Notes under the pieces: generated by a model | Told to the model about the DNA's origin: nothing | Databases searched by the model: none | What the model saw: only the letters and a program-made list of their open reading frames with translations | Position numbers and translations under genes: made by a program | From: Onthophagus taurus | Lineage: Eukaryota; Arthropoda; Insecta; Coleoptera; Scarabaeidae | Length of the DNA stretch: 64,000 nt | Direction: 5' to 3' | Assembly (NCBI RefSeq): GCF_036711975.1 | Contig: NC_091971.1 | Location: 19,351,501-19,415,500, forward strand | Part shown: positions 1-64,000 of the stretch, in pieces | How positions within the stretch are numbered: position 1 is the stretch's first letter | Layout: every line of letters starts with the position of its first letter

Positions 1-12744
<12,744 letters not shown>

Positions 12745-13540
12745 GATACGGTGCCCGCAACGATGCGTAGGACGTACCTGAGAATTTTAGAGTTTCTAAA
12801 CGGGCCTATTACGTTATTACAACACTACTAGATGAGATTGATGAAAATAGGAGGTGGGGAAGGAGTTTTGAAAATTAATGAAGGAATAGGGGGATTGATA
12901 AAACGGAGACTGATTTATAAAACAAATTAAAGAATAAATTCCCCCTTTATTAATTAAATAAAGAAAACCCACCCCGCGTTTAATCGAGTGTTTAATGCAA
13001 ATACAGTGTTTATCTAATTCAATTGTGGTTGATGATTTATTATTATTTTTATTATATTAGCTCGGCTTTTTTGTTTAATTTTATTTTCTTTTGTTGTGAT
13101 ATAATCTATATAATTTTTTGAGCTTAGTATTTTTTCCTTTTGAATTTATTCGCATTTATGGAGGAGGCTTCTTATTTCTTTGTGTACATAAAAACTCTAA
13201 CTATTATGTATCTATCATGGTATAGTTAAAAGCTGTATATTTTTAGCTTAAACAATATTTATACGTATATAATTATTATTATAGCATTGTACATCCGTTT
13301 TCTTATTATTTCGTTTTTTTGTTTTTGTTTCATTGCAATGATAAGAAGGAACGGTAATAACGTGTGTAATAACATTCCAAGAAAATAGGGCGCACGAGAA
13401 CGATAACAATCTTCACCTTTTTCTTTCTTATGTAATAAGTAGAATTTTGAGGCAAATTAAGTCGCAGTGTTTCTCCTTTTTTTCATTTAATTGTAAATAC
13501 AGTTTTAAATAAATATCTATTAAACTATTAGTATTTTTAA
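12745..13540 (+). other. Probable 3' UTR of the ubiquitin ligase gene
   Basis: Sequence following the TAA at 12744 is T-rich and non-coding. AATAAA hexamers occur in 12920-12965 and at 13508-13513; the last is a reasonable polyadenylation signal. No other structure seen. Confidence 0.45.
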
Positions 13541-13689
13541 TTTATTATTTAGATAATATACTTCCAATCATCTACACAAAATAAATTTATTCCAAATTAT
13601 ATATAGAGGAAACAACATTGTATATTCATGTGTTATCTATATTTTTGGTAATAGTGTAAGTAATAGCTATTGTTATTCTTCCCAGAAAA

Positions 13690-14525
13690 ATGTCTAGAAG
13701 TAAGCAAGGTAAAACAAGGCCTGCAATAGATGTTGTCTCATTGGAAAGAGTTGTGAAGGAGATTACAGATAATAATGTAAAAGTGTGAATCGCAGCTAAA
13801 ATGTTTGGAATTTCCAAAACTATTCTTTTTCGTCATATCTCCTTACACCGGTCACAAATTGAGAATAATGCACAGGGAAATCCAAATAATACAGGCTACG
13901 TTTATACATCAAAAAATGATACCCATAAAGTGTTTTCTGTTACAAAAAGAGAAGCAATGAAACTCGCGTTTGAATTTGCTCATGAAAACCACATTAAAAA
14001 ACCAAATAGTTGGAAAGAGAAAATGTGGTTAAGAGATTTAAGAAAATTGCATACAAATTTGATTTTACGAGTTATTCCTGTGCTTTAGTTCCACCAGCTT
14101 TAATCGGCAGACTTTCTTCAATAATTTACAAGATAAAATAACAATTCCACAGTTCACACACCACCTAAAATTTATCATCAAAATGTGTTAAGCAAATAGG
14201 AAGTGTTACATCTAGTGAAAGAGGAATTATTATGATTGTTATGGTTAATGTAATTATGTGACACCCATGTTAATTCTTTCCAGAGTACATTTCAAGTCCC
14301 ACATGCTTATTGGTACTCCAAAAAAATCCATTGGCGGCGAAAATCCATCTGTGTGGTCTAATGAAAGGCTTTTTGCTATTAATTCTTGATCACAAATCGC
14401 ACATTTTGATTCCAGCGATTAACTTAGCAAACGAAAATAGCGTTGTAATGCTAAGTCATCCCACTTTACATAAGCTTCAATCGTGCAGTGTTTGGTCCTT
14501 TCAAATCGTCTTATAATGTTACCTT
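13690..14525 (+). pseudogene. pogo/Tigger-type transposase remnant
   Basis: Starts with MSRSKQGKTRPAIDVVSLER, then an in-frame stop and AAKMFGISKTILFRHI, a CENP-B/Psq-like helix-turn-helix; next KLAFEFAHENHIKKPN. After a frame break (14100-14520) come VKQIGSVTSSERG, FKSHMLIGTPKKS, GGENPSVWSNERLF and LLILDHKSHI...HKLQ, matching the DDE core (second Asp in the LILD motif). Multiple stops and deletions; the C-terminus is missing. Confidence 0.75.
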
Positions 14526-14652
14526 AAAGAGCTGGGCTACTAGAACATGCTGGAAAATTAATTAGCTTATGATATTGCTGGAGTACAGAAAAAGCATTTA
14601 GTAAATCTTTTACTAAGGAGAATATGGAAAAAGGATTTTAGGTGACGAGCAT

Positions 14653-15425
14653 TCATTTCTTCAATGACCAAGTTTTTCGATTCGATGAATTTCTATCCTC
14701 ATTTGTCACTAACCGAGAATTTAGACATGACACTTCAGGATGTGATATCAATTCCTCCAATCCCCACTGCAGCAGTGCAGGTACGATACTATCAGCACCA
14801 GGAGCTTTGAAAAGTGAAAAGCTGTTTGTTGCCCACCTCATTTTATCATGTGTGCAGATCTTCTCAGCTAACAGCCAGTTTTCTGCAGTCGGTGTGTGGT
14901 TGGTGTCTCCATGAGCTACTATAGAGTCCACCGAACCTACGAAAAAAATGCACATTCATTAGAAGGTGTAAGCTTTGTAGAAGGTTGTCGATAAAGCAAC
15001 CGTCATCCTTTTGCAATAAACCTATTCGCCGATCCGGGTCTGAGGCCAGAACCCTTTTAAGACGAGAAAGTTCGTTTCCAGTTTCTCTTCTTTCGACGAA
15101 CACTTTTTTTAAACTTCGATAATTTGCCTTTATAGCAGTTCCAATCAGAATGTAATCTCGAGCTTTTGGCTTTATTGAAGGCTGCTCTGACCTCCCTCTT
15201 AAGGTCGCTGAGCTCAGTGCACCACCACAGAGTGGCACGTCTTGAATCAGCTTCCAGATGGAGTGGGCAAACCTTTTTATACGCAATTGTCAGGGAATCT
15301 GTCAAGTCCAAAGATTGTTCCTCAATATCCCTGCTCAAATTGGGCCGGATTAACCTTATATCGCTCAAACACCCTGATAATACCGACTTAAACTTGTTCA
15401 CGTCAGTATTCCTGGGTCTTTTTTC
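14653..15425 (-). pseudogene. LINE fragment, linker and start of reverse transcriptase (R1-like)
   Basis: Minus-strand frames read WWCTELSDLKREVRAAFNKA, YKGKLSKFKKSVRRKKRNW, then after frameshifts KMRWATNSFSLFKAPGADSI and VPALLQWGLEEL. This is the region between endonuclease and RT in R1/jockey-type non-LTR retrotransposons, where the Pro-Gly-x-Asp box opens the RT. Both flanks are lost. Overlapping plus-strand frames are shadows. Confidence 0.7.
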
Positions 15426-15599
15426 TACCTAGATCAAAAGTGATCCACCTGCGGTGCTGACATTGAAACCAAGTCAGAGACTTTCCAGTTAATTCCACCA
15501 AGATATCAAGATCCAACTGTATCGAAGCCACGTCTTCAGCATAGGCCAAAACACCAGACTTAAATGTGTTTATTAAGTCGGTAATAAATATTACAAAAT

Positions 15600-15790
15600 G
15601 TAAAACGTTTCTCCGCAGTAGAAAAGAAATTGAACCTAAAACTCCATTACAGCTTCTTACCTTTATAATCTTGTACGAAGATGTTTTTCCAAACTTGAGA
15701 ATCGCGATTCAAATACTCCTTACTATTTCAGTATTAATTGCTAGCTGTGAACATTCGTTTCAGAACAAAAGTTGTAGCAAATTTTATTCT
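15600..15790 (+). pseudogene. hAT transposase C-terminal dimerisation fragment
   Basis: LLTFIILYEDVFPNLRIAIQ...LLTISVLIASCEHSF matches the conserved hAT C-terminal block (PNL.I.L.I.LT.PVSVASCERSFS). The fragment runs directly into the satellite array that starts near 15763, so the array has replaced or joined its end. Confidence 0.65.
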
Positions 15791-17600
15791 TAACAACATT
15801 GCTCTCTTGCACTTTTGCTCTTTGATGCGTCAATATCAAGAAAAACGTGAAAACATGAAAATTGAATGAATTTGTTGCATTTTCAAGTTGTTAATGGTGA
15901 TACTCGAGGAATGGAGCATATTCCAAAAAAACTTTTGGAACAATAGTTAGAGCAAATTTTATTCTTAACAATACTGCCTTCTTGCGATTTTTTCCTTAAA
16001 TCCGTCAATATCAAGAAAAATACGACAATATGAAAATTTGGTGTTGTTGAATTTTCCAGGTCTTAATGGTAACACTCGGGAAACGGGGCATTTTCAAAAA
16101 AAAACTTTTAGAACAAAAGTTGTAGCAAATTTTATTCTTAACAACATTGTTCTCTTGCACTTTTGCTCTTTGATGCGTCAATAACAAGAAAAATACGAAA
16201 ATATGATAATTGGATGAATTTGTCGAATTTTCAAATTGGTAATGGTTACACTTGGGAAACGAAGTATGTTGCAAACAAACTTTTGGAACAATAGTTATAG
16301 CAAATTTTATTCTTAACAATATTGCTCTCGTACACTTTTACTGTTAGATGCGTCAATAACAAAAAAAGTACGAAAATATGAAAATTGGATGAATTTGTTG
16401 AATTTTTAAGTTCTTAATGGTAACACTCAAGAAACGGGGCATTTTCAAAAAAACACTTTTAAAACAAAAGTTGTAGCAAATTTTATTCTTAACAACATTG
16501 TTCTCTTGCACTTTTGCTCTTTGATGCGTCAATAACAAGAAAAATACGAAAATATGATAATTGGATGAATTTGTCGAATTTTCAAATTGGTAATGGTTAC
16601 ACTTGGGAAACGAAGTATGTTGCAAACAAACTTTTGGAACAATAGTTATAGCAAATTTTATTCTTAACAATATTGCTCTCGTACACTTTTACTGTTAGAT
16701 GCGTCAATAACAAGAAAAGTACGAAAATATGAAAATTGGATGACTGTTGAATTTTTGAGTTCTTAATGGTAACACTCAAGAAACGGGGCATTTTCAAAAA
16801 AACACTTTTAAAACAAAAGTTGTAGCAAATTTTATTCTTAACAACATTGTTCTCTTGCACTTTTGCTCTTTGATGCGTCAATAACAAGAAAAATACGAAA
16901 ATATGATAATTGGATGAATTTGTCGAATTTTCAAATTGGTAATGGTTACACTTGGGAAACGAAGTATGTTGCAAACAAACTTTTGGAACAATAGTTATAG
17001 CAAATTTTATTCTTAACAATATTGCTCTCGTACACTTTTACTGTTAGATGCGTCAATAACAAAAAAAGTACGAAAATATGAAAATTGGATGAATTTGTTG
17101 AATTTTTAAGTTCTTAATGGTAACACTCAAGAAACGGGGCATTTTCAAAAAAACACTTTTAAAACAAAAGTTGTAGCAAATTTTATTCTTAACAACATTG
17201 TTCTCTTGCACGTTTGCTCTTTGATGCGTCAATAACAAGAAAAATACGAAAATATGAAAATTGGATGAATTTGTCGAATTTTCAAATTGGTAATGGTTAC
17301 ACTTGGGAAACGAAGTATGTTGCAAACAAACTTTTGGAACAATAGTTATAGCAAATTTTATTCTTAACAATATTGCTCTCGTACACTTTTACTGTTAGAT
17401 GCGTCAATAACAAGAAAAGTACGAAAATATGAAAATTGGATGAATTTGTTGAATTTTTAAGTTCTTAATGGTAACACTCAAGAAACGGGGCATTTTCCAT
17501 AAAAACGTTTGGAACAATAGTTGTAGCAAATTCTATTCTTAACAATATTGCTCTCTCACACTTCTGCTCTCAGATGCGTCAATATCAAGAAAAATGCAAT
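15763..17600. repeat. Satellite array, ~175-bp monomers in ~350-bp dimers
   Basis: About ten monomers, each with AGCAAATTTTATTCTTAACAA, then GATGCGTCAATA and AACAAGAAAA. Two monomer types alternate: one with ACTTTTGGAACAATAGTTATAGC, one with AAAACAAAAGTTGTAGC. The dimers repeat every 349-351 bp. The central dimers are nearly identical, while the outer monomers diverge. Repeated minus-strand frames of 102-140 codons starting MLRIKFAITIVPK arise from this periodicity and are not genes. Confidence 0.9.
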
Positions 17601-17836
17601 TTCTATATCATCTTTTTTATTTATGTAAAACGATTTTTAAAAAAGGAAAATTTTGAGAAAAAAAATGATATTTCAAAAATGTCCTGAGGTAAAACACTCT
17701 CCCTTAATTCATATTTTTTATTAATTATTTAAAAAGGCAATATTTACAATCATACACAACAAATAATATTTTATAAACTATATTTCTTTTTAAGTTATTC
17801 TCTTTCGTTTCGTTTATTTTATATATATTCTCCTCC

Positions 17837-18922
17837 CTAACTAAAATATTTATCAAATGGGAACCAATTGTGTGGTTTTTTAGGTTCTATCCTATCATTA
17901 CCACTACTTTTCAAAAAACCAGCTAACTCATTTTCATCCATATTAACTAAATTCTCTGTAACAACTTGTTTTCCATCTTTATCTGTTCTTGTTATCACTG
18001 TATATTCCTTATCACCCCATTTTTTAGTTACTACATTTTCTTGATTACCTTGACTATCCTTTACAGTTCTTTGAGTCTCAATTGACTAAAAACATTAAAA
18101 ATTAAAAAAAATCAAAATAAAAATAAAAGAAAATACCCCATCAGAATTCCTTATTGTTTTTGAAGACATACTTTGCCCAAAAGATTTAAAAATACTTTGG
18201 TTGGGTGGTTTATAAGGAGTTAAAGAATTTTTTTCTTTAAACATTGAATCCAAATCATTTGGTTGTATTCTATGAATAAAATAATCAAAATGAGGAAGTT
18301 TTTTAATGATTTTAAAATCTTACTGTCCATCTACATCATCATCAGAACGTTTTTGGACATCTGCATTAGGTACATGATAACCAGGCTTTAAAAACTGATC
18401 TCTCAACGAGTTCCCTTGAGGGGGTTCATCTGAGCCTTCTAAAAAATCGCCAAATTGCGTTCCAACAGAATTTCGATCGCTAAACCCTAAATCAACAAGG
18501 ATTTAATTTAGGAATAAAAATGTATTAAATTTAGATTATACCAAAAAAGGAGTCATCATGATGAAATCCAAAATTCTTCAACATATCCTCCATTTGTTTC
18601 TCAAAGTACTTTTGCATTTCAATCGGATTAGAGAAGATTTGGAAACCAAATGGTTCATTTTCCCTTGGGTTTTGATCAGATGGATCATATTCGCTGCAAA
18701 AAATAAAATTACAGTTTACCAGTTATCAAATTACAATCCAATTTCAATTTACTCTAATTCGTCTTCATCAGTTCTCAAGTAATGGGACCTAAAACGATAC
18801 AATTACGCAATTTGTTCAAGAATTTTAATTTTAATATGTCATAAATACCTCGAGTTGTAATCGTGGTTGCTTTCTCTTTGCGATGGAAGAAAAAGGCCTT
18901 TAAAGAAACCGAAAAGATCCAT
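17837..18922 (-). CDS. Hax1: HAX1-like protein
   Basis: Six small exons on the minus strand: 18849-18922, 18753-18788, 18542-18693, 18324-18486, 18137-18269 and 17837-18085. All junctions are GT/AG and in phase, giving 268 residues, close to human HAX1 (279). The N-terminus MDLFGFFKGLF and its acidic stretch (DEDELDEYDPSD) match the HAX1 start, followed by a Phe/Gly/Asp-rich middle (FGFHHDDSFFGFSD). The C-terminal third has ETQRTVKDSQGN, GDKEYTVITRTDKDGK and NMDENELAGFL, as in HAX1 proteins. Family knowledge: HAX1 is a mostly disordered, largely mitochondrial protein that supports CLPB function and cell survival. It has no catalytic motif. Its 5' end faces the PDE2 gene 1.1 kb away. Confidence 0.85.
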
Positions 18923-20012
18923 TATTGTGACGAAACGAAATAGTTTTTAACAGAAATTTTATGTGTTGCGTATTAATTTAACACGAAACGACGTCCAATT
19001 GTGTCTGATGAAATGATCTAGATTCTTCTGAATGTCAACAACAGCTGATTAATGACAGGACTGCTGTCACAGGAGATTAAATTTGAAGTGGTTTTAACTT
19101 AGTTTAAATTTAGCATTTAGAAATATAATATATAACAATTAATTAAAAAAGTAACACAATTAATAAAAAAAATCGTTTATTAGAGTATGAGAATTAATTT
19201 AAATGTTAATTTATAGGTTAGGTTTGTATTTGACAAAATTGTAGCTACCAACTAGACGTTAAAAAATTCTTCAATAAATCTTTATTATTATTGTTTATTA
19301 AACGAAGATAAGAAATGTTATAGTTTTATTTAAACCTAAAAGCTTAATAAGAGAGATTTTTAATTAATTCAATATTAATTTTAAAATTTTTACATTTAAA
19401 TTTGACAGATAGTGTTGGTCAAAATTCAAAGTTGCCAACGTTTCGACTTAAATAACCACCGTGTTTAATTACAAAATTACATTTACATCTTCTTAAAAGT
19501 ATTGATTATTGCTTTATCTGTGAATTCGAATAAATTATTAAGCATTTGAGATTAAATTAGCGTTTTCATTAAAATCTTAATGGTGTATTGTCTCAGTACA
19601 AAAAAATCTAACAAAACAAACGTTTAATTTACTACCTATAAAAAAGGAGATAAAAGGATTACAAATAAATACCTTGTGACTGTGTGTGATCCTAGATAAA
19701 CTATATTAATCACATCTGCTCAATTAAATTAGGTCAGAAGCTAAATAACAGAAGGGAAAATATTTGATATCATAAACTATGGCTTCTATTTGGATACAAA
19801 ATTTATCTCTTTGTGAGTTACTGTTTTTTATATAATGTTATCTATATTATAGTCTCGTTTATAGTCATGGTAATAACGGTATATATCCATAGTTTTCGAA
19901 GTGTTTATTAGTTATCAAAACTTGATGTAACCTATATCTAATCTAAAACTTTTTTTGGCAGATAAAGTCAAAATTTTTCGTATCCCACTTCTATTAAACG
20001 AACGATACCACC
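18923..20012. promoter_or_regulatory. Intergenic spacer between divergent Hax1 and Pde2 genes
   Basis: About 1.1 kb, AT-rich, no frame or repeat that I recognise. Because both genes point outward, it must hold both promoters; no TATA box or other element could be assigned with confidence. Confidence 0.4.
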
Positions 20013-23000
20013 ATGGAGTGCATACCTAAGTACAAACCTATAAAGAGAATCAGAAAGAACCTGTTTGAGCCGCCGCCGTACTGTAAAACGTTCGATCGAA
20101 AAATGGCATTAAAACATTCCGCATGTATCCCTGTTAAACTTGAAGTTTCTGATCCCTCTAAGATATTACAACTGGTTGAAACAATGAATGATGCCAACTC
20201 TAAAGGTTTAGAGAAAAAAATAAATAGATATGTAAGTTAATATTAATTAAAAGCAAACAGAAAAAGTGATAAGATTTTTTTAAGCTTCAAAGAGAAACTG
20301 AATCTCAGCTGGTTTTTTTAATTGGCATAATGCTAAATGAAGCAACAATACAGGTCGTTGGTCCTGAAAAGATTGACAGAAGAAAATGTAAACTTTCCGA
20401 AGATGTTGTAGAAAATTTGTGTTCAGAATCTCTCGATTATTATACAATGGAGAATTTGAATCAGGTGTTTCAAACAATGATTTTGGGAATTACAGGGACA
20501 GATGATTTTAAGTCGGTTATTGTTCCTATTTGTGGTAAAACACAATCAGGTAATTACTTATAACAAAAAAATTTGTATTCAAAACATAAAAAGTCCTTAT
20601 TTTTAATTAAATATAATTCAATTTTCCTTTGCACACGAGGTCCTGATCAAAGAACATGAAATATTCCAAGGAATTCAAACTTAGGACTCAAGAATTAACA
20701 CACACCCAATCTAAATAATTCTAACTTAATTCTTATTATTAAATTTCTTTCTTTTATTCATAATTTGTATAATAAATCGATTAATTAATTTTTAGGTCCT
20801 GCTGTAGTTTTAGCATGTATAATAAATCCGAAAAAAGAGACTGAATTCTGTGTGAAATTGGTCAATGAAACGTTTAAATTTTGTTTAACGGTCTTATTAA
20901 ATACAACAGCCTCTGAAGAAGAATCTAGAGCTCGACAAGCATGTCAAACGCTTTTGGATGTAGCGAAAAAGCTGTTTCAACATTTAGACGATTTTGATGA
21001 TCTTCTCAGAGAAATTATGGTGGAAGCGCGGAATCTAGTCAATGCTGAACGGTGTTCGTTATTTTTAATCGATAGCAGTGGGGAGAATCTAGTCGCTAAA
21101 GTGTTTGATGGTAGCAGTGAGGGTGTTGATGTGAAAATATCCAAAAATATGGGTATGTATCAAAATTTTTTTAATAATAGACGTTGTTTTTAAATTTTAA
21201 AATGCGTCGATTGAACTATAGTACTAATAAATATAATATAAATAATTAATGGATTGACAAAATAGGTTCAATCCACCTAAAAGATTAATAATCTTGATAA
21301 ATCTTCAAATTTTGAATACATTTTACTCTAAACAGGAATAAAATCAGTTTTCACCTATTAAATTGTTTCTAATTATAACAAAAAATGTGATGTAATTAAA
21401 CTAATTGGGATTATGTATGATAACATTGTATTGTTTTTTGTCAAACTAATAATACCAATTCATCAGATTCAAAAGCGGTTCGTCCTTGAAATTTTTTTTA
21501 TGGTGTTGAGTACATTTTTTTGTTTCTCAATCAAATTGTTACCAATAACTTAAGTAAAGGTGTAATGAAGGGCAAAAACAGGATTTTTAATGAACTTCCA
21601 AGACATCCAGGAAATTACCGGTGTGAAGACAGCAGTAAAAATTTCCGATGATACCCGAACGCCCATAGACGTCCGTAATATCGGACACATGGGGGCTCAA
21701 TTTTTTCGAACAAAGAAACATTACATTATCAACTTAAGAAGTTAATTACAGTATATTAAAAGTAATTAGACAAAATTAAAATATATTTATCACTAATATC
21801 AAGGTACAATGAGCAATTTTAATTAAAATAACAGGCTCCAGCTCCTTTATTGGTTCGAAGATCCGAACCAAAGTTTATATACGCCTTCTAGGCATGATAA
21901 GAAGTATATTTATCGAAAGAAATTCCACTTGTAAAGGGTCCGCGGGGGTGAAGTACCTCGCAGTAGATTATAATTTGCTCTACCGCCCTTATTGGTTCGA
22001 AGATCCGAACCAAACGTTATATACGCCTTCTAGACATGATAAAAAATATATTTATCGAAAGAAATTCCACTTGCATAGGGACCGCGGGGGTGAACTACCC
22101 ACCAGTAGATTTTAATTACCCCTACCGCCCTTATTCGGTTGAAGATCCGAACCAAACTTTACACAAATCTTCTAGACTACATTAGAATCAAATATCCGTT
22201 AACAATTTGCACTTGCATAGGGACCGCGGGGGTGAACTACCTACCAGTAGATTTTAATTACCCCTACCACCCTTATTCGGTCGAAGATCCGAACCAAACT
22301 TTACACAAATCTTCTAGACTACATTAGAATCAAATATCCGTTAACAATTTTCACTTGCATAGGGACCGCGGGGGTGAACTACCCACCAGTAGATTTTAAT
22401 TACCCCTACCGCCCTGCAGCAGCAGTAGGTAGCAACCTACTGCTATAGTTTTTATTACACCCTATAATTATCCCAAAAAATAGGTTGACTTTGATAAAAG
22501 TTATTAGCACCTAACATGTTTCGTTTTCGAGTTATTTTGGTTTGAAGTTTCTTTTGGCAAATTATACTATATGCTACTTTTTACTATAATAATAATAATA
22601 ATACATCCTTTATTTTCAATGGTACAATACATTATTATCAAAAAAAAATATATATACAGGTGTATCTGAATGACATGCCCAAACTTCAGGGGGTGATTCT
22701 TTAGGCAATTTTAAGGGTACTTTGATATATAAACCATGGGCGACTTGGGCTCCCCTAAGGAGCTACACCCCTCCAAAAATAGCGGAAAATTTTGGTTTAA
22801 TTTTTTTTCTGAAAAACCATAAACGCTAGAACAACGAAATTTGGGGAATATGTTTAACTGGTAGTAGGGCACGTATTCACCCTATTTGGACTTTCAACCT
22901 ATCCTTCTAAACTACTAAACGTAACCACCCCCTTTACATTTTTGCTAAAATTTTTGTATGCAGAGGGTAAATACATTAAAGAAAAAATTACATAGGTAGA

Positions 23001-26000
23001 TGAAAGTATCCTAAAACTTTTTTGTCTCTCTAAAATTTTTCCAAAAACGACTAATTTTTGAGAAAAAAAATAATAAAGCAACACTGCCCGTTCAACAACG
23101 GGGTTGTCGATCAAAAGTTGGAATGAATTTTTAATGAAAAAATCTTAGTAGGCTTTGTCAGAAATATTTTTGACGTTTAAATGTCAGTGGTTTTCTTACT
23201 ATTATTATTGTTTTTCAAATTAATTTATGAATAAAGTTCTACCGCATTTACGCTCGTTCACTCGACGTTTCAAAATTTTAAATAAAACAATAATAATAGT
23301 AAGAAAACCACTGACATTTAAACGTCAAAAATATTTCTGACAAAGATTGCTAAGCCTGCTAAGATTTTTTCTTTAAAAATGCATTCCAACTTTCGATTAA
23401 CAACGCTACAGCTTAACAGTTAGTGTTTGCTTAATTAATTTTTTTCTCAGAAACTATTAACTTTTCGAAGAACATCAGAGTGGCAAAAAAGTTTTAGAAT
23501 ATCTTCGTCTATCTAAATAAAATATTTCCAATGTATTTATCATCGTCATAAAAAAGATCTAGACAAAAATTGAACGGGGGTGGTTATGTTTAGTAACTTA
23601 GAAGGGAAGATTGAAAGTACAAATAGGCTCGAAACATGCCCTATTATAAGCTAACCATATTTCCCAAATTTCATTTACTTGGTGTTAATGGTTTTCGGGC
23701 AAAATAAAATAAACCAAAATTTTTCGCCATTTTTGAAGGGGCGTAGCTCCGGAGGGGAGTCGAAATCGCTGATAGTTTATATGAGAAAGTACCCTTAAAA
23801 TTGCCTAAAGAAGTTTGGGCACGTCATTCAGATACACCCTGTATATACAGGGTGAGTCAGAAAGAATGGGAAATCCGAATACTGGAGACACTAGACACCA
23901 AAATATGACGATTTAACCTAACATGTCTTATACAAATGTCGGTGGTTTTTAATACACAGGGTGTTGAAAGTTAAATTTTTATTTCGAAATTTCTTGATAA
24001 TTTTGAAGGTTTTTGTACTATTAACATAAAATTTGGTAGTTAGATGTTTTCAAGCATGAGAAATACGAATTTGATATTTGTTTTGTGATTACTCGTAGAG
24101 GGCGCTAGATACACACTGTACGTTTAAGATATCAAGTCATGACTATTTTGTCAGTTGAGGTATGGTGAATTAGAACCAGAAATCTGAAGGAATTTTCAAT
24201 TCTGCACAAAAAAGGTACTCTTGCTTACATTGTCTAAGTCTACTGGTTTCCAAGTTATCTGCTTTTAATTATTTCAAAGTAATTTTAAGGTTAACATTTA
24301 AAATCAGTAACACACAGTAACTATAGCAATTAGTAACGATAATAATCGATAACAATAACAATAGAATATTGTGACCATTTTCAAAAATCCAGTTGACTTA
24401 AATCTGGATTTCTCATTGTTAAACAACTCATTATGTCGTGGCATTGTCAAATTGGTAATAAAATTGGTAAAAATGATTATTGCACACGGAAATTAGATCA
24501 ATGTTGACAATTAACAAGCAATTGTCGAAACATAAGCGGAAAAATATCCCAACTTTGCTTATGTTAAAAAATAAATATTTTAGAAGAAAAAATACATTTA
24601 AACATTTAAAAGTAAATAATTCGAAAACCGATAGACTTAGACAATTTCAATAAAAGTACCTTTTTTATGTAAAATTGAACGCTCTTTGTGATTTGCAGCT
24701 CTTATTGGTCATAGCTGTCGAGCCAAAAAACTTATGATTTGATTTATCAAACGAGCAGCGTGTATCTAGCGCCCTCTACGAGCAATAACAAAACAAGTTT
24801 CAAATTCGTATTTCTCATGCTCGAAAACATAAAACTACCACATTTTATGTTAATAGTACAAAAACTTTCAAAATTATCAAGAAATTTCGAAAAAAAAATT
24901 TAACTTTCAACACCCTATGCCTCGAAAACCACTGACATTTGTATAAGAGATGTTACGTTAAATCATCATATTTTGGTATCTAGTATCTCCGGTATTCGGA
25001 TTTCCCATTCTTTCTGACTCACCCTGTATATACATATTTATATATCAATAAAAAGCAGAACTAAAACAAAATAAATGTTTGGCAGAAAAAAGGTGCGGGG
25101 TCAAATTGCCACAAAAGTGGTATTTGTTCTTCCACCCAGCCCCATTACAAAAACCCGATTGTACGCTGAGCAGAATATTGCAAATATTTACATATTCCTT
25201 CAACTGCGCTTCAATAATTCTTTCAGCCAATTTTCCTAAAACAGGCAGAATACTTATTGGTCTTAAGTGACCAAACTCTGTAACATTTGACTTTTTTGGT
25301 AATGGTTTGACCTAAGATCGTTTCCAACATGCAGGGAAGATAGTTTCTGCAAGACAAGCATTTATTAAATGAGTAAGATATGGTACTATATGCGGGGAGC
25401 ACAATTGAACACATGAAATGTTTAGACCATCAACGCCCGCACAGTTTTTTCGAAGTGATGAAATAACCTGTAACACATAGTCTTCACTAACCTCACGGAA
25501 CTTGAATGAATTGTTATTAACTGGATTGGAAATGTAAAAGTCATACAACTCCCGACACATTGGCATTGCAGGAATAGAGTCTACAAAAAAATCATTAATA
25601 ATTTGTTGCGGATCTTTTAAACAATCGGGAATTATTGTTTTTCGCATTGGAGCTACATTTACATGCCTTAAAAAGTTCCACATTTCTCGACCATGATAAG
25701 CACATTTCCCAAGAGTATACTCAAAATATGCACGCTTTTCCCTACGAATCGCTTGATTTGTTAAATTACGCAAGGACTTGTAATATTCCCATGTCGCTTG
25801 ACTATTACTTTTCTTAAAAGACCCATATGCAGAATCTTTGAGACGCTGCATTTTTCGAATTGTGTAAGTCAACCATGGGGCCGGCGCACATAAGGCCGTA
25901 TTATCAATTTACGACGACAAAAATGTAAACTATGATTTTATTTGATATTCTGATCAAAAATGCTTATGTAGAGCCTATTTCATAATTATCTTTCAGAAAA

Positions 26001-29000
26001 ATACCTAATTAGAGTTAGTTGGTATCAGGTGCTTATAGTATGTTCTAATTAAAAAAAAACAGTTCAAAGTCAAATTGTTACTAGACAAAATAAGAAAAAA
26101 ATGCCAATATACATGTGGCCTCAAAGGCATTATTTTCGATATACAGGGTGGAAAAGTTTCAATTATTCGAATTTTGCGTTTTTCTCCAGTATCTTCTGAA
26201 ATAATTGTTTCAAATTTGATACATTTATTGTCTTTTAGAATCTCTATAAGAAAATATTAATACCGTCTATGGCAGTACACAGGGTGTTCATTTTTTTAGT
26301 GTCCGATCCATATACGTTCCGGAACCTTTTCTTTTTGAGTACCCTGTACAGATTCTGATATTATATTCCAACTACCTGTCCTTTTATTCGCCTTTTTGGT
26401 GTTTTGGATTATTATCGAATTTGTTGTTGAAAATAGATAAAAATCTTCATATATCCTTGGTGCGCATGAATGGCTATTTTTGTAAATAACTCGAAAACAA
26501 TGACAAATTCGAAATGCAAAACACCAGTACAGTTGTAGAAAATGACAGAGATTTTGAAGGTTATCAGAATGTATGCAGCTAAAAAAATAAATGGTCACCC
26601 TCAATGGTCACCTCATTTTGTCGATTACTACCATCCGTACCCCCTGAAGTATTTTCATATCATTCATTAACACCCTGTATAGTTTGAATTAGTAACATAA
26701 GTACATAATGTACAATTTTGATTAAAACATTATTTTATATAATATTATTGTTGGTTAAGTCCATCATAACACGTTAAAAAAAGTTTTTTTAACGCGTTGA
26801 CTGTATTGCTTAACGTGTTACGATTTTAATATTTAATGTTAATTTTACTTCTAATGTCTGATGTAATCTTGTTTAATTGAAAATTTTGACAAGCTCTCCC
26901 AAGACGGCTAGGTAGCCGAAACTAGTAAGAGCAAATGAGTAAAAATCACCGGAGTATACGAAAACAGATTTTTCAAGTTACTATTATTTTATATGCACAT
27001 CCTCATCATCGTTATTATCATCAGACTCCTCACCATTACCTTCATCATCATCACCAAAGTAAGTATGTTGCCTTAGCATGCTTAATACAACTTCATTGAA
27101 TTGGGTTTTACTTTTTTTAGTTTTTTTTCGATTATTTGTCACAATAGGGTCCGAAGATACAAGCATCCAGTTAAATATGTCAGTATTGGTGTTGATCCTT
27201 GAAGTTTTTCGGGAGTGATATTGTCTCAATTTTTTGTACTCTTTATGGCCTGTCTCAATTACGTCTTCTGATAGTTGACCCACTGGCAAAGGTAAAGATT
27301 TTATGATATCAGCTCCATGTATTAATAGTTTGTGAACACTGGCACTCATTTTGTACCAACCATAAAGCGACACAGCGATTTGTGCTGTTTCAAAACAATA
27401 GTTTTTAAATATATCTTCTTTAACGTAGTGCCCACAAGAAATGATGGACAGTATATTTGCAAATCTTTCTATTAATTTTTTATCGATTCCTGTTATTTGG
27501 GAAACAAGCAAAGGATTCTTAAAAAATTTCCGCGCTGAGTTTCCGTCGTTACTATTACCTCCACCTTGTTTTGGCTGATCAACTACGAGGCCCAATTTCT
27601 TATAAAATTCGGCCGCTATTTGATTTTTTCTTTCCTTTACTTTTTCTTTGTCATTTTCGCCCCTTGCTTGCCACTTCTGTAACTCCAATTTATATGCTAT
27701 ATGCAGTAAATATTCATAGCATCTAAGATGTGCATGAAGTATAGAAATTCCATATTTAAATGTGTCTTCATAACAGACTCTGTTCTTTAGTTTCTCTAGA
27801 TCATTTAAATCTTTAGGAGTAGCCTTACACACATTGCACGCTTGTGAACTTGAAGTATCAGTCAAAATGTTGACTGTCTTTCCATCCAGCATCGTACATA
27901 TGGGAATATGTATAAATTTTATTTGCTTAGTTCCTAGAACGATTATCGTGGGCTCCAATTTCAATATTTGTGTTTGTACTTCGTTATATTCTTCTTTTAC
28001 ATTTTGGACATTTTCTTTCTTTATTTTAAATCCAATTGGACGGCAATACCTTGTCGATGATGGTGTCGTATTCTTCCAATATATTTTTTTGTTACTGCCA
28101 TTAGATTCACACATTTGTAGTGGCACGATCGTACACAAAATGATGTTGGAATCCGCATATTCCGAATTATTGGCGAAATTTTGTTTGTAAATACTGTGTC
28201 CACCGCTGCCATCTAAGCCCCATTTATAATAAACTTCGATAGTATCACAGTCCTCCGAAATATTTTGAAGTATTACATCAGCCTGCACTTGTGCTAAACG
28301 TTGCGTAGTATGTATAAGAAGATCTATCACTGGTATCACAGCCTCGTTCTCAGTTATCATAATATTTGTTGGATAACACTTCCTCTTTGTCTCTGCTATC
28401 ACATGATATGAGGGATAAATATCAGCCCCTCTTTCTTTTGCTCCAAGTCGCATCGTTATGTAATCCTCTTTTGTCAACTCAAGATCCACTATAAGAGCTA
28501 AAGCTTCTTCAGGGCTGTACGGTCTTATATTAGCAAAGGATGACGTATCTTGCACCTTTTTCATTTTTTTTAATGTGTTGGGCGAAGATTGTATTGCTAA
28601 TTTCACAACCTGGGCTGCCGTTCTTTTGCCTGATTTCACCAAGCTTGATTCTGCAGCCAAGCACAGTGTTTCTGAACAGAGATTTGATACAATTGGTTCA
28701 ACATGTCGTTGCTTACTGCGTTGAGAGCTCTCTTCGAATAATTTTCTTGGCCTGCCTCGCTTCTTTGGTGCTGTTGCTGGAAGCTGTGGTGGCTGTATGT
28801 CCGGGAGTTTCAAGTCTTCATTAAGCCATTTCATATGCTTGTTGTTAAAACGCTCGTACATATAATTACAACCTCGCCATTTCGTCAAAACCTTCGTAAC
28901 AAACACTTTGACCACAAGTTTTATTTGTTTTGTACAATTTTCAGAAAGTTCACTAATGCTAAACTTGTCCAATATATACTGTAATAATTGTTCATTACAC

Positions 29001-32000
29001 TTTAATGACGATAACTTATAAAACTGTTTATTTTTTAACACTATGAACAGTTCTTTTCTCTTAATCTTTATTTTCATTAAAGCGGGGTCGCCACAACCTG
29101 AAAAATACCCTTTATTTAACGAAGGGGGAAACAAGGGGACTTCTATTTTATTTTTTGATGTTATTTATAAGATATTTTTTTGAACTAGTAAAAAAAAATT
29201 GGTGTACTTTTTGGAACTTTTTATATAATTCTAGCTAAAGTTGACATTTCAAAATTTTTTGAAGAAAATAATAAATGTTATATAATGTGCATCATATCTA
29301 AACTACGAACAACTGTTAAGTTGACAGTAGTGGCAGATTAAAGTACATACCTGACGCTTCAATATCCATATTGAAAAACTAACGATTTTAAATTTAGGAA
29401 AATATTACGAACGTAATTACTCTGTCAACAATTCACGCGTAACTAAGTGTATTCCCCGTGCAAAAGATAAGCCAACTTTGCGCACACGGGTAGGCTATTC
29501 TGTTACGTTAACAAACAAAAATTTTACGGTTCATGTCTGACTAGATTATAATGAACATTTTGAAGATATTTGTGATTAGTTTAAAGATAAAACTTATATC
29601 TATTTTTGTCGTCGTAATTTAGTTATTTGTCCTTATGTGCGGCGGTTTAGTGAAACGGGCGGTAATAATAGGCACATGCCGATCCATCAAATCAATTAAA
29701 AGAGTATTAAGATACTACACTATATCAAATATATTAAAAAAAGGTAGTTGAAATAAACCAGATTGAAAGCGATAGTAATCAAAATTATTATAAGATCTGA
29801 AGGTTCGCAAATAGGAACAAGACTCTACGTTTTATATCTAGTAAACAATAGACCAAGTCATGGTCAGATGCATTAAAGTAACTAACGCCACTATCAAGAA
29901 CCAAATTAAGATCAGATATAAAAATTAAATCAATTAAAGTTGAAGAGGAAGCTGTAACGCGAGAGGCCGTTTGAATTATTTGAGTTACACCAAAAGAATT
30001 CATTAAATCAAGCAGTACTGCAGGCCAGGAACCACCACAAGCCATAAGGTTAACATTAAAGTCGCCCACAGCAGTAACGATATCATGCTCAGAGCATATC
30101 GTACTTAAATCATTCTCTAATTCCGAAACAAAGGGAGCTGGAGCCAATTATTTTAATTAAAATTGCTTGATATTAGTGATAAATATATTTTCATTTTGTC
30201 TAAGTACTTTTAATATACTGTAATTAACTTCTTAAGTTGATAATGTAATGTTTCTTTGTTCAAAAAAGTTGAGCCCCCGTGTGTCCGGTATTACGGACGT
30301 CTATGGGCGTTCGGGTATCATCGGAAATTTTTACTGCTGTCTTCACACCGGTCAAGAAATTGTGTATCATTGAATATAAACTGGCCGGCAAAAAAAAACC
30401 GGCCACTATAAATTAACCAAAACTTCAAAGCTGGCTTTTTCGCGAACCGCGAATTCGATTTTGATGATTCTTTTTTTGATCGAAAGGTTGATTCTTCGGT
30501 AATAATCCTGCGATAGAAATTTTTATTCAGATTTTAATTTGAACATATACGGGCTGCAAGAATGAGAAAAACTTTTTTTCTCGAAATTTGTAATACCCTG
30601 TGGGGTACAGCTGTTACAGCAGATGGTGTTAACTGGAATGAAACGGTAGCCCAATCTTTTCTGAACATTTTCTTTTTTTTATTCACTGTTATCTCTGTTA
30701 CTAACGGAGATGCAGTGTTTTAAAGCGAACGCCTGTGAAAACAAGACAAACAAACATAAAAAATATAATTTCGAATAGTAAGTTGACAGTTGTTAAAGAT
30801 TTCCACAGTCTTTTAACATAATAGCAATGCCGTTGTCAGTCACTGACGTTGCGCGTATTGTTAGTTTAGATTGTTACTTTGACAACAGCAGTTGATGACC
30901 GATTTATTGTTCTAAACACTCTGAGGAATCGTAGAACGACAGCTGTAGAAACTCGGCACCGTCTTCAAATGGTGCGTAGGGTTGACGTAAGTGAAAGAAC
31001 CATTCATCGAAGACTTGCTGAAAGTGATCTGACTGCAAGAAGAATTGCCAAAAGACCGGGGCTGCTCCAGAGACATCGGCTAGCACCTCTTCAATTTGGG
31101 CGCGTACATATGAACAATGGGGTAAGGTGCTCTTCACTGACGAGTCCCGATTTTGTCTCTGGTCATGTGATGGTTGAGAACGAGTGTGGAGATGTCGCAC
31201 ACAGGCGAATTTTTTAAAAATCTTGGCCAAAATTGGAAAAATTTAAGGAATAAGATGCGGAAGTAACGGACCAGCCTGTATATAAAAATGTAATAATAAT
31301 CTTTATTATGCTAATAACCCGAAGGCATAGGTAGATACAATTAAGTAAAATCGCAGTATATCATAAAATACTTCATCCTTGTTAATTGTATAGATATTTT
31401 TTAATTTCCACCAATTTTGAAGTAAAAAAATTGACAAAAATATCTTTTTGGCCAAGATTTTTAACTAATTCGCTTCTGTGCGTCGTAATGAAAAGTTTGC
31501 GACCTGCACAATTTCGGAAAGAGTACCTTTCCATGGAAGTTCTATTCCCACGGAATAGAACGGATTCATGCTAATGCATGACAATGCGCGACCGCACGTA
31601 GCACGTGTGGTTAGCGAATATCTTGATGAGGTAGGGTATTGAACGGATGGAGTGGCCACCGTGCAGCCCGGGCCATAACCCTATCGAATATCTTTGGGAC
31701 CAACTTCAGAGACGCATTCGTCGTCGTCCTGTCCTACCGGACAACCTTCAAGAGAGTTACGAATTGCTCTTGAAGAAGAGTTTGCCGCAATTCCTCAGGA
31801 ATCAATTACGAACCTAATCAGTTCGATGCCGCGGCGACCACATGAGGTTATTTTGGCTCGTGGGAGCACGCGCTATTAATTTTCGTGTTATTATTAATTC
31901 GCTACTGCCGGGGCAAAAGGTCATAAGTCTATTTTTTTTAATATGGCGTTATTCTTCATATTGAACAATTGTATCAACATGAAGAATTCAAATTTGCCTC

Positions 32001-35000
32001 AAACGCCATATTTAAAAAAAATAGACTTATGACCTGATTCTTATGACTTTATGAAAAGTGATTCGGGTACCCAGCTTTTGTTGTCAAGGTCGGTGATTTA
32101 CACTTTTAATAAAGATTAAAAATCTGTATAGGTAATCTGTACATCCTTCATTGTAAATTCCCGGCCACACCGAGCTTCTTCTACAGCTGTCATTCTGCGA
32201 TTGCTTAGAACAATAAAACGGTCATCAGCTACTATTGTCACTCGTCTTGTTTTCACAGGCGATCGCTATAAAATACTGCATCTTCGTTAGTAACAGAGAT
32301 AATAAAGTGAATAAAAAAACAAAATGCTCAGAGAAAATTGGGCTACCGTTTGATTCCAGTTACCACCCTCGGCTGTAGCAGCTGCACCTCACAGTGTATT
32401 ACAAATTTCGAGAAAAAAAGTTTTTCTCATTCTTGCACTCTGTATATTAATATCCGTATCAAATTAATATCCGAATAAAAATTTCTATCGCAGGATTATT
32501 ACAGAAGAATCAACGTTTCGATCAAAAAAAGAATCATAAAAATCGAATGAGTGGTTCGCGAGAAAGCCAGCTTTGAAATTTGGCTAAATTTTAGTGGTCG
32601 GTTTTTTTTTCAGTCAGTGTATTTAATGTATAACAATAAATACAGCTATAGGAAGCTACGTTTTATTGGAAAACTAAAAAAAATATAATTAAAAAGTCAT
32701 AAAGGCTAAGTACCTTAATCGTATACCCTTTCTTCATCATTGTTCATAATCCAAATTATTTAAAATGGAATTTAGACTTTTTGTACCTTATTCAAGCTTT
32801 TTTTAAAATGCATAGATATATTTGCCAATATAGGTCCTTGATGAACCTTAGTATTGCTCCAAAGTCTTGTTTCTTTATGTCAGTAGGTGTCAGGCAAACC
32901 TTTCCGAAAATTTTGAGTCTTAGGCGACCTCTGGCGACATAGTCACACAGAATGTGTTTTCAGCTTGTCCAAAGTTGAAGAGATGGTATGTTAAGCGCGT
33001 ATAGCCGGTCAGGAGATCTGACAGCGACCTTAGGTCCCCTTTTCTGAGGCATAAAACCTCTTTGGATTTCTTTTGCGACAGAGTCTCTTCTCCTGTGTGT
33101 ATCCTGGAAGTTCTTTCCAGCGGCAGGCTACCTTTGAGTCCATCGATGTATTAATCACTTGTTTTATGTTGCTTTTTTTTTAGTCCTCAGCCGGGTTAGT
33201 GTCCAATAAAGAGGGTCCTCGCTGCCTCTTTGGCCATCTTCTGTGCCTTTTCATTACCCACAATATCTTTGTGATCTGGAAATGAGTAACTTCATTACTC
33301 TTGAGACATGAACCTAACACGTGGAGGAGTTATCCTGACGTATTGGTGAGCATACCGATATTACGTCTTCAAAACTGAGCAAACTGTTTCTATATCATAG
33401 TTTGATGAGGCTTAAAATATTTTGGTCTATAGGTTGGATTAAAGACGTAACATTAGAAGATAAGAATTTTACAAAGATTATCCCATCTTTAGACCTCAGT
33501 TTTGTTGCTGGTGTGTAGAGTCTCTGCCATAAGATTCTGTTTTACCTGTAAAAGGAGACAGAATCTTGGTGAGGTGTTTTGCAAGCTGATACGTAGGAGA
33601 ATTTATAGTACTGACAATAGGGCATAGCGGGACATCTGGTTTATGGATCTTAAGTAACCCATATATTCTTGGAGGTACTGGGGATTGTACTTATAAACTT
33701 CTCTGTTGTTCTGCCGGGTATTTTCTCGGTTGGGTCCTTCTTTAATTTTTTGTAGGTGGCTGGATTGTAGGTGGTCAATCATCTAATTTATTATATTAAA
33801 TTTTATTATTATATTTTAGGATCATCATTCATATTAGACAAACACACTCCGTCCTCCTCTGATGATCAGGATTCTGAGTCAATTATTTCTTCGTTCGAAC
33901 TGTCACATATTCTTAAATCCATATCACGTACTTCTTCTTCTTCTTAAAACCAGGGGTATCCACTTGGTGTCTGGGCTTATATAGCCCTTTTACCACCAGT
34001 CACAATTTTTTTTTGTTGTATCAGTTTATTCTCACATAAGGTAGCCCTGTGGGGGATAAAGTTCCAAAGATCAGAGACAATTCAAATAAACAGAACTACC
34101 GGAAGGGGGGAATGATCCTTCCTTACTACCTTAACCCACCAAACCACTTTTACTTGCTTAAGCACCTATAACCCACCGTTATGCCTATAACCCACCGAAC
34201 GGCGACAGATGTACATCCCCGGGTCAACCCCTCGAAAGGATGAACATCTACCGAACAGTGATCCATGCATTAAAATAAAATCAAACAAAGATTCCTATCT
34301 TGCACAAAAAATAAAAAAGCATTCTCAAAACTCTAGCGTTATTGGTTGCCAAAAGCATACTAACATTATATGGAGGAAAAATGCCCTCCCTTCTCAGCTT
34401 AACAAACATTCTACTTCTGTCCAACTCATAAGTTTCACATGCCAAAATAATGTGGTTAAGATCACAGAGAATTTTGTGACAACTGCAGTTTGGAGAATCT
34501 ACCATGCCAATCCTGTACAGATGTGCAGGAAACATGCCATGTCCCACTCTCATGCGATTAATTGTAGATATCATGTGTTTAGATTCTGAACGTAATTGCT
34601 TATACCATGCCCCTTCTCTGACATCCCTCTTAATCAACCACAAGGCTCTGCCCTTGAATCTGCTGCTATCATCCCAATTCCGCTGCCATGAATCCAATAC
34701 ATCCCTCTTTAGTTCGTGGACAATGTCACCAACGTCCTTGCGTATCTGATACCATGGACCAGTGTCACCCGCTGCCAGACCATCCGCCCTCTCATTACCA
34801 ACAATTCCCACATGGCCAGGAATCCAAGCCAACTCAATCTTCAGTTCTTCCACAGTACACTGCCAGCTAAGTTCTTTAACTTTGTTCACCAGATAATGTA
34901 CCTTCGTCTTTCTTCCCATGGCCACCTCCAATGCACGGATCACACTCAACGAATCCGTGAATATCACCACTGGTGACACCCTGTTTGTCTTTACATAGTC

Positions 35001-37929
35001 CATCGCCCACCATACAGCAAACAATTCTGCCACAAATATGTTAGCATGATCCGACATTTTTCCGGAATGGGACAACTCCAAGTCGGGCGCATATACTCCA
35101 AAATGGACTCGTTTGGTTGGATCCCCCGTCACCGAAGCATCTGTAAAAATAAACTTTGCACCCGGCCACGACGACTGAACTTCCCGATTAAATACAGCAT
35201 TATAGTTAAAGCTAACTGCAGGCAATGTTTGTCTAAGTTTAGCACAGACTAAATCGGTTCTCACCTTGGGGGCATGCACATACACCTCAAAATCTACTCT
35301 GAACATGTCCAACACATTAGTGCGTCGCATATCTACTATTCTTGGTAGCAGGGTTTCGTATCTCTTTATAATCAGTGCTACTCTACTATCAGCCACCCTA
35401 CCATTTCCATGTAGTTGGCTCAAATTTTCCATTAGATTTCCTACCGAACCAGATCTACGCATAAGGTTTTTCACAACAAATTTATCCATTAACAGGCGCA
35501 ACCTTAAATCCAATGGCATAATATTCGCTTCCACCAATAGTGCATTAGTTGGTGTAGATCTAATTGCACCAGTAATAGCCCTCGCTGCCTGGAGCTGAAT
35601 GCCAGCTAACTTCCTAAACACGAGAACTGGGACAGGCAACATCAACCAAGTAACAAACTCCAGTCTAGACTGGATAAGTACCTTATAGAGTAGCGCAGAA
35701 ACCATCGGACCACATCCCCATCTAGTTGATGAAAGAGACCTCAGCAGATTAAGTGCCTTCTGACAGCTATTTACAATATAGTTCACATGCTCCCTCCAAG
35801 ACAGCCTCACATTCAGATGTACACCCAAGTATACTGTGTTCACCGTCGTTGCGATATTTTCGCCCCTTAGCCTAATTGGAGGGATGAGTTCAGGTCTTCT
35901 CCTGCGGCTAAAAAACATTGCCTTCGACTTACTAGGTGCCAGACTCAAATTTCGTTCCTCGAGAAAACTCGCTGTCACATTCAATGCATCGTTCATGATC
36001 TCAACTGCCAATTCAATGGAAAATAACGATATCACGTAGATCTTCCCTTAATGGCTTTTTCCTTTCGAAACTCTTCAAACCCAAAGAAACCACGCAGAAT
36101 CTAAGATATGAGCTGTGATATGCATCTATTCTCGTGCTGCATTTTTCCAAATTTTTAACAATAAAGACAACTTTATAAATTCAGCCAATGATATGAACTT
36201 TGAATTCTATTCTTAACTCATACAGTACAAACTCGAGCGAAATGAGCATGATTAATGATTGCTACCCGACGATAAAGGGTTAAACATCGTTAAAAACTAC
36301 AGCTAAATTTGTTTTTTCTTACTCACCAATAACGTTATTTTTTTTAAATAGGTATAGCCGGTCATGTTTATAAAACTGGAAAACTAATGAATATTACAGA
36401 TGTTTATCACAATCCATTCTTTTATAAAAAACTTGATGAGATGACTGATTTTCGTACGAAAAATATTTTATGTTTTCCGATACGAGATGAAAAAGGAATC
36501 ATAGGTGTTGCTCAACTTTGTAATAAAAAAGACGGAACCTTTACCGTAGACGATGAAGATGTCGCGAAGTCTTTTAGTGCTTATTGTGGTTTGGCAATAA
36601 TGCATATGATAGCGTATAAACGAATGCAAGAAGCTCAAATAAAGACTCAATTAAGCAATGAATTAATGATGTATCATATGAAAATCGACGACGATATGTT
36701 TAAGAAATATCTTAAATGTAAAATTAAAACGACGAAATTTCCGACGTTCGACGAATTTAATTTCTTGCCTAGACAAATTGATTATAATGATAGTCCGTGT
36801 TACACTATTGAAATGTTTAAAGATTTGAATCTTGTTGAAAAGTTCGGAATTAAAATGGACTTGTTGACAAGATTTATTTTGTACGTTATGAAAGGATACA
36901 GGGATACGCCGTATCATAATTGGAGACACGCTTTTAGTGTTACGCATTTCGCTTACACGTTAATTAAGAAATGTAAGTTAATTGAGAAAAATTTCCTTAC
37001 ACATTTGGAAGCGTTGGCTCTTCTAACATCATGTTTGGGGCATGACGTTGATCATCGGGGAACAACGAACGCTTTTCAATTGAAAATTGGATCTCCTTTA
37101 GCAAATTTGTATTCGAGTGAAGGTTCCGTTATGGAAAGGCATCATTTATCACAAACAATTTGCATTTTAAATACTCAAGTAAGAGACATTTTTAAAATAA
37201 AATACACAAACTTAAATATTTTTTTTTTAGAAATGTAACTTTTTAGAATGTCTTGATAATCAAAGTTATGAACTTTGTATAGATTATATCAAAGATAACA
37301 TTTTAGCAACAGATTTAGCAAATCATTTCAAAATTTACCCCGAATTAGAACAATTTATTGATGATAGATTCATTAAGGAACAAATGGACCACCGCAGACT
37401 TCTTTTTTCACTTATAATGACTTGTTCTGATTTATCAGATCAAACGAAAGGTTTTAAAACATCTAAAGAGGTCGCCCAACTTGTCTACGAAGAATTCTTC
37501 AATCAAGGCGATTTAGAAAAGAAAATGGGTAATAAACCTTTAGATATGATGGATCGGGAAAAAGCTTCAATTCCCGATTTACAAATTCAATTCTTAGAGG
37601 ATGTTTGCCTCCCAGCTTATAAGTATGACACAAATTTTTTTTAAAACCATTATTTTACTAATTATTTTTAATTTAGTGTTCTAGCTCATTTATTTCCAAA
37701 AACATTATGTTTTCTTGATATTTTACAAGAAACCATAACTTATTGGGAAGCGTCGAAAACCGTTTTTGAGATGCATGCATTAAGGGGACAACGTTCCTTC
37801 GATATATTAATGTGTCCAACGCTTGAAGATGAAATTGAGGAAATTTTGCATCCTCCTGAAGAAATCGAGGAGGAAATATGTCATGATGATGTACCGTATT
37901 CGTTTGATCAAGATCCGAGTACCGCGTGA
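20013..37929 (+). CDS. Pde2: PDE2A-like dual GAF 3',5'-cyclic nucleotide phosphodiesterase
   Basis: Exons 20013-20231, 20285-20549, 20796-21152, 36352-37178, 37231-37622 and 37677-37929; GT/AG junctions in phase, 770 residues. The start has a CCACCATGG context. A degenerate GAF-A lies at about 80-215 and GAF-B at about 240-385 ([26 protein letters not shown], then [13 protein letters not shown] as the NKFDE-type motif). The catalytic domain (about 400-730) has HNWRH (469-473), [10 protein letters not shown] (511-520), the metal Asp in [11 protein letters not shown] and the purine-binding Gln in [21 protein letters not shown] and SDQTKG with MMMYHMK-like spacing are PDE2 signatures, as opposed to PDE5/6/11. 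Family knowledge: PDE2 hydrolyses cAMP and cGMP, with cGMP allosterically activating through GAF-B. Intron 3 is 15.2 kb, splits GAF-B and is packed with transposons. Confidence 0.93.
21592..21848. repeat. Left half of a distant inverted repeat pair
   Basis: From ACCGGTGTGAAGACAGCAG to AACAGGCTCCAGCTCC. The inverse copy is at 30128-30355, about 8.3 kb away. Both contain a segment resembling GACGTCCGTAATA.CGGACAC and TTAATTAAAAT. In both copies the inner edge is GGCTCCAGCTCC, which at the right belongs to a LINE endonuclease frame. Confidence 0.75.
21849..22425. repeat. Four tandem ~140-150-bp repeats with a GGTTCGAAGATCCGAACC hairpin
   Basis: Units start near 21852, 22002, 22137 and 22278 and carry GGTTCGAAGATCCGAACC (varying to CGGTTGAAGATCCGAACC), CTTCTAGA, AGGGACCGCGGGGGTGAA and CAGTAGATTTTAATTACCCCTACC. 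Short frames across it are artefacts. The GC-rich blocks stand out against the AT-rich surroundings. Confidence 0.8.
22657..23841. mobile_element. Foldback element A with CAGG(G)TG ends (1185 bp)
   Basis: Inverted arms of about 550 bp with TA on both sides. The left arm starts CAGGTGTATCTGAATGACATGCCC; the right arm ends GTCATTCAGATACACCCTG. The arms include AGTGGTTTTCTTACTATTATTATTG and its inverse around 23185-23310, so they nearly meet at the centre. No coding content; frames inside are artefacts. Confidence 0.85.
23848..25026. mobile_element. Foldback element B with CAGGGTG ends (1179 bp)
   Basis: Directly next to element A with only TATATA between. Left end CAGGGTGAGTCAGAAAGAATGGGAAATCCG, right end its inverse, TA flanks. 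Arms are about 300 bp and include GTAGAGGGCGCTAGATACAC and GTGTATCTAGCGCCCTCTACG. Non-coding centre. Confidence 0.85.
25030..25886 (-). pseudogene. Jockey-like LINE, RT part (downstream half, split by Transib)
   Basis: Minus strand: [94 protein letters not shown] and LLSVQSGF. This covers the RT start up to motif 2 of a jockey-type non-LTR element. The frame decays after 25150, and foldback element B follows. It is the continuation of 29645-30147. Confidence 0.8.
25887..25925 (+). repeat. Left Transib end, 23-RSS-like
   Basis: Heptamer-like CACATAA at 25887-25893, 23-bp spacer 25894-25916, nonamer-like ACAAAAATG at 25917-25925. The V(D)J consensus is CACAGTG with ACAAAAACC, so the first four heptamer bases and the first seven nonamer bases agree. 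Confidence 0.75.
26144..26677. mobile_element. 534-bp CAGGGTG-ended insertion inside the Transib element
   Basis: TA-CAGGGTGG at the left and CACCCTG-TA at the right, but the arms are similar for only about 7 bp. An internal ACAGGGTGTTC (26279) suggests two nested or overlapping units. It lies between the transposase stop codon and the Transib left end. Confidence 0.5.
26984..29134 (-). CDS. Transib-like (RAG1 core-related) transposase, intact
   Basis: Uninterrupted 716 codons. An AT-hook-like KKRGRPRK lies at 124-131. The first catalytic Asp is probably D308 in [19 protein letters not shown]; the second is near [12 protein letters not shown] (418 or 426), followed by a CNVC zinc-type pair (433-436). 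A C-terminal block [23 protein letters not shown] (600-624) holds the likely catalytic Glu (623 or 627), then [14 protein letters not shown] and LVSSDP (641-662). An acidic tail follows. This order and spacing fits Transib/RAG1-type DDE enzymes, which make nick-hairpin breaks at heptamer-bearing ends. Length is in the Transib range. Family assignment is from motifs and from the ends, not from an alignment. The start Met lies 505 bp inside the right end; an alternative start or upstream exon is possible. Confidence 0.82.
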   Translation of the reverse strand: MFPPSLNKGYFSGCGDPALMKIKIKRKELFIVLKNKQFYKLSSLKCNEQLLQYILDKFSISELSENCTKQIKLVVKVFVTKVLTKWRGCNYMYERFNNKHMKWLNEDLKLPDIQPPQLPATAPKKRGRPRKLFEESSQRSKQRHVEPIVSNLCSETLCLAAESSLVKSGKRTAAQVVKLAIQSSPNTLKKMKKVQDTSSFANIRPYSPEEALALIVDLELTKEDYITMRLGAKERGADIYPSYHVIAETKRKCYPTNIMITENEAVIPVIDLLIHTTQRLAQVQADVILQNISEDCDTIEVYYKWGLDGSGGHSIYKQNFANNSEYADSNIILCTIVPLQMCESNGSNKKIYWKNTTPSSTRYCRPIGFKIKKENVQNVKEEYNEVQTQILKLEPTIIVLGTKQIKFIHIPICTMLDGKTVNILTDTSSSQACNVCKATPKDLNDLEKLKNRVCYEDTFKYGISILHAHLRCYEYLLHIAYKLELQKWQARGENDKEKVKERKNQIAAEFYKKLGLVVDQPKQGGGNSNDGNSARKFFKNPLLVSQITGIDKKLIERFANILSIISCGHYVKEDIFKNYCFETAQIAVSLYGWYKMSASVHKLLIHGADIIKSLPLPVGQLSEDVIETGHKEYKKLRQYHSRKTSRINTNTDIFNWMLVSSDPIVTNNRKKTKKSKTQFNEVVLSMLRQHTYFGDDDEGNGEESDDNNDDEDVHIK
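29601..29639 (-). repeat. Right Transib end, 23-RSS-like
   Basis: On the minus strand: CACATAA (29639-29633), 23-bp spacer (29632-29610), ACAAAAATA (29609-29601). The spacer's inner part AATTACGACG is shared with the left end; the outer part differs. Confidence 0.75.
29645..30147 (-). pseudogene. Jockey-like LINE, endonuclease part (upstream half, split by Transib)
   Basis: Minus strand: [44 protein letters not shown] and [19 protein letters not shown], the C-terminal part of an APE-type endonuclease with the GDFN and SDH catalytic motifs. Further on, [15 protein letters not shown] leads to the Transib insertion. Upstream, the frame stops at the inverted repeat 30128-30355. Confidence 0.8.
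30128..30355. repeat. Right half of the distant inverted repeat pair
   Basis: Inverse of 21592-21848, from GGAGCTGGAGCC to CTTCACACCGGT. It overlaps the LINE start for about 12 bp. Confidence 0.75.
30855..31879 (+). pseudogene. Tc1-like transposase, broken
   Basis: The N-terminal part reads [20 protein letters not shown] and [19 protein letters not shown], the paired-like helix-turn-helix of Tc1 transposases, then [14 protein letters not shown] with a catalytic Asp after a frameshift near 31125. After the insertion 31205-31474 it resumes with [28 protein letters not shown] (third catalytic residue region) and ends [16 protein letters not shown]. Frameshifts and the insertion make it inactive. 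Confidence 0.8.
31205..31474. repeat. 270-bp palindromic insertion in the Tc1 transposase
   Basis: Arms GCGAATTTTTTAAAAATCTTGGCCAAAA and TTTTGGCCAAGATTTTTAACTAATTCGC are inverse; the centre is AT-rich and non-coding. Confidence 0.6.
31918..32035. repeat. 118-bp hairpin MITE
   Basis: AGGTCATAAGTCTATTTTTTTT..TATGGCGTT is inverted at AACGCCATA..AAAAAAATAGACTTATGACCT, with a further inner palindrome near TTCTTCATATTG/CAACATGAAGAA. It lies in the 3' part of the Tc1 element. Confidence 0.7.
32740..33330 (-). pseudogene. LINE RNase H C-terminal remnant
   Basis: Minus strand: [20 protein letters not shown], the last catalytic motif of LINE RNase H (usually GH.GI.GNE.AD), here with Asp and Gln substitutions, followed by [24 protein letters not shown]. 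Degraded. Confidence 0.55.
33360..33480 (-). pseudogene. pogo-type transposase scrap
   Basis: Minus strand reads [25 protein letters not shown] and YRNSLLS, the conserved LPPN.T...QP.DQG block of pogo/Tigger DDE transposases. Only about 40 residues survive. Confidence 0.5.
33560..33790 (-). pseudogene. Penelope-like reverse transcriptase scrap
   Basis: Minus strand reads [18 protein letters not shown], then [18 protein letters not shown] [19 protein letters not shown], resembling the N-terminal RT region of Penelope-like elements (PKIHK...RPIVS...). Frameshifted. Confidence 0.4.
34007..36060 (-). mobile_element. 5'-truncated LINE with RNase H domain (I/Loa-like clade)
   Basis: A continuous 584-codon minus-strand frame (34281-36035) starts within the RT palm or thumb ([25 protein letters not shown]) and ends with RNase [11 protein letters not shown] (D), [11 protein letters not shown] (E), [11 protein letters not shown] (D), then [18 protein letters not shown] (H/D). 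A cysteine-poor tail with [20 protein letters not shown] (CCHC-like) follows. RT catalytic YADD and the endonuclease are missing, as expected for 5' truncation. The open frame indicates a recent insertion. The 3' end is probably at the T-run near 34007 on the plus strand. Confidence 0.85.
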
Positions 37930-38322
37930 ATTATTATTCATTACACCGTTAAAACGTTAAGTTTTAAGACATGGTTGTGCATTTGATGATGGTTACCTGT
38001 TAAGTATATTTAAAAAGAAAAAAAATATATAAAGTTGTAACTGAGTGATAAGAGTAATAATAATAAAATAAATGTTTTTAGCACTTTTTGAAAGTTACGT
38101 TATGTTGTTTTAATTCTTAGATCTAGATTATTTATTAGATCTCTCTATTAATGATGTTGAAAATTAAAGTATTGGATGTTTTATTTGTTGTTTTATTTTA
38201 TATCTTATAGAACTAATTAAACTTAGCATAAATTTCCAATAAGATTTATTCATAAACATCCTCCATAATTATTAATTTATATGTCGCATAAATAATTAAA
38301 GTATAATATGAAATATTTATAT
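37930..38322 (+). other. Probable Pde2 3' UTR
   Basis: AT-rich non-coding sequence after the stop; AATAAAATAAA near 38060-38070 is a likely polyadenylation signal. Confidence 0.5.
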
Positions 38323-38442
38323 AACTTTTAGATACAACAAGCAGGGTGTAAATTTCAGGCGCGAAAATATATATTTATGTATATTATTATATACATATTT
38401 TCGCGCCTGAAATTTACACCTTGCTTGTTGCACCTAAAAGTT
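38323..38442. repeat. 120-bp near-perfect hairpin
   Basis: Arms of about 50 bp: AACTTTTAGATACAACAAGCAGGGTGTAAATTTCAGGCGCGAAAATAT against its inverse, with an AT-rich loop. Just beyond the Pde2 3' end. The following 38443-39250 shows nothing I can name. Confidence 0.8.
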
Positions 38443-39252
38443 AACTAAGCAATGGCGAGAGAACACATCGTTGCCTTACTTCTCGTTTTATCTGTACATC
38501 CTCTGTGATTGTGCAGAATCATATCAAACGCTTTATTAATCCAGGAAGCACACTTATACAGGTTGTATATGTCTGTTATTTACTTTCTAAGGCTTCACAA
38601 AGAGTACTTTTATATCACTATTGTCCAAAGTAAACTTTCAGTTATTTCAAGAAAATCCTGCAAAACTGATTGTTGCTATCTGGCAGTAGTTTTAGCTCTT
38701 TTAGCGAAGTTGCTTGATCATTATTCGAACCATCACGTTAGGCGGTGGGTATAAGCTTGAGTTATATGGCTAATCTAATATCTCATTATAATCAAAAGTT
38801 GCTATTTATTTATGCTAGAATGTAGGTGTTTAGGGACGAAAGACTAAATCATTGAATTTAATGATTTATTGTTATTTTGTGTGTGTGGGTGCTCCTAAAC
38901 ATCTAATTAACGGTTCATCTTGATAACTTTTTGAACCTTTGCTGTCACATGTATCGTGGTAAAAGTTATTGAGTTCTCCTCTAGCTTCAACCTTGCCCTA
39001 TTTGCACCAGCTGTCTCCACCTGTTAGTCAATTTTGATGTTGAGATTTTGTATCTGTTGAACATTTGTGGTAAAAACTTGTCCAAATTTCTTCCATCGAA
39101 TTTCCTATGTCCTGTATAAACTAATTTGTAAATAATTACAAGATTCATGTCTCTGTTTCTATTCCTTTAATTGTTTTTCTTAGTCATCATGAGGTTGTGT
39201 GTTCTACTATATTACTATTCAATACAGCAAGGTTAAACATACTGCAAAAATA

Positions 39253-40731
39253 CACTAGTCAGAAAAAGTTAACGTACACAGCATTACTTTATTGAACAAG
39301 TGAAAAAAAATATGTATAAATTTATAATAAATATTTATACTTTATTTACGGGTTGGAATTCAGAGATTCAGAAAAATGTTTTAGAAAAAGTTAACGTACA
39401 CTGTACATAAAAGTTCATCTGATGACAATAAAACTTATTTAATAGCTTGTAGGATGACAACCTCTGCTAAGCCCTTTGGCATAGATTTTACGAGCATTCA
39501 TATTTCTTCTAATGTTATTTTGCTACATCTTTCAGCATTGTTTTTGCAGATATGTCATGCTGCCGAATCTTACGTTCCAATAAATCACACAGGTGCCGAA
39601 TGGGATTGGGATCTGGTGATTGTGGAGGTGTATGCAATTCTTTGTGGTCATTATACAATAGAGTGAGTTTAACTATTTCTGCAGTGTGTTTAGGATCGTT
39701 ATCTGATTGGAACAAGAATTCATACACTAAGCCTAATTTTGTAACACTCTGGTTCAAATTAGATTTAAGTATATCTAAATACCTGTACTTGTTCATAATT
39801 GTTTCAATAAAGTCAATATGACCTACATTGTTACTGGCCCACACCATTACACTTCCACCACAGTGTGTTACTGTTGGAGCGAGATTCTTTCTGTCGAGAG
39901 CACTTCCTTGCTTCCGCCATACCAGCTAGTCCCTAGATTCCAAATATACAGAATTCGCTTTCGTCTGAGAAAATTATTTTTTTCCCAGAAATCTAGCGAC
40001 TTATTTACTTGTTTATTGGCGAAAGCAATTTGTTTCTGTCTGTTTATTAATGATACAAATGGCTTCTTGCGTGCAACTGGGCTAAGATAGCCAGTTTTCT
40101 TCAGAAGTTTGCACACAGTATCATTGCAAATTGTTTTCTGAAATCTGTTCTAGACGTCCTTTGCTATTTTGGAAGCCATAAGTTATAGATTTTGCTGCAC
40201 TTCTTTAATAATATGGCGTCTTTCCTGAACGCTGCTTCGAACCGTCGAACCGGTCGATTTATAATTTTGAATAACTTCTTGGACTGTAGAATGAGTCCTA
40301 CCTACTACTTCAACAATTCCGCGGAAGGATTTTCCATCATTCCATAATTTTACCATGATATCCTTTTCACCGGATATTAGCTTGTTGGTTTTCTTGTTGG
40401 AGCCATTTCACCAAACTTCTAAACAGTATATGTACTAGCAAAGAAGTAGTCCAAATATATGCTACAACTGTTTTTTACTCATTTTGTTCGAAGCGTAATA
40501 GGGGAAATCCCGTACTTTATGCTGTATGTTAACTTTTTCTGCAGTGGCGATCGAACAAATTTAGAATATTTTTCGATAAATCCAGTGCTGTCACAGTAAA
40601 TATGTTACAATCACATTTAAAGGATTATTTAATTTTGTACCTCGATAATTACATTAAAAAAAATCAAGTTTCTTACGATTTTTAGTATTCAGAGACATAT
40701 TTTATTGTACGTTAATTTTTTCTGATTAGTG
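39253..40731 (-). mobile_element. Tc1-like transposon (1479 bp) with decayed transposase
   Basis: Ends CACTAGTCAGAAAAAGTTAACGTACA and its inverse, flanked by TA at 39251-39252 and 40732-40733. Minus-strand transposase pieces: APTRKPTS near 40410, LLKKTGYLSPVARKKPFVS (39868-40116), MVWASNNVGHIDFIETIMN, FQSDNDPKHTAEIVK (catalytic Asp) and SPDPNPIRHLCDLLERKI (39515-39847). The last motif lacks the usual E/D three residues later (DPNPIRHLCD). Frameshifts separate the pieces. Confidence 0.85.
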
Positions 40732-41000
40732 TAATATAAATTTAATAAACTGTCAAATAAATGTCAACTTTTTTAATATAAACAAATATTTCTTTATTGC
40801 TATCAACTATTACAAAAAGTACACAATAATTTATAATTAACACCCATTTTATTTATCTAACTTTATTTTACATATATAAAAAAATATTTCTTCTGTATTA
40901 GTGCAAGCATTAACAAAAAAAAACACATAAAAATTCGAGTTATTTTCAAAAAAAATTACAATTTTGTTTTCATTTTTATCTAAAGCAATTACAGCAACAA

Positions 41001-44000
41001 TTAGCTATCGCCTTGTTTATTTGGTACGAAATTAATCGAAGCAGAATTGATGCAAAACCTCTTCTTAGTTGGTGCTGGACCATCATCGAAAACATGTCCC
41101 AGATGAGCGTTGCATTTCGAGCAGATCACCTCCGTTCTGATTCGACCTGGTTGGGAGATGAGGAGTAGTAGGTTACCTCCAACTACATTATCAGGGGGGG
41201 GCACGGTTCAGGTTTATTTAATGGAAGGATACCCAAGGAAATGATGAGGGGTAACCCAAATAAACAGCACCACAGAAAGAAGACCCCAAAAATGTTTTTT
41301 TATGTATGTGTGATTTCATAACCAAAGCACGCGATGTCCAAATGGATTTAGGAATGGAATCGGAAAAAAGGATTGAAGAGAAAACAGTTCACATTAGCGT
41401 CCCAAAGACACTTATATTTTTTTCTTGGTTATTTTATTAAAAAAAAATAAATATGAAAACGAAAACAAACATTTAACACACCACACGAAAATTGAATGTT
41501 AATTTAGATTTTGAGAAATTAATTTTTGATTTAGTGTTAGAAATATCCTTAAAATTATCAAACTTAATTACGAACAAACAAAATCAAGCTATATTCAATT
41601 TTATTGTGTATTTGAATCAAATAATTTAATAATTTTAAGGTTCAAAATAGATTTCGGATGTATAAATACTATTAAAAATTAATTGAATTTCAAAATGACA
41701 TATTAACCATTCAGTACACGCGCGCAATTAGGCAATTATTCTTCAGAGTTGATCTTCAACGTTGATGAGACATGTCTTTATTGGAAGAAGTTACCAGTAC
41801 GAACTTTCATTTCTGGTGGAGAGCGATCTGCTCCAGGTTTTAAACTTGCGAAAGATAGAATTACTCTTTTGCTAGGAGCGAATGTTTTAGAACCTTTGAA
41901 ACTTAACCCGATGTTAGTGTACCATTCACAGACACCACGTGTTTTAAAGGGTCTCAATAAAGATATGTTACGGGTTTACTGGAAATGCAACAAGAAAGAT
42001 TAGGTCACACAAGCTATTTTCACAGATTGGTATACAAATTATTTTTGCCCTACTGTGCTTCGCTTTTATGAAAAAATAAATTAACACCTTCTCTTGGACA
42101 ATGCTATGGGACATCCTCAAAACACCATTGGCTGTCAAAGTTGTTTACATGCATCCAAATACAACATCACTTTTCTAGCCAATGAATCAGGAGGTTATTG
42201 CAACCTTTAAGGCATACTATCTCTGCAATACTTTCTTGAATACACTTCAAATGGTGAGAGTTTTGGACACCTCAGAAAAAACAGTCAAAGACTATTAGCG
42301 GTTTCGATATTTTAAAATGCATTAATAATGTAAAGTCGACTTGGGATGAAGTTTCGGCAAAATGTTTAAGTGGAGTTTGGCGTAAACTTCTGCCAGCATT
42401 AATGCACGATTTTGAAGAAGTACCACAACAGGAGAATATATTTGAAGACATTACCAGGCTTGCAGGTGATTTGGGATTGGAAGATGTTACTGCTCAAGAT
42501 GTCACGGAACGTTTAGAAGTCCAAGATCAACCACTCTCAAATGAAGATCTAAAAAAATTTACAAAGAATTGAATCGTGAAATTTTGAGAAAACTTTTTTC
42601 TTTAACCTCACTTTTGGTAAACGTCAAATATTAATGGGTGATTTTTAAATATTTTTATAAACGAACTTATTTATCCATTTTTCCAATAATTATAATAAAA
42701 GTGGTAATAATTGCGTAAATAATATGTGTTTTGTACTTTAATTAAATGAAATTCGAATAATAAATTTTAAATTTAATAACTTGTAACTAGCGCCATCTAT
42801 GGTTCTACGAGTAACCTCACTTTTGGTAAATGTCAAGTCTCAATGGGTGATTTTTAAATATTGTTATAAACGAAACTATTCATCCCGGAATCTTAAAATT
42901 TCGTATAATACAAACTCAAACGTTCGTTGGTAAGCTCATAAAATTTCGTTTCTTAATTCTAACCCTTTTTTGAGAAAATCTGTTTTCTTTAACCTCACTT
43001 TGGTAAACGTCAAATATCAATGGGTGATTTTTAATTATTTCTATATACGAACTTATTTATTCATTAATACATTAATTATAACAAAAGTAGTAATAATTGT
43101 GTAAATAATATCTGTTTCGTACTTTAATGAAATGAAATTCGAATAATAAATTTTAAATTTAATAACTTGTAACTAGCGCCATCTATTGTTCTACGAGTAA
43201 CCTCACTTTTGGTAAATGTCAAGAATCAATGGGTGATTTTTAAATATTGTTATAAACGAAACTATTCATCCCGGAATCTTTAAATTTCGTATAATAAAAA
43301 CTCAAACGTTCGTTGGTAAGCTCAAAAAGTTTCGTTTCTTAATTCTAACCCATTTTTGAGAAAATCTGTTTTCTTTAACCTCACTTTGGTAAACGTCAAA
43401 TATCAATAGGTGATATTTTTAAATATTTCTATAAACGAACTTATTTATCCATTAATACATTAATTATAACAAAAGTAGTAATAATTGTGTAAATAATATC
43501 TACTTTGTCCTCTAATGAAATGAAATTCGCATAATAAATTTTAATTTAATAACTTCTAACTAACGCCATCTATTGTTCTACGACTAACCTCATTTTTTGT
43601 AAATGTCAAATATCAATGGGTGATTTTTAAATATTATTATAAAGGTAAATATTCATCCCGGAATCTTAAAATTTCGTATAATACAAACTCAAACATTTGT
43701 TGGTAAGCTCAAAAAGTTTCGTTTCTTAATTCTAACCCATTTTTGAAAAAAACCTGTTTTCTTTAACCTCACTTTGGTAAACGTCAAATATCAGTGGGTG
43801 ATTTTTAATTATTTCTATATACGAACTTATTTATAAATTAATACATTAATTATAATAAAAGTAGTAATAATTGTGTAAATAATATCTGTTTCGTACTTTA
43901 ATGAAATGAAATTCGAATAATAAATTTTAAATTTAATAACTTGTAACTAGCGCCATCTATTGTTCTACGAGTAACCTCACTTTTGGTAAATGTCAAGTAT

Positions 44001-46483
44001 CAATCGGTAATTTTTAAATATTGTTATAAACGAAACTATTCATCCCGGAATCTTTAAATTTCGTATAATAAAAACTCAAACGTTCGTTGGTAAGCTCAAA
44101 AAGTTTCGTTTCTTAATTCTAACCCATTTTTGAGAAAATCTGTTTTCTTTAACCTCACTTTGGTAAACGTCAAATATCAATGGGTGATTTTTAATTATTT
44201 CTATATACGAACTTATTTATAAATTAATACATTCATTATAATAAAAGTAGTAATAATTGTGTAAATAATATCTGTTTCGTACTTTAATGAAATGAAATTC
44301 GAATAATAAATTTTAAATTTAAATAACTTGTAACTAGCGCCATCTATTGTTCTCGAGTAACCTCACTTTTGGTAAATGTCAAATGTCAATGGGTGATTTT
44401 TAAATATTATTATAAACGAAACTATTCATCCCGGAATCTTAAAATTTCGTATAATAAAATCTCAAACGTTCCTTGGTAAGCTCAAAAAGTTTCGTTTCTT
44501 AATTCTAACCCATTTTTGAGAAAATCTGTTTTCTTTAACCTCACTTTGGTAAACGTCAAATATCAAAGGTGATTTTTAATTATTTCTATATACGAACTTA
44601 TTTATAAATTAATACATTCATTATAATAAAAGTAGTAATAATTGTGTAAATAATATCTGTTTCGTACTTTAATGAAATGAAATTCGAATAATAAATTTTA
44701 AATTTAATAACTTGTAACTAGCGCCATCTATTGTTCTAGGAGTAACCTCACTTTTGGTAAATGTCAAGTGTCAATGGGTGATTTTTAAATATTGTTATAA
44801 AAAAAACTATTCATCCCGGAATCTTAAAATTTCGTATAATACAAACTCAAACGTTCGTTGGTAAGCTCAAAAAGTTTCGTTTCTTAATTATATCCCATTT
44901 TTGAGAAAATCTGTTTTCTTTAACCTCACTTTGGTAAACGTCAAATATCAACGGGTGATTTTTAATTATTTCTATAAACGAACTTAATTATCCATTACTA
45001 CATTAAATATAAAAAAAAGTAGTAATAATTGTGTGAATAATGTCTATTTCGTACTCTAATGAAATGAAATTCGCATAATAAATTTAAAATTTAAAAACTT
45101 GTAACTAACGCCATCTTTTGCCGGGCGATCGTTTCTGTTGACAATTAATGTGAAATTAGGCGCGTGTACTAAAGGTTAATAAAAAATGTCATTTTAAATA
45201 TGAAAATGATTTAATCTCTGATTTAATCTATAAAAAAAAGCGAAATCATAATAAATAATGAGGAAAGTAAATCTTTTTTAAGAAATGATAAATGTTGTTA
45301 TTGTAACCCAACTTGTAAACATTTTTTTTGTTTAATGTTTAGATAATTTAATGAACCTTAACCTCAAAAAATTAGATAAATCCTATCATTCTGGGTTAGA
45401 ATAATTTATAAAGCAAAACAAAACAGTTTAAATCTTGATTAAACTAATATAAATAAAATTGTTAACATTTATTTATTAAAGATAAAAGATGACCTTCATT
45501 TAAAGGTCAATTGAATTATTGTCAATGATATGATGCAATGGAAGGAAAAAATAACTCAATGGCAAATGGTTATCAGCGAAGCGTAAAATTGATAGAAATG
45601 AGTAATCACAAAAAAAATATCCCAAACAAAAAGCAAAGACAAACATAAAAAAATATATCAAAACTCAAAATGAATTTAAAACATAAAATAAGAATTTTGT
45701 GCATATTTATTACAGAAGAAGGTTAATGTACATAAAAAAGTAGGATTTGAGTTTGGCTTCAGGAACTAAAAGGAGTTATTGTGTTGAGTTTACTAATATT
45801 CTAAGTTAAAACGCTAATTGAGAGTTAAATACAACAAATAGGAATTTAAAAAATCAAGTATTGAAATTAAACTAATAAATTTCTGATAAAAAAAAAAAGA
45901 AACCACAACAGAAAAATAAAACGATCTTACCTCCACTTGTATCTGGCAACAATTTAACTTTTCCCTGATCCAAAACATCATTAAAAGCAGGCCAACCACA
46001 TCCACTATCATATTTAGTATCAGAACTAAATAATGGTTGTTCGCAGCAAATACAAACATAGGTTCCTGTTTCAAAAGTCTTATCGTAACAACCTAAATTA
46101 TTAAAATAAAAAAAGAATAAGCATATAAATAAATAAATATACAAATAAATAAGTATTAAATAAAATTTTTAACCTGAAAATGGTCTTTCTGTTCCTTTTT
46201 CTTGAGTTACATGATATTGAAGGGGCGTAAGACGTTTTCGGAGATCCTCCTTGTCAACCATCTTCACTGCTCAGTGAAATGTGGCGAAGAAAAAATAAAG
46301 AATACAGTTATAAAAATAAAAAAGAGGAGAGGTCGAAGCCGTGGTTCCTAACGAATGTCCAAATTTGGAGTGAGTTCACTACTTACCGGTTGTTAAAGAG
46401 ACGCCTCGAATTCCAACTGATTTAAAAATATTGATGGTCGCGCAACTTTTCCACAAGGAAGGTTTTAACAGTTGCCTTAACAT
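41001..46483 (-). CDS. SelR: Methionine-R-sulfoxide reductase B, two first exons
   Basis: Cytosolic form: exons 46174-46261, 45931-46092 and 41001-41146, 131 residues. Four zinc Cys are present (43, 46, 92, 95 as CxxC pairs), with GCGWPAF and the catalytic Cys at 115 in RFCINSAS. Mitochondrial form: first exon 46387-46483, starting [14 protein letters not shown] and rich in K/R and hydroxyl residues without acids, splices to an AG before 46266 and reads through VK into MVDKEDL in frame, 165 residues. The enzyme reduces methionine-R-sulfoxide in proteins using thioredoxin. Cys replaces the Sec of vertebrate MsrB1. A 4.8-kb intron holds a transposon with tandem repeats. The 5' end is divergent from the gene at 46948. 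Confidence 0.92.
41725..42590 (+). pseudogene. pogo/jerky-type DDE transposase fragment
   Basis: Starts abruptly at [19 protein letters not shown] (first catalytic Asp), then [23 protein letters not shown]. Later frames give [11 protein letters not shown] (second Asp), [12 protein letters not shown] with [13 protein letters not shown], and [12 protein letters not shown]. This matches the Tigger/JRKL order. The N-terminal DNA-binding half is missing, and stops break the rest. Confidence 0.75.
42590..45118. repeat. Tandem array, seven ~386-bp units each of two related halves
   Basis: Unit starts near 42600, 42990, 43375, 43760, 44150, 44533 and 44920. Each unit has half A (ACCTCACTTTGGTAAACGTCAAATATCAATGGGTGATTTTTAATTATTTCTATATACGAAC) and half B (ACCTCACTTTTGGTAAATGTCAAG...GATTTTTAAATATTGTTATAAACGAAACTATTCATCCCGG). 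The halves share about 45 bp of core. AACTAGCGCCATCTATTGTTC links A to B. Confidence 0.9.
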
Positions 46484-46947
46484 AGCATTTTATTTTTTTA
46501 CCGCAAAATATATCATTAGATAAACTAAATCGTATTGTTTCGTTGACTTTTCAATTACGTAATTGAAGAAATAACCTCAACTTGTAAACTGTCAAAATGA
46601 CAGGAAAAATACAGGACCGTAACGAATTTGAAATTTTAAAATTAATAAATTTAAATTCGTCAAATTAAAATAAAATCGAATAATTTTATAACTAATTTAT
46701 TAATTTTATTTTATTTTTATAGGTTATATAGGTTTATTAATTGATTTTTTTTATTTTTGATATTTTATTTCGATTTCGGCTTAAACACGATCCGTAATAA
46801 ATATTTTTTAGTATTTGTCAAATCAAATTTGTGTCATTGTAATTAAGAAAAACGGAAATCGATCTTTTTAAATCGAAATGAACCTCACTCGGTTCGAATT
46901 AAAAATCTTATTCTAAAAAGGAATAAACCGTCTAGGATTTAAGAGGA
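46484..46947. promoter_or_regulatory. Divergent promoter region between MsrB and the His-rich gene
   Basis: 464 bp between the mitochondrial MsrB start codon and the start codon of the gene at 46948. AT-rich; no TATA box or named site could be assigned. Opposite gene directions with so short a gap imply a shared promoter region. A second MsrB promoter, for the cytosolic form, would lie around 46267-46386. Confidence 0.5.
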
Positions 46948-49900
46948 ATGTCAAAAAAACCGGTACGAAGACGTGCCGGAAATCGATTTGGAACCAACGA
47001 CGAATCTCATTGTTTTAAAGACATTAAATATTGCCACGAAAATGTTAATTATTACACCAAAGGAACAACAGCGTACCAACATTACCACAGTTACAGATTA
47101 AGTAACGGCTACCATCATCATCATCATCATCACCATTCTGATAATAACAATAATAATAATACGAATTATCGAAACATCCAGGATATAGAATCATCGTCCT
47201 CGTTCTCTAGTAGAACCATTTCGAAACCGATCTCGTTTACCAATTACCACGTTCACCGACATCATAAGAAGAATCATCATGTTGGTGGCATCGGCGGCAG
47301 CTGTAGTCATCATAACTTTGATAGACTCAAAGTTGTTCATCCGAAGGGATTGGTTTTCGTTTGGCCGAAGCGAAGAAGGTTTTATTACGAGAAGGAACTT
47401 TCGTGTCTATTGTGGATGGTTTCTAATGGTTTGTATTGGATGCATGTAATTAATCTGTTCCCAAACGGTGCAGGTAATTAGATATATTCAATTTTATATT
47501 AAAAAATGTTTAAAATGATCTTGCCAAATGTATGGTTAAGGATCTTTATGAAATAATCTATATAACTACTTCAAATATCCATTCTTTGATCAAATTATTT
47601 GTCAAAAGGTCATGCTTTAAATGAAAAATATAGTAATAGACCGGATATATAAGTTTTATAATTGGAACAATTATACCTTGTCATAATTTTTTTTTGTCTA
47701 AAAGAAATGTTCGTGTTGTGAACTTTCTCATATAGTACTATATGTTTCAAGTGTATGTTACTGCAAAATTAAAGCATGAGTTTATGCATGAACATAACTT
47801 AGACAATTGAAAAACTTAGACAATCATCTGGTAATGGGGGATTGTATCGTTTTTATAGTGATAATTGTAGACCATGTGTTAATCTTTTCGCAGTATAACT
47901 TGGTTCAACATTTTTAATGTTCGCCTTATAAGAAATTCTATTGTTGGGCAATTATTTTTCTTTTTTCTGTTATCAAGTTCGACTCCTATCTTATTACGTC
48001 CTCTTTTTTCTAATTTGTTTAATTGTGCTGTGTTACAATCAAAAATTGATTTAACAATTCGTAAATCTGTCATTTGTCGAATGTGTTTGTTGACTGGTGA
48101 AGTGTCAGAGTTTATTTACTGGACTGTTCACAATGACAGTAGAATTTAACAGGACTGTAGAAAACACACGTTTGCGTGTGTTTTTAGAGGTTATATGATA
48201 GACATTTGATTTACTTTTGAAGTTAATATGAATACGTCTACGATACACGATATAATCTCTAAACAGCAAACGCATAGAACACAATAACAGCTGACTGGGC
48301 GTGGCAAATGATGTGTCGTAGTATGCGGGCACGTTGACACAACAATAGATGTAGTAGTCCTGTTAGATTCTACTGTCCTTGGACTATTCACACTTAAAGC
48401 AAACAATGTCTGGACATACTTTGCTCAGGGTATGAGCTCTACTTTAAAGATCTTATAAGCATTTATAATAAATTCTGCAATGACAAACAAATGTTGTTTG
48501 AATGAAACAATATTTCTATCGTTTTATGCCAAATCTAAGCAAAAACTGAAATCTTAGAAGCATCTGGTTACTACTAATACATCTCCCAGCTTTGTAAACA
48601 AGCAATAATGTAATATAGTTCTGTTTGAATTCAAAGTACACGGTGCAGTTTCAACGTTCATAAAGTCAAGCGAAAGTTTATACATACAACTTTAAAATTT
48701 AAAATGTCATTATTGACAGTTTCTATAGATGTCAAACCAGTTTATCGTAATATTCAAATTTCAAAGCTATTGAAACTTATTACTTATAAAAAGTCTGATA
48801 GACAGATTCTGTCTATCAGACTTTTTATTAATTAATGGATGTTTAATATACAGACATTGAAAGATTGATAGTCATTTTATGATATCACTTACAGGATATA
48901 CCTCTGGCACCGGTGAATAAGCAAATAATTCATCAAATCGCTCAAAATATACTTGAGATCATTTCCTTGCATATAACAATATCCTAAATATATATCACGT
49001 ACACTCAGCGGCATAAAAAACGCATCACCTAGTATGATGACCATTTTCAAACTGAAATCACTTTTGAACGTATTGTGTATTTTAATGGTTTTGCACCGAC
49101 AAAAGAAATTAATTTTAAACACAAGGAGCTTGCAGTATCGTCTGTTCTGATCACTTCTGTTTTTTGTTCAACTTCCTATTATTGTTAACACCAAAGTTAC
49201 AAGCTCTAAAGGATAACGCAGCTTCTTCGGCAGCACGAGACGAGACGAGTTAGATCCGCTATATAAACGCTACAGGATCTCTAAAAGAAGAGTGGGGCCA
49301 GATTCCGTAAAATGAAATTCAAAACCTGATTCTAAGTATGCCGCGAAGGATGAGGGATACCCTTCAAGCGATTGGAGGAAATTGATTTACTTGTCACAGT
49401 TTAATTAAATTTCATCGACATACATTATTCACTTGCTTTAATTTCTGATGGCACTGCAGAACAAGCTGCGTTATCTTTTGGAGCTTGTAACTTTGGTATT
49501 AACAACAATAGAAACTTGATCAAAAAATAGAAGTGATCAGAACAGATGGGACTACAAACTTCTTATGTTTGAAATTAATTTACACTGCAAGCTTCAAAGT
49601 GTAGCAAGAAAACACACTTACACAGAGGTAGACCTTTCAAATAAAAAAAAACTTATTCAAATTGAGCAATACGTTCAAACGTTGTTGTAGTTTCAAACTG
49701 GTCATCATTTTAGGTGATACGTCTTTTATGCCGCTAAATGTATTTTAGTTATAAAAATAAATAGATATAGTATTCGGAAAACGTTAAATAGATGAGATTC
49801 CATCTCAAGTGGTCGTCGGCTACTGTACCATCAATGTGCGATGTAAGCCCATAAACAGTACAGAGATATAAAAAAATAAATACCATCCACATAACATTCA

Positions 49901-52900
49901 TATGTGTCATCAACTCACAGAAGAGTGGAAGTTTGTGAAAAAAAGACAAACATAATCGAGCAATATCTGATATCTTTGCAACATATTGTTTTAGTGATGA
50001 GCGCTCTCTTTTTAGATAATAAATTACATTGTCAAAACGTGAGATAGTAGTATGAGTGTCACAAACCCACAATAGTATCATGGGACATTATGATAGCCAA
50101 TATCAACGAATTGACTTATGACAAGAATTCCAGAATAAAATAGATCCAATTCAGATGAAATGAATGTTGTTGGTCGATCTCCAGACTAGATATTTAAAAT
50201 CTAAAGTATATGTAAAAAAGTTTGGGACCATTGAGGAACTGAAGAATCTTCATGCAGAACATCGATTCTGACGACACCTTTTCTGATTGTAGTTACATTC
50301 CATATTGACAATTTAAATAACTACATGGAAATCTACTCCTTAAGTATGGTTTTATTGCAAGCCTGACTATTATCCACACGTAATACCTAATATGATTAAA
50401 AGAAAGGAAAGTAAGGAAAACTTAGCAAATCACCTGAAACCCCAGAGATAAAACTAAATTAAATGGGGCGTCACAACAACGAAAGAAGCATTACAGATGG
50501 AAAATAACGAAAACATTGAAACAGCGACAAATCCACGAATATGGCTAAAAGGAAAAATGACGGCACTTAGACAAGAAACCAACTTGTAAAAGTAATTGTC
50601 TTTGCTGAACATTTATAAAATGTATTACTCGAAATACTAGAAAAGCAGTTATTCAGAAATTATTACTACAGCTTCCTATCAAATGGACCTTGCAACCAAA
50701 AGTGTGAGTATGTCCGAAATCAACCACACTATTGATGGCCTGAGACCAAAAAAGTTGCCAGGATATGATCTGAGTACCAACACAATTGTGAGGAAAATTC
50801 CAGATGAAGAAACCAATGATGAAATTCCTTTACATTTTCAATGTTGTGGTAATAGTTGGCTATTTTTCCATACAATGGGAAACGAATGTAATGCCATATT
50901 AGCCTTTTGATTATTGTTCTGGGCTTATACCTAAAAAATAGATTCTTTTTAGTATGACAGAATGATGAATAATCCTTACTCTTAATTGAAATTTGAGTCC
51001 CACAAAGATCTTGGGCCTACCTTGTACCAACTATACACCTATTACTAATTCAACGGACATTGATCAATTGGTTCAATTGGACCTAAATTGGCTACCCAAC
51101 ATTTTCAGTACCACTCTTTTAGGAGAGGGGTAAATGTCTCATCAATAAATCTCAACAACATTCCACTACCAATGGAAAGTCATGTACTTAGGAATACATT
51201 TGCATAGTCATCTCACTTGCAGTAAGCATATATGGATGATAGTATTACAGCTGGGAATGCTATACAGGATGTTTTGAACAAACAAATTTGAACAAAAATT
51301 CTTGCCTAAGTTATAAAAATAAACATAGAATCTATAAGGTTATACTGATAATGAGACTAATCTGGAAATATGAAATATACAACATTATGGGAAAAATACA
51401 ACTGGGCGTAATCACGCATTATTTATTCACTTTCATTTTATTTTCATAAATCATGGAATACTGCTTATTGTTGTGTTTGTGTTAACAGATTAATACATAT
51501 TATTAGACTATTGCATACCAAGCTTCTTCAAGCATTTTCAAGTTCAAGTGAGCCAGACGTGGTAAGTTATGTAGAATATAAAAAAACTGGTTTTAAATGA
51601 GTCACAGTGTAGATTTAAAAATTTTGTTGATCATAAATTATCTATCAGTATTTAAGTGTCTGCAATGACGGCTATAGAAGTCCACGTTTTTAATGTCAAT
51701 TTGCTATGTGTTGTTAATGTTAATTATTTTAATGACTTGTTAGTATTTATGCACTTCGCAGAAAAAGTACAAAATTTTCAAAGTATTGCACGATTAAAAA
51801 GATCTTTTATTTGATTGCATTTACCACTCACACATAATAAGTTTACAAAAAGAAATATTAGTTGGGTAATACTGCACTTTTGTGAATCTGGCTAATTATG
51901 TATTTTGTCCTATCCAAACCTACAAAGTTTTAATACAGTATTACAAGGAAGAAACAATTGTGCATCTCAGTACTATTCATTCTAGGAGTCCTAAAATTCA
52001 GGGAAACCACTATGTTTGCATAGTTTTATTTCACATTTCGATTAGGTGTGATTTTGAAATGTTTTCTGCAGTGGTAAAAAGAATATTTCTGTTAAAAATG
52101 AATTTAATAAATATAAATCAATGTCGTAGATATTCATTTTAGCAAATATTCCCATCAGAAAAACAACAGTCTTTTGCTTTAGATAAAGATAAACCCAATT
52201 GATCTTTAAGTCAATTCTAACCTCAACATATCTATCCAGTTGTTCAGTAATTCTAAATGCACTCGCGTTGTTTCGGCGAGTGTATTGTTCTGATTGTCGA
52301 GGTGCTCGTTTAATAGATGGTTTTTACGCCGTAGCAGATTATTTTGGGACTTGGGTTCTTTAAACTCCGTATAAAAAGATCTTTAATCACCTCAGTGATA
52401 TTAAACAAGAGTGATACGTTTTTAATTAACTCATCAATCGAGTTTTTTTTTTTCATATAAGTGAATATCTTGATTCTTTGTTCTCTTCTATCATTCATAT
52501 TTACACTGATATGAACATTAATTTTATCTGTCGCCATACAAATATAGCAAGTAAACAAATTAGGTGTTACCTCGTAATTGGCGTTCTAGGTAATTATCTC
52601 GAAGTTGATGAAAACGTGTTGATGTCAAACAACCAAATATTTGCGTACTATGCGTTGACTATGCAGCTTTGAAAAAAAATTATTTGTTTGAATTACAATT
52701 ATATACAATCATGCGCATAAAATTTTTGTTTAAGATTTTTAATCTATTAAATTAAGATTCTTTCTAAACTGTACTCAAATCTAATCAACGAAATATGATC
52801 ACCTCCCGCGAATAAATGACAAAGCTGGTCGATAAAGATAAAGCTGAACGAAAATAAGGACAAATTGACCCAGGGGTCAATTCAGAAATACTGTTTTGGA

Positions 52901-55900
52901 AGCTGCAAGGCTAGCATGTGTTAGTTATAAAAGGAATAGTAACAAGAAGCAAAGGGTGTGATTGTCTGAAGAAATAAAACGATATGTTAGAAAACATAAA
53001 TATGCTTACAAAAATGAAATTATTTAAACAACAAATCTATGGAGAGTTACAGAATATAAAGCAGAACCAAAGAAATTAAAGGAAATGGTGATTAAAGAAA
53101 AGAGACGGACTTGAAGAAACAGTAAAGAAAATCATAATTTTAGAATAGTGAAATCATACAAAAATGACGTAAAAATAGACTGCAGGAAAACAATAAAAAA
53201 TAAAAGTAAGGAAATATTGAGGGACGATGAGAAAATAATGGATAGCTGGAAGAGACATATCGAGGAACTATTGAATGTAACAAAGCATGGAAATATAAGT
53301 GCAACATAGCTAAGGGAACGGCCAGATGAACAGATAACAATGGAGGAATTGGATCAAGTAATAATAAAAGAGTTCAAAAACGGAAAAGCACTCGGATAAG
53401 ACCAGATAACTACAGAAATGATGAAGTATATGGGGTACCGGGACAAGGAAGTGTTTCTGCACGTATTAAATAAAGTATGGCAAGAGGAAGCAACACTAAA
53501 AAACTGGCAAACGGCGTTAGTACTACTAATACATAAGGAAGGAGACAAAAAAGAGTGCGGCAACTACAGAGGAATAACACTTCTGAGCACTTTAAACTAG
53601 ATAAAGCTCAAACTGGGTTTAAAAAAGGCAGAGCATACACGACAACATGTTTATAATACAAGAAATAACGGAAAGATTATTTTGAAAACTCGTTTTGACA
53701 TATATTGACAATTTTATTATGAAAAACATTCCATGGATCGTAAATTAGGTTGAAAACATTACGAATCATACTATTTATGGAACGCTGTATGTACGATCCA
53801 TACAGATGTATGGAAGCAATGTTAATGCTGTGGTTATAGAAATTTAAGATCGAGAGAATTCAAGTCCAAGGATGGTCTTCAGGATTAACCCCAACTTTTT
53901 TTATAGCATACATGGAAGTAGTTAGGAAGTATGTATCTATATTTCAGTTTGAATAGGTACCTAAACTATCCATCAAGAACAAAGAAATATCGAGTAAGAA
54001 GAAAATGAACGCCTACAAAGCGATATTTAGATCAACATTGATTTTTGATTGCGAAACTTGGATACTTACAGATGAAAAAAAAGTAAATTGTAGGTAGTAG
54101 AGTCAAAGTACCCGAATAGAGTGAAAGGTGTAACAAAAATCGATAAGATTAAAAACAGCGATATAAGAAGGGATTTGAATGTTAAACCGTGTCTCTGTTG
54201 AGAAGAGACAATTAAGTTGCTGAGGTCACTTTAAGAGGACGACAAGGAGAGGAAGACTACAATAGACATGGGACAAAGCAGTATTTGACATCATTGTCAA
54301 GAAAGAAAAAACTATGTAAAAAGCAAGATATCTGGCAAAGAATACAAAAGCATGCTCTAAATTCGTACACGAAATGGAAACGACAGATAGCTCATTAAGT
54401 TTATTGAAGTTAAATGGTGTACTTAAAGAAAGAAATAAATTAGATTAAAATTCTTGGAATATTCTTTCAGAAAAATGCTCGGACATCTAGTATTGTATAT
54501 GTTGTTTAAAAGTGAGATACGACCTCCATATGTTTTGTAGCATTTATGGATTTTACGTAAAATTCTGAGTGTTTTTCATGTTGATATTCAGCTGTTTTCG
54601 AGAAATAGCTGTTAAACAAATACTACTGCCGTTTTATTTCAGATCAAAGATATCATGGTTTTATCTTAACGTTGTATTTAATAAGGAACAATAATTATCT
54701 ACTACTTAACTAAATGCTGAAACTTAAACCCTTCTTGTGTCTGGCAGAATCCCATACTATCAATAAATTCATGATGGACCCTAATGATTATTTCTTGACT
54801 AATGTTAGCGTATTATCTTCTAACGCTTGTTGTTGAGTCGTCAAGCGATTTAGGTTTAGTTTTGTATACAACATTTTTGGAGATGACCCCATAAGAAATA
54901 ATGTGAAAATTCAATTAATCCATCTATTGGGAAATGCTACATCATCGAAATATTGCCAAGATGTCGTGAATCGTTCAATGTCACAAACATTATTTTTTTT
55001 AAGATACTGGATGTGTTATTCTCTCATCCATCTGAGATTGATTTTTGCCCAATGCCGACAGCTTTGTCTATTAACTTGCACAGTTAATGTTGATTCATCT
55101 GAGAACAAAATGTTTTCAACATAACATATATTATATCCATTAAGGTTTGACAAAATTGCATTCGTCGGTCTGGATCATCTTCATTTAATTCATGTACCAG
55201 TTGTATTTTATAAGGATACCACTTTTCTAATCGTAACTTTATGTAAGGGAATCATAGATACGGCTATCTTGACGAATGCTAATATGTGGATTTTCTTCTA
55301 CAGCTAGTAAAATATTTAGTTTTCTCTCTTCGTTGATTCCTTGACTAATTTTTTACAGAACCAGTATCTCGAGACTTCTTCTCAATTTTGCTGACTACTG
55401 ACTGTTATTAAATAAAATACACACCTCCCGTTGAGTTCACACTCTATGACCATACCCAATCATCATAACAATTTCAATTCTTGGGTTGCATAAACGAATA
55501 CATTCAAAATTTTAAACGGAACGTGTCCAATTTTATTACGTATTATAAAGCTATAAAAAATATATTTACAACGACATATCACATACCACAGTTATCCAAT
55601 CAATTAAAAACATAAATTGGTATTTAAGTAGTAAATGCACGAAATAGTAGGCGGTGAAACAAATGAAACTACAACATGACCAAAATAACATGTATTGTAT
55701 TATTTGGCCACAGGCCCTACAAATAGGATTCTTCCACATCTTATAGAATCTTGTAGATAAGTAACATAAAGTTGTTGTTAGCGAAAATATCTAGAATTAA
55801 ACTGGCAATCTAGCTGGCCAGTTAATGGGCCAACATTTGCAATCCATTTGTTTTTAATCCTTTTGGAACTACATTGCGACGTATTTGTGTGGGGTACATC

Positions 55901-58900
55901 ATCAAATAATCTTCAGATTCTGCCTGAAAAAAGTTGTTATATTGTTCTGCATTAAGCGATCCTTGAAAAAAATAAAGTCCTACTATAAAATCACCTAAAA
56001 CGCCAAGTTATTATTCAATATCAATATTATATTACTCGATCAGCCTACTATTTTAAATAAAGCTCTGTTGTGAGTAAATGTGTATTTGCTATTAACTATC
56101 AGTTTGTGTTTTTTATTGATTAGATAACTGTGGCATGTAATATAACGACGTAAATCAAATTTTTATAGTTTCATAATACAACGGTTTTCTTTAATATGGT
56201 AGATAATAAGATATTATGCGTGGAGTAACATTCCTTTTATAACATTTATTTGTAACAGATATCTGTTATGTCAACTAAAATCAAACACGCTGTATTTCAA
56301 ACATGTTTGAAAAAATAGGCTTTGGCAGCAACTTAGCGTTCCGCTCCACGGTACACCATTTTAAACATTTTCAAACGCAATTTTACTTATTGTATAGCAC
56401 ACGTACAATTTGCTACCTGACGAGTTTAAATGTCGTAGTCCGTTTTCTTTTAAGAACAGGGTTAGGGTTATTTGTGTGGTTTATTTATTCTTTTCAAAAA
56501 TAAATTTTGGAATCTTTTATTTCTTTTTTCGTTTATTTTCTGTTAACATTTCTATTACATGTGTTTTTAGAGTGCCATTAAATCTGACGTAATCCTGTTT
56601 TATTGGTTTTAAAGTAGGTTGTTTGCTTTTTCCTTCTACAAATTTTAGTATTATTATAAATACCCATATGACAACAGCAACAAAATTTTATCCTTGTATT
56701 TTCACCTTCTTTACAAGCCGATATCTTCCAAATCTACAGAGATAGCGAAATAGTAAATACACCACTAGAAAGCCAGATCTTTTCTTCATCTAAAACCAAA
56801 TATTAAGATGTTAACAGCATAAGAAAAAATAAAGGACGTCGCCGTGTACCAAAAATATCTCAAAATGATCAAACTTCAAACCCGTGTGCAGCCGTTATGG
56901 AGCTGAACATAAAAAAAGGTTTATCAATTTGAAAAGAACATACTTTGAGCTATCTAAATCCGATTTTGTCTGGTCAACATCTATCGGCCAAAAAACGGAC
57001 CTAATAAACAACCCTATACCTATACATAGAATCGGTAGATTGATCTTTTCAGTACATCTTATAGGAAATTTTCTGCTCTTTCTATCGGTGTAGAACAAAA
57101 AGCGAATACGAGATTTTCCATTTCTTTTGGAAAAAACTTTAAAAACTATATCGGCGCGTTTTTGGTTGTGTTAACATGTCAAATCCAACACCTTTCCTGC
57201 AACCAACCTCGTCGCATTGATTCGAAATCGTTCTTCATGTATGTAAAGTCTCTTATAAGAAGACCATTCAGCTAGGCGCTAGAATCTTCCATAGCTAACG
57301 ATTTCGTGTTGATATGTCAAAATACAGCGCCTCGCCCCAAGCGACTTTATCGATTTAAGACGAAATTGTGCCTTATTTATCTTGATAAAGATAGAGAGTC
57401 TCTTATAAGAAGACCTCAAACCGCCGAGATCGCTTGCGGGCGAGCCAAGTCTAGAAACTATAGAGATACGAAAAAAGTAGGTGCCATGTCCCGGTTTCTT
57501 TTTCCGAGACTAATCCAATCCCGCAAAGACCAAACCTCTACTTCTTTTTGCATTTTACTTCCCAGATAAGAATACTGCTAATCACTGAAATTGTCTTCTT
57601 CAATATTTTGCTTTACTGAAGATAAAAAAACATTAAAAAGTATCAAACATATAGAAAATTTTCCGCTCTATCTACTGCATATACTTTATGCATTATGATA
57701 TATAATGACAGTTATGATGCTGTAATCATTTACATAAGGCAATTATACGCTGTTTTCGCTGTTTTGGGGGTAAAAAGGTTGTGCAATCATACCACCGACT
57801 AAATTGATATATCACTGCATAGAGCATAAAATTTCCTATAAATTCTACATGATCTTGGCGTTTTGTCCGTATCATATAAGAAAGTTATGACACCGTAAAC
57901 ATTTACATACGGTAATTATACGTGAATTTTACAGTTTTTGGGGGGAAAATGCTTGTGCAACCATGCGATCTATTAAAGTTGTATATCAACGCATAGAGCG
58001 GAAAATTTTCTATAGATTCAATATGGTCTCGGAATTTTGTCAGTATCATAGAAGAAAGTTATGACGCCATAATCATTATCAATCGGTAATTATACGTGGT
58101 TTTTGTAGTTTTTGGGGGGAGAATGCTTGTGCAACCATGCGATCTACTAAAGTTATATACCAAAGTATAGAGCGCAAAATTTCCTACAGATTCTATATGG
58201 TCTTGGAGTTTTGTCGGTATCATATAAGGAAGTTATGGCGCCATAAACATTTTCAATTGGTAATTATACGTGGTTTTTGCAGTTTTTGAGGCGAAAATGC
58301 TTGTGCAACCATGCCATCTACCGAGGTTATGTACCAATCTATAGAGCAGAAAATTTTCTATTGGTTGTATATGGCCTCGAAGTGTTATGTGTTTCATATA
58401 AGAAAGTTATAACCCCATAAATATTTACATATGATACTTATACGTGGTTATTGCAGTTTATGGAGGGAAAATGCTTGTGCAATCATGCAATGTATTAAAG
58501 TTATATACCACTGTATAGACCGGAAATATTGCTATAGATTCTATATGGTCTCAAAGGTTTGTCTCTATCATATAAGAAAGTTATGACGTCGTAAACATTT
58601 ACATGCGACAATTATACATACGTGGTTTGTGGAGTTTTTGGGGGGAAATGCTTGTGCAACCATGCGATCTAGTAAAGTTCTGTACCAACTCATAGAGCGG
58701 AAAATTTCCTATGGATTCTATATGGTCTGAGAGTTTTATCCGTATCATATAAGAAAGTTATGACACCATAAACATTTACATACGGTAATTATAACGCGAA
58801 TTTTACCGTTTTTGGGGGAAAAATGCTTGTGCAACCATGCGATCTACTAAAATTATATACCAAAGCATAGAGCGCAAAATTTCCCACAAATTCTATATGG

Positions 58901-61005
58901 TCTCGGAGTTTTGTCCGTATCATATATGGAAGTTATGGCGTCATAAACATTTTCAATCGGTAATTATACGTGGTTTTTACAGTTTTTGAGACGAAAATGC
59001 TTGTGCAACCATGCTATCTACCGAGGTTATATACCAATCTATAGAGCGGAAAATTTTCTATAGATTTTATATCGTGTCGGCGTTTCGGCCATATCATATA
59101 AGATCGTTGTGACGCCGTAAACATTTACATGCGCTAATTATACACGATTATTGCAGATTTTTTGGGCAAAATGCTTGTGCAATTATGCCATCTACTAAAG
59201 TGATATACCAACGCATAGAGCGGAAAATTTCTTACCTATTTTATATAGCCTCGGAGTTTTGTCCACATCAAGGACAAATCAGTAAGGTGTTTTTTCAAAA
59301 ATGGTTTTAAAATGTTCTATTAAAATTTTTTGAAAGAGCAGAAAATTTCCTATATGACTGATACTGCTTTAGTTTTTTGTTCCAACCAAATATATGAGTT
59401 GTATTGAGAACGTTCAATCTATCGATTCTAGGTGTACTGTTGTTTATTAGACATGTTTTTTTGCCGACGCCGATAGATATTGACCTAGCAAAACTCGGAT
59501 TTAGATAGCTCAAAGTGTGTTCTTTACAAATTGATAAAGCTTTTTTTTAAATTCGGTTCGGTGTACACGGCCACGTTCTTTATTTATTTCCGCTGTTGAT
59601 ATCGTATAGGACAAAACCTGGTTTTAAATTAACAAAAGATCAGGCTTTCTAGTAGTGTATTTAATATTCCACTATCTCTAAAGACAACGAAGATATCGGT
59701 TCGAGTATTATAAATTAATTCATTAACAAAGCGGATATTTATTTCACCATTTATACACTCTAACCAACTAATTAACAATTCCATCCACATATAATGACCA
59801 CTTCAATATTTTTTTAACGCACTATCAGAACTATTTAAACACTTTATTCTTGATAACTATCAACATGCAGTCGTAAGCTGCAATTTAACACAATTGAAGT
59901 TTACCAAGTAAATTTCCGGGTAACAAAAATAACGAGTGATGTAATTCTGGTTATAATTTTTTTAAATGTTATATCACCAATTTTAATTTTAAACTGGGGC
60001 GTTTAAACTTAATTTAAAATTTTCTGCCAATAAATTAGAATGGTGTTTCTACATTCTCTATGCAGATTTCACTCTGGTTAATTTTAATACATTATTTTTT
60101 TTTTCTTTAAACATTTTAGTATTCATAAAAGTGATGGCGGCTTTACGATCGTATACGATTTACTATTTTAAAACGCGAAACGCGCCTCTTCGTGTTTATA
60201 CCTGAGGCGAAAACTTATTTCGCTCACGTATAAGACTTAAGTTTTAACTGGTTTGTATTCCAATCAGGACGATCACTTTCCGTTTCGTATAATTATTATG
60301 AATTTATAAATAACAATACCACAAATATAATATTAATAAACAAAAAAATTTCTTTATACGGAAGAAGAATTTTAAAATGAAAGTTAGTACTAAAAATAAC
60401 TCGATTTGAATTGCTCTAGGTTTTTTGGAGAGAAATAAATAGTGACTCGATGATCTAATTTCTGAGTTCGTTTCATCTATAAATATACAATGAAATAATT
60501 TTTTTTGCCTTCTCTGTGTCCATCTTTTGGGCGATCGTCCTTGTGGTCTTTTTCCTTTCGGCCATCCATACATACATATTCTGGCCAATCTCTTCTCATC
60601 CATTCTTTCCCCATACTTCCTCCACATTTTCTTTCTTACTTTTCTCCATTTTAGTACATCCTGTATATTACATTTTTCTCTGATAGAGGTGTTGGTCTGC
60701 CTATCTCGCAGTGTCACATTCAACATAGATCTCAAGACTATCATCTCCATCGCCCTCATCCTCTGTTTAGTCTTCTTTGTTTCTGCTGCATGGCTTTGTA
60801 TTTAACATAGATGTGCTTCCTGACATAAATCTCAATAGCTTGTAATTTCTATATCTAGATTAACTTAATTGCTTTGTAAAATATCTAATTTGTTGTAGCG
60901 TTACCTTTAGAAGAACCCCCTTGGAATTACACTCCACCACTACCTATTCCTCAAACCAGAGAGTACATCATCGAACCTGATTGGGATTCGACTTACACTA
61001 CTTAA
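46948..61005 (+). CDS. Unrecognised His-rich protein, first and probable last exon
   Basis: Exon 1 is 46948-47473, starting MSKKPVRRRAGNRFG, with an eight-His run encoded by CAT/CAC repeats (about residue 56), N- and S-rich low complexity, a basic KRRRFYYEKE and a hydrophobic ELSCLLWMVSNGLYWMHVINLF near the donor CAG-GTAATT. The exon leaves one base over. A terminal exon at 60899-61005 (acceptor TTGTAG) needs one base carried in and ends REYIIEPDWDSTYTT-stop, with AATAAA near 61032. Joining them is an inference from strand, phase and lack of another start; further exons could lie in the 13.4-kb intron. Pro-rich EEPPWNYTPPLPIP is conserved-looking but I do not recognise it. Function unknown. 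Confidence 0.55.
48119..48392. repeat. ~275-bp MITE
   Basis: Inverted arms: CTGGACTGTTCACAATGACAGTAGAATTTAACAGGACT (48119-48156) and AGTCCTGTTAGATTCTACTGTCCTTGGACTATTCACAC. Non-coding. The preceding 47474-48118 shows nothing I can name. Confidence 0.6.
48786..48828. repeat. Perfect 43-bp palindrome
   Basis: 21-bp arms ATAAAAAGTCTGATAGACAGA and exact inverse around a single T. No matching transposon end seen nearby. Confidence 0.8.
49002..49740. mobile_element. 739-bp foldback MITE, mariner-type ends
   Basis: Left end CACTCAGCGGCATAAAAAACG and right end TTTTATGCCGCTAAATG, TA flanks (49000-49001 and 49741-49742). Arms about 240 bp, including CTTGTAACTTTGGT and inverse near 49192 and 49485. 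The AGCGGCATAAAA end resembles Tc1/mariner termini. No transposase. Confidence 0.75.
50640..51430 (+). pseudogene. Jockey-like LINE remnant
   Basis: SVSMSEINHTIDGLRPKKLPGYD (50683 onward) is the pre-RT block with a Pro-Gly-x-Asp box; after large deletions come a frame reading MYLGIHLHSHLTC-like sequence (about 51180-51225) and fragments of the RT C-terminus. Not functional. The flanking 49760-50640 and 51440-52840 stretches hold nothing I can identify. Confidence 0.5.
52850..54430 (+). pseudogene. RTE-like LINE remnant
   Basis: Pieces in order: WKRHIEELLNVT, ITMEELDQVIIKEFKNGKALG (about 53240-53400), then KYMGYRDKEVFLHVLNKVWQEE, NWQTALVLLIHKEGDKKECGNYRGITLLS (53418-53600), the RT motif 1-2 region; farther on FDCETWILTDEKK and KRQLSCxGHFKRTTRRGR near 54050-54260, the C-terminal region of RTE-type elements. 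Stops and deletions throughout. Confidence 0.7.
54690..55420 (-). pseudogene. mariner-like transposase remnant
   Basis: Minus strand: NPHISIRQDSRIYDS, LVHELNEDDPDRRMQFCQTLMD, LFSDESTLTVQVNRQSCRHWAK (catalytic Asp), FPNRWI and FFLWGHLQK. Same general type as the element at the right window edge but more decayed. The following 55421-56650 is AT-rich with nothing recognisable. Confidence 0.65.
56660..59702. mobile_element. Foldback element enclosing a satellite array (~3 kb)
   Basis: Inverted arms of about 380 bp: left 56715-57095 (GCCGATATCTT, AGATAGCGAAATAGTAAATACACCACTAGAAAGCC, CTTTGAGCTATCTAAATCCGA, ATAGGAAATTTTCTGCTCTTTC) and right about 59325-59702 as inverse. The left copy extends to ACAACAGCAACAAA at 56667, also seen in the partial copy at 62880-63090. 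The interior is mostly the ~175-bp array. Short frames in the arms are artefacts. Confidence 0.8.
57600..59260. repeat. Tandem array, nine ~175-bp monomers
   Basis: TGCTTGTGCAACCATGC recurs about every 171-177 bp (near 57780, 57952, 58123, 58300, 58473, 58650, 58827, 59000 and 59172). Each monomer also has CATAGAGCGGAAAATTT, TTCTATATGGTCTCGGAGTTTTGTC, AGAAAGTTATGACGCC and GGTAATTATACGTGG. Monomers are diverged by point changes, with a weak hint of alternating types. Confidence 0.9.
60304..60780 (-). pseudogene. RTE-like LINE C-terminal fragment
   Basis: Minus strand MRAMEMIVLRSMLNVTLRDRQTN, VRKKMWRKYGERMDEKRLARI and GKRPQGRSPKRW is the typical C-terminal tail of RTE-type RT proteins. Downstream codons past 60480 look random. 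Lies just before the terminal exon at 60899. Confidence 0.7.
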
Positions 61006-62054
61006 ATTACTAAAAATCCGTTTTTCTTTCTGTTTTAATAAATAGATAAAAACTCAATAGATTGTTGTTTCATTTCATTCAACTTATTTACATTAATAAC
61101 CATATCGTACCTACTCCTTTTTAATCGGAAACGTTTACGATGTGTTTATAGCGTTGTCTTATCGAGAACGTTTTAATGAGAACAGTACCGGATTTATTAT
61201 AAAAAAAAGTAAAAGTTAAATTTTGTATTTGGCGGTTTATCGAATAAACTTAGATTAATCACTAATAGATGGCGCTGTATAATAAACTCAATATTTATGG
61301 ATTAATAATTAATTTAATTACTTTACGTTTATTGGAAACGTTTTAAATGTACATGTAAAATAATTCAATATAATTTAATTTAATATTATTAAAAAAAATA
61401 ATCATCAATAAAATTTGATTTTTAAAATTTGGCACTTTTGACATATTTGACATAAATGTCAATGTGACAGATACACAAATCACCTCAACAAGTTGATTAA
61501 TTATTTTTGATGATTAAAACGAATCTATATCATAGTGTAAAAGATATGATTTTAATTAAAACATACATAATAACTAAGAGGTAATTTTAATATTAAATTT
61601 GTGTTTAATTTTAAATTTATTTTTTATTTATTTACAGGTGTACACAAAATCCTAATATTTTTATAATCATCTTCTCGGAATTTTACCTAAATACGAACCT
61701 GTCGATTGCAGTGCAGCCACCTTTAGTAGATAACCAAACAATAAGTGGGAGTGAAACGAAAACCAGGAGCCAGTTCGTTTTCAGTTCTATAACTTGACAC
61801 TTCGGTTTCGATTCGTTTCTTAAACACGATCACCTTTAAAACCTTACCTTACGTTCAAAAAGAACGATATAATTCTAATATTGGTAGCTATTGTTATGTT
61901 AAGACGGATCTTATTGAAAAATAATATTATTATTATCGAATGTGTTACGGCAGCTGTGAAACGGTGTTGAAACGTAACGAAAACATTGGACACGAAAAGT
62001 AGTGAGTAGTGGCGTTCGAAAAACGACCAATTGCAATGATTAACGACGAATGAA
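61006..62054. promoter_or_regulatory. Intergenic region before the gene at 62055
   Basis: AATAAA near 61032 belongs to the preceding exon. The rest is AT-rich with no frame or repeat I recognise. The probable 5' UTR and promoter of the next gene lie in its right half; an acceptor-like TTTACAG at 61633-61639 could start a 5' UTR exon. Confidence 0.35.
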
Positions 62055-62243
62055 ATGAAGGATCTCAAGAGTGTTTCGGTGCAAGTGATCGACAGCGATA
62101 TCGCCTTGCTGTTTCCAAACGGTGGCCTCTATGAGATCAAGCAAATGGAGCCCAGGTCCTCTAAACTGAAGAGCGTTGTCATCTTTTGCTGTTTTTTGGC
62201 TCTTTCCGGGATCGTGGGCTTCGGATATTTCTGTCAAGACAGG
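62055..62243 (+). CDS. First coding exon of a probable type II membrane protein
   Basis: 63 codons from ATG (MKDLKSVSVQVIDSDIALLFP) to a strong donor AGG-GTAAGA, phase 0; the rest of the gene lies beyond the window or was not seen. A hydrophobic segment VVIFCCFLALSGIVGFGYF (about residues 41-59) preceded by basic RSSKLK and no signal-peptide start suggests a signal anchor with a short cytosolic N-terminus. An earlier in-frame upstream start was not seen. Family not recognised. Confidence 0.6.
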
Positions 62244-62879
62244 GTAAGAAAATAAAATTAACAAAAAAAGCTTTTTTGTACTAATAAAACCACTGCCATC
62301 GGAATGCGGTAGTAAAACCTCGAAACTGATGGTCTTAAATTAAATATAGAGAAGAGGAAAGACGGTTTCGTAAATGGGTTAGTTGGGTTTGTTTTTGTTT
62401 AGTTTTGGTTTTTAGGTTAGATTCTATGAAAAAAATTAAGTTTTTTGAGAATAAAGATATTCTGTTAAGGTCTTCTTGTCTTCGTCATTTCAAGGAAACA
62501 TTAATAATTCAGTTAATGTCGCTGGGCGAACAAAAAATGTGCAGCATCTTTTAGAGACGTGGGTTGGGGGACGGACAAACGCGTTCTTTACGATTCTAAA
62601 CATGTGGCATATGTGTTTAAGTTAAGTCCGAGCTTTCGGAAGTAGTGGCATTAAAATTGCAAAGCAGAACCGATGGTAAGGAAGAGTATACAAGGGAAAG
62701 AGGATGAGAATCGTATTGTACACTATGTAAACAAATGTACGGATTTAGAACTTGTATTTATCTAGATAAATTCTTGTAATTTTAGATACAGTTCAAATTT
62801 TATTATTAATTAATTCGTTTGAATAAAAACGTTAATGTAGCTTTTTATATTGTTATCTTAAAATTTAGATAGATAATAT

Positions 62880-63090
62880 AACAAATAATAGTGCAAAAAT
62901 TATTCGTGCGACAACAGCAACAAACTATTACCTTTGTTTTTCTATCTACTTTACAAGCCGATATCTTGCTCGTCTTTAAAGATAGCGGAATATTAAACAC
63001 ACCACGAGAACCCCTGATCCTTCCTTCATCTAAAACAGGGCTGAATCCCGACTTTAGCTGGACAAAATTATTTTATGGGCTTCACAAGGG
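62880..63090. repeat. Partial copy of the 56660-59702 foldback arm
   Basis: Shares ACAACAGCAACAAA, CTTTACAAGCCGATATCTT, AAAGATAGCGGAATATTAAACACACCACGAGAA and TTCATCTAAAAC with the left arm of that element. The intervening 62250-62880 shows nothing I can identify. Confidence 0.7.
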
Positions 63091-63112
63091 CTAGAATAGC
63101 TTAAAAAATATA

Positions 63113-64000
63113 CAGGGTGTTAGGTAAACATGCGGCAAAAATTCTAGGGGTTATTCCTTAGCCTATTCTAAGAATATTTTGTCTTACGATTATTTGTGAA
63201 AACGCTCTTTGTTTCGAAGATACAGGGCGAATAAAATTTGCGACAATTTTAATTGCGACAGCAATTAAACGGTTTAATTATTCGATTTCGCAAATCGTCC
63301 AAAGTCTCCACTGGAGTAGCGTAAACTAATGACTTCAGAGATCCTCAGAAAAAATAACCCAGGGGGTTTAAGTCTGGGGATCGAGCAGGGCATGCGTGTG
63401 GCCCACCTCGACCAATCCAGCGATTTCCGTACGTTGCTGTTAAAAAATTACGAGCAACCAAACTGAAATGTGGTGTTGCACCATCGTGCATAAACCATAT
63501 TGCAATTTTTATCGCGTATGGTACATCCTCCAGAAACTCAGGTATCGTTTCTGCCAAAAAGTTGCGATACATCACGCCAGCAAGCCTTCCTGGTAGAAAT
63601 ACCGGTCTAATTAGATAATCATCCACAATTCCAACCGAATGATCTTCACATACCTCATGCGGATTTTCATCTGCCCACACATGATTATTATAAAAATTCT
63701 TTATTGTATTTCTGGAGAAACTGGCTTCATCGCTAAAAAGAATCTGTGTCAGGAATAGAGGGATGCGAACTAATGTTTGCAATATCCATTGACATAACGC
63801 AATACGTGGAGGAAAATCAGCAGATAGAAGTGCTTGAAGGCGTTGAATGTGGTATGGGTACAACAAATTGTCCTTACGAATTTTCCAAACTATCCAATGA
63901 CTTACATTCAAAGTATTTGCAATTCTTCGCGTAGAACTACCAGGATCATCCTCTATCATGTCCAGCACATTCTGTTCCAATTGTACCGTTCTTGCAGTCA
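63113..64000 (-). mobile_element. mariner-like transposon with CAGGGTG end, running off the window
   Basis: Left end TA-CAGGGTGTTAGGTAAACATGCGG at 63111. The minus-strand frame 63345-63980 (211 codons, open to the window side) has DDPGSSTRRIANTLNVSHWIVWK (helix-turn-helix), LFSDEASFSRN (catalytic Asp), WFMHDGATPHFS (second Asp), NRWIGRGGP and SPDLNPLGYFF, where the third catalytic residue should lie in SPDLNPL(D); it is Gly here, then a frameshift ends the frame. So this copy is probably inactive, though recent. Confidence 0.78.

Follow-up and report, generated by a model that had tools for sequence, protein, structure and literature searches.

A well-preserved Transib transposon with CACATAA ends in Onthophagus taurus, compared with the ends of other Transib families of the same genome

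RAG1, the antibody-gene recombinase, is derived from a Transib-type transposase. In a large assay, vertebrate RAG1/2 favored purine-pyrimidine-purine at heptamer positions 5 to 7 more than 100-fold over the reverse, position 6 being the strongest (PMC9723617). The same text attributes this preference to untwisting; it notes that the disfavored heptamer has its YpR step at H5-H6 and not at H6-H7, and it places GG among the poorest spacer starts after the heptamer. These rules were measured on 12-RSS substrates with RAG2 and may not apply to Transib. For Transibs themselves, symmetric ends have been described (PMC8355894 and PMC8289069), autonomous elements are reported to occur typically in one and at most a few copies (PMC4411706), and the text of PMC9435367 assigns a GRP-type NBD to each of the two Transib subgroups and, to Subgroup II, ends of symmetric as well as asymmetric type.

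We compared these systems with a Transib element located in a 64,000-nucleotide stretch of the Onthophagus taurus genome (referred to here as the window). With HzTransib from Helicoverpa zea (PDB 6pqn and related), the element shares the core sequence and fold, the D-D-E triad and a 5-bp duplication, the transposases being about 36% identical. Our model of the window transposase can be aligned with the solved HzTransib chain only from residue 203 on, so that its NBD-like part lacks a counterpart there. Whereas HzTransib ends are described as showing little or no nonamer similarity (PMC8289069), each end of the window element carries ACAAAAAT behind a 23-bp spacer. The HzTransib-like core is also common to Subgroup II Transibs, from which the window element differs by its CACATAA heptamer, going by the text of PMC9435367. 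Identity to vertebrate RAG1 is about 15%, the heptamer tail is TAA versus GTG in the 23-RSS, and the window element is without a detected RAG2 and without 12/23 asymmetry. A literature search for Transib, transposase and CACATAA together returned no paper; Repbase lay outside this search, so an earlier report of CACATAA is possible.

The element covers positions 25887 to 29639 of the window (3,753 bp), the first CACATAA beginning at 25887 and the terminal TTATGTG finishing at 29639, as read from the sequence (Table 1). Each end consists of CACATAA, 23 bp and ACAAAAAT(G/A), and left and right ends are identical at 31 of 38 positions. The end pair scored 25.5, compared with a maximum of 20.5 among 320 base-shuffled flank pairs drawn from 16 other loci, not from the window, and evaluated with the same scorer; we thus rejected a chance origin of these ends. 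A 12-bp spacer was found at neither window end. The sequence-only reading had pointed to the equal 23-bp spacing as a peculiarity; the spacing is as it described, but such symmetry is ordinary for Transib in the descriptions cited above (PMC8355894, PMC8289069). Searching the genome with the right flank gave nine matches, including the window itself. Among the eight others, six (L050 to L054 and L056) run continuously across the insertion point with a single CGGCG, and two (L055 and L057) did not align across the junction. Because six related LINE copies show the empty site, both borders and the 5-bp duplication are fixed, and the limits and the CGGCG repeat first proposed from the letters alone proved exact.

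Table 1. Positions of the features of the window element and its surroundings
Feature	Position	Strand	Evidence
Target-site duplication CGGCG, left copy	25882..25886	.	Direct reading; six empty LINE copies with a single CGGCG
Target-site duplication CGGCG, right copy	29640..29644	.	Direct reading; empty sites
Left TIR: CACATAA, 23-bp spacer, nonamer-like ACAAAAATG (last base 25925)	25887..25924	+	CACATAA start also in the other four two-ended copies
Right TIR: CACATAA, 23-bp spacer, nonamer-like ACAAAAATA (last base 29601)	29602..29639	-	Sequence and copies
Transposase exon 2, with the catalytic core and, at residues 126-131 of the 716-aa frame, an NBD-like RGRPRK motif	26984..29097	-	ORF, alignment, model
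Predicted GT-AG intron, 253 nt	29098..29350	-	Splice strings recurring in other copies
Predicted exon 1, ATGGATATTGAAGCGTCAG (MDIEAS...)	29351..29369	-	ATG and GT donor
Interrupted LINE, reverse-transcriptase-like part, outside the transposon	25312..25872	-	ORF by inspection; other repeat copies span the site
Interrupted LINE, endonuclease-like part, outside the transposon	29788..30147	-	ORF by inspection; flank search
Putative small insertion with inverted repeats (ACAGGGTGTT...AACACCCTGT) and perhaps a TA duplication, 3' noncoding part	26276..26681	.	By eye only

The transposase is related by sequence to known Transib proteins, its predicted model has the Transib/RAG1 fold, its TIRs start with CAC, and the alignment places a D-D-E triad; placement in a different superfamily was looked for and not found. 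The catalytic blocks listed in the sequence-only reading were recovered as D(308), D(417), CxxC(433-436) and SED..E(627). In PMC9435367, Subgroup II is marked by a zinc-binding region lacking the α11-α12 insert; the alignment of the window protein with HzTransib spans this region as a whole. The top-scoring named relatives are protein products of Brassicogethes aeneus, suggesting a beetle host. We dropped the NBD-like segment as a novelty, given the GRP-type NBD already described for both subgroups (PMC9435367). No RAG2-like gene was found between 25887 and 29639, where, judged by ORF length, no other ORF exceeds 118 amino acids.

The sequence-only reading described a single uninterrupted transposase of 716 codons. 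That frame is indeed open (26984 to 29134, minus strand), but it begins with TTG within a predicted intron, and a two-exon gene is more likely: ATGGATATTGAAGCGTCAG followed by GTATGT lies upstream of the frame, and TTTTTCAG stands before GTTGTGGC. In a scan for short exact strings, the exon 1/donor string recurred in five of six other copies and the acceptor string in four of six. The predicted coding sequence is likely the ATG exon 29369-29351 joined to 29097-26984, encoding 710 amino acids; residue numbers given here follow the 716-aa frame, and those of the spliced protein are lower by 6. An intronless gene, translated either from the TTG or from codon 20, its first ATG in frame (MKIKIKR...), would fit the frame being open from 29134 and the listed start methionine of the nearest full relative (P0001) near the same place, a record that may be cut. 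We consider it improbable in view of the recurring ATG, donor and acceptor around the start and of acceptor-like residues (FAG, FVSG, FCFAG) seen by eye before the homologous part in several relatives.

To the window family belong 14 exact matches of the core TIR in 291 Mb, indicating a small family. Both ends could be read in five copies, namely, the window element and those at C2:29.00, C6:28.07, C11:2.87 and C3:10.46, and all of these have CACATAA at both ends. In the same order, their duplications are CGGCG, CGGCG, CGCCG, CGCCA/CGCCG and CGGCG, i.e., identical in four of five and matching at 4/5 bases in the remaining copy, so that boundaries and duplication length agree with those of the window element. 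The copy at C3:10.46 keeps only the first 16 bases of its left end before a deletion, and that at C2:29.00 is interrupted near one end by a later insertion. Long ends in inverted orientation (AGTAGTATAGAAACGCCG...) bound this insertion of about 9 kb (G000:C2:29007484-29016442), which appears to have made a 9-bp duplication, ACTTATATC. Seven further fragments, which did not enter the reading of duplications, comprise three without ends and four one-ended ones, three with CACATAA and an old copy at C3:17.7 with CACATAG.

Among the seven mapped copies, the window element alone has an open frame, the other six carrying stops or frame-breaking gaps. At 1,739 sites shared by five copies (the two most diverged, C3_17 and C11_19, being excluded), the window element has 1 private change, which is synonymous, compared with 6 in C2, 16 in C11, 39 in C6b and 21 in C3_10; over 2,103 sites, the window element and C2 show 9 differences. 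Recent movement of the window element is the simplest reading, and copies, empty sites and mapped-copy comparison together support the recently active lineage that had been proposed. One open copy in seven would also suit an immobile relic or a domesticated gene whose frame is maintained for a host function, and the single private change is equally compatible with recent movement and with selection. Intact ends, an exact duplication, a LINE as the insertion site and close relatives with identical ends nevertheless make a relic or a domesticated gene very improbable.

The genome as a whole is rich in Transib, with at least eight families whose ends could be placed. A protein search (290.8 Mb, 33 contigs) gave at least 65 matches, some of which are pieces of one copy; this number is a lower bound, because 62 of 1,033 first-look candidates were scored. 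Many matches are other Transib transposases with 34 to 47% identity, and a fair share of these lack internal stops. We scanned the flanks of 18 nonwindow loci (the first 16, to which R and S were added; D was rescanned with a longer flank) for CAC-starting inverted pairs together with the adjoining 5 bases. Since the scan demands CAC at both ends, CAC at these ends is no finding. Pairs above the null were obtained for 11 loci (A, B, B2, M, N, Q, C, H, I, O and R), each with identical 5-bp duplications, and for none of the other seven (D, E, F, J, K, P and S), which are omitted from the heptamer and target counts. Grouping by near-identical ends reduced the 11 loci to seven families, family B accounting for 5 of them, or eight families with that of the window element. 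The heptamers are CACAGTG in families A, I and O, CACACTG in B, CACAGTG/CACATTG in H, CACATAC in C and CACATAG/CACATAC in R.

When nonamers were scored against ACAAAAACC in all families except R, the best match fell at 22 to 23 bp, with agreement at 7 to 8 of 9 bases for family A and the window family and at 6 of 9 for family C. In none of B, H, I and O did both ends show a clear nonamer at this distance, and we rejected the nonamer as a general feature of the families. In the family A element (G000:C2:29772407-29775528; ends L060 and L061), each end has the full RSS heptamer CACAGTG, a 22-bp spacer and ACAAAAAT(C/A), which brings it close to a 23-RSS; the duplication is CGGTG. Another sequence, CACATAAATGATCGGACACTAAGCTATAG(C/T)ACAAAAAT, found in four copies (G000:C7:7806154, C8:9991387, C8:10862624 and C11:3324420), also fits the first end pattern.

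At the insertion sites, CGNCG was found in 8 of 14 elements with identical duplications, a count that excludes the C11 copy of the window family (4/5 bases), against a background of about 1.0 to 1.3 per thousand positions of the available sequence; with R and a family B element at C3:15.8 added, the count was 10 of 16. In family B, CGNCG precedes 10 of 14 exact ends. Drosophila hopper and transib2 likewise make 5-bp duplications, but at the target CCANTGG (PMC3276498), whereas the window element and its relatives mostly use CGNCG. A C-R-N-Y-G pattern is possibly common to both kinds of target; counted manually, it fits 13 of 16 elements, the misfits being GGCCG, CGGCA and CGTCT.

As noted in the sequence-only reading, the last three bases of CACATAA do depart from those of CACAGTG, but this departure is not unique to the window element, as families C and R also have CACATA. 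We count a CACAGTG-like tail, which CACATAA lacks, as common and not as defining, because positions 5 to 7 vary in other Transib families here. Of the eight families, five are of the CACANTG type, with the YpR step at positions 6-7 (GTG, CTG, TTG), and three are of the CACATA type (the window family, C and R), with this step at 5-6 (TAA, TAC, TAG). With its purine at position 6, CACATAA reads YRR; the full YRY anticonsensus occurs only in C and at one R end. The window ends depart twofold from the RAG1/2 preferences, because the YpR step lies at 5-6 and GG follows the heptamer at both. As a general rule, GG after the heptamer was rejected, since with one element taken from each of the eight families only 8 of 16 ends show it.

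Under ordinary drift, the lineage would recognize CAC and the inner block and accept nearly any bases at positions 5 to 7, so that CACATAA would be nothing special. We give drift somewhat less than an even chance; it competes solely with the altered-register part of our explanation. Within the window family, CACATAA at both ends of all five two-ended copies speaks against drift, and the CACATAG of the one-ended copy for it. A search of the genome with the family C end pattern, allowing up to three mismatches, gave 31 matches (reversed control, 11): 13 exact ones, which are CACATAC by construction, 9 at two mismatches that combine an R-type inner sequence with CACATAC, and 9 at three mismatches that were left without a family. 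None of the 31 joins the C inner sequence to CACAGTG, which argues against drift, and because of these matches CACATAC is no stray single-copy mutation. The YpR step maintained at 6-7 in all five other families is also at odds with drift, while V(D)J recombination, being active on many nonconsensus heptamers (PMC9723617), offers a precedent for it.

For the history of the two classes, we built a tree of 52 rows, comprising 43 of 49 relatives (500 to 760 aa), the window element and 8 other loci of the same genome, R being represented by only 389 residues. C and R are sisters (100/99), O, with CACAGTG, is sister to both (100/100), and the clade of the window element falls in another part of the tree. 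Two changes of the CACATA label, in one direction or the other, are required by branches with good support, and a 51-row tree without R is concordant. The label did not cluster on the tree beyond shuffled labels (165 of 500 shuffles were as low), which, like the two changes, agrees with drift. Covarying protein residues gave a negative result: the transposases of the window element and family C have 8 private columns in common, compared with 7 to 35 across all 21 pairs from seven families, R and D being left out although aligned. The lack of a matching protein change also favors drift, and we continue to infer rather than observe the altered end recognition proposed by the sequence-only reading, because window and C show no excess of shared changes.

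At the sequence level, the family, the predicted fold, the exact borders, a CG-rich target site duplicated over 5 bp and a frame open against six broken relatives are established. In the mechanism that we propose, a transposase dimer would grip both ends, and an NBD-like RGRPRK segment would read the A-rich, nonamer-like block that lies 23 bp further in. Nicking at CAC and cutting via hairpin formation would fall to the D308-D417-E627 core, and the freed element would insert with a 5-bp stagger at CRNYG-type targets, mostly CGNCG. The tail TAA would shift the flexible YpR step from 6-7 to 5-6, so that the enzyme would untwist the heptamer in another register or rely on untwisting less than RAG1/2. 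Taken whole, with mechanism and altered register included, a complete, recently mobile, autonomous HzTransib-like Transib is in our judgment highly probable. Points that weigh against it are the small size of the family, the low number of private columns in common with C, the CACATAG of the copy at C3:17.7 and the YRR rather than YRY form of CACATAA. By its sequence, the element appears to be of a known kind, in a new family and well preserved, its novelty lying in the comparison of ends.

Two separate Transib lineages of one genome thus have the YpR step one base pair off its RSS position, in the arrangement tied to the worst RAG1/2 use. If, as we suggest only tentatively, their transposases depend on the shifted step, the preference of V(D)J recombination for certain purines and pyrimidines in the heptamer would be set by the enzyme and open to change, rather than imposed by the shared cutting chemistry. 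The O and C transposases are 51% identical over 543 residues, yet their heptamers differ in class. Because one genome holds related transposases, many of them open, with both CACAGTG- and CACATA-type ends, it offers matched natural material for asking whether the heptamer rule resides in DNA or enzyme and how a 23-bp nonamer layout serves without a 12-bp partner.

Elsewhere in the window, inspection pointed to a HECT-type ubiquitin ligase-like frame (6322-7515, plus strand), a cyclic-nucleotide phosphodiesterase-like frame with GAF and catalytic parts (36387-37238, plus strand), a LINE-type frame with an RNase H-like end (34281-36035, minus strand) and a transposase fragment that is Tc1/mariner-like or related (63345-63980, minus strand; "HDGATPHF" and "SPDLNPL").
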